Positions 1-42,156 of a DNA stretch of 42,156 bases are shown here, in pieces. The position numbers were made by a program, and so were the translations under genes. Below the pieces are notes generated by a model. The model did not search any database, was not told where the DNA came from, and worked only from the letters and a program-made list of their open reading frames with translations. The stretch is taken from positions 1 to 42,156 of the IMG/VR virus record IMGVR_UViG_3300014913_000026. One strand, given 5' to 3'. This DNA is from a virus. The first letter of the stretch is position 1; the number at the start of each line of letters is the position of its first letter.

Positions 1-504
1 AATGAAAAATATTACGGAACAGATGATGGAGGATTAAAAGGATTTCACGCATTGCCCGAAGACACAAATAAAGTTCTTGTTTCAGCCGATGATACTACTC
101 CAAATTATCTTGAAGAAAAAATACTTGTTGAATCTGCAATAACAAAAACGATAGAAACCGATGGCGCGGATGAAAATATAAAACTAGACATTACAAATGA
201 TGGGATTGAAGATAAACACATCAACTCAAATGTCGCAGGGGACGGTATAGGGCAGGATACAAACGGAGCTCTTGAAGTTAATGTAGACAATCATACGCTA
301 GAAATTGCTACAAATCAAGTCAAGGTAAAAGCTAGCGGGATTGGTTCAAGTGAAGTTGACGAAGATGATTTTGACACTGTAACGGTCATTACAGGCGCGT
401 CCCTAAGCGGAGGCAATTTAGTTTTTTCAACAACAGTATTAAAAGTTTTACGAGATGATGGAGCAGGATCAAGTATAACAATTACAGGTACGGAGTGCCC
501 ATAA
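1..504 (+). CDS. tail fibre/tail-tip protein, C-terminal part (continues from 42156)
   Basis: The frame is open from base 1 and ends at a TAA at 502-504. It is the same frame that runs open off the right end, so this is the C-terminal 167 residues of the gene starting at 41512 if the molecule is circular. The first residues read like a common fibre motif (YYGTDDGGLKGFHALP). A PNYLEEKI segment repeats one found near the C-terminus of the other half. The rest is Asp/Gly/Thr-rich and beta-prone (GIEDKHIN, GDGIGQDTNGALEVNV), as in trimeric fibre shafts. It lies after the tape measure and next to other tail-tip genes, so it is probably a structural host-contact protein. An internal ATG at 52 is possible but has no good ribosome site. 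Confidence 0.75.
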   Translation, partial: NEKYYGTDDGGLKGFHALPEDTNKVLVSADDTTPNYLEEKILVESAITKTIETDGADENIKLDITNDGIEDKHINSNVAGDGIGQDTNGALEVNVDNHTLEIATNQVKVKASGIGSSEVDEDDFDTVTVITGASLSGGNLVFSTTVLKVLRDDGAGSSITITGTECP

Positions 505-505
505 T

Positions 506-1246
506 ATGCCAATTTATACCATTGATAATGAAATATTGATAAATGATGGGAAAATAGCAATGCATGAGGATTGTTGTTGTGGTGGTGGCTGTGAAGATTA
601 TACTGGTTTGATAACAATTACAGGAATAACCTCAACAAATAGAGACGGTACGGACACAGGCGGAGACTACTACAATTTTTATGGCAAAAAGTTTTACAAT
701 AATGATTCTTATCCGTTTTGTTCGACAAGTACAATGAGACATGACCAGTATGCATTTTCCGTTTCTCCTTGCCCGTCAGTTTTGGGAGGATCCCCACCGC
801 CTCAAGTAACAAGGTTTTATACCGATTACGATTATGCCAGCTATGAAGTAGCAAGATTTCCAATGATGAATATTAAAGCAGGAACGGGAGGCAGAAATAG
901 TATAGGTCAACATTGCATGTGGAGTTATGGCAGTTTAACTAATAGCACTATAATATACAATGCAACATGGGATCAACAAACTACTAGAGTTCGTTTTTTT
1001 ACAAGTCTTTCCATCGGTTATGCTCGTTTAACATCTAGGCGGGTTAGAGGATTAGGTGCACCTTTTCATGGTGTAACAAGTTATGGGTACACAATTCCTA
1101 CCTTTGGATTAGCTAGTACTTCTATAAATAAACATAATTTATCATTAATTAGCGGTGAATTATGGCAAAAAAGTATAACTGTAGATGGAATTTATGGAAA
1201 AGTTGAATTAAATACAGGTATTCAAATAGCATGGGATATAACATAA
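506..1246 (+). CDS. putative tail/receptor-binding protein with Cys cluster
   Basis: This 246-residue protein starts 1 nt after the preceding tail gene. An unusual cysteine cluster, HEDCCCGGGCE, lies at residues 20-30. The rest is rich in Tyr, Thr, Ser and Gly with no predicted coiled coil, suggesting a beta-sheet structural domain. Position between a fibre gene and the sulfotransferase implies a virion tip or host-recognition role. The Cys cluster could bind metal or form disulfides. I do not recognise a named family. Confidence 0.6.
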   Translation: MPIYTIDNEILINDGKIAMHEDCCCGGGCEDYTGLITITGITSTNRDGTDTGGDYYNFYGKKFYNNDSYPFCSTSTMRHDQYAFSVSPCPSVLGGSPPPQVTRFYTDYDYASYEVARFPMMNIKAGTGGRNSIGQHCMWSYGSLTNSTIIYNATWDQQTTRVRFFTSLSIGYARLTSRRVRGLGAPFHGVTSYGYTIPTFGLASTSINKHNLSLISGELWQKSITVDGIYGKVELNTGIQIAWDIT

Positions 1247-1255
1247 AGGATAAAA

Positions 1256-2329
1256 ATGATAATAATAAGCGGTTGCCCTCGAAGCGGTACAAGTTTGATG
1301 ATGGATATAATGCGTGAAACATTCGGAGAAAAACGCATATTAGGTAAGAAATTCCCACAAGACCAAAAAATAAAATATTACAATAATCAAGCTCCAAAAG
1401 AGACAAATGGACAGTACGATATAAGAAAATACAAGCAAGAACTAAATGAAAGAAAAAGCGGTATTAACCCCGTGAAAGATTTTGAAGAAACAAAAGATAT
1501 GAATCCAAATGGGTTTTGGGAGATGCTTTATACCGTCCAAGGCTGTTTTTATCGATTCAAAGATGCAAACAACTTAGAAATATTATTGAAAGAAAAAGAA
1601 AAAAGTATATGTAAAATCGTATCGCAAGGATTAATAAATTCAGATCCTCAATATATCGATAAAATAATATATATGATTAGACATCCCCGAGCCGTTGCAA
1701 AGTCACAAGAAAGGCTAAAAAGGAATTTACCGAGCTTTCAGACAGAAAAAGGAATAAAGCATCTTGAAGATGAAGTAACAATACACAGCCCCGAAATGTA
1801 CATTAATGTGACAATTCAGGCTGCGAAGTGGCTATTAAAGTATAAAAACAAAGAGGTTTTATTTCTTCATTTTGAGGATTTATTAGAACAGCCTGAAAAA
1901 GAATTAAAGAGAGTTCAGAGCTTTTTAAATGAGGGAGATTTCACGGAGTCGATAAAAAGAATTAACCCGAAGCTACGGAGAAGTTACCCGCAAGATGTAA
2001 AAAATAATTACTGGGAGATTTCAGAAAAGATATATAAAGCCTTTTCGGAAAAAGATTATAGAAAGGTTATATCTTTTCAAACAGAATATAGCAAATTAAA
2101 ACAAGATACAGAAAAAAGCTGGTTTTGTGAAAGAGTTAATAGAATGACTTACACCACAGGTTGCAAAAGTTGCTATAGTGACGCAAGAGTAAAAAAAAGA
2201 CTTGCTAAATCAGCAACGGAAAGAGGCATAAACTGGGAAAATCTACCTTGTTTGTATGAATGCGAAAACAAAGGAATTAGCATCAAGGACAGTATTAAAA
2301 ACAATAACTGGATGGTTGAAGATGAATAA
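1256..2329 (+). CDS. PAPS-dependent sulfotransferase family protein
   Basis: A 357-residue protein preceded by AAAGGA. The N-terminus has the sulfotransferase 5'-phosphosulfate loop (GCPRSGTSLMMDI, residues 6-18). A second motif, IYMIRHPRAVAKSQ (about 138-151), matches the 3'-phosphate-binding segment, where Arg and Ser contact PAPS. Family members move the sulfuryl group of 3'-phosphoadenylyl sulfate to a hydroxyl of a glycan, protein or small molecule. The C-terminal 70 residues add an unusual Cys-rich tail (WFC, GCKSC, PCLYEC) that may bind metal. The stop codon overlaps the start of an APS-kinase gene that could make the donor. Lying among tail genes, it may sulfate a virion protein or a host surface glycan; the acceptor is unknown. 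Confidence 0.8.
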   Translation: MIIISGCPRSGTSLMMDIMRETFGEKRILGKKFPQDQKIKYYNNQAPKETNGQYDIRKYKQELNERKSGINPVKDFEETKDMNPNGFWEMLYTVQGCFYRFKDANNLEILLKEKEKSICKIVSQGLINSDPQYIDKIIYMIRHPRAVAKSQERLKRNLPSFQTEKGIKHLEDEVTIHSPEMYINVTIQAAKWLLKYKNKEVLFLHFEDLLEQPEKELKRVQSFLNEGDFTESIKRINPKLRRSYPQDVKNNYWEISEKIYKAFSEKDYRKVISFQTEYSKLKQDTEKSWFCERVNRMTYTTGCKSCYSDARVKKRLAKSATERGINWENLPCLYECENKGISIKDSIKNNNWMVEDE

Positions 2330-2816
2330 CACAATATGGCTGATTGGCAGACCTTGCGCAGGGAAAACGACGATTTCAGAGGCAATTAAACACAATGCGA
2401 TTAGACTTGACGGGGACGTTCTCAGAAAAGGCTTGAATTCAGATTTAGGCTTTTCTATTGAAGACAGGAGCGAGAATTTAAGACGAGTTGCAGAAATATC
2501 GAAAATATTCAACGATAACGGACATGATGTAATTTGCTCTTTTGTCACTCCTTGCGAATTACAGAGAAGATTACTAGCATCAATTAACCCTTGTATTAAT
2601 TTTGTTAATGTATATTGTAGCCTTGAAATAGCCATAAAAAGAGACGTTAAAGGAATGTATAAAAAAGCTTTAAGAGGTGAAATAAAAGACTTTACGGGCA
2701 TAGATTCGGTTTACGAAGAACCTCTCCAAAGCATTTTGAAACTTGACACAGAAACGCAAACTATACAAGTATGTGCAGCAATATTAACAAATTATATAAA
2801 ATGGTGCAAAAAATGA
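2322..2816 (+). CDS. cysC: adenylylsulfate (APS) kinase-like protein
   Basis: A 164-residue P-loop kinase. The Walker A is GRPCAGKTT (residues 8-16). The APS-kinase signature is very clear: LDGDVLRKGLNSDLGFS followed by IEDRSENLRRVAEI. A second family hallmark, KGMYKKALRGEIKDFTGID then SVYEEP, lies near the C-terminus. APS kinase phosphorylates the 3'-OH of adenylyl sulfate to make PAPS, the sulfotransferase donor. It is shorter than typical CysC (about 200 residues), missing the usual N-terminal lead-in. I chose the ATG at 2322, which puts the P-loop at the usual distance and overlaps the sulfotransferase stop by 8 nt; an upstream in-frame ATG at 2256 is less likely. No ATP sulfurylase is present, so APS would come from the host. 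Confidence 0.87.
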   Translation: MNNTIWLIGRPCAGKTTISEAIKHNAIRLDGDVLRKGLNSDLGFSIEDRSENLRRVAEISKIFNDNGHDVICSFVTPCELQRRLLASINPCINFVNVYCSLEIAIKRDVKGMYKKALRGEIKDFTGIDSVYEEPLQSILKLDTETQTIQVCAAILTNYIKWCKK

Positions 2817-3448
2817 AACATATATACATAACACATTCAGAATTATTTATACAAACATTCCCACAACGAAAAGAAAGATATGAAAATATTTTAAAAAGAT
2901 ACGATAATGGGAATTGTAAAAACTGCGAAGTAAATAGAATAAACAGCAGACTAGAGCGACTTGTAAAAGGAGTTATGAAAAATGAAAAATGGGATAATAC
3001 AGAGCTAAAAAAGGTTTTAAGTGACGAGGAATTCAAAAGTTTAAATGAACCATTAAGTCAAAATTCAAGACGGCAAAAAGTCGAACCTTGCGAGGAATGC
3101 GTAATAAAACATTTATCAGCTGCTTTTATTCTATTAAATGAAGTTCAAAACGGAAATCCTGACAATAGGAAAGAATTATATGCGGAATTAAGGCAGGCAA
3201 AAAGGGAAGGCTGGCAAGTGGAAAAAGTCTTCATTAAAATACCACTTGACAAATTGCGAGAAATGATAGTGCAAGGTGCAAATATAGACGTGTCAGAAAT
3301 TCGCTTTATCGGCTATTTAGCCATTGCCGAAGAAATAACAGCAGATGCAGAATATAAATCAATCTTGCGGAAAATAAGAAGAGAAACGCAAGATAAAATA
3401 GAACGAAATAAAACAAAACAAAAACCCAAACAGGAGCAAACAAAATGA
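2813..3448 (+). CDS. conserved phage protein with two CxxC motifs
   Basis: A 211-residue protein whose ATG overlaps the APS-kinase stop (ATGA), so the two are translationally coupled. It contains NCKNCEVNRI near the N-terminus and EPCEECVIKHLSAAFILLNE in the middle, suggesting zinc or metal binding followed by an amphipathic helix. The C-terminal 40 residues are highly charged (Lys/Arg/Gln). I do not recognise an enzyme fold. Its coupling to the sulfotransferase/APS-kinase pair makes it a candidate accessory factor of that cassette, but it could equally be a tail assembly protein. Confidence 0.6.
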   Translation: MKHIYITHSELFIQTFPQRKERYENILKRYDNGNCKNCEVNRINSRLERLVKGVMKNEKWDNTELKKVLSDEEFKSLNEPLSQNSRRQKVEPCEECVIKHLSAAFILLNEVQNGNPDNRKELYAELRQAKREGWQVEKVFIKIPLDKLREMIVQGANIDVSEIRFIGYLAIAEEITADAEYKSILRKIRRETQDKIERNKTKQKPKQEQTK

Positions 3449-3780
3449 ACGATTTACACCTACACCCCAAAAAAAGTACTATATTTCTAATTATTACTTT
3501 AATCCTCTTAACTGTATCACTATACGCCGTCAATATCAACGAGACGCAGAGCAAGCGAACGTTTATGCAGGCGCAAGACAGTTCAGATGTCGCAAAAGGA
3601 ATGGGAGCCTATCAAATTGACACAGCAACCGCAAACACTACGTTTATTCGCTACAAAGCAGGGGACGAAGAGGTTTTTATTAAAAAAATATATATCGATG
3701 GAGATTTAACGACTATTACAAAAACATTTGATTTATGGGCAAATCGTGGGACTGCTACATATATTGGAATTAACGAATAA
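3445..3780 (+). CDS. small membrane-anchored or secreted protein
   Basis: A 111-residue protein with ATGA coupling to the upstream gene. The N-terminus is short and basic, followed by a hydrophobic helix (STIFLIITLILLTVSLYAV, residues 11-29), then a soluble beta-prone domain. This could be an uncleaved signal anchor or a signal peptide ending near LYA. It is the first of three consecutive genes with export-type N-termini in the tail region. Function unknown. Confidence 0.6.
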   Translation: MNDLHLHPKKSTIFLIITLILLTVSLYAVNINETQSKRTFMQAQDSSDVAKGMGAYQIDTATANTTFIRYKAGDEEVFIKKIYIDGDLTTITKTFDLWANRGTATYIGINE

Positions 3781-3790
3781 GGGATACACT

Positions 3791-6700
3791 ATGAAAAAAC
3801 TACTATTATTACTTTTTATTGTTACAATTGGATTGAGTGCAGGGACTTACTACGATGCTATTCTGGACGCTGAACGGAGCGATTATGGAACCGATGGCGG
3901 TGGTGGTGGTGGTGGAACTCCTGCAGGTTTATCAGGAGACTTTCAGTACAACGATGCTGGTTCGTTTGGTGGAGTTTCAGGTATGAGCTTTTCAGGTGAT
4001 ACCGTGACAATTGATTCGGACTTAATTTTAGATGTCAAAGGCATCTTAAAAATCACGGATGATAAAGCACAATCTACAATCCTAGCAATCGAAAACACTT
4101 CAGGCAATGAAAATGTAGGAATTAGCTTAACAAACGCCGATCCCGACTCACCCGCCCATATAGAAATAAACAGCTCAGGACACTTAAAAATAGGTTTAGA
4201 CGGAATCGATGCTATTTGGATTCGTCCAGGGTTTTCGCGAAATTGTTTAAAATTTGATACGTCTTTTTACATAAATTCACAATTAGCTAATTATGACACT
4301 ATTATAAACGGTGACAACGGCGCACTATTTACAATTGATGCAGATCTTGACTCTGTTATTATCAACGATGATGCTATTGATTGCGCTGTTTTATTTCGGA
4401 AAGATGCAAGCCTTGACGGCACAGAATGGCTTGATTATTCAGGATTAACAGACAATTTAACGCTGGATGTGACTTCTCTCTCCGTTATTGATGAAGTAAC
4501 CGCAAACGGGTTATTTTATTTAGATACTAATGAAATTGTAACGAACGACAGCGGAGAGGGTATAGATTATACTTTCGGAACTTCAAGAGGGAGTTTTTTA
4601 TATTATAATGATGGTTTAAATGAGGTCCAACTAGACGGCACTTGTATTTTTAATTATACTTATGCTGATACGGATACGGTAATCAGAGGGCAGGGCAGCA
4701 ATGAGCTATACAGAGCAAAAGCGACTACAGGAGCGCAAACTCACACGTTTAACACAGGGGGAGTCGATAGGTTAGTTATTGAAACAGATGGAACATTAAG
4801 CGTTGATACTCCCAATTATGAAACTCTTATTATTGATGATGATGACATCCCAAACAAGAAATATGTTGATGATAACTTATCCTTCTCCACGACTTCCAAT
4901 GTAACATCAAATGGTCCAGGAGATTTAACTACCGATGACTTCGTTTTTGGATCGTATCAACTTGACGATGTCGATGGTGTAACAGACTATGATTCTAGAA
5001 TGTTTTTCGATAAGGCTAAAGGCGCATTTAGAGCTGGGACTGTCACTGGGACGCAATGGAACGATGTATATGTTGGAATAGGCTCTTTTGCAGTAGGTTC
5101 AAATAGTTCTGCATCGGGAGATTACTCTTTTTCTATGACAGGTGGACTTGCTGACGGAGATTATTCTTTTGCCGCAGCTCACGGATATACAGTAGGAGAT
5201 TATTCTTTTGCTACAACTAATAGTGACGCAATAGGGGTTTATTCTTTTGCAGTGTCAAACAGCGAAGCACTGGGTGATTATTCTTTTGCAATGTCAAACG
5301 GATACGCAGATGGCGCTTATTCTGGCGCAATGGGAAATTCTAATGCACACGACTACGCAGAATTTACAGCAGGACAATATAACGTGATTTCAGGAGGGAG
5401 TCAGACACAATGGGAAGATGACGAAGCTCTATTCACCCTTGGAAACGGAACAGGAACAGGAGACCGTAACAACGCATTCCAAGTCCTGAAAAACGGGAAC
5501 ACGATGATTGATGGAACATTAAAACTTGGTAATGCTTCATTAGTTGCAGTTGACACAATAGAAGAAACATTAACCGATGATGACACGCATATCCCAACTT
5601 CGAGTGCGGTGGTTGACGCAATAACCGCAGTATCAACGAATGTAATATATATCAACAGTGACACAGACCTTCCCACTCCTCAAAATATAGATGCTAGAGG
5701 TAATTGTTATCATTTAGCAGCAAATAAAAGGTATGTGTTCACGTATGCACCTACACTAACAATTCCATTTGCAATTCCAAATGATTCCGTAAGAGTAACG
5801 CAAATTCATAGCAACACGATTACATGGAATGGTACAGGTGCTCTCTTTCGGGGGTTGAATACGTTTACAGATCTCTCATTAGAGGTATTTGATATATTAA
5901 TCGCTGGGGATGGAACAAATACATGTTTTGATATCCCTGCAGGACTATCATTTGCTATTATATTATCTGATTTCGATAACATAGAAATAGGCATACTTGA
6001 TAGCATTCAATTTGTTGTGATTGAAAGAACATCATTTAAAAATATTACAGGAACATTATCCTTAAATGATTGTAATGTAAGTTATTGTAGAGCCTTATCT
6101 TTCCAAGCATCATCTTCATTTTCAGATGTGTATATTTCGCTATCAGGAACAACAATAAGCAATGTTTTTGTAAATTGCCAAATGGTTCCCTTAGCGGGGG
6201 ATACTTGCTTTAATTTAGACTCGGGATTAACTGGGTTTGTAAATATTCTAGGTTCTAATTTCGTTCTTGCTTACGGAGGCACAGTTTTTGACACAGGGGG
6301 ATTAGACCAAACTGATTTGAATGTCAATTGTTTTGCAAGCACTGGTGTTTCTGCGAGTCATATTGCAGGGGAAGCGTTCCAGACACCATCCTCAAGTCCC
6401 ATAATAATAGACATTCCTGCACAAAATGCGTATGTTATTTCTAACGTAGATGGTTGGATTCCAGACGGTGAAGAACGAATAACAATAGATGCGACAGGAT
6501 TTATAACACTAACCGCTTTAGAAGAACAATTAATAAACATTAACAGAGATATGAGGATAGATCAGGCAACATCATCATATGAAATAGGAATTAGAGAGTG
6601 GATTATACACGTTGAAGACAGCACGGATGTAACATTCACAAATGGCACGAATGTTATAAATGAAACCGCAACTGCTCTTGTTGATGACGATACTATTGTT

Positions 6701-7036
6701 TTTCGTAATACGGCAGGAACATTACCTGCTGAATTAAGAAAAGATATAATTTATTATGTTGTCAATAAAGCAACAAATACATTCCAAATTTCGTATACAG
6801 AGGGGGGATCTGCAATAACATTCACGGATGACGGAACGCCAACAAATCAATATCATATTGTCAATAAACACGGTTCTGAACCTTCTGAAACTATATCAGC
6901 AGGGACACCAAAAACATTGTCTTTGAAATCTCAATTCAAAATGCACACGGGGGATATCAGCGTTGTGACCGTAATAAACAAAGAGAATAGTAATAATATC
7001 AGAGTTTATTCTGGTGGATACGTAAGAATTCCATAA
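3791..7036 (+). CDS. large tail fibre-like protein with signal peptide and YadA-type head repeats
   Basis: A 1081-residue protein. I chose the ATG at 3791, which begins an ideal signal peptide (MKKLLLLLFIVTIGLSAG); the in-frame ATG at 3728 lies inside the previous gene. Next come a Gly tract (residues 36-42, encoded by a GGT/GGC repeat) and a fibre linker, GDFQYNDAGSFGGVSG. Residues about 440-520 hold degenerate repeats around GDYSFA (five to six copies of about 14 residues), similar in spacing to YadA/trimeric-autotransporter head repeats. The middle of the protein is probably beta-helical. A signal peptide is unusual for a virion fibre: the protein may instead be exported to the host surface, or this may be a fibre gene that gained an export signal. 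Confidence 0.8.
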   Translation: MKKLLLLLFIVTIGLSAGTYYDAILDAERSDYGTDGGGGGGGTPAGLSGDFQYNDAGSFGGVSGMSFSGDTVTIDSDLILDVKGILKITDDKAQSTILAIENTSGNENVGISLTNADPDSPAHIEINSSGHLKIGLDGIDAIWIRPGFSRNCLKFDTSFYINSQLANYDTIINGDNGALFTIDADLDSVIINDDAIDCAVLFRKDASLDGTEWLDYSGLTDNLTLDVTSLSVIDEVTANGLFYLDTNEIVTNDSGEGIDYTFGTSRGSFLYYNDGLNEVQLDGTCIFNYTYADTDTVIRGQGSNELYRAKATTGAQTHTFNTGGVDRLVIETDGTLSVDTPNYETLIIDDDDIPNKKYVDDNLSFSTTSNVTSNGPGDLTTDDFVFGSYQLDDVDGVTDYDSRMFFDKAKGAFRAGTVTGTQWNDVYVGIGSFAVGSNSSASGDYSFSMTGGLADGDYSFAAAHGYTVGDYSFATTNSDAIGVYSFAVSNSEALGDYSFAMSNGYADGAYSGAMGNSNAHDYAEFTAGQYNVISGGSQTQWEDDEALFTLGNGTGTGDRNNAFQVLKNGNTMIDGTLKLGNASLVAVDTIEETLTDDDTHIPTSSAVVDAITAVSTNVIYINSDTDLPTPQNIDARGNCYHLAANKRYVFTYAPTLTIPFAIPNDSVRVTQIHSNTITWNGTGALFRGLNTFTDLSLEVFDILIAGDGTNTCFDIPAGLSFAIILSDFDNIEIGILDSIQFVVIERTSFKNITGTLSLNDCNVSYCRALSFQASSSFSDVYISLSGTTISNVFVNCQMVPLAGDTCFNLDSGLTGFVNILGSNFVLAYGGTVFDTGGLDQTDLNVNCFASTGVSASHIAGEAFQTPSSSPIIIDIPAQNAYVISNVDGWIPDGEERITIDATGFITLTALEEQLININRDMRIDQATSSYEIGIREWIIHVEDSTDVTFTNGTNVINETATALVDDDTIVFRNTAGTLPAELRKDIIYYVVNKATNTFQISYTEGGSAITFTDDGTPTNQYHIVNKHGSEPSETISAGTPKTLSLKSQFKMHTGDISVVTVINKENSNNIRVYSGGYVRIP

Positions 7037-7093
7037 TTTTAATCCTTTCCCACAATGGCAAAGGAAAACAACAAACAACAAAAGGAGTACAAC

Positions 7094-7510
7094 ATGAAGA
7101 AAGTTCTCACACTATTAATCTTAACCGCATTTCTCACACTGCCAGCAATCGCAGAAACAACCGCAGTCTCGTACGTCGAGAAAGAAATTGAGACTCGATA
7201 CGGGGTAGATGCACCAGTCTGGTTTATTAGCTCAATCAGGATCAATACGCATCCTTCAAGCCCATCTGCAAGTATTCGCTTAGCTGGCTATGCAAACACA
7301 GAGGCATATCAGGCAGGAAATAGGGCAATAGGTTCTATCAATGTCAATGTCGAAAATATCAAAGATTTAGCCATTGAAATTCCTGAAGGTGGTACGAAAA
7401 GCCTCTATGAACTTGTAGCCGCTAAATCATTTCAATTAATCCTTGCTGATTCCAAGTTTACAGGAGGAACTGCAAAGGTTTACGAGTACACGATCCAAGA
7501 AAGGAATTAA
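7094..7510 (+). CDS. small secreted/periplasmic protein
   Basis: A 138-residue protein starting at the ATG after AAAGGAG (7081-7087); the in-frame ATG at 7055 lacks a ribosome site. The N-terminus is a textbook signal peptide (MKKVLTLLILTAFLTLPAIA then ETTA), with cleavage expected after AIA. The mature part (about 118 residues) has no cysteines and looks beta-rich. It directly follows the exported fibre-like protein and could be its partner, possibly a host-surface or superinfection-exclusion factor. Family not recognised. Confidence 0.65.
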   Translation: MKKVLTLLILTAFLTLPAIAETTAVSYVEKEIETRYGVDAPVWFISSIRINTHPSSPSASIRLAGYANTEAYQAGNRAIGSINVNVENIKDLAIEIPEGGTKSLYELVAAKSFQLILADSKFTGGTAKVYEYTIQERN

Positions 7511-7515
7511 AACAA

Positions 7516-7770
7516 ATGGATGTAGTAATTGCAATATCTGCATCTGTAGTTTCAGGTGTTATTCTTGTTGCTGTTCGTTTTTCGGTTGCTCAATATACAA
7601 AATTGAGTACCGAATTAAACGAGGTGAAATCTGAAGTGCTGAAGACTCTCACGAAAATCGCAGAACAGAACATGGAGTTCCATGAGAAGTTTATAAATGA
7701 GAATACATTCAAGGAACGAGTGGAAAATATCATTCATAAACATTGCGATAACTGCAGGCATAATAAATGA
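7516..7770 (+). CDS. small membrane protein with coiled coil (holin-like or accessory)
   Basis: An 84-residue protein with one N-terminal transmembrane helix (residues 3-24), then a heptad-rich segment (TELNEVKSEVLKTLTKIAEQ) and a C-terminal His/Cys patch (HKHCDNCRHNK). This layout resembles XhlA/haemolysin-like accessory lysis proteins, except that their membrane segment is usually C-terminal. It overlaps the receiver-domain gene by 4 nt. A lysis-membrane role is plausible from position near the end of the late block but unproven. Confidence 0.55.
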   Translation: MDVVIAISASVVSGVILVAVRFSVAQYTKLSTELNEVKSEVLKTLTKIAEQNMEFHEKFINENTFKERVENIIHKHCDNCRHNK

Positions 7771-8141
7771 AGATTTTACATATTGAAGACAATATATATA
7801 CTGCGGAATCGTTTAGAAAACTTATCGGAATTTACGAACCTGAATGGGAAATTATCCATTCAGAAAGTGTATTAAAAGCTTTTGAGAAACTGAATACAGA
7901 AAAATTTGATATTGCAGTTATTGATTTTCATCTAGACCGTATATTCAAAGGATACGAGCTTAAAAGTGTATTAATGAGGTTGAACACGCCTTATTTATAT
8001 TATTCGGCAGAAACGGAAGAAAACATAAGGGAAAAGGACAAAACAGGACGGTATATATCAAAAATTAAAACAGATATTGAATTAATCCCTGTATTGATTG
8101 CAAATTTTTACTATGAGGCTCAAAATGTTAGAACCAAATGA
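7767..8141 (+). CDS. stand-alone response-regulator receiver domain
   Basis: A 124-residue protein spanning a single CheY-like receiver domain. The acidic pocket is E7-D8 (KILHIEDN), the phospho-acceptor is D53 (DIAVIDFHLD), the switch Ser is S80 (YYSAE) and the conserved Lys is K99 (RYISKIK). All catalytic positions are present, so it could accept phosphate from a host histidine kinase. There is no output domain. Phage-encoded isolated receivers are uncommon; it sits between two membrane-associated small genes in the late block and might rewire host signalling or act as a phosphate sink. ATGA coupling to the upstream gene. Confidence 0.8.
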   Translation: MKILHIEDNIYTAESFRKLIGIYEPEWEIIHSESVLKAFEKLNTEKFDIAVIDFHLDRIFKGYELKSVLMRLNTPYLYYSAETEENIREKDKTGRYISKIKTDIELIPVLIANFYYEAQNVRTK

Positions 8142-8328
8142 CGATAAAGAATGTCTATTGATGATTTGCGTTTGTTTGTTGCTATTTGTTTTGGTGATGA
8201 TGGCAGGATGTAAAAATGTAGCAGTAAGCGTAAATATGCTAAATAACCGCTCGTCAATGGCGCATGATGGGGAAGCCTTGAACGAGACTAAAGGCGGTGG
8301 AGAATTGAAAGGTAATAAACTAAAATAA
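8125..8328 (+). CDS. small lipoprotein (possible o-spanin-like)
   Basis: A 67-residue protein that starts inside the end of the receiver-domain gene, 7 nt after a GAGG site. A hydrophobic stretch leads to a lipobox, LVMMAGC, predicting lipidation at Cys29. The remaining 39 residues are polar. Size, lipobox and late-operon position resemble Rz1-type outer-membrane spanins, but there is no Pro-rich region and no clear inner-membrane spanin partner. It also supports a diderm host. Confidence 0.6.
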   Translation: MLEPNDDKECLLMICVCLLLFVLVMMAGCKNVAVSVNMLNNRSSMAHDGEALNETKGGGELKGNKLK

Positions 8329-8359
8329 TCCGATAAATTCAAAAAAAAGGTTGTAAAAA

Positions 8360-8770
8360 TTGAACAATCGACAACAAAAAGAATTCAAGAAAAGATATGT
8401 AAAAACTCTTAAAAAGCGTTTGTTTTTGCCTTGTAAATACGAACTGAAAGAAGAGCTTTGCTTTAGAATGCCGTTTTTTTCCCCTCCTCTAAAAATAAAC
8501 AAACATATAGAAGTATGCGGGCATTTGTGTTATGTAAAAAAAGGCTGGATTTGGGACGGCGCAAGCGGAATCAGCATTGATACGCTTAATATGTTTTTTC
8601 CTGCAATTGTTCATGATGTATACTGCATAATTTTAGAAAATAATAAATTTTGTACACGCAAAGAAGCCGATATACAATACCTTAGATTGCTCCTTGAGAA
8701 TAATATGAATACCTTTCGGGCTATTATGCAGTATAGAGCAATAAGAACTTATGTGAGAATTAAGTATTAA
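8360..8770 (+). CDS. DUF1353-like phage protein
   Basis: A 136-residue protein with a probable TTG start (8360) after AAAAAGG. The core KKGWIWDGASGISID followed by PAIVHDVYC matches the pattern of DUF1353, a small family common in phages near lysis genes (Gly-X-X-X-Asp-Gly-Ala-Ser and a later His-Asp). Conserved Asp and His could be catalytic, but the family has no proven activity. It is the last gene of the rightward block and its stop overlaps the stop of a leftward gene by 4 bp. Confidence 0.6.
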   Translation: MNNRQQKEFKKRYVKTLKKRLFLPCKYELKEELCFRMPFFSPPLKINKHIEVCGHLCYVKKGWIWDGASGISIDTLNMFFPAIVHDVYCIILENNKFCTRKEADIQYLRLLLENNMNTFRAIMQYRAIRTYVRIKY

Positions 8771-8937
8771 ACCTCATATTTCAGCTTAAAAATGCAATGA
8801 TAGGGACATTTTGCAATGTGTTTACAATAATCGCAAATAATAGAAAAAGGATCGTCATGCCCTTTTTCTGTGTCTAGTTTTCTAATCATTTTTTCTAGCC
8901 GTTTTACGTTTTTCCCATCTTTATTTATTTTTTGCAT
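8767..8937 (-). CDS. small Cys-rich protein, paralogue of the upstream gene
   Basis: A 56-residue ORF. It matches the next gene (8938-9102) along its length: NVKRLEKMIR in both, IICDYCK in both, then a second Cys pair. The four cysteines (CDYCK...CPYHC) suggest a zinc knuckle. It is the last gene of the leftward block and the pair looks like a tandem duplication. Function unknown. Confidence 0.6.
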   Translation of the reverse strand: MQKINKDGKNVKRLEKMIRKLDTEKGHDDPFSIICDYCKHIAKCPYHCIFKLKYEV

Positions 8938-9102
8938 TTAATTTTCATCTTTTAATTTAAATTTACATGGCTCCGAACATTTATTTAAATATTTACAATA
9001 ATCGCAAATAATAACAAATGGATTAGGATGTATATTTTCACTTAAACTTCTAATCATTTTTTCAAGCCGTTTCACATTGTTTTTTGGGTTATTAATTTTC
9101 AT
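8938..9102 (-). CDS. small Cys-rich protein
   Basis: A 54-residue protein, starting at the ATG at 9102. It shares VKRLEKMIR and IICDYCKYL with its downstream neighbour. Four cysteines (CDYC...CSEPC) suggest metal binding. The start overlaps the stop of the next upstream gene, as elsewhere in this operon. Function unknown. Confidence 0.6.
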   Translation of the reverse strand: MKINNPKNNVKRLEKMIRSLSENIHPNPFVIICDYCKYLNKCSEPCKFKLKDEN

Positions 9103-9281
9103 TTTTCCCATCTTCCACAAGCCTTATCTTTGCACTTGATTTTTAATTTTCCGTTATGTGTCCTGTTTGATTTACGAACACCGCAATATTGAATAATTTT
9201 GCCGCCGCATTCCCATCTTTCACGGTGTTTGCACGTCCTGCAAAATTCTTTTATTTCGGGTAGTTTAAATAATTCGTTCAT
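9099..9281 (-). CDS. small zinc-finger-like protein
   Basis: A 60-residue protein with seven cysteines, including CRTCKHRERWECGGK and KCKDKACGRW. The CxxCKH...W pattern is common in small phage zinc-ribbon proteins. Both ends overlap its neighbours by 4 nt. A nucleic-acid or protein adaptor role is possible but not shown. Confidence 0.6.
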   Translation of the reverse strand: MNELFKLPEIKEFCRTCKHRERWECGGKIIQYCGVRKSNRTHNGKLKIKCKDKACGRWEK

Positions 9282-9670
9282 TTTTGTTCCTTGTTAAATA
9301 AAATAGTTATATCTTTTTTACCTTTGATTTTGATTAAATACCTATTTTTTTTCCGTTCAACATAAAATAGATAAGGCTCTATGTTTTCTTTTTCAAAAGG
9401 CATATAAGCCCACTTGAATTGTATTTCTGTTTGTTCTGGATTTATAAAATAGATAGTTTTGTATTTATTTTGATATCCATTAAATATGTCTAAAGTGGGC
9501 GTTGTGTTAAATAATGATGACCAACTCAACAGATAATCTCCTGTCATTTCATCCTGTTGTTCAATCGAGATATTTCCACTTAGTTCTGTTTTCTTAGAGA
9601 TTTCTTCTTTTGCGTGTAAGATTACTAGCGTACAAATTATTATTATTCCAAATGCTATTATTGTTTTCAT
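9278..9670 (-). CDS. membrane-anchored small protein
   Basis: A 130-residue protein starting at the ATG at 9670, just after AGGAAAG. Residues 3-19 form a hydrophobic helix (TIIAFGIIIICTLVILH), a signal anchor or signal peptide. The remainder is a polar, aromatic-rich domain without cysteines. Function unknown. Confidence 0.55.
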   Translation of the reverse strand: MKTIIAFGIIIICTLVILHAKEEISKKTELSGNISIEQQDEMTGDYLLSWSSLFNTTPTLDIFNGYQNKYKTIYFINPEQTEIQFKWAYMPFEKENIEPYLFYVERKKNRYLIKIKGKKDITILFNKEQK

Positions 9671-9945
9671 TTTAAATCTTTCCTGCATGTTAAAATGTCA
9701 ATACCTTTTTTTGTGATAAAATAGCCACTGCCATGCAAATGACCATCATCATCGAAAAGAGTACATAAATTAACCAATCCCTCATATTTTAACTCTTTCA
9801 TGCAGACTTTATACTCCTTTTTTGGAATTGAATTATTAATTGCGTATTTCAGAGCATCATAGCCGTAAAACTTACCCTCGTATCCTATATTATCCCATTC
9901 GTTTAAAATACGTAATATTTTATATTTCAAGATTTGTTTGTTCAT
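9667..9945 (-). CDS. small protein, possible winged-helix fold
   Basis: A 92-residue protein. The helix-rich start (NKQILKYKILRILNEW), a middle recognition-like helix (PKKEYKVCMKELKYEGLV) and a beta-hairpin near GHLHGSGYFITKKGI match the general winged-helix order. This is a weak, shape-based inference. It overlaps both neighbours by 4 nt. Confidence 0.5.
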   Translation of the reverse strand: MNKQILKYKILRILNEWDNIGYEGKFYGYDALKYAINNSIPKKEYKVCMKELKYEGLVNLCTLFDDDGHLHGSGYFITKKGIDILTCRKDLK

Positions 9946-10241
9946 TTTTCAACCTCGTTTTCATTGTAAGCATTGTAAGATTCAATAAATAATTCATCAA
10001 ATTTTTCTTTTATTTCATGCACCATTAATTCGTCACTTTCCCAACTTTCCAAATTCCCCACAGAATAGTTTAGCTGATTCCAACATTCAGAATGTGTTGC
10101 GTAACACTGAAACTCATCATTCCATACGCCTACATGTCTTACATATACTTCATTTTTGTTTATTTTTTCACCGCACCATTCACATAGATGTTCTTTTTTA
10201 GCTTTCACTGATCTCATACGCCAAAAACTCATTTTACACAT
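9942..10241 (-). CDS. Cys/His-rich small phage protein
   Basis: A 99-residue protein with HLCEWCGEKI near residue 18 and a later THSECW, a treble-clef or zinc-ribbon pattern often seen in small phage proteins. The C-terminal half is acidic. The start overlaps the end of the cytosine methyltransferase gene by 13 nt. Confidence 0.6.
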   Translation of the reverse strand: MCKMSFWRMRSVKAKKEHLCEWCGEKINKNEVYVRHVGVWNDEFQCYATHSECWNQLNYSVGNLESWESDELMVHEIKEKFDELFIESYNAYNENEVEK

Positions 10242-11209
10242 CTCAATATATGTTCAATTACGTTAATAGTGAATCCGTTACCGCACATTTTATAAAGTTG
10301 GCTATTTGACACGCCAGCATTTAAAATTTTATTGATATGTTTTTCGGGGACTGTTTGCAATCTGAAACATTCCCTTGTTGTTAACTTTCTGTAATGAGAA
10401 CTATCAATAGCTATCTTTCTTTCTTGATTACCTCCACAAATTGCCGTAAGTGTCGGACTTTTTCCACTTGCTCCGTAAATCCTTTTTAAAAAATCGTGTC
10501 CTTTGATGTCATCCGCTTTCCCAACTTCAAAACATAATTTATTATTTTCTTGCCATGTCGATGCCGTCAAACTCGGACTTTTTTTTATATAAGTACCTCC
10601 TTTGTTGAAACCTCTTGCTTTTTGCTCAATTCCTATTTTCGATATATTTAAATCATCTTCAATAATATCTTTAATAAAAATATTTTTATCTTCAGGCTGC
10701 TCAACTTCCCAATTGAACCAATATTTTCTATTTCGATTTTGAGCAGAAACAAGAGCTGAATTAATTTTCATATGTTTTCCAAATAATCCATCTAAAAAAT
10801 CTGAATGTTCTTTTTTCATCATGCATACATTTTCAAACAAATATAATACATCTGGATTTTGTTTTTTCACTTCATTATATACGTCGAGGAGAGATAAAGC
10901 TAATTTACCCCGGGCATCGCTCAATCCTGCTTGATTTCCTGCAACACTCCAAGCCTGACAAGGAAAGCCCGCCACAATCAAATCTATAGATGAAAAATCG
11001 AAATTATATAAACTTTCCCAGAAACAAAAATTTGTAATATCTCCAAGTTGTACAATATCAGGAAATAGATAATCAGTTACTTTATTTGCATATTTATCAA
11101 TTTCCGAACTGTAATATTTATTTATTTCAATCCCTGCTTTTTCAAGAGCCATGTGAGCCCCTGAAAAGCCGTTAAATAATGAAAGCACGTTCATTATATT
11201 TTTTCCCAT
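10229..11209 (-). CDS. dcm: C5-cytosine DNA methyltransferase
   Basis: A 326-residue enzyme that would methylate C5 of cytosine in a specific DNA sequence using S-adenosylmethionine. Motif I is LSLFNGFSGAHMALEKAG (residues 9-26), motif IV GFPCQAWS with the catalytic Cys84, motif VI ENV (126-128), motif VIII QNRNRKYWF, motif IX RKLTTRECFRLQ and motif X KMCGNGFTINVIEHI. The target-recognition region between VIII and IX is short. The ATG at 11194 (MNVLSLF) is an alternative start. No restriction enzyme is adjacent, so it is probably an orphan that masks phage DNA from host restriction. Confidence 0.92.
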   Translation of the reverse strand: MGKNIMNVLSLFNGFSGAHMALEKAGIEINKYYSSEIDKYANKVTDYLFPDIVQLGDITNFCFWESLYNFDFSSIDLIVAGFPCQAWSVAGNQAGLSDARGKLALSLLDVYNEVKKQNPDVLYLFENVCMMKKEHSDFLDGLFGKHMKINSALVSAQNRNRKYWFNWEVEQPEDKNIFIKDIIEDDLNISKIGIEQKARGFNKGGTYIKKSPSLTASTWQENNKLCFEVGKADDIKGHDFLKRIYGASGKSPTLTAICGGNQERKIAIDSSHYRKLTTRECFRLQTVPEKHINKILNAGVSNSQLYKMCGNGFTINVIEHILRCVK

Positions 11210-11613
11210 GTTGTCTCGTTTAAATTTTCAAAGATTGAATTTATTTGTTGAACTATTTCTCTTTTGTCGGCTTTATTTAAAAAAACAACCGCAGCTGAAC
11301 CACTTCTAATCGTGTAAGCAATGACTTTTAATGATACACCACTTCTGTTTTTGTTTTTAAAACTTAGATTAAATTCTGCATCAGGAACAAATCCAAATTC
11401 AAGAGCCTGCGTAAATTGCAGTTGGTACACGTCTGCAGATAAGTGTTCTTGATCTTCAATTGTCTCTTGTAATTGAAATAGTGAATAATTTAAATTATTC
11501 ACTTCTTCATTTATATTTTCGCGTATATGAGATAGTGAAGAATTTAAATTATTAACTTTTTCATTCATCTTTTCATACATCTTATTTATTTTCAAAAAAA
11601 GTTCATTATCCAT
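11194..11613 (-). CDS. coiled-coil protein
   Basis: A 139-residue protein. The N-terminal 60 residues are a coiled coil with two related blocks (EKVNNLNSSLSHIRENI and EEVNNLNYSLFQLQETI), an internal duplication of about 20 residues. The C-terminal part is a small mixed domain without recognised motifs. It lies between a methyltransferase and an RHH-like gene, overlapping the former. Role unknown. Confidence 0.6.
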   Translation of the reverse strand: MDNELFLKINKMYEKMNEKVNNLNSSLSHIRENINEEVNNLNYSLFQLQETIEDQEHLSADVYQLQFTQALEFGFVPDAEFNLSFKNKNRSGVSLKVIAYTIRSGSAAVVFLNKADKREIVQQINSIFENLNETTWEKI

Positions 11614-11615
11614 AA

Positions 11616-11942
11616 TTAAATTTCTCCCTCAATAAAATAATCTTTGCCTTGTAACATTCCAAAACTAAAATCATTTGGCATTTTTTTCGGTTCCGCTCGT
11701 TGAATATCAAGAAACCAGTCAAGAATGCAACGTAATTCATCGGCATTATTTCCGTTGCCAATGTCGATGTTTAATTTATGTTTCAAGTTGTGGTGAAGTT
11801 CTGGACGTTCAAAGTTTACCACGGAATTTAAACGCTGATTTTTCCTTACTGCTTTTGAAAATACCTCACGCTGTGAAACATCATATTTCTGACAGATGTT
11901 TTTTAGCTTTTGGTATGTTTCGGTGTTTAGTCTTATGTGCAT
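11616..11942 (-). CDS. ribbon-helix-helix-like DNA-binding protein
   Basis: A 108-residue protein whose N-terminus (MHIRLNTETYQKLKNICQKYDVSQREVFSKAVRKN) fits the strand-helix-helix pattern of Arc/MetJ/MobC-like proteins: short polar strand, helix, turn, second helix. The C-terminal half (residues 50-108) carries no recognised motif. It may regulate the surrounding methyltransferase genes. Confidence 0.55.
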   Translation of the reverse strand: MHIRLNTETYQKLKNICQKYDVSQREVFSKAVRKNQRLNSVVNFERPELHHNLKHKLNIDIGNGNNADELRCILDWFLDIQRAEPKKMPNDFSFGMLQGKDYFIEGEI

Positions 11943-11956
11943 TTTTTGTGTCTCCG

Positions 11957-12646
11957 TTAAAATAAATAATCTTGCCTTAATCTTTGTTTTATAATTTCAC
12001 AGTATTCTATATTTTTTTCAATAAGAATACATTTTCTATGTAATTGCTTGCATGCGATTCCTGTCGTTCCTGAGCCTGCAAACGGATCTAGAATTGTTTG
12101 GTTTTCTTCAGATATATTTTCAAGAATTCTATAAACGATTCCAACTTTTTTCGGAGTTGGATGATTTACATTTTTTTCTTTAAAATTACTCATTACAAAG
12201 AAAGAGGATTTTGTTTTATAATTACCTCTTACTTTTAGATTTTTAAATAAATGAACTCCAAATTCCATGTCTACAAGCCATTGATTATTTGTAAATGGAG
12301 TCGGTGAGGTCTTACAAAAGCTTAGTTCTTGATAATTCCAGCCGTGTTTTTTTGCTTCTGTAATCAGCTCATATTTTGTTTCCTTATTGCAAAACGAAAA
12401 GATATTATTTTCTTTTATTTTACTTTTTAAAAGATTAAAAATATCAGTATAGTTTAGATTTTGCTCACTCCCATACTCTGATATTTTTTTATAATTCGGT
12501 CGACTCCTCGTCAAGTTTCCTCTATCGTGAAATTCTTGAGAATATGGCGGATCCATCATTATTACATCATAATCCAGCGATGATATAATATTATTACAAT
12601 CGTCGTTGTACAATGTTACATCGTCATCTTGATAAAAAATAGACAT
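11957..12646 (-). CDS. DNA N6-adenine/N4-cytosine methyltransferase (beta-class order)
   Basis: A 229-residue enzyme. The catalytic motif IV, MMDPPYSQ, is at residues 30-37 and the SAM-binding motif I, DPFAGSGTTGIACKQL, is near residue 190, so the order is IV then I, as in beta-class amino-methyltransferases. DPPY predicts adenine-N6 or, less often, cytosine-N4 methylation. No cognate nuclease is adjacent. With the C5 enzyme three genes downstream, the phage could modify two different sequences. Confidence 0.9.
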   Translation of the reverse strand: MSIFYQDDDVTLYNDDCNNIISSLDYDVIMMDPPYSQEFHDRGNLTRSRPNYKKISEYGSEQNLNYTDIFNLLKSKIKENNIFSFCNKETKYELITEAKKHGWNYQELSFCKTSPTPFTNNQWLVDMEFGVHLFKNLKVRGNYKTKSSFFVMSNFKEKNVNHPTPKKVGIVYRILENISEENQTILDPFAGSGTTGIACKQLHRKCILIEKNIEYCEIIKQRLRQDYLF

Positions 12647-12739
12647 TTTCGCTCCCTTTGTTAAAAGTTAAATATTACATGCTTATTCGTTAAATCAATC
12701 ACAAAATAACAAATAAATTAAAACAGCAACAAAAAAGCT

Positions 12740-13045
12740 TTATTTCTTTTTGCGTTTTTTTGCTGCTCGTTTCACCGCCCGTTCTGCTTTCAATATCGTG
12801 TTTCGTTTTGCTCTTTGCTCTTTTGTCACGATCGGGCGACAAACAAGGCAGTATTTTGTTTTCAAATGAAACGCCTTAAAAATCTTCTTGCACCTCGTAC
12901 ACCTACAATTTTTATCAGGCTGAGGAAAGACTTTTTTAACTTCTTCACTGGCTATTTTTGTGCATACAGGACAAAAAACGCTTTTATTTTCATACAAGAG
13001 AGCTACACCGTGTTTATGACATTTTGAGTCTTTGATTATATCCAT
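12740..13045 (-). CDS. Cys-rich small protein
   Basis: A 101-residue protein with at least four Cys pairs (FCPVCTK, CRCTRCKK, YCLVC) and an Arg/Lys-rich C-terminus (AERAVKRAAKKRKKK after KAKR-type sequence). It probably binds zinc and nucleic acid. Its start overlaps the next gene. No terminator-like hairpin is obvious in the 93-nt gap downstream of it, before the methyltransferase. Confidence 0.6.
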   Translation of the reverse strand: MDIIKDSKCHKHGVALLYENKSVFCPVCTKIASEEVKKVFPQPDKNCRCTRCKKIFKAFHLKTKYCLVCRPIVTKEQRAKRNTILKAERAVKRAAKKRKKK

Positions 13046-13257
13046 AATTCATCTGTTCCTTTGTGTTCTATTGGATTTTGAATACGCCATTCGTCCAGGC
13101 ATTCTTGACTACAATTTTGATTACGCCATTCATCCAGGCATTCTTGACTACAAAATGGAGGATCAACAGGCATCCCCATGCATCCATATTCATGACCACT
13201 GCAACAAGATCGAAGTGGTGGGATTTCTATACCGCATTGTTGACAATAATCTTTCAT
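13036..13257 (-). CDS. Cys-rich protein with 13-residue tandem repeat
   Basis: A 73-residue protein starting MKDYCQQCGIEIPPL. The sequence CSQECLDEWRNQN is followed immediately by CSQECLDEWRIQN, encoded by a 39-bp tandem DNA repeat (13083 onward and 13122 onward). The CxxCG start and the FCSQECLDEW element are typical of MYND/TRASH-like small zinc fingers, so the duplication doubled the second half of a finger. Confidence 0.6.
   Translation of the reverse strand: MKDYCQQCGIEIPPLRSCCSGHEYGCMGMPVDPPFCSQECLDEWRNQNCSQECLDEWRIQNPIEHKGTDELWI
13083..13160. repeat. 39-bp tandem repeat, two copies
   Basis: A 39-bp unit, reading TACGCCATTCGTCCAGGCAT at its start in the first copy, recurs with an offset of 39 bp and very few changes in its first 33 bp. 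It is in frame and duplicates 13 residues of the encoded zinc-finger-like protein, which looks like a recent slippage event. Confidence 0.85.
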
Positions 13258-13514
13258 AGTTCACCATCCCTTTTAAATAACCAATTTTTTGGATCAGTAA
13301 TTCTTTCAAAATGATTTGTGTTTTCAAAAACATAACCTACCCAAAATGTCCCAGTGAATCTAGGTTGCTCTATATATTGAGAAACACGCCCATCGCTATC
13401 GACAGCACAATAATTCATTCCATCTATCCACTCAATCGCATCTTGAAATTCTGATTGATTTAGGGGGATTCTCCCATGCCAATGGCAAACAGGACATTCT
13501 TTGTACATTCTCAT
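13254..13514 (-). CDS. small phage protein with CPVCHWHG motif
   Basis: An 86-residue protein. I chose the ATG at 13514 because it follows GGAGG by 9 nt; upstream in-frame starts would overlap the next gene by over 70 nt. The N-terminus has CPVCHWHGRIP and the rest contains WIDGMNYCAV and aromatic residues. Probably a small zinc-binding protein of unknown role. Confidence 0.55.
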   Translation of the reverse strand: MRMYKECPVCHWHGRIPLNQSEFQDAIEWIDGMNYCAVDSDGRVSQYIEQPRFTGTFWVGYVFENTNHFERITDPKNWLFKRDGEL

Positions 13515-13536
13515 AATTCCATACCTCCAATTTAAT

Positions 13537-13806
13537 TTATGCTTCAACCAACCCACAAACCGAACAAGTTTTAAAACCTCTTTCATTCTCAACAAAAACA
13601 TGTTTTTCATCGTTCAGTTCACAACAAGGTTTTGTAGTGTGTGATATTTCGATTTCAGAGCGTAAATAATAACGTTTTCCACATGAACATGATCTTTCTT
13701 CGTCATCCTCTTCAAAATCCAAACCTTCCGTATCAGAAATAACTTCCTTTTTGCAATAAGGACAAATTATATAGTAATTTGAATATTCATCATCGTATTT
13801 ACTCAT
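13537..13806 (-). CDS. zinc-ribbon protein
   Basis: An 89-residue protein with ICPYCKKEV, SCSCGKRYYL, and a C-terminal KTCSVCGLVEA, giving three Cys pairs as in tandem zinc ribbons. The middle is acidic (EGLDFEEDDEER). The start overlaps the stop of the gene at 13803-13976 (ATGA). Possibly a transcription or replication adaptor. Confidence 0.6.
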   Translation of the reverse strand: MSKYDDEYSNYYIICPYCKKEVISDTEGLDFEEDDEERSCSCGKRYYLRSEIEISHTTKPCCELNDEKHVFVENERGFKTCSVCGLVEA

Positions 13807-13976
13807 TTTTTAATTCTCCTTTGTTTTAAACAAGCTTTACAAGTTACTTTATCCCAATCCTCAACCTTTTGCACATTTAAGTGAGACGCACGAGAACCGC
13901 ACAGAGTCCCCGAGACTGTCCACGTCCAAGCATTATTCATGTTTTCAGTGTCTTTGTGAATTGTTTTTGTTTTCAT
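13803..13976 (-). CDS. small Cys-containing phage protein
   Basis: A 57-residue ORF flanked by 4-nt overlaps on both sides, which supports its reality. It contains WTVSGTLCGSRASH and VTCKACLKQR, a pattern seen in very small phage zinc-binding proteins. The ribosome site of the downstream gene (AAAGGAG) lies in its last codons. Confidence 0.6.
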   Translation of the reverse strand: MKTKTIHKDTENMNNAWTWTVSGTLCGSRASHLNVQKVEDWDKVTCKACLKQRRIKK

Positions 13977-14335
13977 CCCTTTTTTCCTGCGGGTTTGTCG
14001 TTAATCAAGAAGTCATCAAAAAGTTCTTGATATGTGTACTTTCTCATAATATTGACACAATTATTATGAAAATAGCAATCAGTATAAACGATGCCATTTT
14101 TACCAACTATTGCTTTCACTACAACATCGACCGTTTCAGATCCGCTTTCAAAAGGAACGTATTTTTTATATTCTGGCAATTTTTCGGCATTCTTCCACCC
14201 TCTCAAAGCGGCGATATTGAAGTGGCTTTTACAAAAAAACAAACCATCTAAATTAATAACAAATTCCCTTTCCACTTTTGCGTTTTCGTCATTATTCCAA
14301 ACCAGAAGTGTTTCACCTTTTTTGAATTTACTCAT
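13973..14335 (-). CDS. hypothetical protein
   Basis: A 120-residue protein with a basic N-terminus (MSKFKKGETLLVWNN) and a small beta-rich body; the start resembles SH3-like barrels (KGETLLVW). A few scattered Cys and His residues (FFCKSHFN, YFHNNC) might bind metal. Not recognised. Confidence 0.55.
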   Translation of the reverse strand: MSKFKKGETLLVWNNDENAKVEREFVINLDGLFFCKSHFNIAALRGWKNAEKLPEYKKYVPFESGSETVDVVVKAIVGKNGIVYTDCYFHNNCVNIMRKYTYQELFDDFLINDKPAGKKG

Positions 14336-14369
14336 TTTGTATCCTTATCGCTTAGTTTTAAAATAGCCT

Positions 14370-14441
14370 TCAGATTACCAGTTTATCTTTTTCCGTTTCA
14401 AATTCTCCATCGACTCCTGAAATTCTTTGTTTAATTTGCAT
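14370..14441 (-). CDS. possible 23-residue peptide
   Basis: A short ORF (MQIKQRISGVDGEFETEKDKL then VI) with a good ribosome site, GGAAGG, 8 nt before the ATG, inside the last codons of the LpoB-like gene. It fills most of an otherwise empty 95-nt gap. Size alone makes this uncertain. Confidence 0.35.
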   Translation of the reverse strand: MQIKQRISGVDGEFETEKDKLVI

Positions 14442-15153
14442 TTTGTGACCTTCCAATTAAATATTTATTACGGTTTTTTTGTATTTCTTTTTCCTCCGCC
14501 CATTCATCAATTCCAGTTCGAATATTTTTTAGGTTCATTGTAATTTTATAGTACACGTCTTTTTTAGAACCTGATTCTTGTACTATTTCGATGAATGAGC
14601 CAGTCAAAAGATATTCAGCTCCGACATGTTCCCCAAATGACTGAACGGTCGAAAGATCAACAAGTCCGCTGTCTCTTTGATATTTCAGTTCGGCGATTGC
14701 CTCCTGATCAGTGAGACGATTTATAAAACGAAATTTACCAGACTGGATAAGCTTGGTTTTTATACTGTCTGTCAGACTGGCAAGATCTATTTGCTGCATT
14801 GTTTTATTTTTTATTTTGCTTACTGAAATAACAGGCCTTCTTTTACTGGTCAATTCAATTAAAGGTGGAAATTTCAGCATAGAATCCACCATTCCGGTAG
14901 TTATTTTTTTCAGATCAGAAGAATTAAAATCGGTTGATAAAAGTTGATTTGGTCTTTCATCACCATGCTTTATACTCCTTTTTTGGCATTTTTTACATTC
15001 GGACTCTATGTGAACCGCCCAGCTTTTGAAAACATACATAGTATGTCCTGTCAATAGATCCCTGCGTTCATACAATCGAATTGTTTTCGGTATTTCTATT
15101 TCCGTACATGACGAAAATAAAAAAGAAAATAGTACAACAATCAGTAATTTCAT
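14431..15153 (-). CDS. LpoB-like lipoprotein (PBP-activator family) fused to a phage lipoprotein N-terminus
   Basis: A 240-residue protein. Residues 1-16 are a lipoprotein signal with lipobox FSSC (Cys16). Residues 17-60 are nearly the same as those of the separate 61-residue lipoprotein at 15336-15521. From about residue 75 the sequence matches LpoB: RPVISVSKIKNKTMQQIDL, SLTDSIKTKLIQSGKFRFI, GLVDLSTVQSFGEHVGAEYL, LTGSF and DVYYKITMNL, ending EWAEEKEIQK. LpoB in enterobacteria is an outer-membrane lipoprotein that reaches through the periplasm to stimulate PBP1b. A phage copy could alter cell-wall synthesis during infection. The junction lies at a sequence element repeated nearby, so it looks like a gene fusion. 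Confidence 0.82.
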   Translation of the reverse strand: MKLLIVVLFSFLFSSCTEIEIPKTIRLYERRDLLTGHTMYVFKSWAVHIESECKKCQKRSIKHGDERPNQLLSTDFNSSDLKKITTGMVDSMLKFPPLIELTSKRRPVISVSKIKNKTMQQIDLASLTDSIKTKLIQSGKFRFINRLTDQEAIAELKYQRDSGLVDLSTVQSFGEHVGAEYLLTGSFIEIVQESGSKKDVYYKITMNLKNIRTGIDEWAEEKEIQKNRNKYLIGRSQNAN

Positions 15154-15245
15154 AAATCATTCCTCCTTTTTTGGCATTTTGGCAAATATTTAAAGTCATA
15201 ATGATGCTCTATTTTTACTTCAATCGGTTTATTTTCGTCTTGCAT
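15150..15245 (-). pseudogene. rusA remnant (about 25 codons) forming a 31-residue ORF
   Basis: The peptide contains ENKPIEVKIEHHYDFKYLPK followed by CQKRRNDL; the first 23 residues match RusA residues 49-71 with few changes. Catalytic Asp residues are absent, so it cannot be active. It starts at an ATG at 15245 and ends by ATGA overlap with the LpoB-like gene, so it may now act only as a translational coupler. Confidence 0.75.
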
Positions 15246-15333
15246 GCTTAATCCTCATTTTTGCTTTTTTCACACACTGATAATCTGCCCATAATGAAAA
15301 AACTAAAAAAAATAAAACAATAATCAATATCAT
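15229..15333 (-). CDS. 34-residue single-pass membrane peptide
   Basis: A strong ribosome site (GGGAGG) precedes an ATG at 15333. The peptide starts with a hydrophobic helix (MILIIVLFFLVFSLW) and ends with a basic tail (KKAKMRIKHARRK), typical of small inner-membrane phage peptides. It directly follows the short lipoprotein gene, so the pair could act together at the envelope. Function unknown. Confidence 0.55.
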   Translation of the reverse strand: MILIIVLFFLVFSLWADYQCVKKAKMRIKHARRK

Positions 15334-15335
15334 TT

Positions 15336-15521
15336 TCAATCCTCCCTTTTTTGGCATTTTTTACATTTGGACTCTATATGAACCGCCCAGCGTCTAGAAA
15401 CGTATATAGTATGTCCTGTCAATAGATCCCTGCGTTCATACAATCGAACGGCTTTCGGTATTTCTATTTCCGTACATGACGAAAATAAAAAAGAAAATAG
15501 TACAACAATCAGTAATTTCAT
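15336..15521 (-). CDS. short lipoprotein, parent of the LpoB-fusion N-terminus
   Basis: A 61-residue protein with signal MKLLIVVLFSFLFSS and lipobox Cys16. The mature part, about 45 residues, ends KCKKCQKRED. It differs from the first 60 residues of the LpoB-like protein by about ten substitutions. AAGGAGGA lies at the right distance before the ATG. A small outer-membrane lipoprotein next to a small membrane peptide recalls spanin-like pairs, but this block is expressed from the early strand. Function unknown. Confidence 0.65.
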   Translation of the reverse strand: MKLLIVVLFSFLFSSCTEIEIPKAVRLYERRDLLTGHTIYVSRRWAVHIESKCKKCQKRED

Positions 15522-15524
15522 AAA

Positions 15525-15947
15525 TCATTCCTCCTTTTTTGGCATTTCTAAAACATTAACATAAATCCTAATAAAATTCCCATCTGCATAAAACTTTCTT
15601 GATAAACAAGATACTATTAAGCTATCATCTTTCCACACTTCACCCGTCAGCGCATCAACTACCCCTTTGTTCAGATTGTCGCTCACATCAGGTCTTGTAA
15701 TCTTCGGAAATCCTCCATTTTCCAAAGCGTTTAATTTTTGCCATTTCGGTAAATTTTTAAAATCGTATTGATGCTCTATTTTAATTTCAATCGGTTTATT
15801 TTCGATCACTTGAAAATTTGAATATTGCTTGCGAAAAGAATACTTTATTCTTGCTTTGAACAGCTTAACATCTTTTTTTTGATAGATGTTTTTCCCGAAC
15901 CTGACCGATTGTACAGGTTTTGGTTTTAATGGAATTGTGATTATCAT
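15525..15947 (-). CDS. rusA: RusA-family Holliday junction resolvase
   Basis: A 140-residue protein, close to the family's usual 120-140. The catalytic segment RPDVSDNLNKGVVDALTG then EVWKDDSLI (residues 86-111) carries the conserved acidic residues Asp90, Asp98 and Asp107/108, and a basic N-terminal part binds DNA. RusA cleaves four-way junctions as a homodimer, here probably resolving recombination intermediates made by the RecT/exonuclease system. Its last codons contain the AAGGAGGA ribosome site of the lipoprotein gene downstream. Confidence 0.92.
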   Translation of the reverse strand: MIITIPLKPKPVQSVRFGKNIYQKKDVKLFKARIKYSFRKQYSNFQVIENKPIEIKIEHQYDFKNLPKWQKLNALENGGFPKITRPDVSDNLNKGVVDALTGEVWKDDSLIVSCLSRKFYADGNFIRIYVNVLEMPKKEE

Positions 15948-16141
15948 AATTTATCAATCCTTTTCTTAATCTTTGAATTTAATTCAGCTATACTTTCTTG
16001 CTTAAAAAAAACAAATTTTAAACGTTCCCAAAAATTTAAATATTGATGTTTTAAAATAAATTGTTCTAGAAAGAAAATTCGTACTTTTGCATTGATTAAT
16101 TTATCGGCTATTTTATCCCTTTGTAAGAAAGAATTTTTCAT
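15944..16141 (-). CDS. small protein with C-terminal motif shared with 16470-16928
   Basis: A 65-residue protein starting at the ATGA overlap with the previous gene (ATG at 16141). Its second half, LKHQYLNFWERLKFVFFKQ, matches LKYQHLTLWGRIKFVFNRF in the product of 16470-16928, so the two genes share a duplicated C-terminal amphipathic segment that may sit at a membrane surface. Role unknown. Confidence 0.55.
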   Translation of the reverse strand: MKNSFLQRDKIADKLINAKVRIFFLEQFILKHQYLNFWERLKFVFFKQESIAELNSKIKKRIDKL

Positions 16142-16473
16142 ACACTCTTTGCATTCGTTTTCTGCTTGCAATTTTCTACCTCCTTTTTGAACTCGACAAA
16201 TACCATATGTTTCCAAAAACCAATCCTGAAATAATCCCCAAATTCAATCACAGGATCCCACCAAACAATATTAAAAAAAGGATTATCAGACATCATTTTT
16301 TGATATTGTCTTTCTCCTGAACACGAAGAAATATTTATTAAACAAAGTTGTTTTTCAAAAAGTTGTTCTGCGAATTGAAATAAATAAAGTGCATCATTTA
16401 ATCTATTAATTTCTTTTTTCAATCGCTCGTTTTCTTCGGAAATCATTTGTTTTTCTAAATCATTAAAAATCAT
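16138..16473 (-). CDS. coiled-coil small protein
   Basis: A 111-residue protein with an N-terminal coiled coil (LEKQMISEENERLKKEINRL) followed by an aromatic C-terminal domain (FFNIVWWDPVIEFGDYF). It overlaps both neighbours by 4 nt. No recognised family. Confidence 0.55.
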   Translation of the reverse strand: MIFNDLEKQMISEENERLKKEINRLNDALYLFQFAEQLFEKQLCLINISSCSGERQYQKMMSDNPFFNIVWWDPVIEFGDYFRIGFWKHMVFVEFKKEVENCKQKTNAKSV

Positions 16474-16928
16474 TTTTCAACCTTTTTTAATTTTGAACTA
16501 AGCATAAGATAACATATTGTGTGAAACCTGTTGAAAACAAATTTTATTCGTCCCCATAGCGTTAAGTGTTGATATTTCAAAACAAGTTGTTGGCAATCCC
16601 ACAAGTCATTTTTATCTTTTTCAATTTGCGCTTTCAATGAATTAAGAGCCTTTTTATCTTTTTCAATTTGATCTTGTAATGAGCTAATAGTTTTCATCGG
16701 AATATTAAGCAAGTCCATTGTTTCAGAAGAGAGCGCGAATCCAATTTTTCCCAAATACGGATGATTCATGTAGTGATTGCAATAAATGTTCTCATACTCC
16801 ATCCTGCTTAGCATTTCCATTTTTGATCTATCGGAAAGATCTTTTTCCCATATTTTCCTAATCGTTACTTTGTTTTCTCTGCAAGTTTTTATAGTGCAAT
16901 CTGTAACTATATAATTTACATACATCAC
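16470..16928 (-). CDS. hypothetical coiled-coil protein
   Basis: A 152-residue protein. Residues 85-115 are a coiled coil with a duplicated block (QIEKDKKALNSLKA, QIEKDKNDLWDCQQ). The last 40 residues share the LKYQHLTLWGRIKFVF element with the 65-residue protein two genes downstream. The pair frames a third coiled-coil gene, so the three may form a complex. Function unknown. Confidence 0.55.
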   Translation of the reverse strand: MMYVNYIVTDCTIKTCRENKVTIRKIWEKDLSDRSKMEMLSRMEYENIYCNHYMNHPYLGKIGFALSSETMDLLNIPMKTISSLQDQIEKDKKALNSLKAQIEKDKNDLWDCQQLVLKYQHLTLWGRIKFVFNRFHTICYLMLSSKLKKVEK

Positions 16929-16943
16929 TTTTACGCCTCCTTT

Positions 16944-17633
16944 TTATTTTATTTTGTTTGGATTATAGCAAAAACACATGTCTTTTAAACGTCTCACAAA
17001 CGCATCTCCGTGCTGTACCCCCATAAAACCCCGTATTCCGTCTCCATTGTCCTCTGTGGTTATCCAAATGCGTTTTTTATGGGTATTACACCTGTCTATC
17101 AAGTCAAAGAAAAATTCCCGAGACGCTGGAGTTGCTGTAGACTTCCCTAAATCGTCAAGAATTAAGAAATCGCACACAAAAAGATTTTCCATAAACTTTT
17201 TGTACTCCCTTTCTTCTTTTTGTGCGTGACTGGCTTTTTTTCTTAATTCAATCGCAGAATGATATTGAATTCGAATCGACGGATCAGCCCACATGATTCT
17301 CGATGCTGCTGAAATAACGCATCTAGTTTTACATGTTCCTGTTTTTCCAGGAATGAACAATGATTTGTGTTGATTTCTCCAAATAAAATCTAAAAGAACA
17401 GTATTGCCCAAACTCTCATCCCAATAAGTTAGGGGGATTGGAATCCCTGACCTTTTGAGGTTTTTCATGTAGATTTCCCGGGGCAATTCTTTTTTCATTG
17501 ATGCTAAAGATCCACATAATTCGCATATCACGTTATCAAGCATTGTTTGATAAAGAGTTTTTGAATAGCCATCGAATAAACTTCTTGCTGGCAAATCTAC
17601 TTCATTGTTGCAATTATTGCATTTGTGTTTCAT
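16944..17633 (-). CDS. dnaC: DnaC-like replicative helicase loader (AAA+)
   Basis: A 229-residue ATPase. I chose the ATG at 17633, which follows AAGGA and makes a 4-nt overlap with the replisome-organiser gene. A Cys4 zinc knuckle (CNNCNNEV ... CELC) is N-terminal. Walker A is GKTGTCKTR (residues 96-104) and Walker B FLILDDLGKS (156-165). DnaC/IstB-type loaders deliver the host DnaB helicase to the origin, here probably recruited by the organiser encoded just upstream. Confidence 0.88.
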   Translation of the reverse strand: MKHKCNNCNNEVDLPARSLFDGYSKTLYQTMLDNVICELCGSLASMKKELPREIYMKNLKRSGIPIPLTYWDESLGNTVLLDFIWRNQHKSLFIPGKTGTCKTRCVISAASRIMWADPSIRIQYHSAIELRKKASHAQKEEREYKKFMENLFVCDFLILDDLGKSTATPASREFFFDLIDRCNTHKKRIWITTEDNGDGIRGFMGVQHGDAFVRRLKDMCFCYNPNKIK

Positions 17634-18367
17634 AATTCCCATCCTTCTGTTCGTTGTTTTTGCCCCGCAATAAAAATAATATTCCGCCACAGTTTATTTT
17701 TCGGGTTAATCCATCCTTCAAAATTTTTTCTAAATTGCAAATCAGGAGTAGATGCTACGTAATCTTTTATTTTTGCTGAAATTTCATTTTTATCTTTTTC
17801 GGTAAGCATTTTCCAATAGTTCAATGCCTTTGTTTTTGTTCCTTTTCTCTCGTACATTTTCCATGCATTTTCAAATTCCAAATCAACGGCAACATGTTTT
17901 TTATTTTCTTTATTCTCCTTATTATAGTTATTACTTGTGGTTATCTGTTGGTTATCTGTTGGTTTTCTGTTGGTTTTCTGTTGGTTATCTGTTGGTTGGC
18001 AAGATTGATAAGTACCGTAATTACAAATGGTTAGGCTGGTTGTTTTTCGCAAGCCTTTTATAGCAATCATAGAATCTTTTTCTAACAAATTAAAAAATGT
18101 CCTGACTTTTTGCCGAGTCCACTTATTCCCGAATATTAGCATCCAAGAGTTCACAGAACGCAAACTTTCACCTTTTTTGCATTCGAGAAGTTCACCGTCT
18201 ATTACAACTTTTGAATCCTCAAAATTAACCCCCAATAACATTGTTATCCACGCTTTCAAATATAAAGGATTTTTAAAAATCCAGTGATCTTGAATCTGTC
18301 TATGAATGCTTATCCAGCCAGATATTTTAGACGATTGTTTTGGTAATGGTTTTTCTGTAGTTATCAT
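17630..18367 (-). CDS. replisome organiser / origin-binding replication protein
   Basis: A 245-residue protein of the phage replication-initiator type. The N-terminus (GWISIHRQIQDHWIFKNPLY) is a common start in Gram-positive and other phage initiators, followed by a winged-helix-like region (WTRQKVRTFFNLLEKDSMI). A low-complexity linker (QPTDNQQKTNRKPTDNQQ) is encoded by 11-bp DNA iterons. The C-terminal domain (FENAWKMYERKGTKTKALNYW) resembles the helix-loader interaction region of DnaD-like proteins. It would melt the origin lying within its own gene and recruit the DnaC-like loader next door. Confidence 0.8.
   Translation of the reverse strand: MITTEKPLPKQSSKISGWISIHRQIQDHWIFKNPLYLKAWITMLLGVNFEDSKVVIDGELLECKKGESLRSVNSWMLIFGNKWTRQKVRTFFNLLEKDSMIAIKGLRKTTSLTICNYGTYQSCQPTDNQQKTNRKPTDNQQITTSNNYNKENKENKKHVAVDLEFENAWKMYERKGTKTKALNYWKMLTEKDKNEISAKIKDYVASTPDLQFRKNFEGWINPKNKLWRNIIFIAGQKQRTEGWEL
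17897..17993. other. candidate replication origin: five 11-bp iterons beside an AT-rich tract
   Basis: Five head-to-tail 11-bp units lie at 17939, 17950, 17961, 17972 and 17983: three GGTTATCTGTT and two GGTTTTCTGTT, then a partial sixth (GGTTGG). The adjacent 17897-17937 is almost all A/T and could be the unwinding element. The 11-bp period is not a multiple of 3, so the repeat is selected at the DNA level. Iterons inside the initiator gene mirror the lambda O/ori arrangement. Confidence 0.75.
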
Positions 18368-19320
18368 TTTTCAGACTCCATAAAATCAAATTCAAGTTGT
18401 TTATTTTCACAGGGAACATTTATATAATTTAAAACTTTCCGTATACCTAATTTATCCATGCAATATTTCCACTGTTTCGGATGAGTCTTTTGCATTAATT
18501 GAAATCTGTTTGGCTGTTTTTCGAGATGACAGCCGAACATGCAGAACATACAGCCCGTTCTTTTGTATCCCATATCATAGATTTTTGAATATGGAATGTT
18601 GTAATGTTTGATGTAATCCCAAATATCTTTTTCATTCCAAAACATCAACGGTCTAGATTGTGCAGATTTTAAATAAAAAGCATTGCAGGCATTTTTTAGA
18701 TAAGATTGAGTTCTTAATCTGCTTTCTCCTGCCATTGTGCCGACAAAAGGAACTCTTTTTGTTTTCATAAAAAATTTATGAGCTGGTCGTTTTTTCATAA
18801 CATCGCAACATTGCTCGGAAATTTTAATTTTATTTTGATCCATTAAATACTGCCATTTTTTAGAAACTGCTCCAACTCGATACCCATTCCTCCCATTAAT
18901 CATTCCCCTTCTTTTGTTTTCTGTGTATTTCGTTGTTCCGTTTTGAACTTCTCTGATGTATTTTGCCTGTTCCTTTGAAACAACAGGATAGCCATACTTC
19001 TCCAGAACCTGTTTAAAATTCATCTTAGGTTTAATTATCGTGACATTCTCACAACTCTTAATAAAGTCCACAATTTCGGGGAATTCAAGCCCTGTGTTGA
19101 TGAAAACAGAGGGAATAACACCACGTAAAATAGGATCATCTTTTATAGTTTCTTCAACGAGATGTTTTAAAACTGTTGAGTCTTTACCTCCTGAAAAAGA
19201 AATATAACAGCCATTAACTCCGAATTCTTTTACCCAAGCCTTAATTCTTTTTTTTGACATTGCGATTTTGCAAGGTAGTGATAACAGTTGTCTTGTTTTC
19301 AACATTTCAGTAGTAATCAT
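18364..19320 (-). CDS. PAPS-reductase-like PP-loop (adenine nucleotide alpha-hydrolase) protein
   Basis: A 318-residue protein with the PP-loop SFSGGKDSTVLKHLV (residues 41-55), which binds ATP or adenylyl sulfate. A Cys cluster, TGCMFCMFGCH, near residue 250 could hold an iron-sulfur cluster, unlike assimilatory CysH, which uses a C-terminal ECG motif that I do not see. Such proteins are common in phage early regions and some relatives act in DNA or tRNA sulfur chemistry (DndC/TtcA-type). It overlaps the initiator gene by 4 nt. A link to the sulfotransferase cassette is possible but not needed. Confidence 0.82.
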   Translation of the reverse strand: MITTEMLKTRQLLSLPCKIAMSKKRIKAWVKEFGVNGCYISFSGGKDSTVLKHLVEETIKDDPILRGVIPSVFINTGLEFPEIVDFIKSCENVTIIKPKMNFKQVLEKYGYPVVSKEQAKYIREVQNGTTKYTENKRRGMINGRNGYRVGAVSKKWQYLMDQNKIKISEQCCDVMKKRPAHKFFMKTKRVPFVGTMAGESRLRTQSYLKNACNAFYLKSAQSRPLMFWNEKDIWDYIKHYNIPYSKIYDMGYKRTGCMFCMFGCHLEKQPNRFQLMQKTHPKQWKYCMDKLGIRKVLNYINVPCENKQLEFDFMESEK

Positions 19321-19321
19321 T

Positions 19322-19534
19322 TTAAACCTCGGATAATATCAAATTTCTATCAAGATCAGCTTTTATAAAGGAAAAAGCCATTTTTGGGAGTGGTAAAAGA
19401 TCAGGAATAACATTATTAGAATGATAATCACAAATCGCAAAGAGTAAACTTTTCACTTCGGAATCAGAAAGTAATCTAAAATGCTCTATATATTCCGTGT
19501 AAAAAATAAAACCAGTTTTAGTATTTGCAGCCAT
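19322..19534 (-). CDS. small phage protein, first gene after the structured RNA
   Basis: A 70-residue protein (MAANTKTGFIFYTEYIEHFR, then DSEVKSLLFAICDYHSNN), resembling the N-terminal part of phage replication-associated proteins of the DUF6291 type. The ribosome site GGAGAA (19540-19545) is 5 nt from the ATG and can be covered by TTCTCC (19554-19559), so translation is probably controlled by the RNA element upstream. It opens the replication cluster PP-loop enzyme/organiser/loader. Confidence 0.6.
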   Translation of the reverse strand: MAANTKTGFIFYTEYIEHFRLLSDSEVKSLLFAICDYHSNNVIPDLLPLPKMAFSFIKADLDRNLILSEV

Positions 19535-19539
19535 GTTAA

Positions 19540-19691
19540 TTCTCCTTTTTTTTGGAGAAAATAAGGCTTGTATATTCTCCTCGCTTTACCCTTGCTTTGA
19601 AAAAATAGGTATACGGGCGCATCTAAGCAAGGCAAGACTTCAACCGAGGATCAGTCGGTTTATACCCGTAAGGTTTTTAAAATACAGCCTT
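19540..19691 (-). ncRNA. candidate riboswitch-like structured RNA with translational expression platform
   Basis: Read on the minus strand, a closing stem AAGGCTGTAT (19691-19682) pairs with ATACAAGCCTT (19573-19563, one bulge). Inside are hairpin AACCGA/TCGGTT (19660-19655 with 19647-19642), stem TACGGG/CCCGTA (19670-19665 with 19617-19612) and CCTTGCTT/AAGCAAGG (19632-19625 with 19597-19590). The last two cross, making a pseudoknot. TTCTCC (19559-19554) can pair with the ribosome site GGAGAA (19545-19540) or with a second GGAGAA (19580-19575); using the second frees the site. The latter helix and the closing stem compete for space. No known riboswitch class fits by eye. Confidence 0.55.
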
Positions 19692-19702
19692 AAATCCTTT
19701 TG

Positions 19703-20056
19703 TCAATCATAATAATTCATTGATTTAATTTTACATTCTTTCGGCATTGGATAATTATCAATACACTGAACAATATTACCCTTTATCTCGCACTGAGGAG
19801 GATATAAAAAGATATCTTTTTTCTCACAAAATAAAAATTCAAGGGATCCACCATAATTTTCTATTTTGCAATTTAAACACCCTCTTTCATCACACACACA
19901 ACCGATTTCTTTTATTAAATGCCTGCAAGAATAACACGGTCTATCATTATCAGGATTTCCCTTACAAAGCTTTTCATGTCGCTCACAAAATCGCTTAATT
20001 TGATACCATTTAGAACAATAATCACATTTGTATATTGTCGCTTGTTTTACTTTCAT
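19703..20056 (-). CDS. multi-Cys zinc-finger protein
   Basis: A 117-residue protein. The N-terminus has a C2H2-like finger (YKCDYCSKWYQIKRFCERH), followed by several Cys clusters (RPCYSCRHL, GCVCDERGCLNC, FLFCEKKD). At least 12 cysteines suggest two or three zinc sites. It lies just upstream of the structured RNA element. Possible DNA-binding or adaptor role. Confidence 0.65.
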   Translation of the reverse strand: MKVKQATIYKCDYCSKWYQIKRFCERHEKLCKGNPDNDRPCYSCRHLIKEIGCVCDERGCLNCKIENYGGSLEFLFCEKKDIFLYPPQCEIKGNIVQCIDNYPMPKECKIKSMNYYD

Positions 20057-20057
20057 T

Positions 20058-20312
20058 TTAACAATCCTTTTTAAGATTTTTTTTCCATTGAATTAGGGCT
20101 CGTTTCTGGCTACAAAAACAATTATTCAAATCAATTTCTAAATTTTCATTTTTTGCGCGAATGTACAAACTCCAATGTAATCCACGACAAAGGTGAAAAC
20201 ATATTAATTTTTCAATCTTTTTAAAATTAAACTCCTGAAGACAGTCCTTAATGACCACATAAAAAACTTTATCAGCCCCTATATTTCTTACCGCATACTC
20301 ATATTTCATCAT
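20058..20312 (-). CDS. hypothetical protein
   Basis: An 84-residue protein with a mixed alpha/beta sequence; no clear motifs apart from several scattered Cys and His residues (CFHLCRGLHW). The start follows a GGAGG-like site (minus strand AAATTTGGAGGTT). Not recognised. Confidence 0.5.
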   Translation of the reverse strand: MMKYEYAVRNIGADKVFYVVIKDCLQEFNFKKIEKLICFHLCRGLHWSLYIRAKNENLEIDLNNCFCSQKRALIQWKKNLKKDC

Positions 20313-20387
20313 TTTTAAACCTCCAAATTTAAAAAGCAGTTTGAAAACATACTTAGGCTTGTTTTGCTCTGGCGGGCATTATTATTA

Positions 20388-20621
20388 TTATTCAGAATAA
20401 ACGGCAATACGAACATTTTCAGAAAGCTCATATTTCCGAAAAAGCCCCCCGTGCGAATTTTGAAACGATCTAGAACAACTCAAGTTTATATTGCCTTGAT
20501 ATTCAGCCTGAAAAACTATATCGTCACCGTTCACATTCAGAGCATATATTTTTTCTTGCAGATGCTCAGGAATTAAATCCCAGCCCTCGCTAATTTTCTT
20601 TAAGACTTCTTCTTTTTGCAT
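20388..20621 (-). CDS. hypothetical protein
   Basis: A 77-residue acidic protein starting after AAAGGAG, which lies inside the last codons of the upstream small gene. It begins MQKEEVLKKISEGWDLIP, a helical N-terminus, then a short beta-rich part. Not recognised. The 75 bases between this gene and the next downstream hold nothing obvious. Confidence 0.5.
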   Translation of the reverse strand: MQKEEVLKKISEGWDLIPEHLQEKIYALNVNGDDIVFQAEYQGNINLSCSRSFQNSHGGLFRKYELSENVRIAVYSE

Positions 20622-20737
20622 TTCTGATTTCTCCTTTGTTTGTTTTTGATCGTTTTTGATTTTTTCGGAATAAACTCCTTAGAAATTTTTTCAATTTCCA
20701 TTTTAGGATATTGGTAAATATCGTATGAAACGTCCAT
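20600..20737 (-). CDS. small basic protein (45 residues)
   Basis: Starts at the ATG at 20737, well placed after AAAGGAGAG. The peptide begins MDVSYDIYQYPKMEIEKI and ends in a strongly basic tail (KKSKTIKNKQRRNQKCKKKK). It overlaps the next gene by 22 nt and supplies that gene's ribosome site. I prefer this frame to a longer overlapping frame that lacks a ribosome site. Confidence 0.5.
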   Translation of the reverse strand: MDVSYDIYQYPKMEIEKISKEFIPKKSKTIKNKQRRNQKCKKKKS

Positions 20738-20799
20738 AATAAGCTCTCCTTTGTTTTGTGGTAAACTCTCAAAAATAAAAGTTTACCACGCATTAAAAA

Positions 20800-20931
20800 T
20801 TATCTAATTAGACCTTTTTTAACCAAAATAGGCACTAAACTTTTTACCCATTTCTTATGAACTTTTTTCAACCGCTTACATTCTGCAATACTTCGCAACG
20901 TCGTAATACTTCGCTTGATTTCAATACTCAT
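20800..20931 (-). CDS. small basic protein (43 residues)
   Basis: The ATG at 20931 overlaps the end of the upstream gene by 11 nt. The product (MSIEIKRSITTLRSIAECKR, then LKKVHKKWVKSLVPILVKKG) is basic and helical, so it could bind nucleic acid. A 9-bp DNA repeat (CGAAGTATT) occurs twice in the first half. Function unknown. Confidence 0.45.
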   Translation of the reverse strand: MSIEIKRSITTLRSIAECKRLKKVHKKWVKSLVPILVKKGLIR

Positions 20932-21136
20932 TATCATCATCTCCATCAATCGGCAATAATGGCAAGCTTTCAGCATCATAAACCGTCCCTTGCCATTCAC
21001 TTGACAAATAACAACACTCGCAAATATCGCATTTTTCAGCGATGCAGTCAACATGATAGAGTTTATCATCAAGCCTGCAAATCTCCATAATTGTTAAATC
21101 GTCCATTTTGCCGCACTTTTCGCACTTGTATTTCAT
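20921..21136 (-). CDS. zinc-binding small protein
   Basis: A 71-residue protein starting MKYKCEKCGKMDDL with further cysteines in HVDCIAEKCDICECC. This is a CxxC zinc-ribbon start plus a second cluster, typical of small phage metal-binding proteins. The C-terminus is acidic (PIDGDDDNEY). It overlaps the recT stop by 4 nt, so it is co-translated with recombination genes. Confidence 0.6.
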   Translation of the reverse strand: MKYKCEKCGKMDDLTIMEICRLDDKLYHVDCIAEKCDICECCYLSSEWQGTVYDAESLPLLPIDGDDDNEY

Positions 21137-21930
21137 TTTACATCAACCTCATTGTAAAAAGTCGCAGGTGGTTCGCTCATTGAACTAGGACTCGCATTCA
21201 AAGACAATGATGTATCTTGTTTTTGTTCGATTTTCGGAACAATCAACAAAGGAGCCGCAACGGACATATTACCCACCGAAATAGCATTATCATCTTTTAC
21301 TGCATCCACTATTTCAACACATTTTTCGACCCTTTTAATGAGCTTTTTTAATACTGTTTTTTTGCTCATTTCCTCAAGATGTTTTGACCAGATAGAATCT
21401 GTTTTTGCTATTTTTCGGATCCTGTCAACTTCAGAAACTGACATTGTCTCAAAGTCATAACCGCCCGAGGTATAAAGGACTATTGCATAATATCCAATTA
21501 TTGAACCTCTATCTCCAAAAACATCAGGATTATGCACTATCTCAGGTTTTGAACCATGAACAACGAAAAATTCATCATTTTTATAAACTGTACGAGCACA
21601 CATTGATTTTATTTTTCCTGTTCTCATGCAAAGTTCAATTAATCCTTTGTAATCGTACATTACTTTTGCTTCTTTGATGTTCTTCTTGTTATTGAAAAAA
21701 GAAACAATATGTATGCCCTCCCCTAATTCTAGCCCTGTAATTGCTACTTTTGAAAGCGCAATAAAAATACTCGCAGGATCACATTGTGAAATATCAGGCT
21801 TTGTTGCTATCAAATGAAACGCACTGCGACAAAGCCTATCATAATTCCCTGCATTCGGCATTGCTTTCGCAAGTTCAACACCATGAATACGCGAAAGATT
21901 TTTAACAATTTCTAAACAATTATTTTGCAT
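21133..21930 (-). CDS. recT: RecT-family single-strand annealing protein
   Basis: A 265-residue protein matching RecT: CDPASIFIALSKVAITGLELG near residue 50, then YDYKGLIELCMRTGKIKS, and GSIIGYYAIVLYTSGGYDF with SVSEVDRIRK, all hallmark segments of the family core. RecT binds single-stranded DNA left by its exonuclease partner and pairs it with homologous strands. The exonuclease is encoded immediately upstream with an 11-nt overlap. The C-terminal 45 residues are low-complexity (Ser/Pro). Confidence 0.93.
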   Translation of the reverse strand: MQNNCLEIVKNLSRIHGVELAKAMPNAGNYDRLCRSAFHLIATKPDISQCDPASIFIALSKVAITGLELGEGIHIVSFFNNKKNIKEAKVMYDYKGLIELCMRTGKIKSMCARTVYKNDEFFVVHGSKPEIVHNPDVFGDRGSIIGYYAIVLYTSGGYDFETMSVSEVDRIRKIAKTDSIWSKHLEEMSKKTVLKKLIKRVEKCVEIVDAVKDDNAISVGNMSVAAPLLIVPKIEQKQDTSLSLNASPSSMSEPPATFYNEVDVK

Positions 21931-22801
21931 TTAATCCGCTCCTTACTTTGTTTTCAAAATCATCACCTAACCCTTCAATATCAAATTCCTCGATGTCGAT
22001 GCTATCAGCAATAGCCCAGTTCGGCAAAGCAACTTCATGTAATTTATCACCAAGCCCGCAAAAACGCTTACTTCCATAACAGTTTTTTAAACTATTCAAC
22101 ATTTTTTCAACAACAATATTACCTTGCCTGATTACTTCATCCCCTACATTCGCAATAAAACAGTCGAACGGCGCATTCTTTTGCGATACAATCAAATTGC
22201 AAGGTAATAATTCCCCTGTAGTCTGATAAATCCCGCGCTGATAAAATGCCATTTGAGCGTGATATTTGTACTTTGCGAAATCGTTATTGAATTTATGCAC
22301 CGTGTCCGATGCCGTCGTCTTTAAATCTGTGAAAAATTTCTCACCTAACCAATCAATCCGACATTTGCAAAGCCTTTCAAGTATCGGATCCATCCAAATC
22401 ATGGTCACTTCAGATTTTCCTTTTTTCAGCGTGAAATTTGCAGAACTGTATCTTTTCACGCCTTTTGTCATTTTTTCCATCTGATCGTATTCCGAAACTG
22501 TTAAAATATTCTTACCTGCGTGTAATTCCTTGAATGCGTCCCATTTTGCCCCACGCTTCGTTTTTGTGAGATCGTAAACAATAACCTCATTATTAAGCGT
22601 TTCAGGTTCAAGAACGGCAGTATGGACAGCCCTGCCCAGCTGATAAAAACTTTTATCTTCTTGAGTGTTATCTTTTTCATACTGATATTTCAACGGTGAA
22701 ATATCAATATGTTTTAGACTTGAAAAATTGACCGCATCAATCATTAAATACTCTGAAAAATGCAGATTTTCGTAAACTCCTGTATCTAGTACTACTTTCA
22801 T
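21920..22801 (-). CDS. RecE-like PD-(D/E)XK exonuclease
   Basis: A 293-residue nuclease. The N-terminal segment LMIDAVNFSSLKHIDISPLK plus GRAVHTAVLEP is typical of the phage RecE-like (DUF3799/PDDEXK) group. The catalytic core is CKCRIDWLGEKFFTDLKTTA: Asp in RIDW and Asp-X-Lys in TDLKT provide metal ligands, followed by a Gln-Tyr helix (YHAQMAFYQRGI). It resects double-stranded ends for the RecT partner downstream. It overlaps the coiled-coil gene upstream by 4 nt. Confidence 0.88.
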   Translation of the reverse strand: MKVVLDTGVYENLHFSEYLMIDAVNFSSLKHIDISPLKYQYEKDNTQEDKSFYQLGRAVHTAVLEPETLNNEVIVYDLTKTKRGAKWDAFKELHAGKNILTVSEYDQMEKMTKGVKRYSSANFTLKKGKSEVTMIWMDPILERLCKCRIDWLGEKFFTDLKTTASDTVHKFNNDFAKYKYHAQMAFYQRGIYQTTGELLPCNLIVSQKNAPFDCFIANVGDEVIRQGNIVVEKMLNSLKNCYGSKRFCGLGDKLHEVALPNWAIADSIDIEEFDIEGLGDDFENKVRSGLNAK

Positions 22802-23937
22802 TTTACGCTCCCTTCGATAAAATTTATTATTTCGTCAATTTGAGTTTTTACGCTCGCAAACATTGTTTTATTGCTCTCAGATTCAAAAACAAACTTATTC
22901 TGAATGTTCCAGAAATCATATATTAAATCTTTAAGCCTGTCCATATCGCATTTATTTAAACCAGCATGTCTTTCATTCTCAACTTTCGCAATCCTTTCAA
23001 TTTCTGCCCGTTCTCTAATCTCAAGATCCTTTTTCAATCTCAATCTTTCCGCTTCGAGTTCTGCAAGTTTAGCATCATTTTTAGCCTTTTCGATTCTTTC
23101 AAATTCAAGCCGTTCTTTTTCGACCCTTTCAGCCTTAATAATCAAGCGTTCATTTTCAGCCTCAATTTTTTCAAGTCTTTCTGTTTCTTCAGTGCGTTTC
23201 TTAATAGCCACTTCGCAAAGATTTTTATAAACTTCATCGCTCATTTCAGCAAAAATTAAATCATCATAATCAACAATGTAATTAATCAATTTCGATGTTT
23301 GATGACGTCTTAACTTTTCAAGCTCTGAAATACGTTCAGTTTCAAGCCGTATAACCTCATTTTCACGCTCTAATTTTTCTCGTTGTTCAGTAGCTTGTTT
23401 TTCGAGAAGTCTGTCGTTTTCAAAGCTTAATCTTACACCTTTTAAATAACCTTGCCAAATGACATCTGACATTGTGTGAGCCTCCGCAGGCACAAAAGCC
23501 CCGTATTTATCAAGTTCAACCGCCCTTGATTCCTGAATAACTTCTTGTTTTTTCCGTTCAGCCTCAAGCCGTTCTTTTTCAAGATTGAGAAAATAATCCT
23601 CTATCTTTTTAAGCTTTTTTTCCTGTCCCTGACAAGCCAATAATTGCGCATTTTTCCACCCGTCCAAAAATAAACCGATCTGGCGGACTCCTGCCTTTTG
23701 CTCTTTGTGAATTTTTGCGGTTTCGGTGCGTTCACGTACATACTTCATACGAATAGTTTTTGCTTTTTTGCATGTCTTTTTCGTTAAACCATCTTCTCCG
23801 ATTTCAGCATCTAAGAGATTTGTTTCAATTTCCAAATCTGCGCATCTTTCAAGAACAGGATTGAAAAACGCAGCAAGTTGCCCCGCTTTCGTTTGCTCAA
23901 TTCCGTAATCTTCACATTTAATCAGTTCCGTTGACAT
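22798..23937 (-). CDS. long coiled-coil protein of the recombination cluster
   Basis: A 379-residue protein (start at the ATG at 23937, 8 nt after AGAGGA). The N-terminal 110 residues are a compact helical domain (CKKAKTIRMKYVRERTETAK, then IHKEQKAGVRQIGLFLDGWK), and the rest is nearly continuous coiled coil (ERLEAERKKQ; LEKIEAENERLIIKAERVEK). Proteins of this design precede recET-like pairs in many phages; the function is not known. The gene overlaps the exonuclease gene by 4 nt. Confidence 0.7.
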   Translation of the reverse strand: MSTELIKCEDYGIEQTKAGQLAAFFNPVLERCADLEIETNLLDAEIGEDGLTKKTCKKAKTIRMKYVRERTETAKIHKEQKAGVRQIGLFLDGWKNAQLLACQGQEKKLKKIEDYFLNLEKERLEAERKKQEVIQESRAVELDKYGAFVPAEAHTMSDVIWQGYLKGVRLSFENDRLLEKQATEQREKLERENEVIRLETERISELEKLRRHQTSKLINYIVDYDDLIFAEMSDEVYKNLCEVAIKKRTEETERLEKIEAENERLIIKAERVEKERLEFERIEKAKNDAKLAELEAERLRLKKDLEIRERAEIERIAKVENERHAGLNKCDMDRLKDLIYDFWNIQNKFVFESESNKTMFASVKTQIDEIINFIEGSVK

Positions 23938-24118
23938 TTTTTTCATCCTCTGTTTGAAAGTTAATATTCTGGCTATTTTTGAAATTCTCCCAACCCGATT
24001 CCACTAAAAGCCCTGTGAATTGCATTAATGAAATACTCGGCTCTTGCTGATTGCAATACGCCTTGATTTCGTTTTGCGTATCTTGCGACACGCTAATTGT
24101 TGTTGTTTTTTTGCTCAT
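23918..24118 (-). CDS. ribbon-helix-helix-like small regulator
   Basis: A 66-residue protein starting MSKKTTTISVSQDTQNEIKAYC, fitting the CopG/Arc pattern (strand TTISV, helix, turn, second helix SLMQFTGLLVESGW). It may autoregulate the recombination operon. Preceded by AAAAGGAG. Confidence 0.6.
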   Translation of the reverse strand: MSKKTTTISVSQDTQNEIKAYCNQQEPSISLMQFTGLLVESGWENFKNSQNINFQTEDEKNVNGTD

Positions 24119-24133
24119 GTTAATCTCCTTTTG

Positions 24134-24466
24134 TTAGTTTTCAAGTATTGAAATAATTTCACTATCTGACTTATCTTGTTGACAATCTCCGCAGACATCC
24201 CAGCCCACTAAATCCCGTGTTTTTTTCACCTTTTCGCAAAAAAAACACTCTTTTTCGCCTTTTAAAAAACCTATATAATCCAAGAGTTCCCGTCTTTCCA
24301 TTTCTGCACGGCATCTTTTTAATCCGCTTTCGTTGCCTCTGACGAAATCGGCATGCAATTCTGCCCTCAAAGATTTATGACTCCAATTTTTCAAAGAATC
24401 GCCTTTTAATAGATTTTCTAACTCTTGAAGTCTTTTTTTTGCTACTTTTAATGACATCGGTTTCAT
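24134..24466 (-). CDS. small protein with C-terminal Cys4 motif
   Basis: A 110-residue protein. The ATG at 24466 follows AAAAGGAT. The N-terminal 60 residues are helical and basic (KVAKKRLQELENLLKGDSLK). The C-terminus has CFFCEKVKK and CGDCQQD, a zinc-ribbon layout. Not recognised. Confidence 0.55.
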   Translation of the reverse strand: MKPMSLKVAKKRLQELENLLKGDSLKNWSHKSLRAELHADFVRGNESGLKRCRAEMERRELLDYIGFLKGEKECFFCEKVKKTRDLVGWDVCGDCQQDKSDSEIISILEN

Positions 24467-24505
24467 TTTATAATCCTTTTTTTGATATTTTACTTTCATT
24501 TTCAA

Positions 24506-24604
24506 TTATCCTTTTATGATTTTAATTAAAATCAAAAGCCTCAATACGAGACCTATAATTAAAATAGCGTGAAAAAGCGCAAATAAGTATTCTTTAAATG
24601 TCAC
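24506..24604 (-). CDS. 32-residue membrane peptide with GTG start
   Basis: A short ORF whose GTG overlaps the stop of the upstream gene (GTGA), after AAAGGGGC. The peptide (start, TFKEYLFALFHAILIIGLVL then RLLILIKIIKG) is one long hydrophobic helix with basic ends. It fills what would otherwise be a 95-nt gap. Possibly a small membrane effector; start and expression are uncertain. Confidence 0.45.
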   Translation of the reverse strand: MTFKEYLFALFHAILIIGLVLRLLILIKIIKG

Positions 24605-24975
24605 TTTTTGCCCCTTTTGTTCCATTTGAAATATTTGGAATTATTAAGGATTAATTTAATCGCTTCTCTATAATTCTCATTTTGTAACGGACACAACTCC
24701 GCTACCGATTCGGTTAAAATTGCCGATCTTTCTTTTTTTGAACCGATAATTTTATCGGTGAAAAAAGAAATATCCTGAATATTATATTCCCCAAAAAGCA
24801 GGCATTCTTTTGCCCTGCTGTAATTTAGAGAACTTTCAAATAAAAGTTCCCTAATTTGAGAGAAAAATAATTGTTCTTCTGAAGTATACGCCCCATTTTT
24901 AAAATGGAGCGTTTTTATGTGAGAGTCAAAATATTCGACTCTCTGGAACGCTCTTTTAATTTTCCATATTTCCAT
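24601..24975 (-). CDS. hypothetical helical protein
   Basis: A 124-residue protein with no recognised motif; mainly alpha-helical by composition (EEQLFFSQIRELLFESSLNY). Its DNA holds several perfect inverted repeats, for example ACCGATAA/TTATCGGT at 24742-24759, GAACTTT/AAAGTTC at 24830-24849 and GAGAGTC/GACTCTC at 24921-24943, part of the hairpin-dense block. Confidence 0.55.
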   Translation of the reverse strand: MEIWKIKRAFQRVEYFDSHIKTLHFKNGAYTSEEQLFFSQIRELLFESSLNYSRAKECLLFGEYNIQDISFFTDKIIGSKKERSAILTESVAELCPLQNENYREAIKLILNNSKYFKWNKRGKK

Positions 24976-24993
24976 TTTGCTGCTCGCTCCTTT

Positions 24994-25374
24994 TTATCTG
25001 CTTTTTTCTATGGAGACATGAAAATCTCCACAATTAAAACAAACTTCTTTTGAAAAAGAGTCTTCATTTAGAAAACTCAAAAATTTTGGGTCGTCTGCGA
25101 CATGCAGACGACTTTCCAAAAACCCTCGATATTTTTTTATCGCCCCCTCGATCGCGAGGACCCGAGGGTCCTCTTGATCTTTTAATTCATAGCTTTCGCA
25201 TTCCGAGCGAAAGCTACCTATTCGAGTTTGCAGCTCTATACAGATATGGTCGTAAACGACCTCATCCATTTTTGAGACATAAGAACATTTTTCCGTAAAA
25301 ACTAAATATTCTTTAATTAAAGAATCCACCTTCGTGGACAAATCCTTTTCAAATTCTTTCTCATCGATCCTCAT
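24994..25374 (-). CDS. hypothetical protein in hairpin-dense block
   Basis: A 126-residue protein starting MRIDEKEFEKDLSTKVDSL at the ATG at 25374, after AAGGAG and with ATGA overlap. A C-terminal CFNCGDFHVSIEK suggests a small metal site. The gene body contains at least seven perfect inverted repeats within 300 bp (25090, 25145, 25156, 25190, 25248, 25308 and 25325). Function unknown. Confidence 0.55.
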   Translation of the reverse strand: MRIDEKEFEKDLSTKVDSLIKEYLVFTEKCSYVSKMDEVVYDHICIELQTRIGSFRSECESYELKDQEDPRVLAIEGAIKKYRGFLESRLHVADDPKFLSFLNEDSFSKEVCFNCGDFHVSIEKSR

Positions 25375-25559
25375 TTCAATTCTCCTTTTTGCTCGACCCA
25401 ATCGCCGAACAATTTTGTATTTAAATCTTTTATCGAATCGCCGATGTCTGCGATATATGTAATGTCATCGGAATCGGTCAATCTTACAACCGATCCCTTT
25501 TTTTCGTCTGTTTCTGTCCAGCCGATGTAACGACCTAGACAGATTACGGATTTTTTCAT
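25371..25559 (-). CDS. small protein, SH3-like start
   Basis: A 62-residue protein starting MKKSVICLGRYIGWTETDEK, with a beta-rich body (GSVVRLTDSDDITYIADIGD). ATGA overlaps on both sides support it. Not recognised. Confidence 0.5.
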   Translation of the reverse strand: MKKSVICLGRYIGWTETDEKKGSVVRLTDSDDITYIADIGDSIKDLNTKLFGDWVEQKGELK

Positions 25560-25744
25560 ATTCCCCGACTCCTTTCGGAATCAAGCCGAGCATCTGCCCA
25601 GCTGATCCCGATAAAATGAGAATTTTTTTCTGATTTTTTCCAGATTCCCCGTGTTTTGGGATTCATTTTTTCTGGGAACATATCGCCCCCGGGGTGGAAA
25701 AAATAGCCTTGTTTCATCAATTTTAATTTTTCTGAATTTTTCAT
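25556..25744 (-). CDS. hypothetical small protein
   Basis: A 62-residue basic protein (MKNSEKLKLMKQGYFFHPGG, then DMFPEKMNPKTRGIW). The DNA near 25684 holds a CCCCGGGG palindrome. ATGA overlap with the downstream gene. Not recognised. Confidence 0.5.
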   Translation of the reverse strand: MKNSEKLKLMKQGYFFHPGGDMFPEKMNPKTRGIWKKSEKNSHFIGISWADARLDSERSRGI

Positions 25745-25754
25745 AATAATATCC

Positions 25755-25985
25755 TTAAATATTTAATGCGTATCGAAGATCTTCGTCGCTAAGACGATAG
25801 TCCCCATTTCTTTCTAAGTCGGACTCTGTGTACACACAGTTCCAATCCCAAAGATGACCTGAAAACTCCCCATTTTTCTTAAATAACACTTCGATTTTCT
25901 CACCGGAATGTAGCTCTTTCTGCAACTCCGCATAATCATTTTCAAATGCTTTTTGATCTACGTCTGCCCATTTAATGATATTCAT
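25755..25985 (-). CDS. hypothetical acidic small protein
   Basis: A 76-residue protein starting MNIIKWADVDQKAFENDYAE, aromatic and acidic (EFSGHLWDWNCVYTESDLER). Its 3' end holds the palindrome CGAAGATCTTCG, and CTGTGTACACACAG lies near 25827. Not recognised. An acidic, small early protein could be a DNA-mimic-type inhibitor, but there is no direct evidence. Confidence 0.5.
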   Translation of the reverse strand: MNIIKWADVDQKAFENDYAELQKELHSGEKIEVLFKKNGEFSGHLWDWNCVYTESDLERNGDYRLSDEDLRYALNI

Positions 25986-26051
25986 AATAATTTCCTTTTT
26001 TTTTAAATTTTTGAGTTTTGCGACCGCATAGGCAGCCGCATTTTTTTTATT

Positions 26052-26396
26052 TTATCTGCGGTAGAAATCATCACAGAAAAGTTGCAGTTTTTCTGCAACT
26101 TTTCTGTCATTTCCTAAAAAAACGATAACAGCAGAGTCGAAATCGACTCTGCCAGATAATATAAAACTCTTCCATTTCCCCCACACTTGAAGGTGGGAGA
26201 CATACTTCAATCCCCTCCATCCTTCATAGTACTCCAGCGAAATTTCACTGGAATAAAAATTGATTTCAGTTGAGACCTTTTCGCCCTTATTTACTAAGGA
26301 CGATTTATAATCAGAAAAATCGCAAATTTGCGATTTTTTGATTTTTTCTAAAATCTTTTGGAATTTAATCTCTTTTTTCACTGGCATTTTTTTCAT
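26052..26396 (-). CDS. first gene of the leftward operon, hypothetical
   Basis: A 114-residue protein, preceded by AAAGGAAA. The N-terminus is basic (MKKMPVKKEIKFQKILEKIK), the middle is beta-rich and aromatic (LEYYEGWRGLKYVSHLQVWG). It carries the two longest perfect inverted repeats of the region (15-bp arms at 26073-26107, 10-bp arms at 26131-26152) and a 22-bp perfect palindrome near 26317. As first gene after the leftward promoter it could be a host-takeover protein. Not recognised. Confidence 0.55.
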   Translation of the reverse strand: MKKMPVKKEIKFQKILEKIKKSQICDFSDYKSSLVNKGEKVSTEINFYSSEISLEYYEGWRGLKYVSHLQVWGKWKSFILSGRVDFDSAVIVFLGNDRKVAEKLQLFCDDFYRR

Positions 26397-26816
26397 AATA
26401 ATTTCCTTTTTTTAAATCAAACAAACAACTAACTAAACTAACCAAATCCCACCAGTTTAAACATCTTTAAAAGATATTGTATATACACGCCGTAGCGGTT
26501 TTTTTACCTCGTTACGCTTATCGAGGAGTTTTAAGCGTGTATTTTTTGATGATGAAATAAGGTTAATTGGCAAACATTAGGAGCTTGCCACACCTTAGAG
26601 CAAGACTTGTAAGGTCTTGCTTGCTTTCGGTAGGCACTTGATACAGTTTATGATTTTAACCCGCTACCCTTTTTTCTAGCCCTCTATTTCGGCAGGATGC
26701 TGGCAGATTATCGCCTGACTAGGGGAGTCACCCGCCAGATAAGCTCTGGCAACCTTGACGGGGAGGTTTTTAATCTCCCTTTTTTCAAAGAGCGTAACGA
26801 GGTTCCCCTTGTTACG
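26397..26816 (-). promoter_or_regulatory. about 420-nt structured untranslated leader of the leftward operon
   Basis: No ORF is evident. If transcription starts near 26815, the RNA begins with a 10-bp hairpin (26816-26793: CGTAACAAGG with CCTCGTTACG, one G-U pair). Part of it, ACCTCGTTACGCT (26803-26791), can instead pair with AGCGTAACGAGGT 285 nt away (26518-26506), a 13-bp perfect match. Other perfect stems are ATACACGC/GCGTGTAT (26483-26490, 26534-26541), GCAAGAC/GTCTTGC (26600-26620), GGCAA/TTGCC (26570-26590) and alternative GCCAG/CTGGC pairings (26700-26750). Long 5' leaders with hairpins near the start recall HK022 put-type antitermination RNAs. Confidence 0.5.
26760..26785 (+). terminator. 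rho-independent terminator, rightward
   Basis: GGGAG (26761-26765) pairs with CTCCC (26775-26779) around a 9-nt A/T loop, followed by six Ts. It would stop rightward RNA before the rightward promoter. A second hairpin followed by Ts (26483-26541, then TTTTT) lies upstream, so rightward RNA in the leader region, possibly an antisense RNA, would be limited. Confidence 0.55.
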
Positions 26817-26821
26817 TAATT

Positions 26822-26849
26822 ACTATACACCAGAATGTTTCTTTTGCAA
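26822..26849 (-). promoter_or_regulatory. predicted leftward sigma70-type promoter
   Basis: On the minus strand a -35 box TTGCAA (26849-26844) and a -10 box TATAGT (26827-26822) are separated by 16 bp, with a TG just before the -10. It would start RNA near 26815 at the base of the 10-bp hairpin and drive the whole leftward operon. Confidence 0.5.
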
Positions 26850-26894
26850 GCCGTTTTAATTTATTATTTAAAATAAATTAAAATAAATTAGCAA

Positions 26895-26923
26895 TTGAGA
26901 CATATATAATATATACATATAAT
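26895..26923 (+). promoter_or_regulatory. predicted rightward sigma70-type promoter
   Basis: TTGAGA (26895-26900), exactly 17 bp, then a perfect TATAAT (26918-26923). A/T-rich direct repeats (AAAATAAATT) upstream may act as an UP element. It would start RNA near 26930 and drive the genes from 26959. Confidence 0.65.
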
Positions 26924-26958
26924 AATGCTTTAATTTTTAATTTAAAAAGGTGGATATT

Positions 26959-27093
26959 ATGAGTGAAGACAAGAAAATTTACATACTGAGAGATAAAAAA
27001 GTAAAAAGAACAAGATTGACCCTGCAAAAGTTGAACAAAAGGATTAGAAAGATCGAAAAGGAGTTTTTTAAGGATCTGGAGGATGAAAAATGA
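26959..27093 (+). CDS. small basic coiled-coil protein (44 residues)
   Basis: Starts after AAAAAGGTGG. The product (MSEDKKIYILRDKKVKRTRL, then TLQKLNKRIRKIEKEFFKDL) is highly charged and helical. Its stop overlaps the next start (ATGA). First gene of the rightward transcript; probably a small regulator, not recognised. Confidence 0.55.
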   Translation: MSEDKKIYILRDKKVKRTRLTLQKLNKRIRKIEKEFFKDLEDEK

Positions 27094-27266
27094 ATGATGA
27101 AGAGAAACAAGATTTAGAAAAATATGTATTTTTGAAAAGAAAAGATTTAGCAACTTATATATATCTTGAAAAAATGTGTAAAAGTCAAATTGTAAAAACA
27201 AAATATCTGCAAAAAATGATAAAACGATTACGAAAACAATTAAAAGAATGTAACGTCAGCGAATAA
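27090..27266 (+). CDS. small basic helical protein (58 residues)
   Basis: ATGA-coupled to the preceding gene. Helical and basic (KRKDLATYIYLEKMCKSQIV, then KYLQKMIKRLRKQLKEC). Similar in character to its neighbour. Not recognised; possibly a regulator or protein-binding peptide. Confidence 0.55.
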   Translation: MNDEEKQDLEKYVFLKRKDLATYIYLEKMCKSQIVKTKYLQKMIKRLRKQLKECNVSE

Positions 27267-27283
27267 TAAAAAAAGGTTTTGCA

Positions 27284-27679
27284 ATGCCTCAAAAAAAAGA
27301 ATATAAATTATCAATACAGCATTTAGTTGATGATTTTGAGCAAGAAGCTGTTAACTCTAATTTTGCATGTGTTTTTGAATGTTTGTATTTATTTACAGAT
27401 ATCTCAAAAAAAACTGATAGATTAGCAGAAATGTTATTTTATTTTTTAGAGCTGCGATTATCTAAAAAAAACTATAGATTTTTCATGCTGATGGAAAAGC
27501 TGAATAATACGGATCGAACTTATTATTATTTCGCAAAAAAATATAATAAACCTCGGTCAACTATTCACTTCCATTTTCAGAAGTTTTTTAAAAAGTTTCC
27601 TGAATTAAAAAAGGTTTTGTATGTCGACAGACGGCATATAGGATGGATGCCTCAAAATAAGATAAATGAGCTTGAATAA
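27284..27679 (+). CDS. helix-turn-helix protein, possible late regulator
   Basis: A 131-residue protein. The C-terminal third contains TYYYFAKKYNKPRSTIHFHF then QKFFKKFPELKK, which reads like a helix-turn-helix with a recognition helix (PRSTIHFHFQKFF), similar in plan to sigma region 4 or ArpU-type phage activators. The N-terminal 80 residues are helical. Placed between the small early rightward genes and terminase, it could switch on late transcription. Family assignment is uncertain. Confidence 0.55.
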   Translation: MPQKKEYKLSIQHLVDDFEQEAVNSNFACVFECLYLFTDISKKTDRLAEMLFYFLELRLSKKNYRFFMLMEKLNNTDRTYYYFAKKYNKPRSTIHFHFQKFFKKFPELKKVLYVDRRHIGWMPQNKINELE

Positions 27680-27746
27680 AGGGTTTTTCAGGTGTATATT
27701 AACGTTTTAATTAATGCTAATATTAACCCTACACAAACGGATAAAA

Positions 27747-28571
27747 ATGAATAATTTTGATTTAGACCTTGACTTTGATTTTGACCTTGATTTTGATTTT
27801 GACGAGACAAAAAACGAACAGCGCATTTTCACGCCTCGCGAATACAAATATATATCGGATCGAGGGGTAAAATATAGACATGCCGAAAAAATGGCAAAAG
27901 AGATCGGATTAATCAGGAAAGGTGAGCGCCGTTTTTGTGTAATCGATGGCAGTTTTATATTTGGTGATTTTATTGAGGCTTGGATCGTCGAGAATAAAAT
28001 CAAGGTGAAAGAATTAACTATTTCAACGCTTTCTATGTCAGACGAAAATATCGACAGCCTCGCAAATTTATTACATTGCGACGATGTAGAGGAGCTTAAT
28101 CTTATTGTTTCAGATTCTTTTTATTCTCACGAGAGACATAATCTAATGCCTTATATTTATCAGGAACTAGACATAAAAAACAATTTTCAATTAGCAGTCG
28201 CTGGAGTGCATACAAAAATCTGTTTAATTAGCGATCATAACGGCAATTTCTGGACAATCCACGGCAGCGCAAATTTAAGAACTTCAAAAAACGTTGAGCA
28301 ATTCGTAATTGAAAACGACAAAGATTTATTTGATTTCAATCACGAGTGGCATCATAATATTATTGAAAAATATAAAACTATAAATAAAAGTGTGAGGTAT
28401 AAAAAATTATGGCAGGAGATAAAGGGAGTACCGGATCATCAGGCAAATACGGAGCAATCAACTCAGCCAGAAAAGCAAAAAAGGCAAAAACCGAAGCCAA
28501 AAAAAGAAGAGAAAAGCGACTTGATAAAAAATTCGGATTGCCTGGATTTTAACAAAGATTATGCTTTCTAA
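27747..28571 (+). CDS. phospholipase D-like domain protein next to terminase
   Basis: A 274-residue protein (start at 27747, after GGATAAAA; an in-frame ATG at 27714 is possible). It begins with an acidic low-complexity run, FDLDLDFDFDLDFDFDE, encoded by a TTGATT/TTGACC hexamer repeat. A single PLD catalytic motif is present: H155-x-K157 (HTKICLISD) and GSAN (173-176). PLD-type nucleases act as dimers when they have one motif. The C-terminal 40 residues are Lys/Pro/Gln-rich. Such proteins occur beside terminase genes in many phage-like elements; a DNA-processing role is plausible. Confidence 0.72.
   Translation: MNNFDLDLDFDFDLDFDFDETKNEQRIFTPREYKYISDRGVKYRHAEKMAKEIGLIRKGERRFCVIDGSFIFGDFIEAWIVENKIKVKELTISTLSMSDENIDSLANLLHCDDVEELNLIVSDSFYSHERHNLMPYIYQELDIKNNFQLAVAGVHTKICLISDHNGNFWTIHGSANLRTSKNVEQFVIENDKDLFDFNHEWHHNIIEKYKTINKSVRYKKLWQEIKGVPDHQANTEQSTQPEKQKRQKPKPKKEEKSDLIKNSDCLDFNKDYAF
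28409..28552 (+). CDS. overlapping small basic protein in another frame
   Basis: A 47-residue ORF wholly inside the end of the PLD-like gene, in another frame. The product (MAGDKGSTGSSGKYGAINSA, then RKAKKAKTEAKKRREKRLDK and KFGLPGF) looks like a designed nucleic-acid-binding tail with a structured end, and no SD is close by (GAGG is 11 nt away). The corresponding PLD C-terminus is low complexity, so dual coding is credible but unproven. Confidence 0.35.
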   Translation: MAGDKGSTGSSGKYGAINSARKAKKAKTEAKKRREKRLDKKFGLPGF

Positions 28572-28593
28572 AACTTAAAAAAGGAGGTCAAAA

Positions 28594-28938
28594 ATGCCTC
28601 GGTATACAGACGACGCAATTATCCTTGCAATGAAAGGATCAGCAGGAATAGTCCGAGAAATAGCGAAAAAACTAGGATGCCAACGGCAAACAGTAGTAGA
28701 GCGATTGAAAAACTCAAAAAAATTAAAAAAGGCACTCAAAAACGAAACAGAGAGCAGTGTCGATATATCAGAAATAGCCCTTTTGATGCTTGTCAGAGAT
28801 TTGAATTTTAATGCAATAAAATATCATCTTGATGCAAAAGGGAAAAGCAGAGGGTACGGAATCCAAAATATCAAACAAGAAATTAAACAAGATATCAAAC
28901 AAGAATCAATTAAAAAAATAGAGATAGAGATTGTATAA
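28594..28938 (+). CDS. terS: terminase small subunit-like HTH protein
   Basis: A 114-residue protein with a strong ribosome site (AAGGAGG). The N-terminus holds a helix-turn-helix (GIVREIAKKLGCQRQTVVER, residues 18-37) and the C-terminus is a helical oligomerisation-type segment with repeats (IKQEIKQDIKQESIKK). Small terminase subunits recognise packaging sites on the concatemer. It lies directly before the large subunit. A 21-bp near-perfect palindrome (28928-28948) spans its stop codon. Confidence 0.75.
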   Translation: MPRYTDDAIILAMKGSAGIVREIAKKLGCQRQTVVERLKNSKKLKKALKNETESSVDISEIALLMLVRDLNFNAIKYHLDAKGKSRGYGIQNIKQEIKQDIKQESIKKIEIEIV

Positions 28939-28948
28939 TATACAATCT
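28928..28948. other. stem-loop at terS/terL junction
   Basis: AGATTGTATA and TATACAATCT are perfect 10-bp arms around a single A, covering the terS stop codon and 19 nt before the terL start. It is A/T-rich without a T-run, so it is not a terminator; it might be an RNase III site or a translational control hairpin. Confidence 0.6.
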
Positions 28949-28966
28949 TTATCAAGTTAATAAGGT

Positions 28967-30247
28967 ATGAAAAATGGATTATTACAACTAAAAGGGACAA
29001 AAGTTTTTAAATGGATCTGGGAAAATCAAGACCAGCGAATTATTGCACTTGAAGGATCCAGCCGAAGTTCAAAGACTTTTTCTATACTTCAATACCTTAT
29101 CACTAGAGCAATCACCGAAAAACTTACTATAAAATGTTATCGGAGAAAAGCGACATGGTTAAAAGATTCCGTTATTGCTGACTTCTTCAAATGCCTTGAT
29201 ATTTGCTTTCCATTTTTAGAGGGCAGAGAGTCTCCAAATTACAACATAACTGACAAAATATATAGATTTGCGAACGGTTCTAAATTTCTTTTCGTTGGAA
29301 TGGACACACCACAAAAATCACACGGAGCAGAGCAACATATCGCCTGGTTCAATGAAGCAATAGAGGGGACATGGGAAAGTTATAAGCAAGTAGAGCAAAG
29401 AACGCTAAAGCAACTTATTCTTGACTGGAATCCCTCAGTAACTCAGCACTGGATCTTTGACAAAGTTTTAAATCAAGATATTTGCAATTACAACCATTCG
29501 ACATTCAAAGATAATATTAATTTTCTCCCTCATCACATAATCAACACACTATCAAGCTATGAGCCTACAGCGTACAATATAGCGCAAGGGACAGCAGACG
29601 AGAGACACTGGAAAATATACGGGCTTGGTATCAGATGCGCATTAGAGGGCGTAATATTCCCAGATGTCCGATTCGTCCGAGAAATGCCAGCTGTTGAACA
29701 TCGCAAATTTGAAGGGTACGGAATGGACTTTGGATTCATTCACCCCTCAGCCCTCATTCATTGCTGCCTCTTTGACGAGCAAATATATGTAGATGAAATA
29801 ATATATCAAGAGCAATTAACAAACCTGCATAACAATCAAGCACCGAGACAAAACTCATTACAAAAAGAATTTGAGCGGAAAAAAGTAAGCAAGAAGCTTG
29901 AAATAACAGCGGATTCCGCAAAGCCTGACACAATACAAGACATTCACAATCTCGGATATTTTATTAAGGGAGTTAATAAATTTGATAATTCGGTTGACTT
30001 CGGAATAAACACGCTGAAAAGATATATCATTAACATAACAGAAAGATCGTTAAATATCAAAAATGAAGCAGAGAATTACAAATGGGCTGAAGACAAAGAC
30101 GGCAAACAATTAGATGTTCCTGTGAAAAATTTCGATCACGCATGGGACGCAATCCGATACTGGGCACTTCGAAATTTAGCCAAACCGCAAAAAAGCTTTG
30201 TTATTGATGATACACCGCAAACACGGGGGACTTACGACGATTATTGA
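28967..30247 (+). CDS. terL: terminase large subunit
   Basis: A 426-residue packaging ATPase/nuclease. Walker A-like ALEGSSRSSKTFSILQYLI (residues 27-45) and Walker B WFNEAIEG (about 128-135) match the PBSX/Terminase_3 group. The C-terminal nuclease has YGMDFGF (Asp in strand 1), ITADSAKPD (second Asp) and DHAWDAIRYWA (third acidic site). It packages DNA into the procapsid through the portal encoded next. Confidence 0.93.
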   Translation: MKNGLLQLKGTKVFKWIWENQDQRIIALEGSSRSSKTFSILQYLITRAITEKLTIKCYRRKATWLKDSVIADFFKCLDICFPFLEGRESPNYNITDKIYRFANGSKFLFVGMDTPQKSHGAEQHIAWFNEAIEGTWESYKQVEQRTLKQLILDWNPSVTQHWIFDKVLNQDICNYNHSTFKDNINFLPHHIINTLSSYEPTAYNIAQGTADERHWKIYGLGIRCALEGVIFPDVRFVREMPAVEHRKFEGYGMDFGFIHPSALIHCCLFDEQIYVDEIIYQEQLTNLHNNQAPRQNSLQKEFERKKVSKKLEITADSAKPDTIQDIHNLGYFIKGVNKFDNSVDFGINTLKRYIINITERSLNIKNEAENYKWAEDKDGKQLDVPVKNFDHAWDAIRYWALRNLAKPQKSFVIDDTPQTRGTYDDY

Positions 30248-30297
30248 AAAATAGAACGTACCGATTTTAAATAAAAGTTATAACTTAAAAAATCGGT
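30247..30297 (+). promoter_or_regulatory. conserved AATAGAACGTA box plus hairpin before the portal gene
   Basis: AAAAATAGAACGTA (30247-30260) is followed by ACCGATTTT (30260-30268) pairing with AAAATCGGT (30289-30297), with an inner AAGTTATAACTT palindrome (30275-30286). The portal ATG is 5 nt after the stem and has no good SD, so this structure may set portal translation. The same box follows the portal gene (31954-31967) and the gpF-like gene (36223-36236). Confidence 0.55.
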
Positions 30298-30302
30298 AAA
30301 AA

Positions 30303-31961
30303 ATGGAAATAGGCGCATTCATAAAAAAAGCTTTCACGCAAGGTGAACTTGATTTCAATCTCCTTTCGATGAATTACAGTAGTGAAAATGAGTACTATAA
30401 TCAATACGCAGGAAGTTCGGATAGAATAGAAATAATTTCAAATGATGATAAAGATTTTGACCAATTCTTAACAACTTTTTTGTCTTCAACTACTCTAAAC
30501 TTAACAATGTCAGCCTTAAAAAATATCCTCATGAACGGGGACAATGGGCAAGCATCGGAGCAAGCCAGCCTATTTTCAACAATACAAGAGAAAGATTTAA
30601 CAATTGCCGCACATCTCCAAACAAGACGATTAGCAATGCTCTCGCAAGGCTGGATTGTAGAATGTGAAGACGAAAAGAAACGAGATGAATTAACAAAAAT
30701 ATTAGAGAATGCAAAATTCCAACAACTTCTTACTCACCTTACGGACGCGCTCCCCACTGGCTATTCTGGCGCAGGAATCAACTGGGCAAAAGGTGGCGGC
30801 ACAATAGAAAGCTTTAGCTTAATCCAGCCTGAAAACTGGGAATTTGATTACTCTGGTAATCCTGCACTTGTAGGAGTTGACGGCAACATATACCCACTTT
30901 CAAACTTCCACGAAAACCAATTCATTTACACAGAATACAAATTAAAACCAGGGATTCCGACAAGAGGCGGTTTAATGCGCTGCCTCGTTTGGATGTACTT
31001 TTTCAAGCATTTTAACGTTCGCAATAGAGCAAGGTTTCTTGAAAAATTCGGTACTCCCTCATTAATGGCAATCCTGCCAGCTATGGACTTCGATAACAAA
31101 GAACAGCGATCCATAATTAGACAGAATTTAAAATCTGTAAGCTCTGACTCGGTAGGGATTGCAAAGGAAGGGACAGAAGTAAGTCCACTTTCAACAGGAG
31201 CGCAATCAAATAACGCTGATTACAAAGCCTTTCTTGATGACATTAATGACTCGTATGCAATTCTAATACTCGGACAACTGGCATCAAGCGGTGAAGCCTC
31301 AGGAATGAGCAACGGAGGAGTACAATCAGATGTAAGAAAAGATTTAACACTTTCAGATATTAAATGGCTTTCGGAGTCTCTCACAGCAAGTATAGCTGCA
31401 CCGTACGAAATGTTCAAATACGGCACGCAAGGAGAGATCAAAATAAAGATTGTATATGTTGAACCTGAAGACGAAAAACAAAATGCCGAAACTGTAAAAA
31501 TATTATCAGAGGCAGGATGGGAAGTTGAAGACGAAACATTCATGAGAGAAAAATTTAATATGCCTCTCGTAAAAGTCGAAAAAGAAGAACCTCATCAACC
31601 GCAACAAATCCAGCAAAAAGAACTAACAGATTTAAGCCTGAAAGACAACAACAACAATATCGAAGAGCGCAAAGAACATTTTATTAACACGCTGACAGAA
31701 AACACACTACAAGAGCTATACGACGGCAATCAGTCAGCAATGAGCGAATTTTACGCACCGCTCAGAAAAAGCTTATCTGAAAGTATGAAAAACATTAACC
31801 CTGAAAGCGAAACACTTATACAAGACTTTGAAAAACAGATTAACAAATTCTATGATAAATTCCCTGACATCTATAATGAAATGAAAGGGGAAAAGCTCCA
31901 AGAAGTTACTGCAGGTGCTTTTATGTCTGCAATGTTAGAAGGATTTACCGAAAAAAAATAG
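30303..31961 (+). CDS. portal protein, Mu gp29-like (DUF935)
   Basis: A 552-residue protein. The core (SLFSTIQEKDLTIAAHLQTR, then RLAMLSQGWIVEC), FLEKFGTPSLMAILP and ILILGQLASSGEASGMSNGG are characteristic of DUF935 portal proteins of Mu-like phages. The C-terminus is Lys/Glu-rich coil. A portal dodecamer forms the DNA channel, binds terminase and joins the tail. Start follows the hairpin described separately. Confidence 0.9.
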   Translation: MEIGAFIKKAFTQGELDFNLLSMNYSSENEYYNQYAGSSDRIEIISNDDKDFDQFLTTFLSSTTLNLTMSALKNILMNGDNGQASEQASLFSTIQEKDLTIAAHLQTRRLAMLSQGWIVECEDEKKRDELTKILENAKFQQLLTHLTDALPTGYSGAGINWAKGGGTIESFSLIQPENWEFDYSGNPALVGVDGNIYPLSNFHENQFIYTEYKLKPGIPTRGGLMRCLVWMYFFKHFNVRNRARFLEKFGTPSLMAILPAMDFDNKEQRSIIRQNLKSVSSDSVGIAKEGTEVSPLSTGAQSNNADYKAFLDDINDSYAILILGQLASSGEASGMSNGGVQSDVRKDLTLSDIKWLSESLTASIAAPYEMFKYGTQGEIKIKIVYVEPEDEKQNAETVKILSEAGWEVEDETFMREKFNMPLVKVEKEEPHQPQQIQQKELTDLSLKDNNNNIEERKEHFINTLTENTLQELYDGNQSAMSEFYAPLRKSLSESMKNINPESETLIQDFEKQINKFYDKFPDIYNEMKGEKLQEVTAGAFMSAMLEGFTEKK

Positions 31962-31996
31962 AACGTATCAAATAAGAAATAAAAAAGGCTTAAATT

Positions 31997-32980
31997 ATGA
32001 AATTTTTCGAATGTATGGAACTTGCTCTCAGTGATGGGAAAGCCCCCGATAGCTTCGCAGTTGTAAAAATAGGCAAAAATAAAGCCACTGTAAACAATAA
32101 AGTAATTGAATTTAATTTTTCAGAAGCCGATGCAGATGCAGTAATAAAAGAATTTGCAGACAGAGGTAAAAAGCTTGTAATTGACTGGGAACATCAGACA
32201 AATTCAGGGAAGCGAGCCCCTGCCAGTGGCTGGGTTGAAAAATTTAAAAAAGTTGGTAAAGAATTGCATGCAGTAGTCGAAAGCTGGACAGATGCAGGAA
32301 GAAAAGACCTTGAAACAAAACAATATAGATATATGAGCCCTGTAATTTTACCTAACGAGAAAAAAAACGGCTGGGGAAGTGTACAAAGTCTAGCCCTTAC
32401 AAATCACCCTGCCTTACATCAAATGCAAGCTTTAGTAGCATCAGATTTTAATATATTCAACACAAAAACAGAGGATAACAAAATGAACGAAGAACTTTTA
32501 AAAATGCTGAAATTAAGCGATATTTCAGAAACTGCACAACCTGCAAAAGCCGTGAAAGTTGTACAAGAATTGATTGATAATCAAGAAAGTACTAAATCAT
32601 TCCTAAAGCTTCACGATGCCGAAACATTAGATGCTTTGACATTGAAAATTGGCGGAATGGTATCACTGGCAGATCATCAAGCATTGAAAAAAGACCTTGA
32701 TAAAATCGAATCTGAAAAGGTCGTAGAATTAGCTCTAACAGATGGCAAGATTACAGAAGCTCAAAAAGAATGGGCTATGGGGGTTGCTTTAAAAGATTTG
32801 GATATATTTAAAGGTTTAATGAAAGATGCCCCAAAAGTTACACCTGGCACCGCTCCAAAACAAAAACAAACCGATCAAGGATCAGCTTTATCACTCTCAG
32901 ACCACGATAGAAAAATTCTTGAAGACTCAGGATTATCAGATAAGCAGATTGAAGAAATCGAAGCCGAAAGGAAGAAATAA
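31997..32980 (+). CDS. Mu gpI-like prohead protease with internal scaffold
   Basis: A 327-residue protein. The N-terminal 150 residues (KLVIDWEHQTNSGKRAPASG, then YMSPVILPNEKKNGW and ALTNHPALHQM) match the Mu I-type head maturation protease, while the C-terminal 160 residues are helical and scaffold-like. In Mu the scaffold Z is made from an internal start in the same frame; here GAGG followed by ATG at 32483 (MNEELLKMLKLS) fits exactly that design. The product would cleave itself and the scaffold during capsid expansion. Confidence 0.88.
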   Translation: MKFFECMELALSDGKAPDSFAVVKIGKNKATVNNKVIEFNFSEADADAVIKEFADRGKKLVIDWEHQTNSGKRAPASGWVEKFKKVGKELHAVVESWTDAGRKDLETKQYRYMSPVILPNEKKNGWGSVQSLALTNHPALHQMQALVASDFNIFNTKTEDNKMNEELLKMLKLSDISETAQPAKAVKVVQELIDNQESTKSFLKLHDAETLDALTLKIGGMVSLADHQALKKDLDKIESEKVVELALTDGKITEAQKEWAMGVALKDLDIFKGLMKDAPKVTPGTAPKQKQTDQGSALSLSDHDRKILEDSGLSDKQIEEIEAERKK

Positions 32981-33029
32981 AACTTTTCTGAAACTTTAAT
33001 TAATGAAACTTTAAAACAGGTAAAATAAA

Positions 33030-33821
33030 ATGGCAGCACTAACAGCAAATAAAAAAGTTTTAAATCTCAGCGAAAGCCTAGGATTAAACGAAGTCGCAAA
33101 ACGAAATATTATCGATGCAGATAAAATTTATTGCGGTGGAATTAACGCCGTGGACTATTTGGGAGAAGTACAGCCTGCATCTGATACGCTCGGATTGCGA
33201 GTTATCGGATTAGCAGATTTGTATATTGACAATACAGATGATGGAGAAACCACCGAATCAAAAAAAGGTATTTATTTACTTGATAATTCATCAACTTATC
33301 CACTCGCACGCTTAAATATCGGTCAAACTTGTTATGTTGAAGATGATCAAACAGTTGCAGGATCATCAACAAATCTCGTAGCAGCTGGAATTGTTCACGA
33401 TGTAGAAAGCAGGGGAGTATGGGTTGATATGCGAGCCAATTCTCTGGCTATTGCGAGGGGAAAAGCAAGGAATGTAATTGTAGACATCACAGCGACAACC
33501 TCAACACTTACAGCCGCTCAAATGTTCGCGGGAAATGTAATAGTAACCGCTGTAAATTCTTCAGCAACTACATTGACTTTCCCAGCTTGTATTGCAGGTT
33601 CAAGGATAGGAATTCAGCGACTGAATGCAAGTGCAGGCTATGACGTAATTCTACAAGCAGGATCAGGTGATAAAATCCTCGGTTCAGCAGCTGCAGGAAC
33701 AGCATCAAACACAACCGATGCAATTTCTGAAATTGTCTATATTGAGTCTATCGATGAGACAGATTATGTACTTGCTGCACCCGTCGCAAAAGATCGCGCC
33801 GTTTGGGTTGCTTCATCATAA
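33030..33821 (+). CDS. probable capsid decoration/cement protein
   Basis: A 263-residue protein between protease and major head gene, the usual place of a cement protein. The N-terminal half (IIDADKIYCGGINAVDYLGE, then ASDTLGLRVIGLADLYIDNT) is beta-rich; the C-terminal half (TSTLTAAQMFAGNVIVTAV, then SRIGIQRLNASAGYDVILQA) resembles beta-sandwich domains found in tail or spike proteins. Preceded by a weak AGGTAA site. Assignment is by position and fold type. Confidence 0.6.
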   Translation: MAALTANKKVLNLSESLGLNEVAKRNIIDADKIYCGGINAVDYLGEVQPASDTLGLRVIGLADLYIDNTDDGETTESKKGIYLLDNSSTYPLARLNIGQTCYVEDDQTVAGSSTNLVAAGIVHDVESRGVWVDMRANSLAIARGKARNVIVDITATTSTLTAAQMFAGNVIVTAVNSSATTLTFPACIAGSRIGIQRLNASAGYDVILQAGSGDKILGSAAAGTASNTTDAISEIVYIESIDETDYVLAAPVAKDRAVWVASS

Positions 33822-33833
33822 TCAAAAAAAACG

Positions 33834-33866
33834 TGGTAACTTTTGCACGCTGTAAAAGTTACCACA
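33834..33866 (-). terminator. strong 12-bp hairpin before the major head gene; leftward terminator or RNA stabiliser
   Basis: GTGGTAACTTTT (33834-33845) and AAAAGTTACCAC (33855-33866) are perfect arms with a 9-nt loop. On the minus strand the stem is followed by eight Ts, making a terminator against leftward RNA. In the rightward mRNA it is a strong 5' hairpin 27 nt before the major head gene and may protect that transcript. Confidence 0.7.
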
Positions 33867-33892
33867 GAATTTAATAAAAAAAGGAATATATT

Positions 33893-34792
33893 ATGGATAT
33901 TAACGCTGGAAATATGGCAGTAATTAATGTAGCATACTCAAAGCTTTTTAAGGATGCGTTTGCATCTTCGGATGTAGCTTATCAAGATTATACAAAAACC
34001 ATAAATTTAAACAAGAAAACAATCGGATTCCCATATCTTGAGAAATTCGCAGGCATGAGAGAATGGATCGGAGACAGACAAGTAAAATCTCTTGCATCAA
34101 AGAAATTGCAATATGATGAAAGAAGTTTTGAAGATACTGTTGAGGTTCCACGCCGTGACATTGAAACAAATTCATGGGGAGAATACGGAACATTAATAGA
34201 AGAAATGGGAAACGCCGCTGCAAACAAAAAAGGACTCCTTGCAAGCGAAGCCTTGACGACAAACGACACATGGGCAATTGATGACAAATTATTTTACGCT
34301 GTTGATCATGCTTACGGTTCTAATACGATCAATAATTATACAGCCCTTGCACTTTCTGAAACGACTTTTAACGCCGCTTATTTATTGATGAGTACTTATC
34401 AAGACCACCAAGGCAATCCATTGTTTTCAACTCCAAATGTTCTAAGAGTCGGTCCAGCATTACGAACAACGGCATGGAACATTTTGAAAAATAAATTCGG
34501 ATATGATTCTAGCGACAAAGTGCAAATTGAAAACGTTAATAAAGATCTTGTTGATTTGATCATAGATAAAACTCTCATTGGAGCAAAGGCTAATTATTGG
34601 TTTTTGCAAGTGACAAAAGGAGTAATAAAACCAATCATTCAAAACATTCCTAAAAAAGTAATTCTAACGCAACTTACGAAAAACACAGATGCAAATGTAT
34701 TTAATAGTGATACTTTTAGATTTGGAACTAACATGTACGCAACAACAGGGAAAACATTCCCTCATTTGTGCTACGGTGGATTCAAGTCTTAG
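33893..34792 (+). CDS. major head protein, Mu gpT-like
   Basis: A 299-residue protein, near the size of Mu T (305). Diagnostic segments: FPYLEKFAGMREWIGDRQVK, KKLQYDERSFEDTVEVPRRD, NPLFSTPNVLRVGPALRTTA and a C-terminal GKTFPHLCYGGFK. It builds the HK97-fold capsid shell. Preceded by AAAAGGAAT and by a strong hairpin, and followed by a strong terminator, so its transcript can be a discrete abundant unit. Confidence 0.93.
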   Translation: MDINAGNMAVINVAYSKLFKDAFASSDVAYQDYTKTINLNKKTIGFPYLEKFAGMREWIGDRQVKSLASKKLQYDERSFEDTVEVPRRDIETNSWGEYGTLIEEMGNAAANKKGLLASEALTTNDTWAIDDKLFYAVDHAYGSNTINNYTALALSETTFNAAYLLMSTYQDHQGNPLFSTPNVLRVGPALRTTAWNILKNKFGYDSSDKVQIENVNKDLVDLIIDKTLIGAKANYWFLQVTKGVIKPIIQNIPKKVILTQLTKNTDANVFNSDTFRFGTNMYATTGKTFPHLCYGGFKS

Positions 34793-34816
34793 AAACTCAA
34801 ACCAAAACACACCGCT

Positions 34817-34854
34817 GCCCTTTTCCTTTTCCTCCGAAGGGAGAGGGCTTTTTT
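34817..34854 (+). terminator. rho-independent terminator after the major head gene
   Basis: GCCCTTTTCC pairs with GGGAGAGGGC (with two G-U pairs), extended by further T-A pairs, followed by six Ts. It would end a large part of rightward transcription after the major head gene and reduce expression of the connector and tail genes. Confidence 0.85.
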
Positions 34855-34870
34855 GTAGGATTTTAATTTT

Positions 34871-35419
34871 ATGGGCATCGAAGTAAAAATAAAATATGAT
34901 GAGAATTACTTTCAAAACATACACGCTGTAACAAAAGAGCAAGTTCCAAAAACTCTACGGCTATTTGGCGCGTTATTTGAAAGACGAGTAAAAGCCGAAG
35001 CAAGAAAAAAAACAAAAGGAGGGAATTTCTGGCGATCTATAGCAAATAGTGTAGTTGCAGAAACAAACGCAACTACTGCAATAGTGGGAGCTACACACGT
35101 AGCCGCATCGCACAAGCACACAGGAGGGACAATTTCAGCCCCGGGCAAAGGTGCAGGAAGCCGAGGAGCAAAATATCTTTCAATTCCGATTGATGCAGAA
35201 AGCAAAGGTAAAAACATCGGAGACTTTCCAAAAAAAGATATATTATTTTTAACTTCCAGAAAGGGAAACAAAATAGTTTTCAAAAAGTTGCCTGACGGGA
35301 AAATAAAGCCTTTGTATGTGCTGAAAAAATCAGTAGACCAAAAAGCAGAAAAATGGTTTCCTTTCCCCGAATCGCTCAAGGATTTACAGACAGCAATAAA
35401 TGAAATAATCAAGGTTTAA
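34871..35419 (+). CDS. virion morphogenesis protein, Mu gpG / P2 gpS-like
   Basis: A 182-residue protein. GALFERRVKAEARKKTKGGN, then FWRSIANSV and a Gly-rich HTGGTISAPGKGAG followed by YLSIPIDAE fit the phage virion morphogenesis (tail completion/head-tail joining) family. It lies directly before the gpF-like gene with a 1-nt gap. Confidence 0.82.
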   Translation: MGIEVKIKYDENYFQNIHAVTKEQVPKTLRLFGALFERRVKAEARKKTKGGNFWRSIANSVVAETNATTAIVGATHVAASHKHTGGTISAPGKGAGSRGAKYLSIPIDAESKGKNIGDFPKKDILFLTSRKGNKIVFKKLPDGKIKPLYVLKKSVDQKAEKWFPFPESLKDLQTAINEIIKV

Positions 35420-35420
35420 A

Positions 35421-36230
35421 ATGGCACTCTTTGAAAAACCGATAAAAGACACAATAGCAGCCGCATATCTGCAAGCAAAAAAAACAGTGGGAACATATTT
35501 AAAAACTGCTGAAATTGCTAAGTTATGGACTGATATAACAAAAGCAAGGTCTTTCTTTTCTGCAAAAGTGGCAAGCGTTGACATATTAGAGGGCATCAAA
35601 AAACGTACAAAACAAGTGCTTTCTGGAGCTATGTCAGAGCAACAAGCTAGAAGCTGGATAAGAGACTTTATAGAGTCAAAAGGAGATACAGCCCTTACGG
35701 AACTTGGCTTTCTACCCTCGGAAGCAGCAAAAACAACAAAGAAATTATCCGAATTAGGAAGTACAAGACGGCTAAAATTGATTGTAGAGCAAAATGTAAG
35801 ACAAGCGCAAGCGGTAGGGGAGTACAAAAGACACTTTGACAATGCTGATATAATGCCTTATTTACAATACAATTCCGCAAAGGATGAACGAGTCAGATCT
35901 TCACATAAAATTCTTGACGGCAAAATATACCCTGCAGATAGCAAAGTTTGGGATGAAATATACCCCCCGAATGGTTTTAATTGTCGCTGTTATGTCGTGC
36001 CTTTGATGAAAAGCGAAGTTGATATAAATGATGTCAGTAAATCAATTCCTAATGATTATGATACAGAGGACAATTACAGCTTCAACCCAAAAAATGGACT
36101 GGCAGAGCCTTTAGAACCTCGCAAAAAATGGGATAAAAACTTAAAAAATGCTTTCAATAAATCAACTAAAGAAATGAAAGAAAAAGCTAAAACATTAAAA
36201 GAAAGGTTCAAAAAGACCTTAAAAAAATAG
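35421..36230 (+). CDS. Mu gpF-like head morphogenesis protein (minor head protein)
   Basis: A 269-residue protein with the signature of the Mu F / SPP1 gp7 family near the C-terminus: DERVRSSHKILDGKIYPA, then WDEIYPPNGFNCRCYVVPL. The N-terminal 150 residues are helical and basic. Members are minor capsid proteins present in a few copies and needed for early head assembly. It comes after gpG here, the reverse of Mu order. The stop is followed by the AATAGAACGTA box. Confidence 0.9.
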   Translation: MALFEKPIKDTIAAAYLQAKKTVGTYLKTAEIAKLWTDITKARSFFSAKVASVDILEGIKKRTKQVLSGAMSEQQARSWIRDFIESKGDTALTELGFLPSEAAKTTKKLSELGSTRRLKLIVEQNVRQAQAVGEYKRHFDNADIMPYLQYNSAKDERVRSSHKILDGKIYPADSKVWDEIYPPNGFNCRCYVVPLMKSEVDINDVSKSIPNDYDTEDNYSFNPKNGLAEPLEPRKKWDKNLKNAFNKSTKEMKEKAKTLKERFKKTLKK

Positions 36231-36269
36231 AACGTAGCAAAAAATAAAAAAGCAAAGGAATATATATAA

Positions 36270-36713
36270 ATGGGTAATTATCTAACAGTGACAGAAGTAA
36301 AAAGCCGATTTGCTGATAAAGTAGACGAGTTATATTATGATACGGATCTTTCAGCAATTAATGATGATTGGATTGGTTATGACATTGACGAGTCGGAGGC
36401 TGTAGTCGACAGTTACGTTGGGACAAGATACGATGTGCCTATAGTAGCAAATCAGACGCAAATAAACGCACTGAAAGGTTGGACTTATACACTTTTTCAA
36501 GGGAAAGCTTACGAACGTCGACTAGATTCCGAAGTACCCGAATCAATCAGAGACAAAATAAAAGAAGTGTATAAATTGCTTAATAAAATCGCATCTGGCA
36601 CGATTCCGCTGGCAGGAGACAGAGCCCCCGAAAACGATGCAGCAAGCCAGGCAGGATTAGACGTTGAAGCAGGTACTACATATTACAACGCTGAAGATAC
36701 AGAAGGCTGGTAA
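36270..36713 (+). CDS. Mu gp36-like (DUF1320) connector protein
   Basis: A 147-residue protein. The N-terminus YLTVTEVKSRFADKVDELYY and the ESEAVVDSYVGTRYDVPI segment, then a helical GWTYTLFQGKAYERR, match DUF1320/gp36 head-tail connector proteins of Mu-like phages. Preceded by AAAGGAATA. Confidence 0.83.
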   Translation: MGNYLTVTEVKSRFADKVDELYYDTDLSAINDDWIGYDIDESEAVVDSYVGTRYDVPIVANQTQINALKGWTYTLFQGKAYERRLDSEVPESIRDKIKEVYKLLNKIASGTIPLAGDRAPENDAASQAGLDVEAGTTYYNAEDTEGW

Positions 36714-36716
36714 AAA

Positions 36717-37196
36717 ATGGCAATTGCATTCAGGCACGTAAAAGACATGAGAACAGATTTAGAAACAGAAGCGAAAACTTGGGGACTGTTTGAAGATGCG
36801 AATATAAGAATCGCAAAAACAACGGATTACAAAAATGCGAAAAAACTCTTTCAGAATCAAGGGAAAGAGGCAGTTTGTGTAATTGCTATAGGTGATTTCA
36901 GATATCCAGAAACAGGTTCTAGGAATTCTCGACGGTCAACCGCTGCGTTATTTTGTGTGGGTAGATACAACAAAGGCAATGTAGATGCAGACCTCGCAGA
37001 ACTGGCAGATGATGTAATAAAAAAAATGTTACCTGTTGATATAAAATTAAACACTCAAAGGGTAATAAACGGGGTAGTATATGAGCCTGCTTTTCAAGGT
37101 TCACTTTTGGAAATGGGACACGATGTATATTTAATCGAGCTTGACACATACGATCAAAGACTCGATGAAACTGTAAGATTAACAAGAAACAACTAA
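36717..37196 (+). CDS. Mu gp37-like tail terminator/joining protein
   Basis: A 159-residue protein starting 3 nt after the previous gene. Features: VKDMRTDLETEAKTWGLF, KEAVCVIAIGDFRYPETGSR and VYLIELDTYDQR. The position after gp36 and the alpha/beta pattern fit DUF1834/gp37-type proteins, which close the tail tube. Family assignment is by context and is moderate. Confidence 0.65.
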   Translation: MAIAFRHVKDMRTDLETEAKTWGLFEDANIRIAKTTDYKNAKKLFQNQGKEAVCVIAIGDFRYPETGSRNSRRSTAALFCVGRYNKGNVDADLAELADDVIKKMLPVDIKLNTQRVINGVVYEPAFQGSLLEMGHDVYLIELDTYDQRLDETVRLTRNN

Positions 37197-37213
37197 AAAA
37201 ATGAGGTATTAAA

Positions 37214-37972
37214 ATGGCTGATGCACCTATTGATTTTCAAGGAGTAGATATTTTTGACATGGGAAGTAATTTTAAAGCAGGAGCAGGTTCAAAAATCACT
37301 AATAAAACAGTTTTTGAATCTACAAATACACTCGGAGACAGACATGAGGGATTTGAAAAAGAAGATAACATAACAGTAACATGCGCTTACGAATTTGTGG
37401 GAACGGATTTACAAGCACAGCTTCTCAATAAATTAGCAAAAGTCTACACAACGACCGAAGGAGCTTTTCTATTAGATTCTCTAACTCTCAACCTTGCTGA
37501 AAGAACTGTAATTAATCTATCGTTGACAGGGCACAACCATACTGAAAATCCACACGCTGACGCAGTCGCAACAGGAACAGGCGCACGTGGTTCGGCTACT
37601 GAGGGATCAGATAATGATTTCGATGGTTTCGATCTTGACCTTGAAACATATCTTGGAACTACCGCCCTTGCTTCTGAAGATTGCCCCTCAGGAAAACCAT
37701 TCGCAAATTCAAACGCCGATTCAGACACGCAAAGCATTACGCTTAATTTCACGTCTGAACACGTCGACAAAAACGCAGCAGATGGCGATCACTTTGCAGG
37801 CAGATCGTTAAAAGGTGTTGTATCAATTACTGTTGAATACGTGGGAAAACCTGTTCTAACAACTACAGGTTTTACTGTCTCTTCAGAAGGATTAAAAACA
37901 GACAACAAAGAATTTGACAGTTACAGTATTACAGCATCACAAGAACTTGCAAGGACTGCAGTTGCTCCGTAA
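37214..37972 (+). CDS. major tail tube protein (putative)
   Basis: A 252-residue beta-rich protein with repeated Thr/Ser strands (TLNLAERTVINLSLTGHNH; SLKGVVSITVEYVGKPVL) and a Gly-rich middle (TGTGARGSATEGSDNDFDGF), as expected of a siphovirus tube subunit with an inserted loop. It sits two genes upstream of the tape measure, the standard place. Its stop overlaps the next start by 1 nt. Confidence 0.7.
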   Translation: MADAPIDFQGVDIFDMGSNFKAGAGSKITNKTVFESTNTLGDRHEGFEKEDNITVTCAYEFVGTDLQAQLLNKLAKVYTTTEGAFLLDSLTLNLAERTVINLSLTGHNHTENPHADAVATGTGARGSATEGSDNDFDGFDLDLETYLGTTALASEDCPSGKPFANSNADSDTQSITLNFTSEHVDKNAADGDHFAGRSLKGVVSITVEYVGKPVLTTTGFTVSSEGLKTDNKEFDSYSITASQELARTAVAP

Positions 37973-38661
37973 TGCCTAATATAAATATAACAGATTTCAC
38001 AAAAGGGAGAACCCGCTTAAAAAAAACCTTAAACGATCTCCCTACAATCACGCTTGACGAATTACAAGAGCTTTTCAGGATTGATAACCTAATTGCGACA
38101 AATGGCGGTTCTTGCCCTGCTGACGTAGGAATAGACCGCCCTGTTTATGTTGATTGTTTTGAAATTTACCGCCCATCGATTGCGGCAATGACTTTTATAT
38201 CTGAATATGCTTGCGAGTGGTTTATTGATGATATTGAATGCTTGATTTTTACCGCTCTGGCTCTCCAAGAAAGCAGAAACCAGAAAGTTTTGTTTCAAAA
38301 GCTAGGGAATAAAAAACGAGCAATTAAAGCAGTGAGAGATCAGAAACAATATATCTGCTGTACTATTGAAGAGTTGAAACATGCTATTGATGCAGCCTAT
38401 GAGGGATTCCCACTTTCGGGAATTGTGAATAATGAATCACCTACTTATTTATTAGCCCTTGCCTCGAATTATTCGGAATCGATTGGAGGCACGCCAGAAT
38501 ATTGGTTTTGGGATGAATCGGCGCAACGGGTAATGTGGACAGAAAGACAAAGAAGAGACACGGAAAGGCAAGAGAATAAATTGCCTCCTGTCGGTAAAGG
38601 CTGTGCAATCGCTTTATATTTGAAATACGCAAAAGAATTAAAAGAGAAATATGTCAACTAA
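37972..38661 (+). CDS. putative tail assembly chaperone-like protein
   Basis: A 229-residue protein between the tube and tape-measure genes, where tail assembly chaperones normally are. The sequence is mainly alpha-helical (TITLDELQELFRIDNLIATN; CEWFIDDIECLIFTALALQE). I see no obvious slippery heptamer near its end, so a frameshifted longer form is not supported. It overlaps the tape measure by 11 nt. Confidence 0.55.
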   Translation: MPNINITDFTKGRTRLKKTLNDLPTITLDELQELFRIDNLIATNGGSCPADVGIDRPVYVDCFEIYRPSIAAMTFISEYACEWFIDDIECLIFTALALQESRNQKVLFQKLGNKKRAIKAVRDQKQYICCTIEELKHAIDAAYEGFPLSGIVNNESPTYLLALASNYSESIGGTPEYWFWDESAQRVMWTERQRRDTERQENKLPPVGKGCAIALYLKYAKELKEKYVN

Positions 38662-40840
38662 AAAAACAATTGAATTAATCCTGACCGCTAAAAATTTGAT
38701 GGGAAAAGGGTTGAATAAAGGGACTACAGCAATGCAGAAATTTGCTGAAAAGTCCAAAAATGCTTTATTAAAACTCAAAGGTATGCTTTTCTCACTTCCT
38801 GCTCTTGTCGCAGGTGTATTCACAGGAATCGCCTCAAGAATGATAATTAAGCCAGCGATGAACATGGAAAGTTTTAAAGTTCAATTTAAAACTTTGCTTG
38901 GATCATTGGGAAAGGCAGAAAAACGGATTAAGGAATTAACAGACTTTGCAGCGACTACACCATTCCAAATGCCTGGAGTTGTAAAGGCTTCAAAAATACT
39001 AGAGACATTAACAGAGGGCGCAATCTCAACAGGGAAAGGGTTAAGAATGGTTGGAGATGTAGCGGCTGGTGTAGGTGTTCCTATTGATGAATTAGCCGTC
39101 TGGTTTGGTCGTTTATATGACGGTTTGAAAAACAATAGACCTGTAGGGGAGGCAATGGCAAGGCTTCAAGAATTAGGGGCTATTTCAGGAAAAGCACGGG
39201 GAAAAATAGAGGAATTAACGGCAAGCGGTGCAAGTATGGCAGATAAGTGGAAAGCCGTCGAAGATGCAACCTCACGGTACAACGGATTAATGAAAGAGCA
39301 ATCAGAAATACTAACTGGCCTGGTATCGACTTTCAAAGATAATTTTTCTCTAGCTCTTACAGAAATCGGAACTGAAATATTACCTGTTTTGAAAGATGCG
39401 ACAAAGGAATTAACAAAAGTAATTGTTGATCTGAAAAAATCTGGACAGCTAAAAGAATTCGGAAAAGAAGCCGCTCAAGCCTTACGCTCGATTTACAACA
39501 TTTTGAAATCAGTAACAGGCTTTGTAATCAAAAACAGGGAGATTATAGCAAATTTAGGATTATCGCTTGCAGGACTGAAAATATTAAAAATGGCAAAAGT
39601 GGGATTAGTAGCCCTAAAAGTTGCTTTTTCTGCTCTAATAGCTCCCACAGTAGGAGCGACGGCAGCAACAACAGCATTTTTAGGAGTGCTAACTGGCGGA
39701 TTATGGATTGTCGCAATTGCATTAATCGGAAAAGTTGCAAAAGCCTTTATAGGACTACAAAAAGATATTGCAAAAGCCGAGCAAGCTATAAAAAAATTCA
39801 ACATTGCAGGCAGTGGAACAAAAAAAGATTCAATGTGGACGAATTTAAAAGAGGCTTATGGATTTGGTCAAAAAGAAGGAGTAGTATTAAGTTCAAAAGC
39901 AATAACAAAAGAAGAACTTGAAAAAGCAAATGCAGACCGAAGAAGTCGCACTGAAGAAACCGAAAAGAAACAAACAGAAGAAGTAAAGCAAATATCAAAA
40001 CAAGCATTCCAGAAACAAAAAAAACAAGATTTAAAAAACTTCAATGAGCAGATTAAAGCAATGAAAGATATATATATTCCTGAAGCTGAAAAACAACTTG
40101 CCGAAGCTGAAAAATACAGTTTGCAGACATTGAAAGATCAAACAATAGCAGAAAAAAGAGGAGCCTTACGAGGAAGACAAACAGCCGATTATGCAAATAA
40201 TCAACTTGCAAATCAAAGAGAACAAAGTCAGACAGAAAGGAATGAGCAACAAAAAGAAATGGCTAGACGAATGGGAGACGATGCAAACGCCGTTAATGTT
40301 GATGAAAATATATTAATGACTGATTTTTTGAAAAACGCAAATAAGCGAAACGAAGGGATTAAAACAGGTTACAGAAATGCCCAAGTTAGAAAATGGGAAA
40401 GGGAAAACAAGGCAAGCAAAAATAAAGCCGAGCAAGACGAAAAAAAGAGGCTTGAAAGAATAGAGCGAATAGAAGAAAAACGGAAAAAAGGCAGGCATAT
40501 AACAGGCAAAGAATTAGAATTACTTGCAGACGATGAAAAGAGAAAAGCAATAGATGCAGCAAATGCCGCTTTGAAAGCAGAAAAAGACAGATTGAAAGCT
40601 TTACAAGATGAAAAAAATAAACTTCAAAAGTTGACAATTGACGATATTAAAGAAAAAATAAAATGGCGACCGCAAATGTTAAATAAAATTGGAGCTGTAA
40701 CAACAGCGATCGGACAGATAAAACTTAAAGACGCAAAGCAAGACCAACTAGACTATACAAAAAAACTACAGAAAAACAATGAATTACTCTATGAATTGAC
40801 GCAAAAAGATATCAACTCGTGGGATTTATCAAAGAGGTAA
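38651..40840 (+). CDS. tail tape measure protein
   Basis: A 729-residue protein. The N-terminal part (LILTAKNLMGKGLNKGTTAM, then FKVQFKTLLGSLGKAEKRIK and DFAATTPFQMPGVVKASKIL) is the classical tape-measure start; residues 310-370 hold hydrophobic segments (VGLVALKVAFSALIAPTVGA), and the rest is charged coiled coil. Length predicts a tail of roughly 100 nm by the usual 0.15 nm per residue rule. No sheath gene is present, so the tail is probably non-contractile. Confidence 0.92.
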   Translation: MSTKKTIELILTAKNLMGKGLNKGTTAMQKFAEKSKNALLKLKGMLFSLPALVAGVFTGIASRMIIKPAMNMESFKVQFKTLLGSLGKAEKRIKELTDFAATTPFQMPGVVKASKILETLTEGAISTGKGLRMVGDVAAGVGVPIDELAVWFGRLYDGLKNNRPVGEAMARLQELGAISGKARGKIEELTASGASMADKWKAVEDATSRYNGLMKEQSEILTGLVSTFKDNFSLALTEIGTEILPVLKDATKELTKVIVDLKKSGQLKEFGKEAAQALRSIYNILKSVTGFVIKNREIIANLGLSLAGLKILKMAKVGLVALKVAFSALIAPTVGATAATTAFLGVLTGGLWIVAIALIGKVAKAFIGLQKDIAKAEQAIKKFNIAGSGTKKDSMWTNLKEAYGFGQKEGVVLSSKAITKEELEKANADRRSRTEETEKKQTEEVKQISKQAFQKQKKQDLKNFNEQIKAMKDIYIPEAEKQLAEAEKYSLQTLKDQTIAEKRGALRGRQTADYANNQLANQREQSQTERNEQQKEMARRMGDDANAVNVDENILMTDFLKNANKRNEGIKTGYRNAQVRKWERENKASKNKAEQDEKKRLERIERIEEKRKKGRHITGKELELLADDEKRKAIDAANAALKAEKDRLKALQDEKNKLQKLTIDDIKEKIKWRPQMLNKIGAVTTAIGQIKLKDAKQDQLDYTKKLQKNNELLYELTQKDINSWDLSKR

Positions 40841-40844
40841 TATA

Positions 40845-41507
40845 ATGGCACTATCACCAATTTTAAACGGTTGCAGAATTGACTATGATGGAGGTAAGGG
40901 GAGTATTCAATGTTTTTATGAAACATCTGGAGACTTGCCATCCGAGGGTTCAAGCGCAAATACTTTATTTCCAACTGAATTTGTACTAATCCCTACGAGC
41001 GTTTGGATTACGGGGAATTATACATCAATCAACCCTAATTTAATAGTTCCTGAAGTGACAATAGAATTAATTAAAATCGCAGACGAAAGCACGGAAAACT
41101 ATTCAACATATATTCTTGCTCCGAAATCTTACATGCGTGAAGCCGACGTTGACGGGGAAACATACACAAAAAAAGTCGCTTTTAAAACGTATACTGGAAT
41201 TCTTGTAGGATGGACAGAAGCCGAAGACTGGACAAATGATCCCGAAATTGACCCAGCCGACACAGGAGACGAACCGCTATTTACTTTGAAACAATGGGAT
41301 TTGGAAGTTATATCAAGCACGGACTACGCACCAATTTGGATTAATCAAGTTGTTACTTCGTTTCCTTCAGGTATAACCGCTCCTTCAGGAAGCAAACTGT
41401 GTAAATTCGCAGTATCTGAAGAGGCAGTATCACAATCAGGAAATATAAAATATAGAACAAATGCGACTTTCTGGATCGCACCGACTGGCTATACATGGGA
41501 GACGTAA
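40845..41507 (+). CDS. tail protein downstream of tape measure
   Basis: A 220-residue beta-rich protein directly after the tape measure. It has no lysins or enzymatic motifs; segments such as KKVAFKTYTGILVGWTEAED and a C-terminal TNATFWIAPTGYTWET suggest a tail-tip or distal tail protein domain. The next gene begins 5 nt after its stop. Confidence 0.6.
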   Translation: MALSPILNGCRIDYDGGKGSIQCFYETSGDLPSEGSSANTLFPTEFVLIPTSVWITGNYTSINPNLIVPEVTIELIKIADESTENYSTYILAPKSYMREADVDGETYTKKVAFKTYTGILVGWTEAEDWTNDPEIDPADTGDEPLFTLKQWDLEVISSTDYAPIWINQVVTSFPSGITAPSGSKLCKFAVSEEAVSQSGNIKYRTNATFWIAPTGYTWET

Positions 41508-41511
41508 ATAG

Positions 41512-42156
41512 ATGGTTCAACAGTTTCTAAATTGGCTTAGGAGTTCAAAGAGTGTAACAGAATTTACTCAAAAGGTCGCTACTTGGTTTTTTTCTTGGAT
41601 GTGGATAAATGAGGGTTCAAACATCACGATTGATAAAGAGCCGGGCGGAATCGTTATAAATGCGTACAATGTAGGTTTAGGAGATTCGAAAAACATTTTT
41701 CCTGTACAAATAACATCACATGGTAGCAATAATTCTTACAAATGTAACGTCTATGATAAAAAAGATGGCAATGTAATATTTGAAGGAAAAACCCTTACTA
41801 TATACAATATTGATGGTTCTTTAATAATTCCCGACGATACATGGCTTTTAGCATTTTTAAATCCAGACAATGAATATGAAACAGAATATGAAATTAATAT
41901 TGATGGTATGGATGAATTATCGATCCCAAACATTACAGATGCTGATAGGTATATGATATATGATGCATCGGAAAAAGTATACAAAAAAACAAAAAGCGAT
42001 CATCGTTTAAAAGTTTCTATTGATGATATTATCCCAAATTATCTTGAAGAAAAAATAACGGTAAACAGTTCAGGATGCGGTATGAAATTAGAGGTTTTAA
42101 ATCCTGCAGGTAATGAAAGAATAGAAATTTCTGCAAAGGTAAAGAATTCCATTGAA
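41512..42156 (+). CDS. tail fibre/tail-tip protein, N-terminal part (continues at base 1)
   Basis: Open from an ATG at 41512 to the last base: 215 complete codons, with the next codon at base 1. The N-terminus is helical (MVQQFLNWLRSSKSVTEFTQ), then a beta domain. Residues 150-200 hold IPNITDADRYMIYDASEK and DDIIPNYLEEKI, the latter echoed as TPNYLEEKI in the other half. Combined length would be 382 residues ending at 504. It is a structural tail protein probably involved in host contact. Confidence 0.8.
   Translation, partial: MVQQFLNWLRSSKSVTEFTQKVATWFFSWMWINEGSNITIDKEPGGIVINAYNVGLGDSKNIFPVQITSHGSNNSYKCNVYDKKDGNVIFEGKTLTIYNIDGSLIIPDDTWLLAFLNPDNEYETEYEINIDGMDELSIPNITDADRYMIYDASEKVYKKTKSDHRLKVSIDDIIPNYLEEKITVNSSGCGMKLEVLNPAGNERIEISAKVKNSIE

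Follow-up and report, generated by a model that had tools for sequence, protein, structure and literature searches.

What would a phage do with a sulfotransferase gene that overlaps an APS kinase gene, and what could the enzyme sulfate? We addressed this question in the window, i.e. the whole stretch of DNA analysed, which covers all 42,156 bases of a complete IMG/VR virus record, and in related loci from other viruses. The relevant features of the window are the following.

38651-40840: tape measure (PHROG match, 1e-22)
41512-42156 (+): fibre-like protein, 5' part, continuing at 1-504 by an in-frame join of the ends; internal repeat PNYLEEKI
1-504 (+): fibre-like protein, 3' part (in-frame end join), immediately 5' of 506-1246
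506-1246 (+): upstream tail-module protein, 246 aa, probable substrate; its stop lies 9 nt 5' of the sulfotransferase start
1256-2329 (+): PAPS-dependent sulfotransferase (hereafter ST), 357 aa; Pfam Sulfotransfer_1/3 over cut-off
1271-1294 (+): 5'-phosphosulfate-binding loop GCPRSGTS of the ST, residues 6-13; R9, S10, G11, T12 and S13 invariant in 22/22 relatives
1676-1708 (+): 3'-phosphate-binding motif IRHPRAVAKSQ of the ST, residues 141-151; R142 and S150 invariant in 22/22 relatives
2126-2311 (+): C-terminal four-Cys domain of the ST (C291, C303, C306, C332), residues 291-352; conserved in 22 relatives
2322-2816 (+): APS kinase, 164 aa, predicted to make PAPS; TIGR00455, APS_kinase, relative of PAPSS1
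2813-3448 (+): CxxC protein (third gene), 211 aa, with a 'C..C.KHL' motif; ATGA-coupled to the kinase stop

The placement of this cassette inside the tail module, proposed in an earlier note on this DNA, was borne out by the tape measure gene and by the ends of the record. ORFs 41512-42156 and 1-504 fuse in frame over these ends into a single 382-aa protein, and the ST, kinase and third gene therefore sit in a tail module whose order is tape measure, 40845-41507, joined fibre-like gene, 506-1246, ST, APS kinase, third gene. The record represents either a circularly closed or a permuted genome; the internal repeat spans the 42156/1 joint, and the record ends carry no terminal repeat. A Mu-type portal, an F protein, a head protease, a major head protein and the tape measure are all encoded at 30-41 kb.

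The two enzymes had been identified in the earlier note as a PAPS-type sulfotransferase and an APS kinase, and searches with the Sulfotransfer and APS_kinase profiles agreed, both scoring over cut-off. The ST begins with MIIISGCPRSGTSLMM, contains the motif IRHPRAVAKSQ, and matches Sulfotransfer_1 (PF00685, 2.5e-12) and Sulfotransfer_3 (PF13469, 4.2e-12) with 47.2 bits each, for cut-offs of 22 and 27. In addition to the PAPS-binding residues, E89, located between both PAPS motifs, and K120 do not vary among the 22 full-length aligned relatives; K120 is a candidate catalytic lysine, and E89 a candidate base. According to a published rule, sulfotransferases have an Arg in the 5'-phosphosulfate-binding motif, a Ser in the 3'-phosphate-binding motif and a His or Glu base in between (PMC6637879). 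The ST satisfies this rule with R9, S150 and E89, all invariant (22/22). Its C-terminal domain, which may hold a zinc site, keeps its four cysteines in 22/22 relatives, as well as W352, and W327 in 21 of the 22; it is present in duplicate in L071.

The kinase ORF was listed from the ATG at 2256, and the start that fits the overlap is the ATG at 2322 (ATGAATAA across the ST stop), so that both genes overlap by 8 nt. The product scores 155.1 bits on TIGR00455 apsK (curated cut-off 138.7) and 5e-42 on Pfam APS_kinase. Aligned to its closest solved relative, human PAPSS1 (7e-33), it shows the complete set of motifs: the P-loop (Walker A), LDGD..R.GLN.DLGFS and RDVKGMYKKA..GEIK.FTGID. Its assignment as a canonical APS kinase is a solid prediction. 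It resembles the CysC/TIGR00455 APS kinases (e.g. the kinase domain of human PAPSS1) in all tested motifs and in passing the curated cut-off, and differs from them in being shorter (164 aa), phage-borne and coupled to an ST. APS kinases convert APS and ATP into PAPS, and sulfotransferases use PAPS and an acceptor to form a sulfated acceptor. The claim that the kinase makes the donor of the ST is in line with its identity (155 bits on TIGR00455), and the predicted chemistry of both enzymes is well supported.

Another use of this PAPS has to be weighed. The same phage encodes on the minus strand, at 18364-19320, a PAPS-reductase-family protein (Pfam PAPS_reduct, 6e-27), through which PAPS from the kinase could enter sulfur assimilation as auxiliary metabolism, the ST being unrelated cargo; viral STs are usually classed as auxiliary metabolic genes, at least in the sections of PMC8290583 considered here. 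We hold this explanation to be very unlikely, as the reductase-family gene lies on the opposite strand in a distant module, whereas the kinase gene overlaps the ST gene by 8 nt and has repeatedly joined STs of this subfamily.

Which kind of acceptor would such an ST use? An AF2 model of the ST (pLDDT 80) was compared with the PDB using Foldseek, and the best 12 matches were human TPST1/2 (E 7.6e-6 to 2e-4). With TM-scores of 0.27-0.36, i.e. only about 0.3 globally, an rmsd of 12-16 Å and 13-17 percent identity, this resemblance is a hint and not a classification. The phage ST shares with animal TPST1/TPST2, whose substrates are proteins, a similar GxPRSGT(T/S)L loop, and gives its best Foldseek matches with them; unlike TPSTs, which reside in the Golgi membrane, it has no evident membrane anchor, and it has the four-Cys domain at its C-terminus. 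The proximity of the model to these peptide-acting enzymes would count in favour of a protein target. A bacterial system, likened here by description only, is RaxX-RaxST of Xanthomonas, in which the sulfotransferase gene also lies beside the gene of its own protein substrate, and the donor is PAPS (PMC6637879). RaxST, which was modelled on TPST2, resembles the window ST in its PAPS motifs, with an Arg in the first, a Ser in the other and a His/Glu base located in between (PMC6637879). RaxX, however, is a secreted peptide exported by RaxAB, and Rax PAPS comes from core genes (PMC6637879), whereas the neighbour of the phage ST is a tail protein, and some of the present phages have a dedicated APS kinase. 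In the loci inspected, no gene adjoining the ST was recognised as an exporter.

We then examined relatives of the ST in other viruses. Three IMG/VR scans with the ST sequence and one with the upstream gene gave a subfamily of 24 ST loci, each in a distinct viral record, window included, with about 33-52 percent identity within the aligned sets. The L207 ST is the sister of the window ST on the tree (support 94/92), and the L229 ST deviates at the first PAPS loop (PRSCSS). The window ST had zero matches among 50,697 phage records and 72,556 plasmids, and a scan of a genome collection gave at least 80 ST matches, at 19-27 percent and nearly all confined to the catalytic domain. Close relatives were thus absent from deposited phages, from plasmids and from the genome-scan matches listed, and the subfamily seems, as far as searched, to be virus-specific. 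Viral STs are known as auxiliary genes, as can be read in parts of PMC8290583, PMC10829341 and PMC12285232. Those of PMC8290583 and PMC12285232 are, like the window ST, encoded in viral contigs; the parts of these two papers considered here differ from the present case in giving no virion partner, APS kinase or subfamily. In the open-access literature, we found no description of a phage cassette of ST and APS kinase, nor of an ST linked with a virion protein.

The genes next to the ST suggest an answer. Upstream DNA is visible in 23 of the ST loci, and in 17 of these the virion gene that precedes the ST on the same strand encodes the same domain; a gene was taken as preceding if the gap measured at most 138 nt, or if the sole gene in between was an APS kinase or a small Cys-rich one. 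Gaps are small and strands match across loci. Membership was established by held-out search with a leave-one-locus-out HMM (E 0.0013 to 5e-36), or, for L196, by profile-profile comparison, and L203, outside the training set, was recovered by the domain profile at 2e-13. Three loci are tentative (the window, L192 and L207); there, the ST-flanking gene ranks first in its own locus by profile-profile comparison. The upstream gene of L229 has only the related leader type. Two of the 23 loci have no domain next to the ST, namely L190, where copies lie 5-9 kb upstream, and L197. In L187, where the contig ends 5' of the ST, the domain gene is immediately 3' of it. No copy of the domain turned up near 8 outgroup STs.

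This shared C-terminal module has a T(V/I)(S/T) strand, a W-x-G-x-(T/S)W-like stretch and a terminal GVTIxWxxGxGW, with CPxxY in many copies. AF2 predicts it as all-beta, and a fold search gave no structural match. The 10-row alignment of the domain was too divergent for the collection scan, and a tighter one was used. A strict C-terminal motif matched no protein outside the family in a partly redundant set of 2127; as it was composed after viewing the window, it does not count as a test.

The window protein 506-1246, with the N-terminal leader DGKIAMHEDCCCGGGC and the C-terminal motif GKVELNTGIQIAWDIT, would be the weakest member of the family. It matched the core-model HMM at E=0.0069 and was rank 1 among all window ORFs in profile-profile comparison; the full-model leave-one-out search misses it (E=15). 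Its leader matches that of L226 (phmmer 5.8e-4 among window ORFs) and those of L229-L233. Used alone as a query, it retrieved L229, where the next genes are a subfamily ST (1.4e-89) and a homologue of the third gene. We conclude from these similarities that 506-1246 probably belongs to the ST-adjacent beta-domain family.

Genes with the 'GKIAMHEDCCC' leader were also seen before Cys-rich proteins (L231:4980-5884 and L232:4965-5869), and before an ST-like protein without a Pfam match (L233:4226-5783). Because of these three loci, the leader is taken to characterise a broader group of tail genes that have partner enzymes.

Since ST relatives in about twenty other uncultured phages follow the same kind of tail gene, these phages probably sulfate their own tail proteins. 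A virion tail protein had been among the targets put forward in the earlier note, and the recurrence of one domain upstream of 17/23 related STs points in that direction. The tail-gene placement had also been considered unusual; it turns out to be the rule for the subfamily, and an unrelated ST, that of L062, shows it again, as part of a cassette of tail gene, ST and APS-kinase-like gene. On balance, we lean slightly towards a module that sulfates the phage's own tail, the ST acting on the neighbouring tail protein and the kinase boosting PAPS. Gene order designates the adjacent tail protein as the presumed substrate. Against this reading, phage genes can become neighbours through hot spots of mosaicism, and the domain is found without an ST in L226 (before a glycosyltransferase-like gene) and L227 (within a tail operon), as are STs without the domain (L190, L197).

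In L062 (3653-4914), the unrelated ST gene lies behind tail-fibre genes and has a 4-nt overlap with a short kinase gene, followed by holin/lysozyme-like genes. This short kinase matches only the first 91 APS_kinase positions. An HxGH nucleotidyltransferase, possibly a small sulfate adenylyltransferase, is fused to a half-kinase in L063 (2300-3049), and forms a protein of its own, encoded between STs and a true APS kinase, in L002 (6711-7130).

The upstream domain is rich in Tyr and Trp, with Tyr at 5.7 percent vs 3.8 percent in virion-like controls, and no Tyr is invariant across its members. As the domain is Tyr-rich yet lacks an invariant Tyr, Tyr, Ser/Thr and a glycan are all possible acceptors. 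The ST might sulfate a glycan put on the tail protein by phage or host glycosyltransferases, an alternative that we judge unlikely. Glycosyltransferase genes (Pfam GT9, GT2) lie directly or shortly 3' of the ST in L101, L188 and L198, a glycosyltransferase-like gene (by eye, no Pfam hit) takes the place of the ST after the L226 domain gene, and several structural proteins neighbouring STs have Ser-rich linkers. The window, L071 and most other loci, however, have no recognised glycosyltransferase adjoining the ST, and the nearest solved structures are the protein-acting TPSTs.

The earlier note had also proposed a host surface glycan as target, for a superinfection block, and the loci analysed gave no evidence of either. 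Small molecules and glycans are frequent substrates of bacterial STs, and two downstream gene products (3445-3780 and 3791-7036) have apparent signal peptides, both in keeping with modification of a host surface glycan or lipid that would block superinfection or change the host envelope. The position in the late tail module and the virion domain found next to most of these STs are not what would be expected of an early or lysogenic conversion gene, and we find this explanation quite improbable. In the region 3' of the cassette (3445-7510), three consecutive proteins start with apparent signal peptides or membrane anchors (at 3445, 3791 and about 7097), and one of them, of about 1080 aa, has weak YadA-head-like repeats. 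This is possibly an exported fibre or surface protein, and as such an alternative ST target.

DNA base hypermodification through sulfation is hardly to be expected. Sulfation-based nucleotide modification is said to be reported for phages in the part of PMC10829341 considered here, and two DNA methyltransferases are encoded in the window, but on the other strand, 7-10 kb off. Neither a base hydroxymethylase nor a DNA glycosyltransferase was recognised in the window, and the STs accompany tail genes, not replication genes.

Are the ST and the kinase an obligatory pair, as had been supposed? They are not: the kinase adjoins the ST in 4/24 loci and occurs elsewhere, away from the ST, in three more records (L072, L188, L194). 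It is an optional partner. Its adjacent position is 3' of the ST in the window and L200, and 5' in L071 and L198 (in L198, between domain gene and ST); the L200 kinase is diverged (PF01583, 7.6e-10). No APS kinase was found in the remaining 17 ST records, many of them fragments. Adjacency needs 4 changes on the ST tree, whose inner branches are weakly supported, and a single origin was obtained in 0/200 bootstrap trees. The scatter of the four kinase-bearing loci over this tree suggests repeated recruitment. As background, we used the rate in deposited phages (relatives of the window kinase in 5/50,697 records), because the window terminase control retrieved one short contig only; coming from a separate collection, this rate is a rough yardstick. 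In L002, L007 and L009, other STs are located no more than about 3.5 kb from true APS kinases. Half-length kinases (L011-L070) were rejected as APS kinases and not counted, since they match only APS_kinase positions 2-92.

If the phage does sulfate its own tail, the following steps can be envisaged. During late gene expression, the kinase would phosphorylate APS provided by the host ATP sulfurylase, and the ST would pass the sulfate of the resulting PAPS to the tail protein encoded immediately upstream, or to a glycan on that protein. This would take place in the cytoplasm, before or during tail assembly, and the four-Cys domain may recruit the target. Sulfation would give the tail domain a fixed negative charge, which would adjust attachment to the host surface or conceal the tail; it may thus have a role in host binding. 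To our knowledge, sulfated tail proteins have never been described for any virus particle. A broader proposal is held more tentatively, as somewhat short of probable: a TPST-like four-Cys ST would sulfate a dedicated tail domain in a widespread phage system, which repeatedly recruited PAPS synthesis, and these would be the first sulfated phage virion proteins.

Viral STs have so far been listed mostly as metabolic genes lacking a target. Should the tail protein prove to be the substrate, sulfation would stand beside glycosylation among the phage modifications of the receptor-binding apparatus, and the gene pair is a ready enzyme-substrate couple. It would then be, after RaxX/RaxST, the second ST of the bacterial world genetically paired with a protein substrate, and the repeated gain of APS kinase would point to donor supply as a possible bottleneck in virion modification.

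The third gene had been suggested to belong to the system as well. It matched no Pfam, PHROG or NCBIfam family over cut-off, and as sole query gave no matches in the pattern scan or among phages. Homologues nevertheless follow the ST directly in L207/L104 and L229 (for L207 and L229, 24-31 percent over about 100-125 residues, pairwise E 3e-9 to 2e-7), and among the window, L207 and L229, the kinase sits between ST and third gene only in the window. These homologues make it a partner of the ST at clade level, its conservation being limited to the clade closest to the window. From the proposed survey of relatives for all three genes together, it is the ST beside a tail domain that recurs; the kinase (4/24) and the third gene (three loci) do not follow it throughout. 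Lastly, the phage encodes on the minus strand, at 14431-15153, an LpoB-like lipoprotein (Pfam LpoB, 1.2e-44), which suggests a host with an outer membrane, or a part in the control of peptidoglycan synthesis.

Follow-up and report, generated by a model that had tools for sequence, protein, structure and literature searches.

What is the protein that is encoded at 14431-15153 on the minus strand of this phage, and is it an activator of a PBP, as the initial annotation proposed? The window is the whole virus record, 42,156 bases. Genes for terminase, portal, protease, major head, tape-measure and Mu Gp36-like proteins are on the plus strand; those for RecT, an exonuclease, DnaD- and DnaC-like loaders, RusA and DNA methyltransferases are on the minus strand. 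The open reading frame (ORF) has an ATG start and an intact frame of 240 aa, and sits in the replication/recombination block, next to RusA; the structural genes are on the other strand. Its coordinates had been annotated exactly, and the peptides quoted with them are found in the translation. The following features are referred to below.

14431..15153, minus strand: hybrid lipoprotein gene, 240 aa; leader residues 1-60 fused to LpoB domain, residues 80-224
14482..14916, minus strand: LpoB domain PF13036, 147/147, free of stops
14974..15153, minus strand: leader, residues 1-60; duplicate of the 61-aa ORF
15106..15138, minus strand: lipobox VVLFSFLFSSC; fits a PS00013-type pattern; Thr after Cys16
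15162..15167, minus strand: Shine-Dalgarno AGGAGG, 8 nt upstream of the hybrid ATG
15168..15237, minus strand: RusA gene fragment, duplication relic; 87% to 15735-15804
15229..15333, minus strand: small hydrophobic ORF (MILIIVLFFLVF...), between the 61-aa leader gene and the fusion
15336..15521, minus strand: ORF of 61 aa for a small lipoprotein, the leader's sister copy; has an AGGAGG of its own
15525..15947, minus strand: RusA-like Holliday junction resolvase; upstream gene, same block as the hybrid

We are confident that the hybrid is an LpoB-domain lipoprotein. Residues 80-224 were matched to Pfam PF13036 (LpoB) over 147/147 positions (E 1.2e-44, 152.1 bits; curated cut-off 22.3 bits), and the NCBIfam equivalog TIGR02722 'LpoB' gave 154.5 bits (cut-off 110.55). 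In a seven-sequence AlphaFold model, mostly confident within the predicted domain (block pLDDT about 68-92), the best solved match was the C-terminal domain of E. coli LpoB (PDB 4q6z; Z 13.6, 120 residues, rmsd 3.1), which is the outcome of the structure comparison that the initial annotation had suggested as a check. The lipoprotein signal, a lipobox with Cys16, is supplied by the phage leader. The descriptions 'LpoB-like' and 'phage-encoded' are upheld, and Pfam, NCBIfam and the predicted fold agree on the LpoB domain.

A CsgG/PelC/GNA1162-type lipoprotein unrelated to LpoB is a most unlikely reading. CsgG and PelC have the same general fold, and the CsgG profile (PF03783) does reach 18.8 bits (E 0.001), but this is under its curated cut-off of 20.8 and far from the 152 bits of LpoB; in the fold comparison the next family was PelC (Z 8.1), with the LpoB structures ahead by about 5 Z units. 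Lipoproteins of this type have a general fold in common with the hybrid, whereas their sequence and fold scores are clearly weaker, and the assignment to a CsgG-like family that had been named as a refutation was not obtained.

The close match to LpoB claimed for the C-terminal residues holds at family level; it does not hold for E. coli LpoB itself (YcfM; PDB 4q6z, 2mii), which is 25% identical over 79 aa. The two proteins have in common the complete domain, the fold and the lipobox, and their tethers from Cys to domain are of similar length (63 residues in the hybrid, 58 in E. coli); they differ in the tether itself, a Pro-rich linker in E. coli and a phage leader here, and the hybrid is phage-encoded and has no known PBP1B/UB2H partner. 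Among cellular proteins the closest found, at 55% identity, come from a PVC-group metagenome-assembled genome (L004) and a second genome of the same phylum (G197); others are 44-52% identical. Such lipoproteins of the LpoB family, from the PVC group and other bacteria (L004, L023, L007, L009), resemble the hybrid over the whole domain (44-55%) and in their invariant residues: 22 positions do not vary among 18 cellular relatives, and the phage protein has the same residue at 21 of these, E. coli LpoB at 12. They differ from it in having their own signal peptide, a tether of mostly 21-29 residues and operon partners. In L004 the LpoB-family gene follows a DUF1425/YcfL gene, an arrangement as in E. 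coli, whereas the phage gene has a phage leader and is without a ycfL/DUF1425-type partner alongside. In the tree, the position of the phage protein was unresolved, on a long branch (1.2).

Likeness to cellular proteins begins at about residue 62 (14970). Residues 1-60, on which the initial annotation was silent, are not LpoB; this stretch, which includes the signal peptide and lipobox, is an 87% aa copy of the neighbouring 61-aa ORF. The copies belong to a direct repeat of 203 nt with 95% DNA identity (hybrid-side copy at 14977-15179), and the two leader copies differ by at least 7 amino-acid changes as against 2 silent ones. A piece of RusA was copied as well (15168-15237 from 15735-15804); the repeat spacings differ (567 and 368), so some 199 nt of RusA must be missing from the second copy. 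A motif, GCCAAAAAAGG, running into the ribosome-binding site, is present four times at the joints (14987, 15175, 15355 and 15543, minus strand), i.e., at the leader/LpoB joint, ahead of the fusion ORF, at the end of the 61-aa ORF and at the end of RusA, and these repeats were apparently the substrate of local rearrangement. The simplest history, reconstructed from the arrangement of the repeats, would begin with a tandem duplication, after which a deletion took place and LpoB DNA was joined on at a GCCAAAAAAGG repeat.

The joint aligns with the start of the mature part of the cellular homologues (phage SIKHGDE; cellular TKVQYGDAT). The phage leader therefore took the place of the cellular signal peptide, with the lipobox kept. 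The added part of the tether lacks Pro enrichment and has low confidence in the model, so its E. coli-like length may be coincidence.

A neutral passenger, i.e., host DNA captured by chance into a region shuffled by short repeats and functionless so far, must be weighed at this point and is considered unlikely, with an appreciable chance all the same. The rearrangement is evident, with RusA debris adjoining; the changes between the leader copies are mostly at the amino-acid level, as given above; and the gene occurs once in the collections searched. Because no second phage copy was found, there is no means of showing that the fusion is under selection, and the gene may be a recent neutral capture. 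Against this reading, the 240-codon frame is intact, with its AGGAGG Shine-Dalgarno and the lipobox retained; 21 of the 22 clade-invariant residues are kept; and the G+C content is like that of the rest of the phage, so the gene is not a fresh high-G+C insert.

Scans of viral_contigs with the protein, an LpoB alignment and two back-translated motifs gave no other viral copy, these pattern scans detecting near relatives only, with distant viral LpoBs beyond their reach; INPHARED at E up to 10 and the BFVD folds gave no other phage LpoB copy, and no paper on a phage LpoB was found in the literature. The hybrid is thus the sole viral LpoB-family protein found in the collections searched here. Two matches to the back-translated motifs (L078, L079) lie inside unrelated long ORFs and were rejected as chance; the plasmid match proved to be an Aeromonas record of 4.9 Mb, clearly chromosomal. 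Scans with the leader, RusA and the DnaC-like gene gave no syntenic relatives. Searches for the host with terminase and RecT gave distant matches only (33-37%), with the exception of L077 (IMGVR_UViG_3300021471_000168), a related-phage fragment with 80-85% DNA identity that covers only 26404-29742.

Does the domain activate a PBP? E. coli LpoB acts on PBP1B by docking on its UB2H domain (PMC3060616, PMC6220978), and reaches PBP1B by means of a long disordered tether (PMC6220978); both LpoB and UB2H have been described as restricted to enterobacteria (PMC3060616). The PBP context was surveyed in 13 genomes with near LpoB relatives. PF00905 transpeptidases are present in all 13. The class A PBP glycosyltransferase (PF00912) is absent from six, which are genomes of unstated completeness, several of them metagenome-assembled. 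Alcanivorax is the single genome in which one frame holds both UB2H and a glycosyltransferase domain. In most genomes the UB2H matches fall in long frames that have no such domain; these matches are presumably UvrB/Mfd-type domains. LpoB-family genes are present, and no class A PBP was found, in G197, G292, G210, G137, G057 and G115.

With class A PBPs missing from 6/13 and a UB2H-PBP in 1/13, membership of the LpoB family in this clade does not imply a PBP1B function. A true PBP activator, whose domain would bind a host class A PBP and raise peptidoglycan synthesis, with the long phage tether supplying the reach that E. coli LpoB has from its disordered linker, is rather improbable. The closest fold is that of E. 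coli LpoB, the tether lengths are similar (63 and 58), and class A PBPs are present in 7/13 of the near-relative genomes; yet the docking domain is joined to such a PBP in only one of them, the sequence of E. coli LpoB is remote both in overall identity and in the clade-invariant residues (12/22 as against 21/22 in the phage), and LpoB and UB2H have been described as enterobacterial (PMC3060616). The earlier name 'PBP activator' is not supported and should give way to 'LpoB-domain lipoprotein'. The label 'PBP activator LpoB', applied to the whole family in profile libraries, is itself unsafe as a statement of function outside enterobacteria, since several carriers are without a class A PBP.

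A more specific form of PBP engagement, quite improbable in our estimation, is that the leader and the captured short-tether domain together make an outer-membrane lipoprotein of long reach, similar in geometry to E. coli LpoB, that engages an inner-membrane peptidoglycan synthase of the host. If true, the hybrid would be a viral wall-synthesis regulator of independent origin.

Preparation of lysis had also been put forward. The protein would sequester a host PBP or regulator by titration and weaken the wall before lysis, and there is a precedent in LpoA, whose titration with its docking domain lyses PBP1A-dependent E. coli (PMC3060616). The absence of a recognisable endolysin, to which the initial annotation had drawn attention, was confirmed among the ORFs scanned with PHROGs, Pfam and NCBIfam, with some small ORFs outside the scan, and is compatible with such a role; but the majority of the phage ORFs are without assignment, so a lysis gene is likely to have gone unrecognised and the missing endolysin is weak evidence for a lysis role of the hybrid. 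The same PBP problem applies here (UB2H-class A PBP in 1/13, class A PBP missing in 6/13), and the gene is in the replication/recombination block by RusA, away from the structural genes and on the opposite strand. Lysis preparation is weakly disfavoured by this placement and, taken with the rest, very doubtful.

The reading that we prefer, tentatively and at somewhat less than even chance, is that the hybrid is an envelope-acting competitor of, or substitute for, the host LpoB-family lipoprotein. The sequence shows that the leader of a small phage lipoprotein was copied, ribosome-binding site included, by a local duplication, and that this copy continues in frame into the mature part of an LpoB-family lipoprotein of bacterial, ycfL/DUF1425-adjacent type, the bacterial signal peptide being swapped out and the tether lengthened from about 22 to 63 residues. 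The product is predicted to be exported and lipidated, and its probable destination is the outer membrane, on the periplasmic side (Thr after Cys, not Asp). It would be made alongside the replication/recombination genes, not the virion genes, and may substitute for or compete with the LpoB-family lipoprotein of the host, altering the envelope during infection. Its partner is more likely whatever the LpoB of this bacterial clade normally binds than a PBP1b-type synthase. The hybrid records a route by which a phage can come by an envelope protein: a leader and ribosome-binding site are duplicated, and a captured periplasmic domain is joined in frame.

Other features of the phage are as follows. 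Genes for a sulfotransferase (PF00685) and an APS kinase (PF01583) overlap at 1256-2816 (plus strand), the sulfotransferase having no match in INPHARED; a PAPS-reductase-like gene is at 18364-19320 in the minus-strand block. It may be that PAPS is made by the phage and used to sulfate some substrate. A 124-aa ORF at 7767-8141 (plus strand) is like a response-regulator receiver domain, under the Pfam cut-off. An 11-nt tandem repeat (TATCTGTTGGT) is present at 17931-17996, within the DnaD-like gene.
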